DNA of 36,327 nucleotides from Oceanibaculum indicum P24. GTDB taxonomy: Bacteria > Pseudomonadota > Alphaproteobacteria > Oceanibaculales > Oceanibaculaceae. The notes under the pieces were generated by a model. The model did no database searches. It saw only the letters and a program-made list of their open reading frames with translations, and was not told the DNA's origin. The stretch is from assembly GCF_000299935.1 (NCBI RefSeq), contig NZ_AMRL01000030.1, positions 1 to 36,327 on the forward strand, given 5' to 3'. The position numbers and the translations under genes were made by a program. Shown piece after piece: positions 1 to 36,327 of the stretch (its first letter is position 1; the number at the start of each line of letters is the position of its first letter).

Positions 1-294
1 GCCGGCAGTGCCGCCGCCCAGCACCTGCTGGCGCGCCTGCTCGGTCGGCGACGGTTCCTGCGGGCGCGGCGCGCCCGGCTCCGGCGGGCGCAGCGTATAT
101 TGCGGCGGCAGGCTGAGCGGCGCACGCTTCACCACGGTGAACTCGTCCGGCGCGCGCTTGCCGAGACCCATCGCCTGCCTGGCCTCGCTGCAGCCGGCGA
201 GCAACCCGGCGGCGACAAGAAGAACGCCCGCCGCGCGCGCCGAGGCAAGCCAGCCCCGGCTGCCTGACCGATCCGTAATGCGCACCGTCTTCAT
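1..294 (-). CDS. DUF3035 family lipoprotein, N-terminal part
   Basis: The gene runs off the left edge; 98 codons are visible. The N-terminus has a charged stretch, a hydrophobic segment (about residues 21-34) and a lipobox ending LLAGC, with the acylated Cys at residue 35. It should therefore be exported, cut by signal peptidase II and lipid-anchored. After the Cys comes a proline-rich stretch containing PDEFTVVKRAPLSLPP and TLRPPEPGAPRPQE, the pattern of the alphaproteobacterial DUF3035 family, whose function is unknown. Its ATG shares an ATGA overlap with the stop of lspA, so it is translationally coupled to the enzyme that would process it. Family assignment rests on the motif and on the conserved position after lspA. 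The C-terminal part is not in the window. Confidence 0.8.
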   Translation of the reverse strand, partial: MKTVRITDRSGSRGWLASARAAGVLLVAAGLLAGCSEARQAMGLGKRAPDEFTVVKRAPLSLPPQYTLRPPEPGAPRPQEPSPTEQARQQVLGGGTAG

Positions 295-794
295 TCCTTC
301 TCTCCCGAAGCCTGGCCCGATGCCAGGAACAGCTCATGATACAGGATCATGACGACCCCAAGGCTGATCGCCGCATCGGCGATATTGAAAGCCGGCCAAT
401 GATAACCCGAAATGTGAAAATCGAGAAAATCCACGACAGCGCCAAACCGCAGCCGGTCGATCACATTGCCCAGCGCGCCGCCGATCACCGCCCCCAGCGC
501 CACCGCCAGCAGCGGATGCCGGGCCCGGCGCAGCCAGACGAACAGCCCGGCGGCAATCACCACCGCCACCGCCGACAGTATCCAGGGCACCCACTCCTGA
601 TGACCGGCGAACAGGCCGAAGCTGACCCCCCGGTTCCACACCGGCGTCAGGTTGAAGAAGCCGGTCAGCACGATCCGCCGCGGCGGGTCGAAGATCAGCG
701 ACAGCATCCATTCCTTCGTCGCCAGGTCGGCGACGAATATCAGCAGGGCGATGATCAATCCCAGCCGCGCAAGAGAACCGCCGGCTCGCGTCAC
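291..794 (-). CDS. lspA: Lipoprotein signal peptidase (signal peptidase II)
   Basis: Inner-membrane aspartyl protease that removes signal peptides from diacylglyceryl-modified prolipoproteins. The 167-residue length is normal for the family. Four hydrophobic segments are visible (about 9-24, 70-88, 96-112, 138-158). The two catalytic aspartates lie in the conserved motifs GNVIDR (D113) and FNIADAAI (D140). The start is GTG at 794, which overlaps the ileS stop as GTGA, so translation is coupled to ileS. Its own stop overlaps the next gene, a lipoprotein that is probably one of its substrates. The ileS-lspA order is widely conserved in Proteobacteria. Confidence 0.96.
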
Positions 795-3697
795 GCGGCG
801 GCCCCCTGGATGGTCTCAACCGCATCGGCGCAGCGCTGGCACACCGCCTCATGGCCCGGCACATGGCCAACCTCGGGCAGCTGCCGCCAGCAGCGCTCGC
901 ACTTCTCGCCGCCGGCCAGTCCCGGCACCACGGCCACGCCGGCGACATCCGGCAGGCGGAAGGCGTCCGCCGGTGCCGCGTCCGTGGTCAGGGTGGCGCC
1001 GGAGGTGATGAAGATCTCCGCCGCGTCCAGCCCCTCATAGGCCTTCACCGCCTCGCCCGAGACATGCACGGTGGGGTGCGCCTGCAGGGAGGAGCCGATG
1101 CGCTTCTGCGCGCGCTCCAGTTCCAGCGCGCCGGTGACGACACGGCGCACATCGCGCACGATCTCCCACTTCTCGGCCAGCGCCGCGTCCAGCCAGTCCA
1201 CCGGGACCTCGGGGAACAGCTCCAGATGCACCGACCAGTCCTCGGACGGGTGCCGGGCAAGCCAGGCCTCCTCCATGGTGAAGGGCATCATGGGCGCCAG
1301 CCAGGTGACGACGCTGTGGAACAGCCGGTCCACGACATAGAGGGCCGCCTTGCGGCGCGGGCTGTCCGGCGCGTCGCAATAGACCGCGTCCTTGCGCACG
1401 TCGAAATAGAAGGCCGACAGATCGACCGTCATGAACTGGATCATCGCCGCGACGATGCGCTTGAAGTCATAGACGCGGTAGCTGTCGCGCACCAGCCGGT
1501 CCAGCTCCGCCAGTCGGTGCAGCATCAGGCGCTCCAGCTCCGGCATCTCGGCCAGCGGCATGGCGGTGCCGTCATAGCCGTCCAGCGTGCCCAGCATCCA
1601 GCGCACCGTGTTGCGCATCTTGCGGTAGGCATCGGTGGTGGTCTTCAGGATTTCCGGGCCGATGCGCTGATCCTCGGCATAGTCGGTGCTGACCACCCAC
1701 AGGCGCAGGATATCGGCGCCGGACTGGTCGATCACATCCTGCGGGAACACCTGGTTGCCCAGCGACTTCGACATCTTGCGGCCGTCCTCGGCCATGGTGA
1801 AGCCGTGGGTGATGACCGCATCGTAGGGCGCGCGCCCGCGCGTGCCGCAGCTTTCGATGAGCGAGGAATGGAACCAGCCGCGATGCTGGTCGGTCCCTTC
1901 CAGATAGACATCCGCCGGCCATTTCAGGTCGGGCCGCTGCTCCAGCACGAAGGCATGGGTCGAGCCGGAATCGAACCAGACGTCGAGAATGTCGCGGACC
2001 TGCTCCCACGGCTCCAGATCGTTCACCAGCCCGGTGAGGAAGCGCTCCTTGGCACCCTCGGCGAACCAGGCATCCGCGCCTTCCGCCATGAAGGCATCGC
2101 GGATGCGCTGCGCAAGATCGTCACTGCCGGCGAAATCCGGGCCGGGGGCCAGCTCGCCGGTCTCCTTGTGGCGGAACACGGCGATCGGCACGCCCCAGGC
2201 GCGCTGGCGCGAGACCACCCAGTCCGGCTTGTTCTGGATCATCGAGCGCAGCCGGTTCTGCCCGCCCGCCGGATAGAAGGCGGTCTCGTCGATGGCCTTC
2301 AGCGACCGCGCGCGCAGGCTGTCGCCCTTGCCGTCGATGTCGCGGTCCATATGGATGAACCATTGCGGCGTGTTGCGGAAGATGATCGGCTTCTTGGAGC
2401 GCCAGCTGTGCGGATACTGATGCTTCAGCCGCCCCCGCGCGACCATCATGCCCGCCGCCGCCAGCGCATCGATCACAGCCTGGTTGGCATCGCCCTTCTC
2501 GCCCGTGTCGGTGATGATTCGGCGGCCCTCGAAGCCGGGCGCTTCCTTCGTGAAGAAGCCGTCATCATCCACCGTGAAGGGGATGGTGGTGTCGATGCCG
2601 CGCGCGGAAAGCTCGCGCGCATTATCCATCCAGGCCTCGAAGTCGTCCGCGCCATGGCCGGGGGCGGTGTGCACGAAGCCGGTACCGGCATCGTCGGTCA
2701 CATGGTCGCCCGCCAGCAGCGGCACGTCGAACTCGTAGCCCTGACCGCGCAGCGGATGGGCGCAGATACCGCCGGCAAGCGCCTCGCCCGGTACGCCGGT
2801 CAGCCGCTCATAGCCATCGACCTTGGCCGCCTTCAGCACGCCCTCGGCCAGCGCATCGGCCAGGATCAGCTTCTGCCCCTTCGCCGCCCAGTTGCCCTCC
2901 GGCGCGTCCGTCACCTCATAGAGGCCGTAGGAGATGCGATCCGAATAGCAGATCGCCCGGTTGCCCGGCATGGTCCAGGGGGTGGTGGTCCAGATCACCA
3001 CGCTGGCGCCGTCCAGCGCCGGGTCGCCCGCCTTCACGACGGGGAAACGCACGAAGATCGTATCCGACTGGTAGTCGTGATACTCGATCTCAGCCTCGGC
3101 CAGCGCGGTCTTCTCGACGACCGACCACATGACCGGCTTGGAGCCGCGATAGAGCTGGCCGGTGCGCGCGAATTTCTGCAGCTCGGCGGCGATGATCGCC
3201 TCGGCCTCATAGGCCATGGTGAGGTAGGGGCGGTCCCAGTCGCCCTCGACGCCCAGCCGGCGGAACTCCTCGGACTGGATGGCGACCCATTTTTCCGCAT
3301 AGCGCCGGCATTCGGCGCGGAAATCGTTGATCGGCACCTCGTCCTTGTTGCGGCCGGCGGCGCGGTATTCCTCCTCCACCTTCCATTCGATGGGCAGGCC
3401 GTGGCAGTCCCAGCCGGGGACGTAGTTGGAATCCTTGCCCAGCATCTGCTGCGAGCGGGTGACCACATCCTTCAGCGTCTTGTTCAGCGCGTGGCCGATA
3501 TGCAGATGGCCGTTGGCATAAGGCGGGCCGTCATGCAGCACGAACAGCGGCCGGCCCTTGGCAACTTCCCGCATCTTCCGGTACAGGCCGATCTTCTGCC
3601 AGCGCTCGATCAGGCGTGGCTCCATCTGCGGCAGGCCCGCGCGCATCGGGAAATCGGTCTTCGGCAGAAAGACGGTCGCTTTGTAATCAACGCTCAT
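791..3697 (-). CDS. ileS: Isoleucyl-tRNA synthetase
   Basis: Class I aminoacyl-tRNA synthetase that charges tRNA-Ile, with CP1 editing. From the ATG at 3697 it has 968 residues. The HIGH signature is at 66-69 and KMSKS at 641-645. The C-terminal zinc-ribbon cysteines are two CxxC pairs at about 933/936 and 953/956. A TTG six codons upstream also keeps the frame open, but [20 protein letters not shown] is the usual alphaproteobacterial N-terminus and the ATG is preceded by AAGAG, so ATG is preferred. It lies 68 nt downstream of ribF and overlaps lspA. No truncation or missing catalytic motif is seen. Confidence 0.97.
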
Positions 3698-3765
3698 CGA
3701 ACGAACTCTTGGCAATCGAGAGGGGATATCCCCGAAAATCGTGACGCGCCGGCCCGTGTGGTGCC

Positions 3766-4731
3766 TCAGCTTGCGCCGGCGGCAGAACCGCGCGGCCGTG
3801 CGGCAGCAAGCATTTCCCGCACCACGCGGCAGTCGAGGGCGATTTGTGCCTGCAAAGCGTCCAGCCCGTCAAACTTCTTCTCCGGCCGCACATAATCGAC
3901 CAGCCGGACGCTGATCCGCCGGCCATAGAGGTCGCCGGTGAAGTCCAGCAGATGCACCTCCATCAGGTCGCCGCGATCGGCCACCGTCGGGCGGATGCCG
4001 AAATTGGCCGCCCCGGCATGCCAGGGGCCATGACCATCGATCTGCGCCTCCACCGCATAGATGCCGCGCGCCGGGTGTAGCACCTTGCCAAGCCGGAAAT
4101 TCGCCGTCGGATAGCCGATGGTGCGGCCGATCTGGTCGCCGCGCTCCACCACGCCCTGCAGCGTCCAGTAGCGGTCCAGCAGCGCCGCCGCCTCGGCCGG
4201 CTTGCCCTCGGCCAGCAGCGCGCGGATACGGCTGGACGAACAGACCCCGCCATCCGGGGCCGGCACCGGCGCCAGCGTTGTCACGCCGAAGCCATGGCGC
4301 CCGCCCAGCTCGCGCAGCAGCGCCACATCACCGCCGCGCTTGTGGCCGAAATGGAAATCCTCGCCCACCACCACATGGGAGACGCCGAACTTGCGCACCA
4401 GGATTTCCGCGACGAACTCCGCCGCCGGCAGCAGCGACAGCGCCCGGTCGAAGCTCTGCACATAGGTGGCGTCCAGCCCGGTGGCAGCCAGCAGCGCCAG
4501 CTTTTCCTCCGGCCCGTACAGCAGGAAGGGGGCGGCGTCCGGCTGGAACAGCAGGCGGGGATGCGGCTCGAAGGTCAGCGCGGCGGACGGGCAGCCGCGT
4601 TCGGCGGCGATGGCGCGTGCACGGTCAATCAGCGCACGGTGCCCCAGATGCACCCCGTCCATATTGCCGATGGCGATGGCGGCGCCGCGTTCGGCCGCCG
4701 GAATCGCCGCGAGATCGCGCCAGATGCGCAT
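3766..4731 (-). CDS. ribF: Bifunctional riboflavin kinase / FAD synthetase
   Basis: Converts riboflavin to FMN and FMN to FAD in the cytoplasm. The 321-residue protein has the N-terminal FAD synthetase domain with the nucleotidyltransferase motif [10 protein letters not shown] (22-31). The usual Phe before Asp is Met here. The SSSRIR motif follows at about residue 165. The C-terminal riboflavin kinase domain carries the YPTAN motif and PARGIYAV. The gene leads the ribF-ileS-lspA set and sits 151 nt downstream of the MaoC gene. No clear terminator or strong promoter was found in that gap, so it may have a weak own promoter or read-through. See also the DUF120 protein at 26498-26908, a possible second flavin-related kinase fold. 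Confidence 0.95.
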
Positions 4732-4882
4732 GGCCCTGCCCGTTATGTTGCACGAAAGCGGCCTGTAAGCTGGCCAATCTGGCCGGCAAGATCAACAGAC
4801 TCTTATGCGGATGGGCGATTTCCAGCCGATTTGCCGCACCAAAGGGCGCTTGTCATGCCCGGCAAGACAGGAAGGGAGAAAC

Positions 4883-5329
4883 CTAATCCGCGGCCTCGGC
4901 ACGGGCGGGGACCATCACCGTCGCCTCGCCATCCAGCACCGCCTTGTTACCGACATGGCAGATGGTTTCCAGAACCACCCGGTTCTTGTCGGGGAAGATG
5001 TCCTTCACCGTCACGCGGGCGGTCACCGTATCGCCGATGCGCACCGGCGCCTTGAAGGCCAGCGTCTGGTTGAGGTAGATGCAGCCCGGCCCCGGCAGCT
5101 TCGTGCCCAGCACGGTGGATATCAGACTCGCCGACAGCAGGCCATGGGCGATACGGCCGCGAAACACGGTCTGGCCAGCATATTGCTCGTCCAGATGCAC
5201 CGGGTTGGTATCGCCGGAGATACCAGCGAACAGCACAATATCGGCCTCGGTCACCGTCTTGCTGAAACTCGCGGTCTGGCCGACCGCCAGCTCGTCGATA
5301 TAGGCGCCGCGCCTTTCCTCAAGCGACAT
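4883..5329 (-). CDS. MaoC-type (R)-enoyl-CoA hydratase
   Basis: A 148-residue single hot-dog fold protein. The hydratase-2 motif is seen as SGDTNPVHLD followed by FRGRIAHGLL, providing the catalytic Asp and His. Related PhaJ-type enzymes hydrate trans-2-enoyl-CoA to (R)-3-hydroxyacyl-CoA, linking beta-oxidation to polyhydroxyalkanoate or other acyl pathways. The exact substrate cannot be read from sequence. The ATG at 5329 is chosen because GGGGAG lies just upstream; an in-frame ATG at 5341 and a longer open frame are less likely. It is transcribed in the same direction as the ribF operon and lies just past the terminator of the peroxiredoxin gene. Confidence 0.88.
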   Translation of the reverse strand: MSLEERRGAYIDELAVGQTASFSKTVTEADIVLFAGISGDTNPVHLDEQYAGQTVFRGRIAHGLLSASLISTVLGTKLPGPGCIYLNQTLAFKAPVRIGDTVTARVTVKDIFPDKNRVVLETICHVGNKAVLDGEATVMVPARAEAAD

Positions 5330-5423
5330 CGGACTCCCCATTGCTGCAATGCACAATGGGACGGGACTATACGGCCAAATCCGGCCCTCCACAAGCGAGC
5401 GCTAAAGCAAACCCGCATCCACG

Positions 5424-5449
5424 AAAAAGGCGCCGCAAGCGGCGCCTTT
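5424..5449 (-). terminator. Intrinsic terminator of the peroxiredoxin gene
   Basis: Perfect inverted repeat AAAGGCGCCGC / GCGGCGCCTTT with a very tight loop, followed on the minus strand by a run of five T. It lies 24 nt past the stop of the gene at 5473-5955 and so ends that transcript before the MaoC gene. Confidence 0.85.
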
Positions 5450-5472
5450 CCCGATATTCCCTGCGCAGAAGC

Positions 5473-5955
5473 TTACAGCTTCGCCAGGATGCTCTCGGCG
5501 CTGGAGACCTGGAAGGCGCCCGGCTCCTCGACCTCAAGTCGGGTGACCTTGCCGTCATCCACGATCATGGCGTAGCGCTGCGAGCGCACGCCCATGCCAC
5601 GCGCGGTCAGGTCCAGCTCCAGCCCGACCGCCTTGGTGAAGGCAGCGCTGCCGTCGGCCAGCATGACGACCTTGCCGTCGCTCTTCTGGTCCTTGGCCCA
5701 GGCGTCCATGACGAAGGCATCGTTCACCGACAGGCAGGCGATGGTATCCACACCCTTGCCCTTCAGATCGGCGGCCTTCTCGACGAAGCCCGGCACATGC
5801 TTGGCCGAGCAGGTCGGGGTGAAGGCGCCCGGCAGGGCGAACAGCACGACCTTCTTGCCCTTGAAGAAATCGTCGGTGGACACCTCGTTGATGCCGTCGG
5901 CGGTCTTCACCTGCAGCGTCACGGACGGAATCTTGTCGCCAACCTTGATCGTCAT
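5473..5955 (-). CDS. Peroxiredoxin, Prx5/AhpE-like (glutaredoxin-dependent type)
   Basis: Thiol peroxidase of 160 residues that reduces hydrogen peroxide and alkyl hydroperoxides in the cytoplasm. The peroxidatic Cys is C49 in the motif PGAFTPTC. A further Cys (C74, in TIACLSVND) is present. Proteins of this type (the hybrid Prx5 family) are usually recycled by glutaredoxin or thioredoxin; that part is family knowledge. It stands alone, with its own terminator downstream. Upstream it is divergent from yqgE. A TATAGT hexamer on the minus strand at 6029-6034 is a possible -10, but the -35 is poor. Confidence 0.93.
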   Translation of the reverse strand: MTIKVGDKIPSVTLQVKTADGINEVSTDDFFKGKKVVLFALPGAFTPTCSAKHVPGFVEKAADLKGKGVDTIACLSVNDAFVMDAWAKDQKSDGKVVMLADGSAAFTKAVGLELDLTARGMGVRSQRYAMIVDDGKVTRLEVEEPGAFQVSSAESILAKL

Positions 5956-6084
5956 CGGACGTCATCCCTTCTCTGGATTTTCAGCGTTGCGCGGCGGAAA
6001 TGCGGAACCTCGCCGGCTTTCGTGGCAGACTATAACGCAACGCCCGGCTAAATCCAGACGTGGCAGGCCATAGCCAGGACGTGA

Positions 6085-6113
6085 TTTACCTGACCGCCGC
6101 CCCCAAATATAGT
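6085..6113 (+). promoter_or_regulatory. Sigma70-type promoter for yqgE
   Basis: TTTACC, 17 nt spacer, TATAGT. The predicted start near 6120 gives a leader of about 20 nt before the yqgE start codon. Confidence 0.55.
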
Positions 6114-6139
6114 GACGATATTCTGACGCCTGCGATGAG

Positions 6140-6751
6140 ATGCCGATGAGCTTCGACGACAGGAACAATCCGGGGGACGACCCGCACGGCGATGATGGCT
6201 ACCTGACGGGCAAGCTGCTGATCGCCATGCCGACGATGCGCGACCCGCGCTTCGCCCGGTCGGTCATCTATCTGTGCGCCCATAATGAAGAGGGTGCCAT
6301 GGGGCTGGTGGTGAACCGGCTGATCGGCACGCTGACCTTTACCGACCTGATGGCGCAGCTGAACCTCTCTGCCCCAATGGCCGAGCCGGAGAAGAAGATC
6401 CATTTCGGCGGGCCGGTGGAGACCAGCCGGGGTTTCGTGCTGCACAGCGCGGAATACCAGCAGGAAGAGACCATGCTGGTCGATAATGGCTTCGGGCTGA
6501 CCGCGACTATCGACATCTTGCGCGCCATCGCCAATGGCGGCGGCCCCAGCCGCTCGCTGCTGGCGCTGGGCTATGCCGGCTGGGGGCCGGGGCAGCTCGA
6601 TACCGAAATCCAGGAAAATGGCTGGCTCAGCGTCGATGCCGATGCCGCGCTGGTGTTCGATGAAGGTGATCTCGACCATAAATGGGAGCGCGCCATGGCG
6701 AAGATCGGCGTCGAACCCAGCATGTTGTCGGGCGAGGCCGGCAGGGCGTAG
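6140..6751 (+). CDS. YqgE/AlgH family protein
   Basis: 203 residues with the family-typical sequence: TGKLLIAMPTMRDPRFARSV near the N-terminus, then GAMGLVVNRL, FGGPVETSRGFVLHS, and LALGYAGWGPGQLDTEIQENGW. The biochemical function is not established. AlgH was named from Pseudomonas alginate regulation, and homologs are widespread single-domain cytoplasmic proteins. An alternative start two codons later (ATG 6146) has GATGAGA upstream and is equally possible. The gene has its own promoter and is divergent from the peroxiredoxin gene. It is convergent with the acetyltransferase. Confidence 0.92.
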   Translation: MPMSFDDRNNPGDDPHGDDGYLTGKLLIAMPTMRDPRFARSVIYLCAHNEEGAMGLVVNRLIGTLTFTDLMAQLNLSAPMAEPEKKIHFGGPVETSRGFVLHSAEYQQEETMLVDNGFGLTATIDILRAIANGGGPSRSLLALGYAGWGPGQLDTEIQENGWLSVDADAALVFDEGDLDHKWERAMAKIGVEPSMLSGEAGRA

Positions 6752-6773
6752 AGGCTGGGCGTAAAGGCTGGAC

Positions 6774-7364
6774 TTAAAGCCGGTCCCGCAGGTCTTCGCG
6801 CAGGATAGCGAACAGCAGATGGTCCTGCCAGGCGCCGTCGATCTTCAGATAACCACGCGCCAGCCCTTCGCGGCTGAACCCGGCCTTTTCCAGCACCCGC
6901 CGGCTGGACTCATTATGTACCAGGCAGGCCGCCTCCACCCGGTGCAGCCCCAGCGTGCCGAAGGCGAAGCGCAGGCCAAGCCGCACCGCCTCCGTCATAT
7001 AGCCCTGGCCGGCGAAGGGCACGCCCATCCAGTAGCCGTAGCTGCCGCACTGCGCCACGCCGCGCCGCACATTGCCCAGCGTGATACCGCCCAGCAGCTG
7101 GTCGTCATCCTTGCGGAACAGGAAGAAGGCGTAGCCCTCGTCGCGCTCCCACTCCTCGGCATAGCGCTGCAGGCGGCGGCGATAGGAGGCCCGGCTCAGC
7201 GCATCGCCGGCCCAGGTCGGCTCCCAGGGGGTCAGGAAATCGCGGCTGAGCGCGCGCAATTCCGCCCATTGCCGCCAGTCGCGCCGACGCGGCGGGCGCA
7301 GGTAGAGCCGCTCGCCCCAGAGGGCGGTTTCCGGCGTCGAGGGCGTCAGAAATGTCAGAACCAC
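6774..7364 (-). CDS. GNAT family N-acetyltransferase, RimJ-like
   Basis: 196 residues. The acetyl-CoA binding region is seen in GYWMGVPFAGQGYMTEAV, and the C-terminal GNAT part in VHNESSRRVLEKAGF. The layout and the N-terminal LYLRPPRRRDW fit the RimJ/RimL group that acetylates protein N-termini (ribosomal S5 or L7/L12 in E. coli), but the substrate is not proven here. The start used is GTG at 7364; no ATG fits. A TATAGC on the minus strand lies immediately upstream, so the message may have an extremely short leader. It is convergent with yqgE, 22 nt apart. Confidence 0.85.
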   Translation of the reverse strand: MVLTFLTPSTPETALWGERLYLRPPRRRDWRQWAELRALSRDFLTPWEPTWAGDALSRASYRRRLQRYAEEWERDEGYAFFLFRKDDDQLLGGITLGNVRRGVAQCGSYGYWMGVPFAGQGYMTEAVRLGLRFAFGTLGLHRVEAACLVHNESSRRVLEKAGFSREGLARGYLKIDGAWQDHLLFAILREDLRDRL

Positions 7365-7464
7365 ACGCTATAATGACATTGCCACGCGACCGGGGTAAAG
7401 CACCCGGTACGGTCATCCCCGGCGCAATAAGAGTCTTTTCCGCGCCTTTCGCACCGATCCGCCG

Positions 7465-7493
7465 TTGACAGAAGGGGGTGCGGTCCGTATGTT
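7465..7493 (+). promoter_or_regulatory. Strong sigma70-type promoter for rpmJ
   Basis: Perfect -35 TTGACA, 17 nt spacer, -10 TATGTT. The predicted start is near 7500, about 32 nt before the rpmJ ATG. This is one of the closest matches to consensus in the window, fitting a ribosomal protein gene. Confidence 0.85.
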
Positions 7494-7531
7494 CCCGGCC
7501 TCTTTCCATTCGACATACGAGGATTGCGGCG

Positions 7532-7657
7532 ATGAAGATCGTCAATTCGCTGAAGTCGATCAAGCAGCGCGACAAGAACTGCCGCATCGTGCGTCGTCGT
7601 GGTCGCCTGTATGTGATCAACAAAAAGAATCCCCGCTTCAAGGCCCGCCAGGGTTAA
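7532..7657 (+). CDS. rpmJ: Ribosomal protein bL36, zinc-free type
   Basis: A 41-residue basic protein: [20 protein letters not shown], then [20 protein letters not shown] and a final G. This is the longer L36 form that lacks the CxxC-Cys-His zinc ribbon; only one Cys (C17) remains. It is a component of the large ribosomal subunit. The gene is a stand-alone unit with a strong promoter upstream and a strong terminator downstream. GAGG lies 9 nt before the ATG. It is short enough to be missed by length-filtered gene finding. Confidence 0.97.
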
Positions 7658-7695
7658 GTCCCAGGGGCTGAGTCGCGGTTTCTACCGCTATTCGT

Positions 7696-7728
7696 AAAAC
7701 CGCCGGCGCCGCAAGGCCCGGCGGTTTT
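7696..7728 (+). terminator. Intrinsic terminator of rpmJ
   Basis: Stem AAAACCGCCGG / CCGGCGGTTTT of 11 bp, capped by a small GCC-GCAA-GGC hairpin. The T-rich end continues on the plus strand. It lies 38 nt past the rpmJ stop. Confidence 0.85.
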
Positions 7729-7801
7729 CGTTTGCGTGGGTTTTGGACTGCTCCCTCTTCCCTTGCGTGAGAGGGTAAGAAAATACTCGCCCTCTCCAAC
7801 C

Positions 7802-7902
7802 GTCACCCCCGCACTTGTTGCGGGGGTCCAGGCCTCGGCTCGCTGGATATCCGCCGAGCAGGCTAAAGCCTGGATTCCCGGGACAAGCCCGGGAATGGCG
7901 AC
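7802..7902. repeat. Paired REP-like element, copy 1
   Basis: Two related palindromic units in opposite orientation. Unit 1 (7802-7832) forms CCCCCGCA-CTTGT-TGCGGGGG. Unit 2 (7869-7898) forms ATTCCCGGG-ACAAG-CCCGGGAAT. Unit 2 reverse-complemented resembles unit 1 (GTCA..CCCG..CTTGT..CGGG..TCCAGG). The spacer also holds a CTCGGC/GCCGAG pair. The same element recurs at 32153-32268 and 36001-36099, always between genes. Open frames reading through it give spurious protein text and are not annotated. It fills most of the 377-nt gap between rpmJ and glcD; the rest is the rpmJ terminator and the glcD promoter. Confidence 0.88.
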
Positions 7903-7980
7903 GGAGAAATGAGGCGGCACGGTAAGCCATTATTCTTCCCACCTCCCCATTGCCCCCGGCTGCGCCTGGCTGTATGCAGG

Positions 7981-8011
7981 ATGACAAATAAAGGCCCAAC
8001 TGGTATTACCA
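7981..8011 (+). promoter_or_regulatory. glcD promoter with overlapping TGGT-N3-ACCA operator
   Basis: -35 ATGACA (7981-7986), 17 nt, -10 TATTAC (8004-8009). The palindrome TGGTATTACCA (8001-8011) sits on the -10. TGGT-N3-ACCA is the half-site pattern of FadR-subfamily GntR repressors (PdhR, LldR, GlcC, FadR). The placement implies repression by blocking RNA polymerase. GAGGGAGGA at 8021-8029 is a strong ribosome binding site for the ATG at 8035. Confidence 0.7.
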
Positions 8012-8034
8012 ATATGGGTTGAGGGAGGACAGAA

Positions 8035-9537
8035 ATGCAGATGCCGGAGCCGGACAAGGCAACCCTGGCCCGCCGGGGCGAGATCGTCGCCGCGCTGCGT
8101 TCTATCGTGCCCGGTGGGAAGATGGGGGGCGAAGGCGTGATCGACGCACCCGAGGAGATGAAGGCCTACGAGAGCGACGGTCTGACCGCCTACCGCACCC
8201 TGCCGATGATCGTCGTGCTGCCGGAGACCACGGAACAGGTCTCTGCCGTGCTGCGCTACTGCCACGAGAACAAGGTGAAGGTGGTGCCGCGCGGGGCCGG
8301 CACCTCGCTGTCCGGGGGGGCGCTGCCGCTGGCCGATGGCGTACTGCTGGGCATGGGCAAGTTCAACCGCGTGCTCGACATCGATTACGATAATCGCTGC
8401 GCCGTGGTGCAGCCGGGCGTCACCAACCTGGGCATCACCACCGCCGTGCAGGAGAAGGGCTTCTACTACGCCCCCGATCCGTCGAGCCAGATCGCCTGCA
8501 CCATCGGCGGCAATGTGGCGGAGAACTCCGGCGGCGTGCACTGCCTGAAATACGGCCTGACCACCAACAATGTGCTGGGTGTGAAGATGGTGCTGATCGA
8601 CGGCACGGTGGTGCGCATCGGCGGCCGGCACCTGGATGCGGAAGGCTATGACCTGCTGGGCGCGGTCATCGGCTCCGAAGGACTGCTCGGCGTGGTGACG
8701 GAAGTGGCCGTGCGCATCCTGCAGAAGCCGGCCACCGCGCGCGCCGTGCTGCTGGGCTTCCCGACCAGCGAGAGTGCCGGCAACTGCGTCGGCGCCATCA
8801 TCGCGGCGGGCATCATCCCCGGCGGCATGGAGATGATGGACCGGCCGGCGATCCATGCAGCGGAGGATTTCGTGCATGCGGGATATCCGCGCGATGTCGA
8901 GGCGCTGCTGATCGTCGAACTGGACGGGCCGGAGGTCGAGGTCGATCACCTGATCGCACGGGTGGCGGAGATCGCCGCCGCCAATGGCGCGGTCTATAAC
9001 CGGGTCAGCGAGAGCGAGGCCGAACGGCTGAATTTCTGGGCCGGACGCAAGGCCGCCTTCCCCGCCGTGGGGCGTATCTCGCCGGATTATTACTGCATGG
9101 ACGGCACCATCCCGCGCGGCCGCCTGCCCGAGGTGCTGGCGCGCATGACCGAGCTGTCGAACCAGTACGGGCTGCGCGTCGCCAATGTGTTCCATGCCGG
9201 CGACGGCAATCTGCACCCGCTGATCCTGTACGACGCCAACAAGCCGGGCGAGCTGGAAAAGGCGGAGGAATTCGGCAGCGACATCCTGCGCCTCTGTGTC
9301 GAGGTCGGCGGCGTGCTGACCGGCGAGCATGGCGTCGGCGTGGAAAAGCGCGACCTGATGCCCGCCATGTTCAGCGAGGTGGATCTGGCGCAGCAGCAGC
9401 GGCTGAAATGTGCCTTCGATCCGGACGGGCTGCTGAACCCCGGCAAGGTGTTCCCGCAGCTCCATCGCTGCGCCGAGCTGGGCCGCATGCATATCCATCG
9501 CGGCCAGGTGCCGTTCCCCGACCTTCCGCGCTTCTGA
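8035..9537 (+). CDS. glcD: Glycolate oxidase subunit GlcD (FAD-linked oxidase)
   Basis: 500-residue flavoprotein that oxidises glycolate (or a related 2-hydroxyacid such as D-lactate) to the 2-oxoacid. The N-terminal FAD-binding PCMH-type domain carries PRGAGTSLSGGALP from residue 85 and IGGNVAENSGG. The C-terminal FAD-oxidase domain shows FHAGDGNLHP, TGEHGVGVEKRDLM (about 430) and the terminal DPDGLLNPGKVFP (about 462). It is the first gene of glcDEF; glcE follows after 8 nt. It is preceded by a strong Shine-Dalgarno and an operator-promoter. The exact substrate cannot be separated from sequence alone. Confidence 0.93.
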   Translation: MQMPEPDKATLARRGEIVAALRSIVPGGKMGGEGVIDAPEEMKAYESDGLTAYRTLPMIVVLPETTEQVSAVLRYCHENKVKVVPRGAGTSLSGGALPLADGVLLGMGKFNRVLDIDYDNRCAVVQPGVTNLGITTAVQEKGFYYAPDPSSQIACTIGGNVAENSGGVHCLKYGLTTNNVLGVKMVLIDGTVVRIGGRHLDAEGYDLLGAVIGSEGLLGVVTEVAVRILQKPATARAVLLGFPTSESAGNCVGAIIAAGIIPGGMEMMDRPAIHAAEDFVHAGYPRDVEALLIVELDGPEVEVDHLIARVAEIAAANGAVYNRVSESEAERLNFWAGRKAAFPAVGRISPDYYCMDGTIPRGRLPEVLARMTELSNQYGLRVANVFHAGDGNLHPLILYDANKPGELEKAEEFGSDILRLCVEVGGVLTGEHGVGVEKRDLMPAMFSEVDLAQQQRLKCAFDPDGLLNPGKVFPQLHRCAELGRMHIHRGQVPFPDLPRF

Positions 9538-9545
9538 GTCCGCCG

Positions 9546-10775
9546 ATGACCGAGACATTGCGCCCCGAAACGCTGGAGCAGCTGCGCGACGCCGTCGCCT
9601 GGGCGGTCGCCGAGGAACAGCCACTGGAGATCGTCGCACGCGGCACGAAGCGCGGCCTTGGCCGCCCGGTGCAGGCCAGCCATACGCTGGACACCTCCGC
9701 CCTTTCCGGCATCACGCTCTATGAGCCGGAGGAACTGGTGATGAGCGCGCGTGCCGGCACGCCTCTCGCCGAGATCGAGGCGGCGCTGGCCGAGAAGAAC
9801 CAGCAGCTGGCCTTCGAGCCCGGCGACTGGGGGCCGCTGCTGGGCCAGCCCGCGAAGGCCGGCAGCATCGCCGGCATCTTCGCCTGCAACATCGCCGGGC
9901 CACGCCGCCTGAAATCGGGCGCGGCGCGCGACCATGTGCTGGGCTTCCACGGCGTCAGCGGGCGCGGCGAGATCTACAAGGCCGGCGGCCGGGTGGTGAA
10001 GAACGTCACTGGCTACGACCTGCCGAAGCTGTTCTGCTCCTCTCACGGCACGCTGACTGTAGCCTCGGAGCTGACCTTCAAGGTGCTGCCGGCGCCGGAG
10101 AAGACCTACAGCGTGCTGGTGCTGGGCCTCGATGGCGACGCCGCCACGCGCGCCATGGCGCTAGCCATGACCAGCCCGCACGAGGTGGCCAGCGCAGCAC
10201 ACCTGCCCGCCGATGTCGCGGGCGATTCCGCCGTCTCCTACCTGCGCGAAGCCGGCGCGTCGGTTACCGCGATCCGCGTCGAGGGGCCGGGCCCGTCGGT
10301 CGAGCATCGCTGCCGGGAGCTGCGCGCGCTGCTGGAAAGCCTCGGCCCGACCGAGGAGCTGCACACGCATAATTCCAAAACTCTTTGGCGAGAACTGGCG
10401 GATGTCGCCCCCTTCGCCGCCCGGCCCGGCCTGCAGCTCTGGCGGATTTCCGTGGCGCCGATGGCAGGGGCCGGCGTTGCCGCCGCGATCCATACCGCCG
10501 TGCCGGGGGCGGTACATTATCTCGACTGGCAGGGCGGGCTAGTGTGGCTGGGTGTGCCGCCGGCGCCCGACGCCCATGCCGATGCCGTGCGCGCCGCCGT
10601 GGCCGCTTCCGGCGGCGGCCATGCCACGCTGATCCGCGCGGCGGGCGATGTGCGCGCCGCCATCGATGTGTTCCAGCCGCAGGAAGCCGGCCTTGCCGCC
10701 ATCAGCCGGCGGGTGAAGGCTGCATTCGATCCGCGCGGGGTGCTGAACCCCGGCCGGCTCTATCCGGGAGTGTAA
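9546..10775 (+). CDS. glcE: Glycolate oxidase subunit GlcE (FAD-binding)
   Basis: 409 residues from the ATG at 9546; the open frame extends upstream but overlaps glcD. It is a second, shorter FAD-binding subunit with the PCMH core (EEQPLEIVARGTKRGLGRP, EPGDWGPL, GSIAGIFACNIAGP, GGRVVKNVTGYDLPKL) and the same C-terminal ending as GlcD (FDPRGVLNPGRLYPG). It lacks the long FAD-oxidase domain of GlcD, as is normal. It works with GlcD and GlcF in one membrane-associated complex. Translation is probably coupled to glcD because no strong Shine-Dalgarno is seen. Confidence 0.92.
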   Translation: MTETLRPETLEQLRDAVAWAVAEEQPLEIVARGTKRGLGRPVQASHTLDTSALSGITLYEPEELVMSARAGTPLAEIEAALAEKNQQLAFEPGDWGPLLGQPAKAGSIAGIFACNIAGPRRLKSGAARDHVLGFHGVSGRGEIYKAGGRVVKNVTGYDLPKLFCSSHGTLTVASELTFKVLPAPEKTYSVLVLGLDGDAATRAMALAMTSPHEVASAAHLPADVAGDSAVSYLREAGASVTAIRVEGPGPSVEHRCRELRALLESLGPTEELHTHNSKTLWRELADVAPFAARPGLQLWRISVAPMAGAGVAAAIHTAVPGAVHYLDWQGGLVWLGVPPAPDAHADAVRAAVAASGGGHATLIRAAGDVRAAIDVFQPQEAGLAAISRRVKAAFDPRGVLNPGRLYPGV

Positions 10776-10781
10776 GGCCAG

Positions 10782-12074
10782 ATGCAGACCAATTTCTCCC
10801 TGGCGCAGCTCGCCGACCCGAACATCGCCGCCGCCAACGACATACTGCGCTCCTGCGTGCATTGCGGCTTCTGCACCGCGACCTGCCCGACCTATGTGCT
10901 GCTGGGCGACGAGCTGGACAGCCCGCGCGGGCGCATCTACCTGATCAAGGATATGCTGGAGGGCGACCGCCCGGCGACGGCGCAGGTGGCGAAGCATATC
11001 GACCGCTGCCTGACCTGCCTGTCCTGCATGACCACCTGCCCGTCCGGCGTGCATTACATGCATCTGGTCGATCATGCGCGCAGCCATATCGAGAAGACCT
11101 ACAGGCGGCCTTTCCTCGACCGCGCGATGCGGGCGCTGCTGGCGAACCTGCTGCCCTATCCCAACCGCTTCCGCCTGGCGCTGATCGGCGCCTGGCTGGC
11201 AAGGCCGTTGCGCCATGTCCTGACAGGACGGCTTCGGGCGATGCTGGCGCTGGCGCCGAAGGCGATCCCCAGCCCGTCGCCGGTGGACCGGCCGCAGGTC
11301 TTTCCTGCCGAAGGGACGCGCCGCAAGCGCGTGGCGTTGCTGTCCGGCTGTGCCCAGCCGGTGCTGTCGCCCGGCATCAACGAGGCAACCATCCGCCTGC
11401 TGACCCGCCATGGCTGCGAGGTCGTGGTGGCGGCGGGGGCCGGCTGCTGCGGCGCCCTGACCCACCATATGGGCCGGGAGGACAGCGCCCATGCCCTCGC
11501 CAAATCCACCATCGCCGCCTGGACCCGCGAGATCGAGGGCGCGGGGCTGGACGCCATCGTGATCAACGCCTCGGGCTGCGGCACCACGGTGAAGGATTAC
11601 GGCTTCATGTTCCGCACCGACCCGGACTGGGCGGACAAGGCGGCGAAGGTCTCGGCGCTCACCAGGGATGTGACGGAGCTGATGGATGAGCTGGGCCTGA
11701 CTCCCCCCTCGGTCGCGACCGGCCAGCGCGTGACCTATCACTCCGCCTGCTCCATGCAGCACGGGCAGAAGATCAAGACCCTGCCGCAGACGCTGCTGAC
11801 AAAGGCCGGCTTTACCGTGACGGACGTGCCGGAAGGCCATCTCTGCTGTGGCTCGGCGGGCACCTACAACATGCTGCAGCCGGAGATCGCCACCCGCCTG
11901 CGCGACCTCAAGCTGGCGAATATCGAAAAGACACAGCCCGATATCATCGCCGCCGGCAATCTCGGCTGCATGACGCAGATCGGCAGCGGCACCGAAACCC
12001 CGATCGTCCACACCGTCGAACTGCTGGACTGGGCGACCGGCGGCCCAAAGCCGAAGTCGCTGGAACGGGATTAG
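10782..12074 (+). CDS. glcF: Glycolate oxidase iron-sulfur subunit GlcF
   Basis: 430 residues. Two 4Fe-4S clusters are clear: C25, C28, C31, C35 (CVHCGFCTATCP) and C76, C79, C82, C86 (CLTCLSCMTTCP). Two CCG domains follow (AGAGCCGAL in the middle, GHLCCGSAGTYN near the C-terminus). It carries electrons from the flavin subunits towards the quinone pool. The start is 6 nt after the glcE stop, with AAGG upstream. It ends the glcDEF operon; no clear terminator was seen before the next promoter region. Confidence 0.94.
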   Translation: MQTNFSLAQLADPNIAAANDILRSCVHCGFCTATCPTYVLLGDELDSPRGRIYLIKDMLEGDRPATAQVAKHIDRCLTCLSCMTTCPSGVHYMHLVDHARSHIEKTYRRPFLDRAMRALLANLLPYPNRFRLALIGAWLARPLRHVLTGRLRAMLALAPKAIPSPSPVDRPQVFPAEGTRRKRVALLSGCAQPVLSPGINEATIRLLTRHGCEVVVAAGAGCCGALTHHMGREDSAHALAKSTIAAWTREIEGAGLDAIVINASGCGTTVKDYGFMFRTDPDWADKAAKVSALTRDVTELMDELGLTPPSVATGQRVTYHSACSMQHGQKIKTLPQTLLTKAGFTVTDVPEGHLCCGSAGTYNMLQPEIATRLRDLKLANIEKTQPDIIAAGNLGCMTQIGSGTETPIVHTVELLDWATGGPKPKSLERD

Positions 12075-12107
12075 GCGGGCCAGCCGCGCAACCATCTTCA
12101 TTTCCGC

Positions 12108-12137
12108 TTTACGATAGTATGTCGGTTAATCATACTA
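12108..12137 (+). promoter_or_regulatory. Promoter and inverted repeat upstream of gmd
   Basis: TTTACG (12108-12113), 17 nt, CATACT (12131-12136) can serve as a promoter. A perfect inverted repeat TAGTATG-N9-CATACTA (12115-12137) overlaps the spacer and the -10. This looks like an operator for a dimeric regulator; the regulator is unknown. The AT-rich local composition contrasts with the flanking genes. Confidence 0.5.
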
Positions 12138-12172
12138 CCCTTATGAATCATCTCCTGCACCGCGCCTAAGCC

Positions 12173-13198
12173 ATGAGGACCGCCCTGATCACCGGCGTGG
12201 CCGGTCAGGACGGGTCCTATCTCGCGGAATTCCTGCTGGAAAAAGGCTATAGGGTGCACGGCCTCGCACGGCGCATCGAAAGCGCTGCGGTCTGGCGAAT
12301 CGCCCATCTGCTGCCGGGGGAAGACGATCCGGAACCCCGCTTCTTCCTGCATGAGGGCGACATTCTGGATGCCGGCTTCCTGCGCGGCCTGATCGACGAG
12401 ACGCAGCCGGACGAACTCTACAATCTCGCCGGCCAGAGCCATGTCGGCCTGTCCTTCATCCAGCCAGCCCGCACCATGGCGGTGATCGCCACCGGCACGG
12501 CCACGGTGCTGGAGGCGCTGCACGTGCATTGCCGGGCCAGCGGGCGGCAAGTGCGCTTCTATCAGGCCGGCTCGTCGGAGATGTTCGGCGACTCTTCCCC
12601 GCCTCAGAATGAGGACACGGTGTTCCGCCCGCGCAGCCCCTATGGCGTGGCCAAGTTGGCCGCCCACAATGCCACGACGGTCTATCGCGACGCCTATGGG
12701 CTGTTCGCCTGCAACGGCATCCTGTTCAACCATGAAAGCCCGCGCCGCGGCGAGAATTTCGTCACCCGCAAGGTGACGCTGGCCGCTGCCCGTATCGCCG
12801 CCGGGCAGCAGAACCGGCTGGCGCTGGGCGATCTGTCGGTGCGGCGCGACTGGGGCCATGCTGCCGACTATGTCCGCGCCATGTGGCTGATGCTGCAGCA
12901 GGAGGAGCCGGAGGATTATGTCATCGCCACCGGCCAGTCGCATACCATCGGGGATTTGCTGGAGATCGCCCTCGGCCTAGCCGGGCTGGACTGGCGGCGT
13001 CATGTGGTGAGCGATCCCGCCTGCCGCCGCCCGCTGGAGGTGGATCATCTCTGCGGCGATGCCGGCAAGGCAGCGCGGCTGCTCGGCTGGCGGCCGACCG
13101 TCGGCTTCGAGGCGCTGGTCGCGGAGATGGTGGAAGCCGACCTCGCGCGCTACGGGTTGCGGCCGGCACAACCGGCCCAGCGGCTGATGACTGCCTGA
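12173..13198 (+). CDS. gmd: GDP-mannose 4,6-dehydratase
   Basis: 341-residue extended short-chain dehydrogenase that converts GDP-mannose to GDP-4-keto-6-deoxymannose. The NAD(P)-binding start is TGVAGQDGSYLAEFLLEKGY. The catalytic region has QAGSSEMFGD (Ser-x-Glu where E. coli has Thr-x-Glu) and SPYGVAK (Tyr-x3-Lys). NHESPRRGENFVTRKVT, RDWGHAADYV and RPLEVDHLCGD are typical of GMD. It is somewhat shorter than the 373-residue E. coli protein. It begins a closely spaced operon and is followed by fcl after 3 nt. A role in making a GDP-deoxyheptose instead cannot be ruled out given the downstream heptose genes. Confidence 0.9.
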   Translation: MRTALITGVAGQDGSYLAEFLLEKGYRVHGLARRIESAAVWRIAHLLPGEDDPEPRFFLHEGDILDAGFLRGLIDETQPDELYNLAGQSHVGLSFIQPARTMAVIATGTATVLEALHVHCRASGRQVRFYQAGSSEMFGDSSPPQNEDTVFRPRSPYGVAKLAAHNATTVYRDAYGLFACNGILFNHESPRRGENFVTRKVTLAAARIAAGQQNRLALGDLSVRRDWGHAADYVRAMWLMLQQEEPEDYVIATGQSHTIGDLLEIALGLAGLDWRRHVVSDPACRRPLEVDHLCGDAGKAARLLGWRPTVGFEALVAEMVEADLARYGLRPAQPAQRLMTA

Positions 13199-13201
13199 GC
13201 G

Positions 13202-14152
13202 ATGCTGCTGCCGGACAGCCGGGTCTATGTCGCCGGCCATACCGGGCTGGCCGGATCGGCGATCTGCCGCAGGCTGGAGGCGGAAGGCCATCGCAACCTC
13301 CTCCTGCGCACGCACACCGAAGTGGAATTAACTGACGAGGGCGCGGTGGAGCGCTTCTTCGACGCCGAAAAGCCCAGCCATGTGATCCTGGCTGCCGCGA
13401 AGGTCGGCGGCATCGCCGCCAATGCCGCCTTCCCGGCCGAGTTCCTGTCAGTCAATCTGCGCATCGCCGCCAACGTCATCGAGTCCGCCTGGCGGCATGG
13501 CGCGGAGAAGCTGCTCTATCTCGCCTCCTCCTGCATCTATCCGCGCGTCACGCCGCAGCCGATCCGCGAGGAGGCACTGCTGACCGGCGCGCTGGAGCCG
13601 ACCAACGAGGCCTATGCCATCGCCAAGATTGCCGGGTTGAAGCTCTGCCAGGCCTATCGCCGGCAGCACGGGTTCGACGCCATCGTGGCGATGCCGACCA
13701 ACCTCTATGGCCCGCACGACCGCTTCGACCTGGAAGCCGGCCATGTGCTGCCTTCCCTGCTGCGCCGCTTCCACGAGGCGAAGGAAGCAGGCGCGCCCGA
13801 AGTCATCGTCTGGGGCAGCGGCAGCCCGCGCCGCGACTTCCTGCACGCCGACGATCTGGGCACCGCCTGCCTGACGCTGCTGCGCGATTACTCGGACGAA
13901 ATGCCGGTCAATATCGGCAGCGGCGATGACATACTGATCCGTGACCTCGCCTTTCTCGTCGCGGAAATCACCGGCTATCGCGGCGCGATCACCTTCGACC
14001 CCTCCCGGCCCGACGGCACGCCGGAAAAGCGGCTGGACATAACGCGGATCAGCGGGCTGGGCTGGCGCCCTGCCATCGATCTGCGCAGCGGCATCGAACA
14101 GACCTATCGCTGGTACCGGGAAAATTGTGCTAGGGAAACCGCCACAGTCTGA
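13202..14152 (+). CDS. fcl: GDP-L-fucose synthase (epimerase/reductase)
   Basis: 316 residues. It would turn the GMD product into GDP-L-fucose by 3,5-epimerisation and NADPH reduction. The nucleotide-binding motif is AGHTGLAGSAI. The catalytic Ser lies in LASSCIYPR, and the Tyr-Lys pair in NEAYAIAKIAG. PTNLYGPHDRFD and WGSGSPRRDFLHADDL are hallmark segments of the family (also called WcaG). The start ATG is 3 nt after the gmd stop, so the pair is co-translated. GDP-L-fucose would feed polysaccharide or LPS synthesis; no glycosyltransferase is present in the window. Confidence 0.92.
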   Translation: MLLPDSRVYVAGHTGLAGSAICRRLEAEGHRNLLLRTHTEVELTDEGAVERFFDAEKPSHVILAAAKVGGIAANAAFPAEFLSVNLRIAANVIESAWRHGAEKLLYLASSCIYPRVTPQPIREEALLTGALEPTNEAYAIAKIAGLKLCQAYRRQHGFDAIVAMPTNLYGPHDRFDLEAGHVLPSLLRRFHEAKEAGAPEVIVWGSGSPRRDFLHADDLGTACLTLLRDYSDEMPVNIGSGDDILIRDLAFLVAEITGYRGAITFDPSRPDGTPEKRLDITRISGLGWRPAIDLRSGIEQTYRWYRENCARETATV

Positions 14153-14184
14153 ATTCGGAATCTGCAAACCCGAACGGGGCGGTT

Positions 14185-14766
14185 ATGGACCTGGCTTCCT
14201 TCTACGCGGCGGAATTCGCGGAACATGCGGCGGTCACGGCGGCGACGCACGAGGCGCTGGCCCAGCCCTTCGCGGCGCTGGTCGAAGCCAGCTGCGCCGC
14301 GCTGAATGCCGGCGGCAAAATAATCTTCTTTGGCAATGGCGGCAGCGCCGCCGACGCGCAGCACCTGGCGACCGAATTGTCGGTGCGTTACATCACCGAC
14401 CGCAAGGCGATCCCGGCGCTGGCGCTGACCACCGACAGCTCGGCGCTGACCGCCATCGGCAATGATCTGGGGTTCGAGCAGCTGTTCGCCCGGCAGATCG
14501 AGGCGCTGTGCCGCAAGGAGGATATGGTGATCGGCATCTCCACCTCCGGCCGCAGCCCCAATGTGACCAAGGGGCTGCAGGCGGCGAAGGCCATCGGCGC
14601 GCGGGTGGCGGCCCTTAGCGGCAAAAACGGCGGCGATCTGGTCGGGCTGGCCGATCCGCTGCTGATTGTCCCATCATCGACCACGGCGCGCATCCAGGAG
14701 ATGCACATCATGCTGGGCCAGATGCTGTGCGGCGCCATCGAAAAGAAGCTGGGACTGGCGTCATGA
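14185..14766 (+). CDS. gmhA: Sedoheptulose 7-phosphate isomerase (phosphoheptose isomerase)
   Basis: 193-residue SIS-domain protein that converts sedoheptulose 7-phosphate to D-glycero-D-manno-heptose 7-phosphate, the first step to LPS heptose. The phosphate and metal site motifs are GNGGSAADAQH (50-60), the acidic residue E64, ISTSGRSPNV and ARIQEMH (Q171, H174). The position equal to E. coli His180, a catalytic/zinc ligand, is Gln (Q179) by manual alignment of QEMHIMLGQ with QEIHIKVIH. DiaA-like relatives share the fold, but the overlap with hldE supports the heptose role. The ATGA overlap with hldE implies coupling. Confidence 0.88.
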   Translation: MDLASFYAAEFAEHAAVTAATHEALAQPFAALVEASCAALNAGGKIIFFGNGGSAADAQHLATELSVRYITDRKAIPALALTTDSSALTAIGNDLGFEQLFARQIEALCRKEDMVIGISTSGRSPNVTKGLQAAKAIGARVAALSGKNGGDLVGLADPLLIVPSSTTARIQEMHIMLGQMLCGAIEKKLGLAS

Positions 14767-16253
14767 CAGAGGAAACCACCGACTTCACCGCCGATCTGGA
14801 GCGCATCGCCGGCGCCCGGCTGCTGTGCGTCGGCGACGCCATGCTGGACCGCTTCATCTATGGCAGCGTGGACCGCATCTCGCCGGAAGCGCCGATCCCG
14901 GTGCTGCAGATTCAGTGCGAACAGGCGATGCTGGGCGGGGCCGGGAATGTGGCGCGCAACCTGTCGGCGCTGGGCACGGAAAGCTGCTTCCTCACCGTGC
15001 TGGGCCGCGACGAGGCCGGCCGAATGCTGATCGGGCTGGTCGGCGAGGAAACCAGCATCGAAGCGCAGCTGCTGTTCGAGGAGAACCGCCGCACCACGGT
15101 GAAGCGCCGCTACATCGCCGGCGGCCAGCAGCTGCTGCGCGCCGATGACGAGCTGGTGGCGCAGATCGCGCCGGCCAGCGTCGCCGATTTGCTGTCGCGC
15201 GCCGAGACCGACCTTGCGACCAGCGGCGGACTGATCCTCTCCGACTATGGCAAGGGCGTGCTGACCGATGCCGTCGTCACAAGGCTGATCGAGATGGCGC
15301 GGGCGGCGGGCCGGCCCATCGTGGTCGATCCCAAAGGGGCGGATTTCGGGCGCTATGCCGGCGCCACCATCCTGACGCCGAACCGCAAGGAACTGGCCGA
15401 GGCGAGCCGCCTGCCGGTCGGCACCGATGCGGAGGTGGAGGAAGCCGCTAGGAAGATCATCGAGAGCTGCGACGTCGCCATGGTGCTGGTGACGCGCAGC
15501 CAGGACGGCATGACGCTGGTGCGCGCCGACGCCCCGCCGCTGCATCTGAAGGCGGCCGCGCGGGAGGTCTATGACGTATCGGGCGCGGGCGACACGGTGG
15601 TCGCGGTGCTGGCCGCCGGGCTGGCTGCCGGCATCCCGGTGGAGCGCGCGGCGGAACTGGCGAACCTGGCGGCCGGCATCGTCGTCGGCAAGGCCGGTAC
15701 CGCCGTCGCCACACCGGGCGAGATCCTGAACGCGCAGCACGCCACCAGCCTGATGTCGATGGACCGCAAGACCGTGCCGCTGTCCACCGCCGCAGAGACC
15801 ATCCGCGGCTGGCGTACCCACGGGCTGAAGATCGGCTTCACCAATGGCTGTTTCGACCTGCTGCATCCGGGCCATGTCTCGCTGCTGGCGCAGGCCCGCA
15901 AGGTCTGTGACCGGTTGGTGGTCGGGCTGAACAGCGACGCCTCGGTGAAGCGGCTGAAGGGCGAGGACAGGCCGGTGCAGTCGGAAGCCGCGCGCGCCGC
16001 CGTGCTGGGCTCGCTGGCCAGCGTCGATCTGGTGGTGATCTTCGCCGAGGACACACCAATCCATCTGATCGAAACGCTGCGCCCCGACGTGCTGGTGAAG
16101 GGCGCGGACTATACGGTGGAGACCGTGGTCGGCGCCGAGATCGTGCAATCCTATGGCGGGCGCGTCGTGCTGGCGACGCTGGAGGCCGGATTCAGCACCA
16201 CCGGCACCATTGGCAAGTTGACTGGCGGCAAGCTGACCGGTCGCAAGGCGTAG
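14763..16253 (+). CDS. hldE: Bifunctional heptose 7-phosphate kinase / heptose 1-phosphate adenylyltransferase
   Basis: 496 residues from the ATG at 14763, which overlaps the gmhA stop; the open frame extends 12 codons further upstream but inside gmhA. The N-terminal ribokinase-like half (about 1-330) has GGAGNVARNL and the catalytic Asp in SGAGDT (D277). The C-terminal nucleotidyltransferase half has TNGCFDLLHPGH (HPGH at 368-371) and ends near VVLATLEAGFSTTG. It makes the 1,7-bisphosphate and later ADP-heptose. The phosphatase GmhB and the epimerase HldD that complete the pathway are not in the window. Confidence 0.95.
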   Translation: MTEETTDFTADLERIAGARLLCVGDAMLDRFIYGSVDRISPEAPIPVLQIQCEQAMLGGAGNVARNLSALGTESCFLTVLGRDEAGRMLIGLVGEETSIEAQLLFEENRRTTVKRRYIAGGQQLLRADDELVAQIAPASVADLLSRAETDLATSGGLILSDYGKGVLTDAVVTRLIEMARAAGRPIVVDPKGADFGRYAGATILTPNRKELAEASRLPVGTDAEVEEAARKIIESCDVAMVLVTRSQDGMTLVRADAPPLHLKAAAREVYDVSGAGDTVVAVLAAGLAAGIPVERAAELANLAAGIVVGKAGTAVATPGEILNAQHATSLMSMDRKTVPLSTAAETIRGWRTHGLKIGFTNGCFDLLHPGHVSLLAQARKVCDRLVVGLNSDASVKRLKGEDRPVQSEAARAAVLGSLASVDLVVIFAEDTPIHLIETLRPDVLVKGADYTVETVVGAEIVQSYGGRVVLATLEAGFSTTGTIGKLTGGKLTGRKA

Positions 16254-16264
16254 GAGACAGCGGG

Positions 16265-17038
16265 ATGGGCAGGCTCGACGGCAAGGTTGCGCTGATCACC
16301 GGGGCGGCATCCGGTATCGGCCGGGCCATCGCAAGGCGCTTCGCCGCCGAAGGCGCATCCATCCTGATCGCCGACCTGTCCGAGACTGTCCGCGAGGGCG
16401 GGGAGCCAACCCGCGCGCTGATCGAAGCCGAAAGCCATCCGGTGCGCTTCGTCGCCACCGACGTGTCCGACGAGGCGCAGGCGCAGGCCGCCATTGATGC
16501 CGCCGTCAGCAGCTTCGGCCGGCTGGACATATTGGTGAACAACGCCGCCATCGGCACCGACACACCGCTGACCGAGACGCCGCTGGCGGACTGGAACCGC
16601 GTCATCGCGGTGAACCTGACCGGCCCGTTCCTGATGGCGCGCGCCGCCGTGCAGCAGATGCTGACGCAAGATATCGTTCAGGGCGTGCGCGGGCGGATCG
16701 TGAACATCACCTCGCAGCACGGCATGGTCGCCGCACCGAACGACATCGCCTATGGCGTCTCAAAATCCGGCCTCGTCTATATGACGCGCCAGATCGCCGT
16801 GGATTATGCGAAGCACCACATCCTGTGCAACGCCGTGGCACCCGGAAAAATCCTGACCGGCAAGACCGGCCGTGCCGTCGATCCCGCCATCCTCGCTTAT
16901 TCCGAATCGCGCACGCCGATGCCGCGCCTCGGCACGCCGGACGATGTGGCCGGGGCGGCACTTTTCCTCGCCTCCGACGATGCCAGCTTCATCACCGGTG
17001 AGAATCTGATGGTCGATGGCGGCTGGATGGCTTTCTAG
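16265..17038 (+). CDS. Short-chain dehydrogenase/reductase, substrate unknown
   Basis: 257-residue classical SDR with TGAASGIG (12-19) for the dinucleotide, NNAAIG, and the Ser-Tyr-Lys catalytic set S150, Y163, K167 (in TSQHG and YGVSK). The C-terminus has ITGENLMVDGGWM. An Asp at the end of beta-strand 2 (LIADLSE) suggests NAD preference. It starts 11 nt after hldE with AGGAGA as ribosome binding site, so it is the last gene of the gmd operon. A role in sugar metabolism is suggested by position only. It converges on hicB with 3 nt between stops. Confidence 0.85.
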   Translation: MGRLDGKVALITGAASGIGRAIARRFAAEGASILIADLSETVREGGEPTRALIEAESHPVRFVATDVSDEAQAQAAIDAAVSSFGRLDILVNNAAIGTDTPLTETPLADWNRVIAVNLTGPFLMARAAVQQMLTQDIVQGVRGRIVNITSQHGMVAAPNDIAYGVSKSGLVYMTRQIAVDYAKHHILCNAVAPGKILTGKTGRAVDPAILAYSESRTPMPRLGTPDDVAGAALFLASDDASFITGENLMVDGGWMAF

Positions 17039-17041
17039 CCG

Positions 17042-17476
17042 TTAGCGCGCGAGAAAACTCGTCAGATCGGTCTGTGCCACGTCGATCCCCTTGCCGAGCG
17101 CCGCGAACGCCGCGTCGAACTGGTCAAGCTGGGTTGCATGGTTGGGATCGAACAGCCGGTCCACCTGCGTACGCTTCCAGCCGAGAAGCCGCATCAGATC
17201 GGCGCGCGTTTTCCCCTGCTCCCACAAGGTCCGGTAGAGCGTCACCTTGAGGGTCAGCAGAGTCGAGAGGGTCGCCTGCACGGCACCATCCGTGCCTTCC
17301 GGAACAGGTTCCCACGCATCGAGGCGCGCGGCGATCGCCTCCTCGATGGCGTTACGGGCTTGGCGTACCGCCGCCTCCGCCGTCTCGCCATAGCTTGTGA
17401 CCTCCGGAAGGTCCGGGCAGGTGGCGAGCAAGGTGCCATTATCGTCCCTAGTCAGAACGACGGGATAAGTCAGCAT
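17042..17476 (-). CDS. hicB: HicB family antitoxin
   Basis: 144 residues. The N-terminal half has the HicB partial RNase H-like fold (YPVVLTRDDNGTLLATCPDLPEV, TSYGETAEAAVRQARNAIEEAI). The C-terminal half looks like an HTH DNA-binding domain (KTRADLMRLLGWKRTQVDRL). It neutralises HicA and should repress its own operon. Its ATG overlaps the hicA stop as TGATG. In this order the toxin gene comes first, which is common for hicAB. The pair is wedged between the gmd operon and the TRAP genes. Confidence 0.9.
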   Translation of the reverse strand: MLTYPVVLTRDDNGTLLATCPDLPEVTSYGETAEAAVRQARNAIEEAIAARLDAWEPVPEGTDGAVQATLSTLLTLKVTLYRTLWEQGKTRADLMRLLGWKRTQVDRLFDPNHATQLDQFDAAFAALGKGIDVAQTDLTSFLAR

Positions 17477-17664
17477 CAGATCAGTCCCAAATCGCGCTTA
17501 ATCTTGTTCACAAGGCCCGTTCCGAGTTCCTTGGCGGAGCCGTGCATCGGCAATTGAGTCTTCCTGTCACCGAGACGGACCGTCAGATGACCGGAACCGC
17601 CTTTGTGACTGGCGAAGGTGCATCCCTGCTTTTTCAGCCAGCGCTTCAGTTCCTTCGCATTCAT
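17476..17664 (-). CDS. hicA: HicA family toxin (mRNA interferase)
   Basis: 62-residue basic protein with the HicA double-stranded RNA-binding-like fold: MNAKELKRWLKKQGC, then the His-containing segment SHKGGSGHLTVRL (H26 is the likely active-site His) and a C-terminal KELGTGLVNKIKRDLGL. HicA toxins cut mRNA and stop growth. The usual motif is GSHH; here it is GSGH, with the second His kept. The start is ATG at 17664, shortly after the promoter and operator. It looks intact. Confidence 0.92.
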   Translation of the reverse strand: MNAKELKRWLKKQGCTFASHKGGSGHLTVRLGDRKTQLPMHGSAKELGTGLVNKIKRDLGLI

Positions 17665-17677
17665 GCCATAGGATACT

Positions 17678-17711
17678 CCACAGATATGTGGAACGCCAGC
17701 CTACTGGTCAA
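17678..17711 (-). promoter_or_regulatory. hicAB promoter with probable HicB operator
   Basis: On the minus strand: TTGACC (17706-17711), 17 nt, CATATC (17683-17688). The palindrome CCACA-TATC-TGTGG (17678-17691) covers the -10. HicB proteins with an HTH domain commonly repress by binding such a site, so this is the likely autoregulatory operator. Confidence 0.55.
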
Positions 17712-17835
17712 GCTGCTAATTTGTGCAGCGCAGCAGCGGACTGCCCACGCTTTCAGCGCGCCGGGCCGTCCGTGAAACCGCATCGCGCGGCAGTGAAATT
17801 CCCATAACCACCTGATCCCCTGTCCTTTTGGCCGC

Positions 17836-17846
17836 TGGTCCTACCA
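17836..17846 (+). promoter_or_regulatory. TGGT-N3-ACCA operator upstream of dctP
   Basis: TGGTCCTACCA, extended by one more matching pair to CTGGTCCTACCAG. It has the same half-sites and spacing as the operator on the glcD promoter at 8001-8011. It lies in the 17 nt between TTGGCC (17829-17834) and a weak CATGCA (17852-17857). The site is 82 nt before the dctP ATG. It is a likely target for a FadR-type GntR repressor. Confidence 0.6.
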
Positions 17847-17928
17847 GTGGCATGCACCGTGCAATTCCGGCGGCGAGGCCTCGGCACGAGGCTCCCAAGC
17901 AGAACAAGCGGACAGAGGAGTATTTCAC

Positions 17929-19023
17929 ATGGAACGCCGTTCCTTCATGAAGGCCGGCCTTGCCGGCACTGTTGGCGCGACTGCCGCGCTGGCCGCCCCG
18001 ACCGTCGCGCGGGCGCAGTCCACCATCACCTGGAAGATGACCAACGCCTACGGGCCGAACGCCCCCTTCTATGTCGTCGGCCCGGGCAGCCCGACCGACA
18101 TGGCGAAGAAGCTGGAGACGATGTCCGGCGGCCGGCTGAAGATCCAGCATTTCGCGGCGGGCGAGCTGATCCCGGCGCTGGAGGGCTTCGACGCCGTCGC
18201 CGCCGGCACGGTGGAGGCGAATGCCGCCAATTCCTATTTCTGGTCCGGCAAGGTGTTCGCCGCCCAGTATTTCACAACCGTTCCCTTCGGCATGAGCTTC
18301 CAGGGCCACATGGCCTGGCTGTATCACGGCGGCGGGCTGGAGCTGTGGCAGGAGGTCTACAAGCCGTTCAACCTCGTTGCCTTCCCGATGAACAATACCG
18401 GCGTGCAGATGACCGGCTGGTTCCGCAAGGAAGTGACCAGCGTCGATGACCTGAAGGGCCTGCGCATGCGCATTCCGGGCCTGGCCGGCAAGGTCTATGG
18501 CCAGCTGGGTGTCGATGCCCGACTGCTGCCCGGCGGCGAAATATTCCCGGCGCTGGAGCGCGGCGTGATCGACGCGGCGGAGTTCGTCGGTCCGTTCCAG
18601 GACCGCCGCCTCGGCCTGCAGAAGGCGGCCAAGTTCTACCACACCACCGGCTGGCACGAGCCCGCCACCACCGGCGAGCTGGTGATCGGCGCCGCTGCCT
18701 GGGAGAAGCTGCCGGCGGACCTGAAGGAGATGGTGAAGGTCGCCTCCATGGCCTGCGTGCTGGAAAGCCTGACCTGGAGCGAGGCGGTGAACGGCGAGGC
18801 CCTGACCGAGCTGGTGGAGAAGGATGGCGTGACCGCCAAGCCGCTGCCCGACGCGGTCATCGCGCGACTGAAGGAAGCCACCTATGACACGCTGGCGACC
18901 GAATCGGCGAAGGACCCGCTGACCAAGAAGGTCCATGACAGCTACATGGGCTTCAAGAAGAAGCACGATAAATGGGCGAAGCTGAGCGAGGGCGCGTTCC
19001 AGAGCGCCGCTCTCGGCAGCTGA
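17929..19023 (+). CDS. dctP: TRAP transporter substrate-binding protein, TakP/DctP type
   Basis: 364-residue periplasmic solute-binding protein. The N-terminus has a twin-arginine motif (RRSFMK) and an Ala-rich segment ending AxA at about 29, so Tat export is expected. The body resembles Rhodobacter TakP, which binds 2-oxoacids: NNTGVQMTGWFRKEV, LKGLRMRIPGLAGKVYGQLG, GGEIFPALERGVIDAAEFVG and GPFQDRRLG. The ligand is therefore probably a 2-oxo or 2-hydroxy monocarboxylate, but this is inference. It leads the dctPQM operon and shares an operator type with glcDEF. GAGGAG lies upstream of the ATG. Confidence 0.9.
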   Translation: MERRSFMKAGLAGTVGATAALAAPTVARAQSTITWKMTNAYGPNAPFYVVGPGSPTDMAKKLETMSGGRLKIQHFAAGELIPALEGFDAVAAGTVEANAANSYFWSGKVFAAQYFTTVPFGMSFQGHMAWLYHGGGLELWQEVYKPFNLVAFPMNNTGVQMTGWFRKEVTSVDDLKGLRMRIPGLAGKVYGQLGVDARLLPGGEIFPALERGVIDAAEFVGPFQDRRLGLQKAAKFYHTTGWHEPATTGELVIGAAAWEKLPADLKEMVKVASMACVLESLTWSEAVNGEALTELVEKDGVTAKPLPDAVIARLKEATYDTLATESAKDPLTKKVHDSYMGFKKKHDKWAKLSEGAFQSAALGS

Positions 19024-19028
19024 CACGC

Positions 19029-19535
19029 GTGAGCGCAATCGCGAAACTGGCCGGGCGGCTCGACCTTGTGGTCGAGCTGTTCGGCCGCCTCGCCGCCTGG
19101 ATCGGTGTCGCCCTGGTGCTGCTGGTGGCCGGCAATGTGCTGGTCCGCTATTTCCTGCATACCGGCGCCATCTGGCTGCAGGAGCTGGAGTGGCATCTGA
19201 TCGCGCCGATCGCGCTGTTCGGCATGTCCTATGCCCTGCTGCATGGCGAGGCGCTGCGCGTCGATGGCCTCTACCAGCGCTTTCCCGAACGCGTACGCCT
19301 TGCCATCGACATCGTCTCCGGCCTGGCCATGGCGCTGATCGCCGCCCTGCTGGTGAAGCTGTCCATCCCCTTCGTCCTGCAATCCTACGGCATGGGCGAA
19401 GGCTCGCCGAACCCGGACGGCATCCCGCACCGCTTCCTGCTGAAGGCGTTGATCCCGCTGGGCTTTGCCGTGCTGTTCGTGCAGGCAACGGCGGAGACGC
19501 TGAGGGCCATCCTGAAGCTTTTCCCTTCCCGCTGA
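19029..19535 (+). CDS. dctQ: TRAP transporter small membrane subunit
   Basis: 168 residues from GTG at 19029. The frame is open further upstream but that part overlaps dctP, so the GTG 5 nt after the dctP stop is chosen. Four hydrophobic segments are visible (about 19-38, 50-67, 91-113, 136-157), as expected for DctQ. LQELEWHLIAPIALFGMSYAL is the typical core. It pairs with the large subunit to form the sodium-dependent permease. It lies between dctP and dctM. Confidence 0.9.
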   Translation: MSAIAKLAGRLDLVVELFGRLAAWIGVALVLLVAGNVLVRYFLHTGAIWLQELEWHLIAPIALFGMSYALLHGEALRVDGLYQRFPERVRLAIDIVSGLAMALIAALLVKLSIPFVLQSYGMGEGSPNPDGIPHRFLLKALIPLGFAVLFVQATAETLRAILKLFPSR

Positions 19536-19548
19536 CCCGGTCTTTTCC

Positions 19549-20874
19549 ATGTCCCCGAACGAGATTCTGGCGATCCTGACGGTCGTCTCCTTCTTCACCA
19601 TGCTGATGGTGGGCGTGCCGGTCGCGGTCGGCCTCGCCGTCTCCGGCTTCGTGTTCGGCTACATCGGCTTCGGGCCGCTGCTGTTCAACCTGCTGCCGGC
19701 GCGCATCTTCGGCGTGGTCTCGAACTACACGCTGCTGGCCATCCCGCTGTTCGTCTTCATGGGGGTGATGCTGGAGAAATCGAAGCTGGCGGAAGAGCTG
19801 CTGGATGTGGTCGGCCATCTGTCCGGCTCGATGCGCGGCGGCATGGGTATCGCCATCGTGCTGGTCGGCGTTCTGATGGGCGCCTCCACCGGCATCGTTG
19901 GCGCCACCATCGTGACGCTGGGCCTGCTGACCCTGCCGGCGCTGCTGCGGCGCGGCTACGACAAGGGACTGGCCTGCGGCACGATCTGCGCCTCGGGCAC
20001 GCTGGGGCAGATCATCCCGCCCAGCCTGATCCTGCTGCTGCTGGCCGATATTCTGGGTGAATCCGTCGGCACCATGTTTGCCGCCGCGGTGTTTCCCGGC
20101 CTGATCCTGGCCGGGCTGTACGTCCTCTACATCCTGGCCACCGCCTATTTTCGGCCCAGCCATGCCCCGGCAATCTCCGCCGAGGAGCGTGCTGCCCTGC
20201 CACGCCGTCAGCTCTATGCCAAGCTGTTCAAGGTGGTGTTGCCGCCGCTGTTGCTGGTGGTCGCGGTGCTGGGGGCCATCATCGGCGGCGTCGCCGCACC
20301 GACCGAGGCGGCCTCGATGGGGGCACTGGGGGCGATCCTCGTCTGCGCTGTCTCCGGCAAGCTCTCCTACGCCCTGCTGCGCGACGCGGCGCGGGCCAGC
20401 CTGTCGATCTCCGGCATGGTGTTCCTGATCCTGATCCTGTCGCAGGTGTTCGGCCTCGCCTTCCGCGGGCTGGGCGGCGAGAAGCTGGTCGAGCATATGT
20501 TCGAATGGGCGCCCGGCGGCGTGACCGGCAGCCTGATCTTCCTGATGCTGCTGCTGTTCGTGCTGGGCTGTTTCCTGGAATGGATCGAGATCAGCTACAT
20601 CGCGGTGCCCCTGTTCCTGCCCTATTTCATCGCCCAGGACGTGAACCTGGTCTGGCTCGGCACGCTGATCTGCGTGAACCTTCAGACCAGCTTCCTGACA
20701 CCTCCCTTCGGCTGGGCGCTGTTCTTCCTCAAAGGCGTCGCCCCGCCCGGCGTGACCACCGGCGACATCTATCGCGGCGTGGTGCCCTTCGTGCTGCTGC
20801 AGATGATCGGCATCGCCATCGTGTTCCTGGTTCCCGGAACGGCGACCTGGCTGCCGGCGGCCATCGGCTGGTAG
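19549..20874 (+). CDS. dctM: TRAP transporter large permease subunit
   Basis: 441-residue multispanning membrane protein, the ion-coupled transport channel. Family landmarks are VGVPVAVGLAVSGFVFGYIG, LLAIPLFVFMGVMLEKS, MGASTGIVGATIVTLGLLTLPALL, the SGTLGQIIPPS loop, and AAPTEAASMGALGA. The C-terminal LQTSFLTPPFGWALFFLKGV matches the second ligand loop seen in DctM proteins. It is the last gene of the transporter operon, 13 nt after dctQ. Confidence 0.95.
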   Translation: MSPNEILAILTVVSFFTMLMVGVPVAVGLAVSGFVFGYIGFGPLLFNLLPARIFGVVSNYTLLAIPLFVFMGVMLEKSKLAEELLDVVGHLSGSMRGGMGIAIVLVGVLMGASTGIVGATIVTLGLLTLPALLRRGYDKGLACGTICASGTLGQIIPPSLILLLLADILGESVGTMFAAAVFPGLILAGLYVLYILATAYFRPSHAPAISAEERAALPRRQLYAKLFKVVLPPLLLVVAVLGAIIGGVAAPTEAASMGALGAILVCAVSGKLSYALLRDAARASLSISGMVFLILILSQVFGLAFRGLGGEKLVEHMFEWAPGGVTGSLIFLMLLLFVLGCFLEWIEISYIAVPLFLPYFIAQDVNLVWLGTLICVNLQTSFLTPPFGWALFFLKGVAPPGVTTGDIYRGVVPFVLLQMIGIAIVFLVPGTATWLPAAIGW

Positions 20875-20956
20875 CCGCCTGTTGTAGAGCCGCCCTCTTG
20901 TGGAGAAGGGGCCGGCATGCGATGTAAGAGCCTCCTGCCTTGAGAGACCCTTACCC

Positions 20957-21631
20957 ATGCTAGGCTTCGACTGGCTGACGCCAGATATGCTGAGCGCCTT
21001 CTTCCAGGTGCTGATGATCGATATCGTGCTGGCAGGCGACAATGCCATTGTCGTTGGCCTCGCCGCCGCCGGCCTGCCGAAGGACCAGCGGGTGAAAGTC
21101 ATCATGCTGGGCATCGCGGCGGCGACGGTGCTGCGCATCATCTTCGCGCTGATGACCACGCAGCTGATGCAGGTCATCGGCCTGCTGTTCGCCGGCGGCA
21201 TCCTGCTGCTGTGGGTATCCTGGAAGATGTGGCGCGAGCTGCGCGCCGGCCATGCGGCGGAGCAGGCGGCCGCCAACGCCGCCCTCGACAGCGCGGATGA
21301 GAGCTTCACCGACCCGGCCAGCAAGGCAGCACCCGAGCTGCCGCGCAAGACCTTCGCGCAGGCAGCGCTGCAGATCGTGCTGGCCGACGTCTCGATGTCG
21401 CTGGACAATGTGCTGGCTGTAGCCGGGGCGGCGCGCGAGCATCCGGAGGTGCTGGTGATCGGCCTCGTGCTGTCGGTCGCCTTCATGGGGCTGGCCGCCA
21501 GCCTGATCGCCAACCTGCTGAACCGCCACCGCTGGGTTGCCTATGTGGGCCTTGCCATCATCCTCTATGTGGCACTGGCGATGATCTATGAGGGGGGCCT
21601 GCAGATCATGGCGGCAGCCCAGACCCTGTAG
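20957..21631 (+). CDS. TerC family integral membrane protein
   Basis: 224 residues from ATG at 20957; the upstream frame extension lacks support. Several membrane segments are present, with the two family Asp-Asn motifs: VLAGDNAIVVGLA near the N-terminus and MSLDNVLAVAGAA in the second half. The acidic, Ala-rich loop between the halves (about 101-140) is probably cytoplasmic. TerC/YjbE proteins are linked to metal ion handling, notably manganese export, and to tellurite resistance. No yybP-ykoY riboswitch is recognised in the 82-nt upstream gap. Confidence 0.88.
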   Translation: MLGFDWLTPDMLSAFFQVLMIDIVLAGDNAIVVGLAAAGLPKDQRVKVIMLGIAAATVLRIIFALMTTQLMQVIGLLFAGGILLLWVSWKMWRELRAGHAAEQAAANAALDSADESFTDPASKAAPELPRKTFAQAALQIVLADVSMSLDNVLAVAGAAREHPEVLVIGLVLSVAFMGLAASLIANLLNRHRWVAYVGLAIILYVALAMIYEGGLQIMAAAQTL

Positions 21632-21700
21632 CCTAAGGCGCCTCGACAAAGCCACAGAAGCGCGCCAGTCTGGCGTAATGACAGCCAGCCGGGAACGCGC

Positions 21701-23053
21701 ATGACGAGGACACCGTCGCTTGGTGACGATGGCGGCTTCGAGTGGAAGCGCCTGGCGCAACAGGAGCTTGACCGGGCGCTTGACCTGCATGAGCAGTTCG
21801 TCGGCGGCCGCATGGGCGGGCAACGTGCCAATTTCCTGCTGCACGACCTGTCCTATCTGGATTTTTCCGGCCGTGACCTGTCCAATGCCGACCTGTCGGG
21901 CGCGCGGCTGCATCACGCCGTGCTGGAGGGCGCCACGCTGCGCGCGGCCAGCCTGTTCGGCGCCGATCTCACGCAGGCCAATCTGCGCGGCGCGGACCTC
22001 ACCCGCACCGACCTGCGCGGTGTGCATCTGCGCGGTGCCGACCTGACCAATGCCAACATGGTCGAATGCGACCTGCGCGACGGGCTGCTGATGCGCCCCG
22101 ACAAGAAGGGCAATCTGGTCGGCATCGGCCAGCATGCCCGCACCACCGATGTCGGCTCCGCGATCCTGGCCCGCGCCGACCTGTCGAACGCCAAGATGTC
22201 GAACGCCTTCATCGTGCAGACCGACCTGACCGACTGCATCCTGCGCAATGTGAAGCTGGTGCGCGCCGACCTCAGCAACTCCAACCTCACCGGCTCCATC
22301 CTGGAAGGGGCGGACCTGACGGAGGCGACCTTCGACGGCGCCGTGCTGCATGGCGCCATCCTGATCGGCGCCATCCTGAGTGAGACCTCCTTCGCCGGCG
22401 CGGATCTGGCGGGGGCTGTCTTCGGCACGGTCGATTACGGCTCAGCCAGCTTCCAGAACGCGCTGAAGCCGGTGCATTTCGACACGCTGGATATCACGCT
22501 GCAAACGCTGGTGCGCCAGCATGTGGACTGGATCAGGACCGCCGGGAAGAAGGGCCGCCGCGCCAACCTGACGCGCATCGACCTTTCCGGCATGAAGCTG
22601 GCAGAGCTGAACTTCTCCGCCGCGGCCTTCGAGTTCGCGGTGCTCGCCAGAACCGACCTGCAGAAATGCGAGCTGCTGATGGCCGATATGGGCTTCGCCG
22701 ACCTGCGCGGCGCGGATATCTCGCGCGCTGACCTGCGCGGGGTCAATCTGAAGCGCGCCAACCTGACCGGCGCCCGGCTGGTGGCCGCCAAGATGAACCC
22801 GGTGCCGATCTTCGGCGCGGTGACCCAGTTCTGGACCAGCCAGCTGGAGCACGCGAAGTTCGTCGAGGCGGACCTGTCGGGCATCGACATGCGCAAGGTG
22901 GTCGCCCGCAGCGCCAGCTTCGTGAAGGCGGTGCTGCGCAATGCCGATCTGTCGGGCGCTGACCTGCAGGATGCCGATTTCACCGAGGCCGATTTGCGCG
23001 GTGCCAATCTGGAAGGCTGCGATCTGCGCGGCGCCATTGGCATCCGGCAATGA
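21701..23053 (+). CDS. Pentapeptide-repeat protein
   Basis: 450 residues, mostly A(D/N)LxG-type repeats that form a right-handed beta-helix. Two repeat blocks are visible (about 45-255 and 285-448). Each block is preceded by a similar non-repeat segment: LHEQFVGGRMGGQRANF near the N-terminus and RQHVDWIRTAGKKGRRANL in the middle. This suggests an internal duplication. No signal peptide is seen, so it is probably cytoplasmic. Some such proteins protect DNA gyrase, but that cannot be concluded here. The stop overlaps mmcB as ATGA. Confidence 0.9.
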   Translation: MTRTPSLGDDGGFEWKRLAQQELDRALDLHEQFVGGRMGGQRANFLLHDLSYLDFSGRDLSNADLSGARLHHAVLEGATLRAASLFGADLTQANLRGADLTRTDLRGVHLRGADLTNANMVECDLRDGLLMRPDKKGNLVGIGQHARTTDVGSAILARADLSNAKMSNAFIVQTDLTDCILRNVKLVRADLSNSNLTGSILEGADLTEATFDGAVLHGAILIGAILSETSFAGADLAGAVFGTVDYGSASFQNALKPVHFDTLDITLQTLVRQHVDWIRTAGKKGRRANLTRIDLSGMKLAELNFSAAAFEFAVLARTDLQKCELLMADMGFADLRGADISRADLRGVNLKRANLTGARLVAAKMNPVPIFGAVTQFWTSQLEHAKFVEADLSGIDMRKVVARSASFVKAVLRNADLSGADLQDADFTEADLRGANLEGCDLRGAIGIRQ

Positions 23054-23514
23054 GCAGCCTGCCCGCCACCGTGCCCGCAATCGCGGCGTCGCCGCTTATC
23101 GCCAGCGATATCGTGCGCGGCACCTGCCGGCTGCTCGCCGCACACGGCCATGGCACGCTGACCGAGGTGACGCTGCGCACCGGCCGCCGGGTGGATGTGA
23201 TGGCGCTGGCGCCGGATGGCAGCATCACCGTGGTGGAGGTGAAATCCTCCGTGCAGGATTTCCGCAGCGACCGCAAATGGCGCGATTATCTGGAGTTCTG
23301 CGACCGGTTCTTCTTCGCCGTGGGGGAGGGGTTTCCGCACGACATCCTGCCGGACGAGCCAGGGCTGATCGTCGCTGACCGGTTCGGTGCGGCCATCCTG
23401 CGCGAGGCGCCGGAGGCACGGCTGGCGCCGGCGCGGCGCAAGGCACTGACCCTGAAATTCGCGCTGCTGGGCAGCCAGCGCCTGACCCGCACGCTCGATC
23501 CGGAAGCCTGCTGA
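23050..23514 (+). CDS. mmcB: MmcB family DNA repair protein (PD-(D/E)XK nuclease-like)
   Basis: 154 residues. The nuclease core is visible as RRVDVMAL (D49) followed by ITVVEVKSS (E63, K65), a PD-(D/E)XK arrangement, then FRSDRKWRDYLEFCDRFFFAV. In Caulobacter, mmcB belongs to the SOS regulon and helps survival after mitomycin C damage. That is family knowledge. No LexA box was recognised in the short upstream region, since the gene overlaps the pentapeptide-repeat gene and is likely co-transcribed with it. It converges on rpmB. Confidence 0.87.
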   Translation: MSSLPATVPAIAASPLIASDIVRGTCRLLAAHGHGTLTEVTLRTGRRVDVMALAPDGSITVVEVKSSVQDFRSDRKWRDYLEFCDRFFFAVGEGFPHDILPDEPGLIVADRFGAAILREAPEARLAPARRKALTLKFALLGSQRLTRTLDPEAC

Positions 23515-23528
23515 ACCCCAAAAGCAAA

Positions 23529-23550
23529 AGGCCCGCTTTTCAGCGGGCCT
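23529..23550 (-). terminator. Intrinsic terminator of rpmB, possibly bidirectional
   Basis: Stem AGGCCCGCT / AGCGGGCCT with a TTTC loop. On the minus strand it is followed by TTTTGCTTTT, so it mainly ends rpmB. It also lies just past mmcB on the plus strand, where the T tract is missing. Confidence 0.8.
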
Positions 23551-23575
23551 CTGCGTATCTCTGGAAGCGGCGCTA

Positions 23576-23869
23576 TCAGGCGGCCTGCTTCTTCTCCATC
23601 GCCTTCACCACGCGGCGCTTAAGCTGGCGCGCCTCGGTGGTCAGCGCGGCCACCCGGGTGTTCAGCAGATAGGCGTCGATGCCGCCATTCTTCTCGATGG
23701 TGCGGATCGCGTTGGTGCTGAGTCGCACGCGGACCATGCCGAGCACATCGGACAGCAGCGAGGTTTCCTGCAGGTTCGGCAGGAAACGGCGGCGGGTCTT
23801 GTTGTTGGCGTGGCTGACGTTGTTGCCGACCAGCACGCCCTTGCCGGTGATCGTGCAGCGTTTCGCCAT
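23576..23869 (-). CDS. rpmB: Ribosomal protein bL28
   Basis: 97-residue basic protein of the large ribosomal subunit. It begins [20 protein letters not shown], followed by [14 protein letters not shown] and [20 protein letters not shown]. These are standard L28 segments; the length with a C-terminal extension is typical of alphaproteobacteria. GGAGA lies 7 nt upstream of the ATG. It is a single-gene unit with its own promoter and terminator and is not joined to rpmG here. Confidence 0.97.
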
Positions 23870-23974
23870 GTCTCGTCTCCGAATTCCTATGGCAGGGCAA
23901 GCCCTGACGGTTGAGCGGGCTTCTGGCCCAGAAAATAGCGTACCCAGCCGGCAATCCGGCTCAGGAGAGCGCGG

Positions 23975-24003
23975 TTTGTAGCCGCTCCCGCCCGCCCCGT
24001 CAA
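23975..24003 (-). promoter_or_regulatory. Strong promoter for rpmB
   Basis: On the minus strand: TTGACG, 17 nt G-rich spacer, TACAAA. The predicted leader is about 100 nt. The GC-rich spacer and downstream region resemble stringently controlled ribosomal promoters, which is inference. Confidence 0.65.
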
Positions 24004-24046
24004 GCCATCCGGGACGGAATCTTTCCCAAATTTCTTTTAGACCGGC

Positions 24047-24526
24047 TTAAGGCTCGATGCGCACGCTGGGGCCGGACAGCAGCATCTTGCTCTTCACCGG
24101 CGAGGACAGCACGATGGAGCTGCTGGTCTGGCCGAAGGTCCGCAGCTGGGCAATCACAGCCTCCAGATGCGCCGGGGAGGAGACCAGCACCTTGAACAGG
24201 AAACAGTCGATGCCGGTAACATGGTGGCATTCGATGATCTCGCTCAGATTGCGGGCCATCGCGGCGACGCGGGCATACTGGTCGCCATTCAGCCTGAGAT
24301 GGATGAAGGCCAGTGTCGGAAAGCCCAGTCGCGTCGGATCAATGGTCGCCCGGTAGCCGGCGACGATGCCCATATCCTCCATGCGGCGCACGCGTTCGGC
24401 CACGGCGGGTGAGGAAAGCCCCACACGACGGCCCAGCTCGCTGAAGGATAACCGCGCATCTTCCTGCAAAGCACGCAGGAGTTGCCAGCCAACCTTGTCT
24501 AGAACACTTTCCGAATCGAAAGCCAT
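24047..24526 (-). CDS. Lrp/AsnC family transcriptional regulator
   Basis: 159 residues from ATG at 24526. The N-terminal winged HTH reads LDKVGWQLLRALQEDARLSFSELGRRVGLSSPAVAERVRRM. The C-terminal RAM ligand-binding domain includes GIDCFLFKVLVSSPAHLEAVI. The longer open frame upstream is rejected because a promoter (24564-24592) lies inside it. The gene is divergent from a LysE-type amino-acid exporter, with 122 nt of AT-rich DNA between them. This is the classic layout for an amino-acid sensing Lrp protein that controls its exporter. Confidence 0.92.
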   Translation of the reverse strand: MAFDSESVLDKVGWQLLRALQEDARLSFSELGRRVGLSSPAVAERVRRMEDMGIVAGYRATIDPTRLGFPTLAFIHLRLNGDQYARVAAMARNLSEIIECHHVTGIDCFLFKVLVSSPAHLEAVIAQLRTFGQTSSSIVLSSPVKSKMLLSGPSVRIEP

Positions 24527-24563
24527 ATTATCTGGGGAGTTTGGTTTTACGGATATTTTTTTT

Positions 24564-24592
24564 ACTTTACTTTCCATCCACAGTTTCATCAA
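24564..24592 (-). promoter_or_regulatory. Promoter of the Lrp family gene
   Basis: On the minus strand: TTGATG, 17 nt, TAAAGT. The predicted start near 24557 gives a leader of about 30 nt to the ATG at 24526 and fixes the choice of start. The surrounding AT-rich region probably also holds the lysE-type promoter and Lrp sites. Confidence 0.6.
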
Positions 24593-24648
24593 CATTTTCC
24601 ACAGCCGCCGCGAAAACAATCGCCCGGCAGCACCCGAACGGACCCCGG

Positions 24649-25287
24649 ATGGACCTGCTTTTCTTCTATAAGGCGCTGGCCGTCGGCTTCGCGATCGCCG
24701 CCCCGGTCGGCCCGATTGGCGCGCTGTGCATCCAGCGCACGCTGAAGCGCGGCCTGCCGGCTGGGCTGGCGGTCGGGCTGGGGGCAGCACTGGCGGATGG
24801 CACCTATGGCGCCGTCGCCGCCTTCGGGCTGGTGTCGGTCATGGATTTCTTCGTGGCCTGGCAGGATGTGCTGAAGATCGGCGGAGGCGTGTTCCTGATC
24901 CTGCTCGGCATCAAGGCCATCGTGATCTATGCCGATGCCGACCGGCTGCCCGAACGCCCCATCCTTCCCTTCCTGGCCCCGGGCGGAAAGCTGGGCCTGG
25001 CGGGCGAGGTGATCGCCACCTTTGCGCTGACCCTGACCAACCCGATGACCATCCTGTCCTTCATCGCGATCTTCGCCGGGCTGGGGCTGATGCATGCCGG
25101 CGGCGAGACGTCGCAATCGATTGGCCTGACCGTCGGGGTGTTCGTCGGCTCCGCCCTGTGGTGGGTGCTGCTGTCCGGCTTCGTTACGGCAATCCGGGGG
25201 CGCATACCGGATACGGCGCTGCCCTGGATCAACCGTTTCGCCGGCGCGCTGCTGATCGGTTTCGGCGCCGCCGCCATCACCACCTAG
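24649..25287 (+). CDS. LysE/RhtB family amino-acid exporter
   Basis: 212 residues from ATG at 24649, with about six membrane segments. Family motifs are AIAAPVGPIGALCIQRTLKR near the N-terminus and TLTNPMTILSFIAIFAGLG in the middle. Such proteins export amino acids (lysine, arginine, threonine or homoserine lactone). The substrate is not clear. It is divergent from an Lrp regulator, which likely controls it. A Nudix hydrolase gene follows after 10 nt in the same direction and may be co-transcribed. Confidence 0.9.
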   Translation: MDLLFFYKALAVGFAIAAPVGPIGALCIQRTLKRGLPAGLAVGLGAALADGTYGAVAAFGLVSVMDFFVAWQDVLKIGGGVFLILLGIKAIVIYADADRLPERPILPFLAPGGKLGLAGEVIATFALTLTNPMTILSFIAIFAGLGLMHAGGETSQSIGLTVGVFVGSALWWVLLSGFVTAIRGRIPDTALPWINRFAGALLIGFGAAAITT

Positions 25288-25297
25288 GACTCCACAT

Positions 25298-25699
25298 ATG
25301 GCAGGCCCTGTCTTTCCGGTGTCGATCAAGGGGGTGATCCTGCATCGCGGGCAGGTGATCCTGCTGCGCAACGAGCGCGCGGAATGGGAATTGCCGGGCG
25401 GGCGTCTGGAACCGGGCGAGCAGCCGGAAAACTGCTTGCACCGGGAAATCTTCGAGGAGCTGTATCTCGATGTCGTGGTCGGTCCGCTGCTGGATTGCTG
25501 GACCTACCGCATCGCCCAGGTAGACCGCGAGGTGGTGATCGTCAGTTACGCCTGCCGGCTGAAGCACGATCTGGGATCGCTCAGCTTCAGCCAGGAGCAT
25601 CTGGATGCCGGGCTGTTCGCAGTGGATGATCTGGCCGGTCTGGCCCTGCCGGAGGGCTATCGCCGCGCCATTGCCAAAGCGGCTGGCGGCGCTGCTTAA
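25298..25699 (+). CDS. Nudix hydrolase
   Basis: 133 residues with the Nudix box GGRLEPGE-x7-REIFEELYL: G35, E41, R49, E50, E53 and E54. The final glycine of the consensus box is replaced by Tyr. Nudix enzymes hydrolyse a nucleoside diphosphate linked to another group; the substrate here is unknown. It follows the exporter by 10 nt. Its TAA stop and the TAA stop of the convergent PilZ gene are encoded by the same palindromic TTAA. Confidence 0.92.
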   Translation: MAGPVFPVSIKGVILHRGQVILLRNERAEWELPGGRLEPGEQPENCLHREIFEELYLDVVVGPLLDCWTYRIAQVDREVVIVSYACRLKHDLGSLSFSQEHLDAGLFAVDDLAGLALPEGYRRAIAKAAGGAA

Positions 25700-26055
25700 T
25701 TCTCGTCGCCGGCAAGCTCGCGCTGATGCGTGAAATATTTGATGATCTGCTTCTTCAGCCCCGGATTCATGCTGTAGAAGAAGGCGCCGACCATGCCGTC
25801 GGGCTGCACCCGCGCCACCACCGCCTCGACCGGAAAGTCGATATTGACCACATCGTCCTTCACGCAGAGGCGCAGATAGATTTTCTGCTTCGGCACGACC
25901 TGGTCGCACGGACCGAAGAACAGGCCGGTCAGGCTCCAGTTCTTCAGCGCATAGCGATGCCCGTCAAGTTCGACGAAGCAATCCCCGACCGGCTCGACGC
26001 GCGGAGCAATCCGGCGCTCGTCGGTTGAGAGCATTTCCTTCAATCTCGCGAACAT
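25696..26055 (-). CDS. PilZ domain protein, probable c-di-GMP receptor
   Basis: 119 residues from ATG at 26055. A single PilZ domain carries both c-di-GMP motifs: RxxxR at R15-R19 (in DERRIAPR) and NxSxxG at N39-S41-G44 (NWSLTG). It should bind the second messenger and act in motility, attachment or polysaccharide control. The nearby cheZ gene fits a motility/signalling setting. It has no other domain. It overlaps the Nudix gene tail to tail by 4 nt. Confidence 0.9.
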   Translation of the reverse strand: MFARLKEMLSTDERRIAPRVEPVGDCFVELDGHRYALKNWSLTGLFFGPCDQVVPKQKIYLRLCVKDDVVNIDFPVEAVVARVQPDGMVGAFFYSMNPGLKKQIIKYFTHQRELAGDEN

Positions 26056-26197
26056 GACCTTGCCTTGCCTTTCCGTGGCCAACCGATTCAAATGTTCGCC
26101 ACGACGCAATTAAACACGGTTAAGCTGAATCAATCGTTAACGCCACAAAACATTGAAAATGTGGCCTTATTGTCTCCGCCGGGAAGGGTCTGCGATC

Positions 26198-26494
26198 ATG
26201 GTCGAAGTGAACATACTGCGCGATGTGGGCGAGATCATCGGCGCGGGCCTGGCCTGGATTGCCGATACGGTGCTGGGCGCCCTGGACTCACTGGGCGCCA
26301 TCTTCTCGGATTTCTTCGGCGGGGTGGCCAGCGGCGCCGGCATGGACGATGCCAGCCTGTTCGCCTGGGTGCTGCTGGCGCTGGGAGCCTTGTTCATCGT
26401 GGGGGCGCTGCAGGCCTTCATCGGGGCGCGCATCGTCGGCGGCATCTTCCAGCTGGTCATCGGCGCCGCCCTGATCGGCTGGGCCGTGACATGA
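26198..26494 (+). CDS. Small membrane protein of unknown function
   Basis: 98 residues from ATG at 26198, preceded by GGGAAGGG. The N-terminal half is amphipathic and Gly/Ala-rich (LRDVGEIIGAGLAWIADTVL, FFGGVASGAG). The C-terminal half has two clear hydrophobic segments (about 52-70 and 74-94). There are no recognisable enzymatic motifs. It is convergent with the DUF120 gene, 3 nt apart. I do not recognise the family. Coding status is supported by the start signal, the hydrophobic pattern and the tight fit between neighbours. Confidence 0.65.
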   Translation: MVEVNILRDVGEIIGAGLAWIADTVLGALDSLGAIFSDFFGGVASGAGMDDASLFAWVLLALGALFIVGALQAFIGARIVGGIFQLVIGAALIGWAVT

Positions 26495-26497
26495 GGC

Positions 26498-26908
26498 CTA
26501 TCTGAAGCTGTCGACCAGCCGGAAATCGAGGCGGTCGCCATCCGCCAGTCCCAGATGCTCACGCAGCCTGACCTCGCAGGCGATCTCCACCTGGTTGGCC
26601 GGATAGTCCGGCTCGTCGCCGCGCAGGATCAGCCCGCGATAGCGCCCGGCAATCAGCGCCCGGCCAATCGACAGCCCCTTGCGGGCCGGCGCATGGTCGG
26701 TCCACACGGTAACGCCCAGATCGGCCTCGGTCACATAGAAGGGCAGAAATCCGACAAAAGGCAGGTCGAGCAGCAAATTCAGCGTGCCCGGCACCATGCC
26801 GATACCGCCCGCCAGCGCCTGCAGCCCCTGATGCACCGGCTCCAGCGCCATGCGGTCGCTGGCGAAGCCACGCCCCGCCGCGACGCGCCCGCGATGGGCC
26901 GGCCCCAT
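26498..26908 (-). CDS. DUF120 protein, CTP-dependent riboflavin kinase-like
   Basis: 136 residues. It matches the archaeal RibK (DUF120) layout by eye: MVPGTLNLLLD, where the GTLN motif carries the metal-binding Thr and Asn. Near the C-terminus, PDYPANQVEIACEVRLREHLGLADGDRLDF matches the archaeal end pattern. The N-terminal glycine-rich CTP loop (GLGEGxY in archaea) is changed to AGRGFAS, so activity and nucleotide use are uncertain. ATG 26908 is used; a GTG three codons upstream is possible. It starts 14 nt after the cheZ stop, so it is in the same operon. This genome already has ribF. Confidence 0.7.
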   Translation of the reverse strand: MGPAHRGRVAAGRGFASDRMALEPVHQGLQALAGGIGMVPGTLNLLLDLPFVGFLPFYVTEADLGVTVWTDHAPARKGLSIGRALIAGRYRGLILRGDEPDYPANQVEIACEVRLREHLGLADGDRLDFRLVDSFR

Positions 26909-26922
26909 CGCCTCCACCCCGC

Positions 26923-27459
26923 TCAGTCGAACAGGCGGTCGATATCGTCCTGGCTGACGCCCTTGCCCTTCAGCTGCGGACCATTCAGCAGGGCGGCGTC
27001 GCCCTCGCGGGCATCCTCGCCGATTTCCTTGGACAGGCGTGCCAGCTCGTCCTTGCCCCACAGGCTGACCATGGTATTCAGCTTCTCGTCGATGAATTTC
27101 AGCGAGGTCACGACCTTGGAAACGCGCTGGCCGGTAATGTCCTGGAAGGTGCAGGCCTCGAACACCGCGCCGATACGGTCGCCGATGGCATCCAGCTTCT
27201 TGGTCATCGGCTTGTTGTCCGGTGCCATGTCGCGGATTTCCTGGGCGATGGCGTCGATTGCCTCGACGCTTTCCAGGATGGTGTTGGTCGCATCCTCGGT
27301 CGCCGCGACGATGGCGTCCAACTCCTGCGACATGCTGTTGAAATGGTCGGTATCCTCGCCCGGCTTGCGGATCGCCGCCAGTTCACGCCGGATCTTCTGG
27401 GTGAAGGCGAAAAGCTTCAGGATTTCGGGCTTAAGGTCAGTGGCGTTATTGCCGGACAT
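26923..27459 (-). CDS. cheZ: Chemotaxis protein phosphatase CheZ
   Basis: 178 residues from ATG at 27459. The long helical hairpin of CheZ is visible, with the catalytic segment FQDITGQRVSKV holding D107 and Q111 (equal to E. coli D143 and Q147). The C-terminal end SQDDIDRLFD is the short CheY-binding helix. It removes phosphate from CheY-P and so controls flagellar switching. No other che or flagellar gene is in the window. GGGGA lies upstream of the ATG. A GTG further upstream is rejected because it falls in an inverted repeat. Confidence 0.9.
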   Translation of the reverse strand: MSGNNATDLKPEILKLFAFTQKIRRELAAIRKPGEDTDHFNSMSQELDAIVAATEDATNTILESVEAIDAIAQEIRDMAPDNKPMTKKLDAIGDRIGAVFEACTFQDITGQRVSKVVTSLKFIDEKLNTMVSLWGKDELARLSKEIGEDAREGDAALLNGPQLKGKGVSQDDIDRLFD

Positions 27460-27481
27460 TGTTCTGAATCCCCACAAAGAC

Positions 27482-27500
27482 GGCCAGTGCCGCACTGGCC
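27482..27500 (-). repeat. Perfect hairpin in the cheZ leader
   Basis: GGCCAGTG-N3-CACTGGCC, 8 bp stem with a 3-nt loop, 23 nt upstream of the cheZ ATG in the cheZ-fhs intergenic region. It could be an operator or an RNA hairpin. No T run follows, so it is not a terminator. Confidence 0.55.
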
Positions 27501-27662
27501 CAGCCTAGTAGCCGTCGAATTAAGCAAAGGTTAACGGCCTTGCTGGACGAATGGCGGAAAGATTCGCCATAGTGCCGTCCGTCATAGCCAAGTACCTTCA
27601 AACACAATGCCAGCCTTGGCCCGCCGCGGCCATAAAGAAAACCGGAAACAGGGAAGAACGCG

Positions 27663-29345
27663 ATGGTCAGCAAGCCGAAATCCGATATCGAGATCGCCCG
27701 TGAAGCGCGCCTCAAGCCGATTGAGGAGATTGCCGCGAAACTGGCGATCCCGGCGGACCGGCTGTACCGCTATGGCCCGACCAAGGCGAAGATCGATCTT
27801 GGCTATATTGCATCGTTGAAGGACCGGCCGGACGGCAGGCTGATCCTGGTCACGGCGATGAGCCCGACCCCTGCCGGCGAGGGCAAGACCACCACCACGG
27901 TGGGCCTCGGCGACGGGCTGAACCGGATCGGCCGGAAGGCGATGATCTGCCTGCGCGAACCCAGCCTCGGCCCGTGCTTCGGCATGAAGGGTGGTGCTGC
28001 TGGCGGCGGTCATGCCCAGGTCGTGCCGATGGAGGATATCAACCTCCACTTCACCGGCGACTTCCACGCCATTGCGGCGGCAAACAACCTGCTGGCGGCG
28101 CTGATCGACAACCACATCTACTGGGGCAACGAGATCGGCATCGACACCCGCCGCGTCAGTTGGCGCCGCGTGGTGGACATGAATGACCGGGCGCTGCGCC
28201 AGATCGTCAGCTCGCTGGGCGGGGTGGCCAACGGCTACCCGCGTGAGGACGGGTTCGACATCGTGGTCGCCTCCGAGGTGATGGCGATCTTCTGCCTGGC
28301 GACCGACCTGGAAGACCTGACGGCCCGGCTGGGGCGCATCGTCATCGGCTATACCCGCGACCGCCGGCCGGTGCGCGCGGCCGAGTTGATGGCCGCCGGG
28401 CCGATGACAGCGTTGCTGCGTGATGCGCTGATGCCCAATCTGGTGCAGACGCTGGAGAACAACCCGGCCCTCGTGCATGGCGGGCCGTTCGCCAACATCG
28501 CGCATGGCTGCAATTCGGTGATCGCCACCAAGGCAGCGCTGAAGATGGCCGACTATGTGGTGACCGAGGCCGGGTTCGGTGCCGATCTGGGCGCCGAGAA
28601 ATTCTTCGACATCAAGTGCCGCAAGGCGGGACTGGCGCCGGATGCCGCCGTCCTCGTCGCCACCGTGCGCGCGCTGAAGATGCATGGCGGCGTCGCCAAG
28701 GCCGATCTGGGGCAGGAGAATGTCGCCGCCGTCGAGGCCGGCCTCGCCAATCTGGGCCGGCACATCGCCAATGTGCGGAAATATGGCGTGCCGCTGGTCG
28801 TCGGCATCAACGGCTTCACCGGCGATACCGAGGCGGAGGTCGCCGCCGTGCTAGAATTCTGCCGGGCGCAGGGCGTGGATTGCTTCCTCAACCGGCACTG
28901 GGCGGAAGGCGGCAAAGGCATTGAGGCGATGGCCGCACGCGTGGCCGAGCTGGCGGATAGCGGTCAGTCCAACTTCAAGCCGCTCTATCCCGACGGGATG
29001 CGGCTGGCGGAGAAAATCCGCACCGTGGCGCGGTCGATCTATGGCGCCGAGGACATCGCCTTCGACGCCACCGTCGCCAAGCGCTTCGAGCAGCTGGAGG
29101 CGGATGGGTTCGGCAATTTCCCGGTCTGCATCGCCAAGACGCAGTACAGCTTCTCGACCGATGCCGCGGCACGCGGCGCGCCGTCGGGCCATATCGTGCC
29201 TGTGCGCGAGGTCCGGCTGTCGGCGGGGGCGGAATTCGTGGTGGCGATCTGCGGCGACATCATGACGATGCCCGGTCTGCCGCGCGTGCCGGCGGCCAAT
29301 GCCATCCATGTGAACGAAAAGGGTGAGATCGAGGGGCTGTTCTAA
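27663..29345 (+). CDS. fhs: Formate-tetrahydrofolate ligase
   Basis: 560 residues. It joins formate to tetrahydrofolate with ATP, giving 10-formyl-THF for purine and one-carbon metabolism. The P-loop is [19 protein letters not shown] (from residue 68). Other typical segments are [34 protein letters not shown] and [20 protein letters not shown]. The length is the family norm. GGGAAGAACGCG precedes the ATG. No folate or ZTP riboswitch was recognised in the 203-nt upstream region. It is convergent with accA; only a weak hairpin lies between. Confidence 0.97.
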
Positions 29346-29378
29346 CGCAGCCCCTCAAAACCCGGTCGGGAAAAACGG

Positions 29379-30335
29379 TCAGGACAGGCCGATCTTGCCC
29401 ATGGCGAGGAACTTTTCGCGGCGCTTCGCCTTCAGCTCCTTGCCGTCCAGCGGCAGCAGCGTCTTCAGCGCCTTCTCCACGGCATCGCCCAGCGCGGTCA
29501 GCGCGTCGCCCGGCCGGCGATGCGCGCCGCCCACCGGCTCGGCCACGATCTCGTCGATGACGTCGAGCTTGTGGAGGTCCTGCGCGGTCAGCCGCAGCGC
29601 CTCGGCGGCAACCTGAGACTGGTCGGAACTGCGCCACAGGATCGAGGCGCAGCCTTCCGGCGAGATCACCGAATAGACCGAATGCTCGAACATGATGACA
29701 TGGTCGGCGGCGGCCAGCGCGATGGCGCCACCGGAACCGCCCTCGCCGACGATGCAGGCGATCACCGGCACCTTCACGGCAAGGCAGGCCTCGATGGAGC
29801 GGGCAATGGCCTCGGCCTGGCCGCGCTCTTCCGCACCGACGCCGGGATAGGCGCCCGCCGTATCGATGAAGGTGACGATGGGCAGGCCGAACCGGTCGGC
29901 CAGCTCCATCAGCCGGCGCGCCTTGCGGTAGCCCTCGGGCTTCGCCATGCCGAAATTATGGCGCACCCGTTCCTCGGTGGTCGCGCCCTTCTCCATCCCC
30001 ATGACGACGACGGAATGGCCGCGGAACCGCCCCAGGCCGCCCGGCAACGCGGCATCCTCGGCGAAGTTCCGGTCGCCGGCCAGCGGCGTGAATTCCTCGA
30101 TCAGGTGCGAGACGATGTTCTTGAAGCGCGGCCGGTCCTGATGGCGGGCGACCTGCACCTTCTGCCAGGGAGTGAGCTTCTGGTAGGTGGTCAACAGCAG
30201 ACGCTCGACCTTGCCTTCCAGCCGGGCCACTTCCTCGGCGATGTTGATCTCACTGCCGCCGGACAGGTGCCGAAGCTCCTCGATCTTGCCTTCGACCTCG
30301 GCAATCGGCTTCTCGAAATCCAGAAAACTGCGCAT
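29379..30335 (-). CDS. accA: Acetyl-CoA carboxylase carboxyltransferase subunit alpha
   Basis: 318 residues from ATG at 30335 (MRSFLDFEKPIAEVEGKIEE); an upstream in-frame start is rejected because this is the normal alphaproteobacterial N-terminus. The crotonase-like core includes PRFKNIVSHLIEEF, GMEKGATTEERVRHNFGMAK, FIDTAGAYPGVGAEERGQAE, GEGGSGGAIALA and SVISPEGCASILWR. It transfers the carboxyl group from biotin to acetyl-CoA, the first step of fatty acid synthesis. accD is not in the window. It is downstream of the MATE gene in the same direction with an 83-nt gap. Confidence 0.97.
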   Translation of the reverse strand: MRSFLDFEKPIAEVEGKIEELRHLSGGSEINIAEEVARLEGKVERLLLTTYQKLTPWQKVQVARHQDRPRFKNIVSHLIEEFTPLAGDRNFAEDAALPGGLGRFRGHSVVVMGMEKGATTEERVRHNFGMAKPEGYRKARRLMELADRFGLPIVTFIDTAGAYPGVGAEERGQAEAIARSIEACLAVKVPVIACIVGEGGSGGAIALAAADHVIMFEHSVYSVISPEGCASILWRSSDQSQVAAEALRLTAQDLHKLDVIDEIVAEPVGGAHRRPGDALTALGDAVEKALKTLLPLDGKELKAKRREKFLAMGKIGLS

Positions 30336-30418
30336 GCGCCCCAAGGACCTGTTGTGTCGCGAAGTCGGCGGCACCATACCGGCGCCGCCGTCTTGGCACA
30401 AGTCGGGGGTTTATCCCG

Positions 30419-31825
30419 CTAGAGTCTGGACCGGGCGAGAAAGCGCAGGGTCAGCGCCACCGCGACACTGGCCAAGCCGATCACGAAACCCAGCCACACG
30501 CCATAGACGCCGCCCCAGCCCGGCGCGATATCGACCCAGTAGCCCAGCACCACCGCACCGGTGAAGCCCAGCCCCCAATAGCCGGCAATCGCATAGGCCA
30601 TCGGCACAGCGGTATCGCGCAGGCCGCGCAGCGCCCCCAGCGCGATGGTCTGGGTGGCATCGAACAGCTGGAACCAGGCCGCGATCAGCAACAGCCGCAC
30701 CGCGATCTCGATGACCGGCACATTCTCCGCCAGCGCGTGATCGAGGAACAGGCCGGCGATGAAATCCCCCGCCAGCCAGAAGCCAAGCGCCGCCAGCGCC
30801 GCATAGCCGAGGCCAAGCGACAGCGAGATGACGCCTGCCCGTCGCACGCCCGGCCGGTTGCCGGCCCCGACCGCCAGCCCGACACGGATCGTCGTCGCCT
30901 GCGACAGGCCATAGGGCACCATGAAGCTGAGCGCCGCGCATTGCAGGGCGATGGCGTGTGCCGCCAGCGCCTGGATGCTGATGGCGCCGATCAGGAAGCT
31001 GGCGGCCGAGAACAGCCCGACCTCAGCCAGGTTGGTCAGGCCGCTGGGCACGCCGATGCGGAAGATGGTGGCGAAGCGCGACCAGTCCGGCCGCCACCAG
31101 CGCGCCAGGATGCGATAGCGCCGCAGCCGCCGGTTCGTCAGGCAATAGGCCAGCAGCACGGAGAACATGGCGATGTTCACCAGCACGGAGCTGACCGCCG
31201 CGCCCACCAGCTCCAGCCTCGGAAAGCCGAAATTGCCGAACATCAGCGTGTAATTGCCGAGGATGTTCAGGAAGAAGCCGGTGGTGGAGCTGATCAGCAC
31301 CAAATGCGCCTTGCCATGCGATGCGACCAGGATGCGCAGCGGAATCAGCCACAGGACGAAGGGGATGGCGATCAGCGAGACATGCAGATAGCTCTCCGCC
31401 AGCGTCACCGCCTCCGGCTGCTGGCCCAGCAGCGACATGATCGGCGCGGAGAACAGCAGCACGAAGAAATAGGGCACCGACAGCGCGGCTCCGGCCCAGA
31501 ATCCCTGTCGCACGCTGCGCCGGACATTGCGGAACTGCCGCGCCCCCAGCGCCTGCGAGATCATCGGCGCGACCGCCGCCAGAATCCCCATGCCCAGGAA
31601 AAACAGCGGAAACATGTAGTTGGTCGCCAGCGTACCGGCGGCCAGCATTTCCGGCCCCAGCCAGCCGGTCATCACCACGTCGGTAGTGTTGATCGCCATC
31701 TGGGCGAGCTGCGCCAGGATCAGCGGCAGCGCCAGCTTCAGCGTGGCGCGGGTCTCATCCCAGTTGGGCCGGCCGCTCTCGGCAGGCGGGCGGGTGTCTT
31801 TCAAAAGACTGGCGGCGACGGACAT
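30419..31825 (-). CDS. MATE family multidrug/Na+ (or H+) antiporter, NorM-like
   Basis: 468 residues with about 12 membrane segments. The NorM-type N-terminus is LKLALPLILAQLAQMAINTTDVVMTGWLG. Other typical parts are APMISQALGARQFRNVRRSVRQG and the second-half repeat RIGVPSGLTNLAEVGLFSAA. MATE pumps export cationic drugs and dyes. GGAGG lies 8 nt before the ATG. No promoter was recognised in the 71 nt between the upstream intrinsic terminator and the start codon, so expression may depend on reading through that terminator. Confidence 0.93.
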   Translation of the reverse strand: MSVAASLLKDTRPPAESGRPNWDETRATLKLALPLILAQLAQMAINTTDVVMTGWLGPEMLAAGTLATNYMFPLFFLGMGILAAVAPMISQALGARQFRNVRRSVRQGFWAGAALSVPYFFVLLFSAPIMSLLGQQPEAVTLAESYLHVSLIAIPFVLWLIPLRILVASHGKAHLVLISSTTGFFLNILGNYTLMFGNFGFPRLELVGAAVSSVLVNIAMFSVLLAYCLTNRRLRRYRILARWWRPDWSRFATIFRIGVPSGLTNLAEVGLFSAASFLIGAISIQALAAHAIALQCAALSFMVPYGLSQATTIRVGLAVGAGNRPGVRRAGVISLSLGLGYAALAALGFWLAGDFIAGLFLDHALAENVPVIEIAVRLLLIAAWFQLFDATQTIALGALRGLRDTAVPMAYAIAGYWGLGFTGAVVLGYWVDIAPGWGGVYGVWLGFVIGLASVAVALTLRFLARSRL

Positions 31826-31896
31826 TCTTCATTCCTCCGCCGAGGGAGCCGGACAGACGGGGCGCTGGATTTTGGTGGCAAGCAGCCTGGCAGAAA

Positions 31897-31931
31897 TAAA
31901 AAAGCGCGCCTTCGTCAGGGTCCGGCGCGCT
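31897..31931 (-). terminator. Intrinsic terminator / candidate attenuator upstream of the MATE gene
   Basis: On the minus strand: AGCGCGCC, 13-nt loop, GGCGCGCT, then TTTTTT and ATTT. It lies 25 nt past the leader ORF stop and 71 nt before the MATE start. The GCGCGCC arm is repeated at the end of the leader ORF (31961-31967), so an alternative pairing is possible. Confidence 0.75.
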
Positions 31932-31956
31932 CGGCTGTTCTTATTTCAGCGTTGGA

Positions 31957-32049
31957 TTATGGCGCGCGGCGGGCGGACTCGTTCCGGGATTCCGACGGAA
32001 TTCCCGCGAGAGAGACAGCCTCGATCCTGATGAAGGTGCGTTTTGCCAT
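31957..32049 (-). CDS. Candidate 30-residue leader peptide for the MATE gene
   Basis: ATG at 32049, TAA at 31957-31959. The peptide starts MAKRTFIRIEAV and ends ESARRAP. It is basic, with six Arg in 30 residues. AGGA lies 5 nt before the ATG, and a promoter ends only about 10 nt upstream, so the message may be nearly leaderless. An 8-bp stem with one bulge (31985-32006) sits inside the ORF. The ORF sits between a promoter and a terminator that precedes a drug exporter, the usual place of a regulatory leader peptide. Translation is not proven; a small RNA with the same ends is the alternative. The rest of the 483-nt gap holds the promoter, terminator and REP copy 2. Confidence 0.45.
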   Translation of the reverse strand: MAKRTFIRIEAVSLAGIPSESRNESARRAP

Positions 32050-32058
32050 AATGATCCT

Positions 32059-32087
32059 GTCCTACCCGCCCCTCGCCGCCCGGTCAA
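32059..32087 (-). promoter_or_regulatory. Promoter of the MATE leader
   Basis: On the minus strand: TTGACC (32082-32087), 17 nt, TAGGAC (32059-32064). The predicted start is near 32052, giving a transcript of about 155 nt if it stops at the terminator. Confidence 0.6.
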
Positions 32088-32152
32088 GCCGGGAAGTTAC
32101 AGAGATGAGGATGCCGGTGATTACGCACCGGCATCGCCCCATTTTTCTTCCC

Positions 32153-32268
32153 GTCACCCCCGCACTTGTTGCCCATGGGCACATCGGGGGTCCAGGCTTC
32201 CGCTTGCTGGATCGACTGTCGAGTAAACTGAACCCTGGATTCCCGGCACAAGGCCGGGAATGGCAGTC
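32153..32268. repeat. Paired REP-like element, copy 2, with altered unit 1
   Basis: Same layout as copy 1. Unit 1 is interrupted: after CCCCCGCACTTGTTG come extra bases forming GCCCATGGGC before CGGGGGTCCAGG. Unit 2 forms ATTCCCGGC-ACAAG-GCCGGGAAT. Compared with the other copies, its innermost pair is changed on both sides (G-C to C-G), which keeps the stem. Confidence 0.85.
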
Positions 32269-32308
32269 AGAGGAGGGGGTTAGCGGCAGAGAATGAGGCC
32301 TTACTTGC

Positions 32309-33076
32309 TCAGGAAACCGTCAGCGTGTCGCCGGTCCGCACGGTGCCCGGCTCGGTCACCTGCAGATAGACACCCATGTCGAAGTGCCCGAAGCCCCGGC
32401 GCAGCGCCAGCGGCAGGTTGGCGTCACGCTCCGCCGTCTGCGGGTTCACATTGGTGGCGGCACAGCGGCCGATGCGCTTGTAGAGTTTCAGCCCGACCTC
32501 ACCCAGCTGGACTTTCGTCTCCTCGGTCCAGCCGAATTCCGCCCAGGCCGGCAGCCCCTCGATATAGAGATTGCCGCGGAACCGGATGGGATCGACCGGA
32601 TGGCCGGTGACTCGCTCCAGATCGCGGATGCTGGCGAGGTTGATGAGCGACAGCTTGCCGTCAAGGGAATCGGTGAAGGCATCCTCCTTCGCCTCGATCA
32701 ACCGCAGCGCTCCACGCACCTCGCCGGCCAGATAGGCACGCAGGAAATCCTCGACGATGGTGCGGCCCAGCGGCGTGGTGATGTCGGCGCGCGCCACCTG
32801 CCGGCCGTCGCGCTTCAGCGTCAGATGCCCGGTCTCCGGCTCGAAAGCCGCCTCAATGCCGGCCAGCTTGGCGCAGTTTACCAGCGTGACGAAATTGGCC
32901 TTGGGCGCCCAGCCGCCATCCGGCGGCAGATCGGTGGTGGAGCCGTGGGCGATGGCGAAGCGCCGGTCATGCGGCAGCGCCTTGTCGACCGACAGGGCGG
33001 CGGATTCGAGGTCGTGCGCGCTCATCCCCTTCACGGGGTAGCGGCACAGGCGGGCAAGGGTCGGCGAATCGGACAT
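32309..33076 (-). CDS. MOSC domain protein (YcbX/mARC-like)
   Basis: 255 residues. The N-terminal MOSC beta-barrel (LARLCRYPVKGMSAHDLESA) and the C-terminal MOSC domain (IRFRGNLYIEGLPAWAEFGW, then KRIGRCAATNVNPQTAERD) are both present. The Cys at 205 in the RCAATNV motif is the expected molybdenum-cofactor ligand. YcbX-type proteins reduce N-hydroxylated compounds such as base analogues, taking electrons from a reductase partner. No ferredoxin domain is fused here, unlike E. coli YcbX. It is divergent from clpB. A TTGACA at 33106-33111 may be its -35. Confidence 0.88.
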   Translation of the reverse strand: MSDSPTLARLCRYPVKGMSAHDLESAALSVDKALPHDRRFAIAHGSTTDLPPDGGWAPKANFVTLVNCAKLAGIEAAFEPETGHLTLKRDGRQVARADITTPLGRTIVEDFLRAYLAGEVRGALRLIEAKEDAFTDSLDGKLSLINLASIRDLERVTGHPVDPIRFRGNLYIEGLPAWAEFGWTEETKVQLGEVGLKLYKRIGRCAATNVNPQTAERDANLPLALRRGFGHFDMGVYLQVTEPGTVRTGDTLTVS

Positions 33077-33146
33077 GCTTCACTCTCTAAACCTATAGGG
33101 TGCCCTGTCAACGCGCGATTCCAGCCACTTATTCACGCACCCGCCT

Positions 33147-33174
33147 CTTGTGTGACACAAAGGACACGCCATCT
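33147..33174 (+). promoter_or_regulatory. Candidate RpoH (heat-shock) promoter of clpB
   Basis: CTTG (33147-33150), 18 nt, CCATCT (33169-33174), resembling the alphaproteobacterial RpoH pattern CTTG-N17/18-CYTATNT with one shifted base. The palindrome TTGTGT-G-ACACAA (33148-33160) overlaps the -35. The leader would be about 105 nt. AAAAGGAGA lies just before the clpB ATG. Confidence 0.5.
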
Positions 33175-33286
33175 CTAGCACAGAGCATGGATCCTCTTCC
33201 GATGCGGCCGCCGCCAGGCGGGGCCGCGCCCTCGGAAATGGCCTTACGGGCAGCACGGATCGATGTGTCGCAAAAGGAGAAATCGC

Positions 33287-35884
<2,598 letters not shown>

Positions 35885-35923
35885 GACTGTTTTGCCTGAC
35901 CCCAGGCCGTTTGCCGCAAAAGC

Positions 35924-35955
35924 AAAAACCCCCGGGAGCAATCCCGGGGGTTTTT
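35924..35955 (+). terminator. Intrinsic terminator of clpB
   Basis: Perfect 14-bp stem AAAAACCCCCGGGA / TCCCGGGGGTTTTT with a GCAA loop and a T run. It is symmetric, so it can also stop the convergent gene coming from the right. Confidence 0.93.
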
Positions 35956-36000
35956 CTATTGCCTTGAGGCGACGCAAAAGCGTCTCGGTCCACTCCGCCC

Positions 36001-36099
36001 GTCACCCCCGCATTTATTGCGGGGGTCCAGGCCTCAGCTAACTGGATGCCCGGCCGATCAGACTGAACCCTGGATTCCCGGGACAAGCCCGGGAATGAC
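36001..36099. repeat. Paired REP-like element, copy 3
   Basis: Unit 1: CCCCCGCA-TTTAT-TGCGGGGG followed by TCCAGG. Unit 2: ATTCCCGGG-ACAAG-CCCGGGAAT followed by GAC. Same orientation as copies 1 and 2. It sits between the clpB terminator and the gene at the right edge. Confidence 0.88.
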
Positions 36100-36143
36100 A
36101 GTCAGAAAAACTGATCGACCGAGAGACAGTCTGCACAGCCCGC

Positions 36144-36327
36144 TCAGGCGGCGCCGCTTTCCTCTTCCACCGGCAAGGTGCCCTGCTCGGCATCGGCGCT
36201 GCGGACCCGGGGCGCGCGACGGCGGCGCACCGGCGCGGCCGGCTGCTCAGCATTATCGCCGGCTTCCGGTGCGGCGACAGCCTCCGGCGTCTCGGCATCG
36301 GCACTGCGCGACCGGCGCGGGCGGCGC
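36144..36327 (-). CDS. C-terminus of an arginine-rich protein, possibly DUF4167 family
   Basis: The last 60 codons of a gene that enters from the right edge. The tail is low-complexity: RRPRRSRSADAE, then an Ala/Glu/Pro-rich stretch, then RRRRAPRVRSADAE and an acidic end EEESGAA. RSADAE occurs twice. Such tails occur in alphaproteobacterial DUF4167 proteins, which often neighbour clpB, and also in RNase E and helicases. The assignment rests mainly on position next to clpB and is weak. Confidence 0.5.
   Translation of the reverse strand, partial: RRPRRSRSADAETPEAVAAPEAGDNAEQPAAPVRRRRAPRVRSADAEQGTLPVEEESGAA

Follow-up and report, generated by a model that had tools for sequence, protein, structure and literature searches.

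We propose, at a probability of about 0.88, that the MATE efflux transporter gene of Oceanibaculum indicum P24 is controlled by a ribosome-mediated transcription attenuator, in which the end of a small leader ORF (sORF) can pair with an intrinsic terminator. The first-pass annotation had suggested a translation-coupled attenuator at this place, and that reading is supported by conservation of the sORF and terminator, by folding, and by recurrence of the design in another order. The parts of the leader, their conservation, pairing and geometry, the reading-frame statistics and the recurrence of such leaders ahead of RNA-repair genes were all read from sequence and computation.

Leader of the MATE gene

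The window (the whole stretch of DNA analysed, 36,327 nucleotides) corresponds to contig C30 of an alphaproteobacterial genome of 3.95 Mb. Its MATE protein scored above the cut-off of TIGR00797 and below those of the NorM equivalogs; drug export is predicted from the family matches. Its neighbours are accA, which follows it, and a MOSC-domain gene, which precedes it. All of the parts listed in the first-pass annotation (promoter, 30-codon ORF, hairpin, ORF end, terminator, Shine-Dalgarno sequence and MATE gene) were located on the minus strand where it had placed them (Table 1). The sORF would be nearly leaderless, with a predicted 5′ UTR of ~3 nt, and its product had no Pfam match. The hairpin inside it (region 1:2) is probably an RNA polymerase pause site.

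Table 1. Features of the MATE gene and its leader in the window
Feature	Position	Strand	Basis and details
Predicted sigma-70-type promoter, TTGACC-N17-TAGGAC	32059..32087	-	Sequence; kept in G001 and G002; TTGACC 32087-32082, 17-nt spacer, TAGGAC 32064-32059; predicted start ~32052
Leader sORF MAKRTFIRIEAVSLAGIPSESRNESARRAP, 30 codons	31957..32049	-	ATG 32049, TAA 31959-31957; frame and start conserved in two congeners
In-sORF hairpin GGGAATTCCGTCGGAATCCC (region 1:2)	31985..32006	-	GGGAATTCCGTCGGAATCCC at ~32005-31986; MFE -7.5 kcal/mol folded alone
Region 3: GTCCG (31978-31974), bulge CCCGC, GCGCGC (31967-31962)	31962..31978	-	Overlaps last sORF codons
Region 4: GCGCGCCGGAC, terminator 5′ arm and first loop bases	31920..31930	-	Invariant in three congeners; folding
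Intrinsic terminator AGCGCGCC / GGCGCGCT, then T-run	31903..31931	-	Sequence; conserved in congeners; AGCGCGCC 31931-31924, 13-nt loop, GGCGCGCT (region 5) 31910-31903
Shine-Dalgarno GGAGG of MATE gene	31834..31838	-	Sequence; CTCGGCGGAGG invariant in three congeners
MATE start ATG	31825	-	Sequence
MATE family efflux transporter, NorM-like, 468 aa	30419..31825	-	Pfam PF01554, E 2e-56; TIGR00797 above cut-off

The proposal that GCGCGC at the ORF end pairs with the terminator 5′ arm was correct but incomplete, in that the antiterminator also uses GTCCG, whose partner is CGGAC in the loop of the terminator. The full antiterminator is formed by GTCCG...GCGCGC with GCGCGCCGGAC, the computed duplex of regions 3 and 4 being about -17 kcal/mol, and region 4 can take either region 3 or region 5 as its partner. 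No promoter was seen between the terminator and the MATE gene, either by promoter scan or in the sequence, in line with the earlier remark that no other was visible. A stock scan of the leader called neither the promoter nor the terminator, because its criteria are stricter (loops of up to 8, 9/12 promoter matches). Searches of the window and leader loci against Rfam, riboswitches included, gave no family at the gathering threshold.

Just upstream of the leader promoter lies a dispersed repeat, CGGCCTTGTGCCGGGAATCCAGGGTTCAG...TGGACCCCCG...GGGGGTGACGG (window 32145-32280, minus strand), with 43 matches in the window genome at E <= 0.001. It is present upstream of the G002 leader and absent upstream of the G001 leader.

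Conservation within the genus

For comparison within the genus, four genomes were used, the window genome included (the others being G001, G002 and G003). The MATE ortholog was found in two of the three others (94% and 81% identity, the latter in G002); the fourth genome, G003, has a distant MATE only. Absence of the sORF or terminator from relatives had been named as evidence against an attenuator, and both are kept in the G001 and G002 leaders. Upstream of both orthologs are the promoter TTGACC-N17-TA, an sORF (MAKRTFIRLVTVPFSAVKEDSRDESARRAP or MDKRITIRLQALRTAGECLSPQDESVQRAPNFR) with the conserved ending (D/N)ES(A/V)(R/Q)RAP, a mid-ORF hairpin and the terminator. The mid-ORF hairpin folds at -7.5 to -14.3 kcal/mol at the matching place in three congeners, despite differing sequence. 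The sequence at the ORF end is GTCCG-CCCGC-CGCGCGC in two of the congeners and GTCCG-TCCAA-CGCGCGC in the third, so that the bulge alone changes. Between the window and G002, pairing positions are identical at 30/30, against 60/119 for the other leader positions (Fisher p = 2.6e-8). In the G002 leader the stop codon of the sORF is displaced 10 nt downstream and the T-run is not continuous, which counts against the proposal.

Folding and proposed mechanism

Folding of the two alternative states gave mutually exclusive pairings that fit the switch predicted earlier. When region 3 was masked by a ribosome with its P site at codon 24 or later, the terminator formed with P = 1.0 in three congeners; with the ribosome at codons 1–19, ~6–11 pairs of region 3:region 4 formed before the terminator 3′ arm was transcribed. 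On these foldings, prompt translation should terminate transcription, and slow, stalled or absent translation should allow read-through. In equilibrium folding after full transcription the completed terminator frequently outcompetes the antiterminator, and the switch must therefore be kinetic. Attenuators normally act kinetically.

In the proposed mechanism, RNA polymerase would start just upstream of the sORF. A prompt ribosome reaching the sORF end would cover region 3, leaving regions 4 and 5 to pair; the terminator would form and the MATE gene would stay untranscribed. If translation of the sORF were slow, stalled before ~codon 20 or absent, region 3 would be free to pair with region 4 before region 5 emerged, and transcription would continue into the MATE gene. 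Transcription from the promoter, translation of the sORF, and termination and read-through at the leader are thus predicted steps, as is the switching on of efflux when translation is inhibited. The natural trigger would be a general slowing of translation, by ribosome-targeting compounds or damaged translation machinery, and not one amino acid or drug. Assignment to the attenuator class agrees with a short ORF placed between a promoter and an intrinsic terminator, its coding suggested by reading-frame statistics from the second order, and with an antiterminator that excludes the terminator and has a strand covered by the ribosome at the ORF end.

Two established types of attenuator were considered and rejected. 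An amino-acid operon attenuator (trp, his, leu) has no counterpart here, as the peptides carry no such codon run and a MATE gene lies downstream. An ermC-type drug-specific translation attenuator was set aside since the peptide varies in the larger family and the output is an intrinsic terminator, not a masked Shine-Dalgarno sequence.

The same architecture in a second order

Among other families sampled, an sORF ending EESAR, followed by a terminator, was seen upstream of the MATE gene in one, f5 (genome G007). A survey of this second order, together with 40 further upstream regions, yielded some 40 MATE leaders of a single kind, spread over several genera. These comprise a TTGACT-N17-TACC promoter, an sORF of mostly 23–35 codons, R3 (the counterpart of region 3, GGCTCGCGAGG), the terminator CCTCCCGAGCC...GGAGGG-T-run and the MATE gene. 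As in the window leader, R3 pairs with the terminator 5′ arm and loop (R4, CCTCCCGAGCC). The leader sequence is unrelated to that of the window genus; the architecture is the same, including the spacing between ATG and R3 (71 nt in the window genus; 65–74 nt in most second-order leaders).

In every one of 38 second-order leaders the sORF reaches its in-frame stop exactly 11 nt downstream of R3. In the frame of that stop, 36 of the 38 have an open ATG 40–95 nt upstream, against 2 and 0 for the two remaining frames. The Ala codon inside R3 is GCT in 32/34, and GCT makes up 41 of the 875 Ala codons of the second-order MATE genes; the Arg wobble base in R3, which has no partner in the duplex, varies between C, T and G. 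Because GCT is fixed in R3 though rare in the MATE genes, selection appears to act on base pairing and not on the peptide. In the second-order alignment R3:R4 was paired in 95% of cells, falling to 28–59% when slid by 1–3 columns. Double-sided covariation was not found inside the second order, where R3 and R4 are too invariant; pairing-preserving changes were seen across families, with U-A to C-G in the MATE leader of family f64 and GAGG/CCTC to GAGA/TCTC in L136.

The leader is unevenly distributed. Certain members of the second order are without it, as are the majority of the other alphaproteobacterial MATE genes examined, which counts against the proposal, and the scanned MATE relatives (named genomes and further class genomes) gave no convincing case of an ESAR-type sORF or generic attenuator. 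An exact f5 pattern run over 385 class genomes matched one genome only and was too strict.

Other conserved elements were seen before MATE genes. In another genus of the second order (L171, L176, L178) a mini-ORF, MDIR(S/P)A* or MDIRTPT*, is conserved after a tRNA-like gene and accompanied by a hairpin (CGCCGCC..GGCGGCC), perhaps as a different type of leader. Three Rhizobium loci (L072, L078, L105) have a conserved terminator-like hairpin, GCCGCTCGCCAG..CTGGAAGCGGC-TTTTTT, ~20 nt ahead of the MATE start codon.

The variability of the second-order peptides bears on the possibility that the leader peptide stalls ribosomes for one drug class or one scarce charged tRNA, as in the specific sensing exemplified by the ermC and trp leaders. 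Conservation of the N-terminal MxKRxxIR in the window genus would fit such sensing, as would the Cys or Ser/Thr codons that, by eye, are frequent in the second-order peptides. However, those peptides are highly variable outside the end encoded by R3 and have no common codon run, the N-terminus of the leader peptide is not conserved across the larger family, and the foldings predict read-through whenever a ribosome halts at any point before ~codon 20, and equally when no ribosome is present. We consider specific sensing unlikely.

The terminator could also be constitutive, the short transcript serving as a small RNA or peptide mRNA and the MATE gene being reached by rare read-through; a short leaderless RNA with a terminator does resemble the trans-acting rnTrpL of Sinorhizobium meliloti (PMC7298713). 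But the loop bases that pair with the ORF end (GGAC, CGAGCC) are conserved, stop position and pairing are conserved together, and the peptide varies; we judge this reading quite improbable. A trans role of the short RNA could coexist with cis attenuation.

Like leaders before RNA-repair genes

A covariance model of the second-order leader was run over the 385 class genomes, with genes named by Pfam, and matches were found outside the second order. Most model hits below ~30 bits (e.g. L207, L211-L213) were excluded, being terminators that belong to other genes. Family f64 has a leader (R3 GCCCGCGAGGG, R4 CCCTCCCGGGC) before a gene reading as a MATE transporter; this is the leader with the U-A to C-G replacement relative to the second order, and its T-run is weak. 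In G007 a second leader was found ~4.5 kb upstream of the MATE leader, before a Ro60 (TROVE)-RtcB operon whose end adjoins the start of the MATE leader. A leader also precedes Ro60-RtcB in G437, rtcB immediately in G411, and in G417 both rtcB and, separately, RlaP-Hen1-kinase genes. A survey of the 54 rtcB-bearing genomes among 376 added leaders in G205 and G307 (f124) and G145 (f64), with G194 less sure; most of the rtcB upstream regions in these 54 genomes showed no leader.

R3 and R4 vary between families yet stay complementary. Across these wider families the distance from ATG to R3 is ~68–101 nt for the likeliest starts, and stops fall 1–19 nt past R3. For six loci (L214, L223, L254, L265, L267, L268) the promoter rule did not fire, and support comes from the sORF, pairing and terminator. 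Neither rtcB nor, by model search, a second f5-type leader better than E = 1.2 was found in the window genome; lacking rtcB, the device there can serve the pump and not rtcB.

Several details of these loci were recorded. On the minus-strand reading of L234 (G007:C14), two attenuators of the same type stand in a row, at ~2439 and ~7000. In L236 (G417:C26) the attenuator-like leader is followed by an RNA-repair set of RlaP (PF10127), Hen1 (PF12623) and a kinase-like AAA_33 protein. A protein encoded after rtcB in G417 and after a leader in G173 (MRDDMFKVIVERPRWG... in L237, MRKDMYKVIVERPRRG... in L239) is possibly an RNA-repair partner; the first gave no Pfam match. The G417 rtcB locus (L253) has YrlA (Y RNA-like) and tRNA matches at its two ends (plus 117-203, minus 3000-3132).

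We give about an even chance to the broader reading that one alphaproteobacterial attenuator class provides a dispersed stress response for MATE efflux and RNA repair (rtcB, Ro60-rtcB, RlaP-Hen1-kinase), sensing ribosome transit without a dedicated protein regulator. Its members would share an sORF of ~25–35 codons and an ORF end that pairs with the terminator arm and loop, with GGGAGG/CCTCCC-like sequences outside the window genus.

Chance occurrence and origin

The frequency of the full configuration was assessed with a detector that demanded a terminator, pairing of R3 with R4 at <= -15 kcal/mol, the stop codon of an sORF at R3, and a promoter of the form TTGAC-N16-18-TA. It was applied to both strands of the window and fetched loci (1.8 million strand-bases) and found 32 places, all before MATE genes of the two leader-bearing groups, in a corpus that is enriched for MATE upstream regions and includes the window leader repeatedly (in the window, L001 and L002). 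Without the promoter demand 6 more places were found, one being the real leader of G002, which the full detector had missed through one base of the distance rule. An ordinary terminator of an upstream transcript beside a chance ORF, with the MATE gene under its own promoter, is very improbable: the strict rules of the stock scan do leave the leader without a promoter-like or terminator-like site, but the order promoter-sORF-terminator is conserved in two orders, no chance occurrence appeared elsewhere in the corpus, and a start codon lies ~40–100 nt ahead of the ORF-end segment everywhere.

In a tree of 85 proteins, made by a quick search and with weak deep forks, the two leader-bearing groups of MATE proteins do not branch together. 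Their leaders may have arisen by common descent followed by losses, by transfer or by convergence.

Relation to known systems and significance

The nearest parallels to the proposed attenuator were compared. The bmrBCD leader of Bacillus subtilis, where leader-peptide attenuation of an exporter is induced by several ribosome-targeting antibiotics, likewise has a translated leader ORF, an intrinsic terminator, a competing antiterminator and a multidrug exporter downstream (PMC4191407). It differs in that it belongs to a Firmicute, controls an ABC exporter and has its terminator inside the bmrB coding region (PMC4191407). It shows no sequence relation to the window leader, which has a 30-codon, nearly leaderless sORF whose end overlaps the antiterminator strand, and a MATE gene downstream. 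Induction by several antibiotics, demonstrated for bmrBCD (PMC4191407), would be expected of the window leader. The PA5471.1 leader of armZ (MexXY) in Pseudomonas aeruginosa also encodes a leader peptide, with proposed transcription attenuation through which ribosome impairment would increase efflux; however, it controls an anti-repressor and not the pump directly, the pump is of the RND type, and the mechanism is a proposal only (PMC12057347). In trpLE(G) of S. meliloti, also alphaproteobacterial, the RNA begins at the sORF start codon and ribosome position picks antiterminator or terminator, but Trp codons sense tryptophan and biosynthesis is controlled (PMC7298713). The toiL uORF (E. coli topAI) and the whiB7 uORF sense several classes of ribosome inhibitor, as the window leader would; toiL differs in that it exposes a hidden ribosome-binding site, Rho-dependent termination is involved, and its induction needs translation (PMC12121999), whereas lack of translation should itself induce the window leader. 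Further exporters under leader-peptide attenuation, mef/mel and lmo0919, are given in a table of PMC5418344.

Ribosome-mediated attenuation of exporters is therefore already known, and the proposed theme of pump and RNA repair is the novel part, its link to RNA repair being what would surprise specialists. In the open literature searched there was no report of leader-peptide attenuation of a MATE exporter, nor of rtcB or Hen1 RNA-repair operons; the known control of rtc is by the activator RtcR (PMC9650030, PMC7790460). If the proposal is true, a cheap RNA device would switch on efflux, and elsewhere RNA repair, whenever translation falters. The question of which signal controls RNA repair in bacteria that may lack RtcR would then become directly testable, and the leader architecture would offer a search pattern for more such operons.
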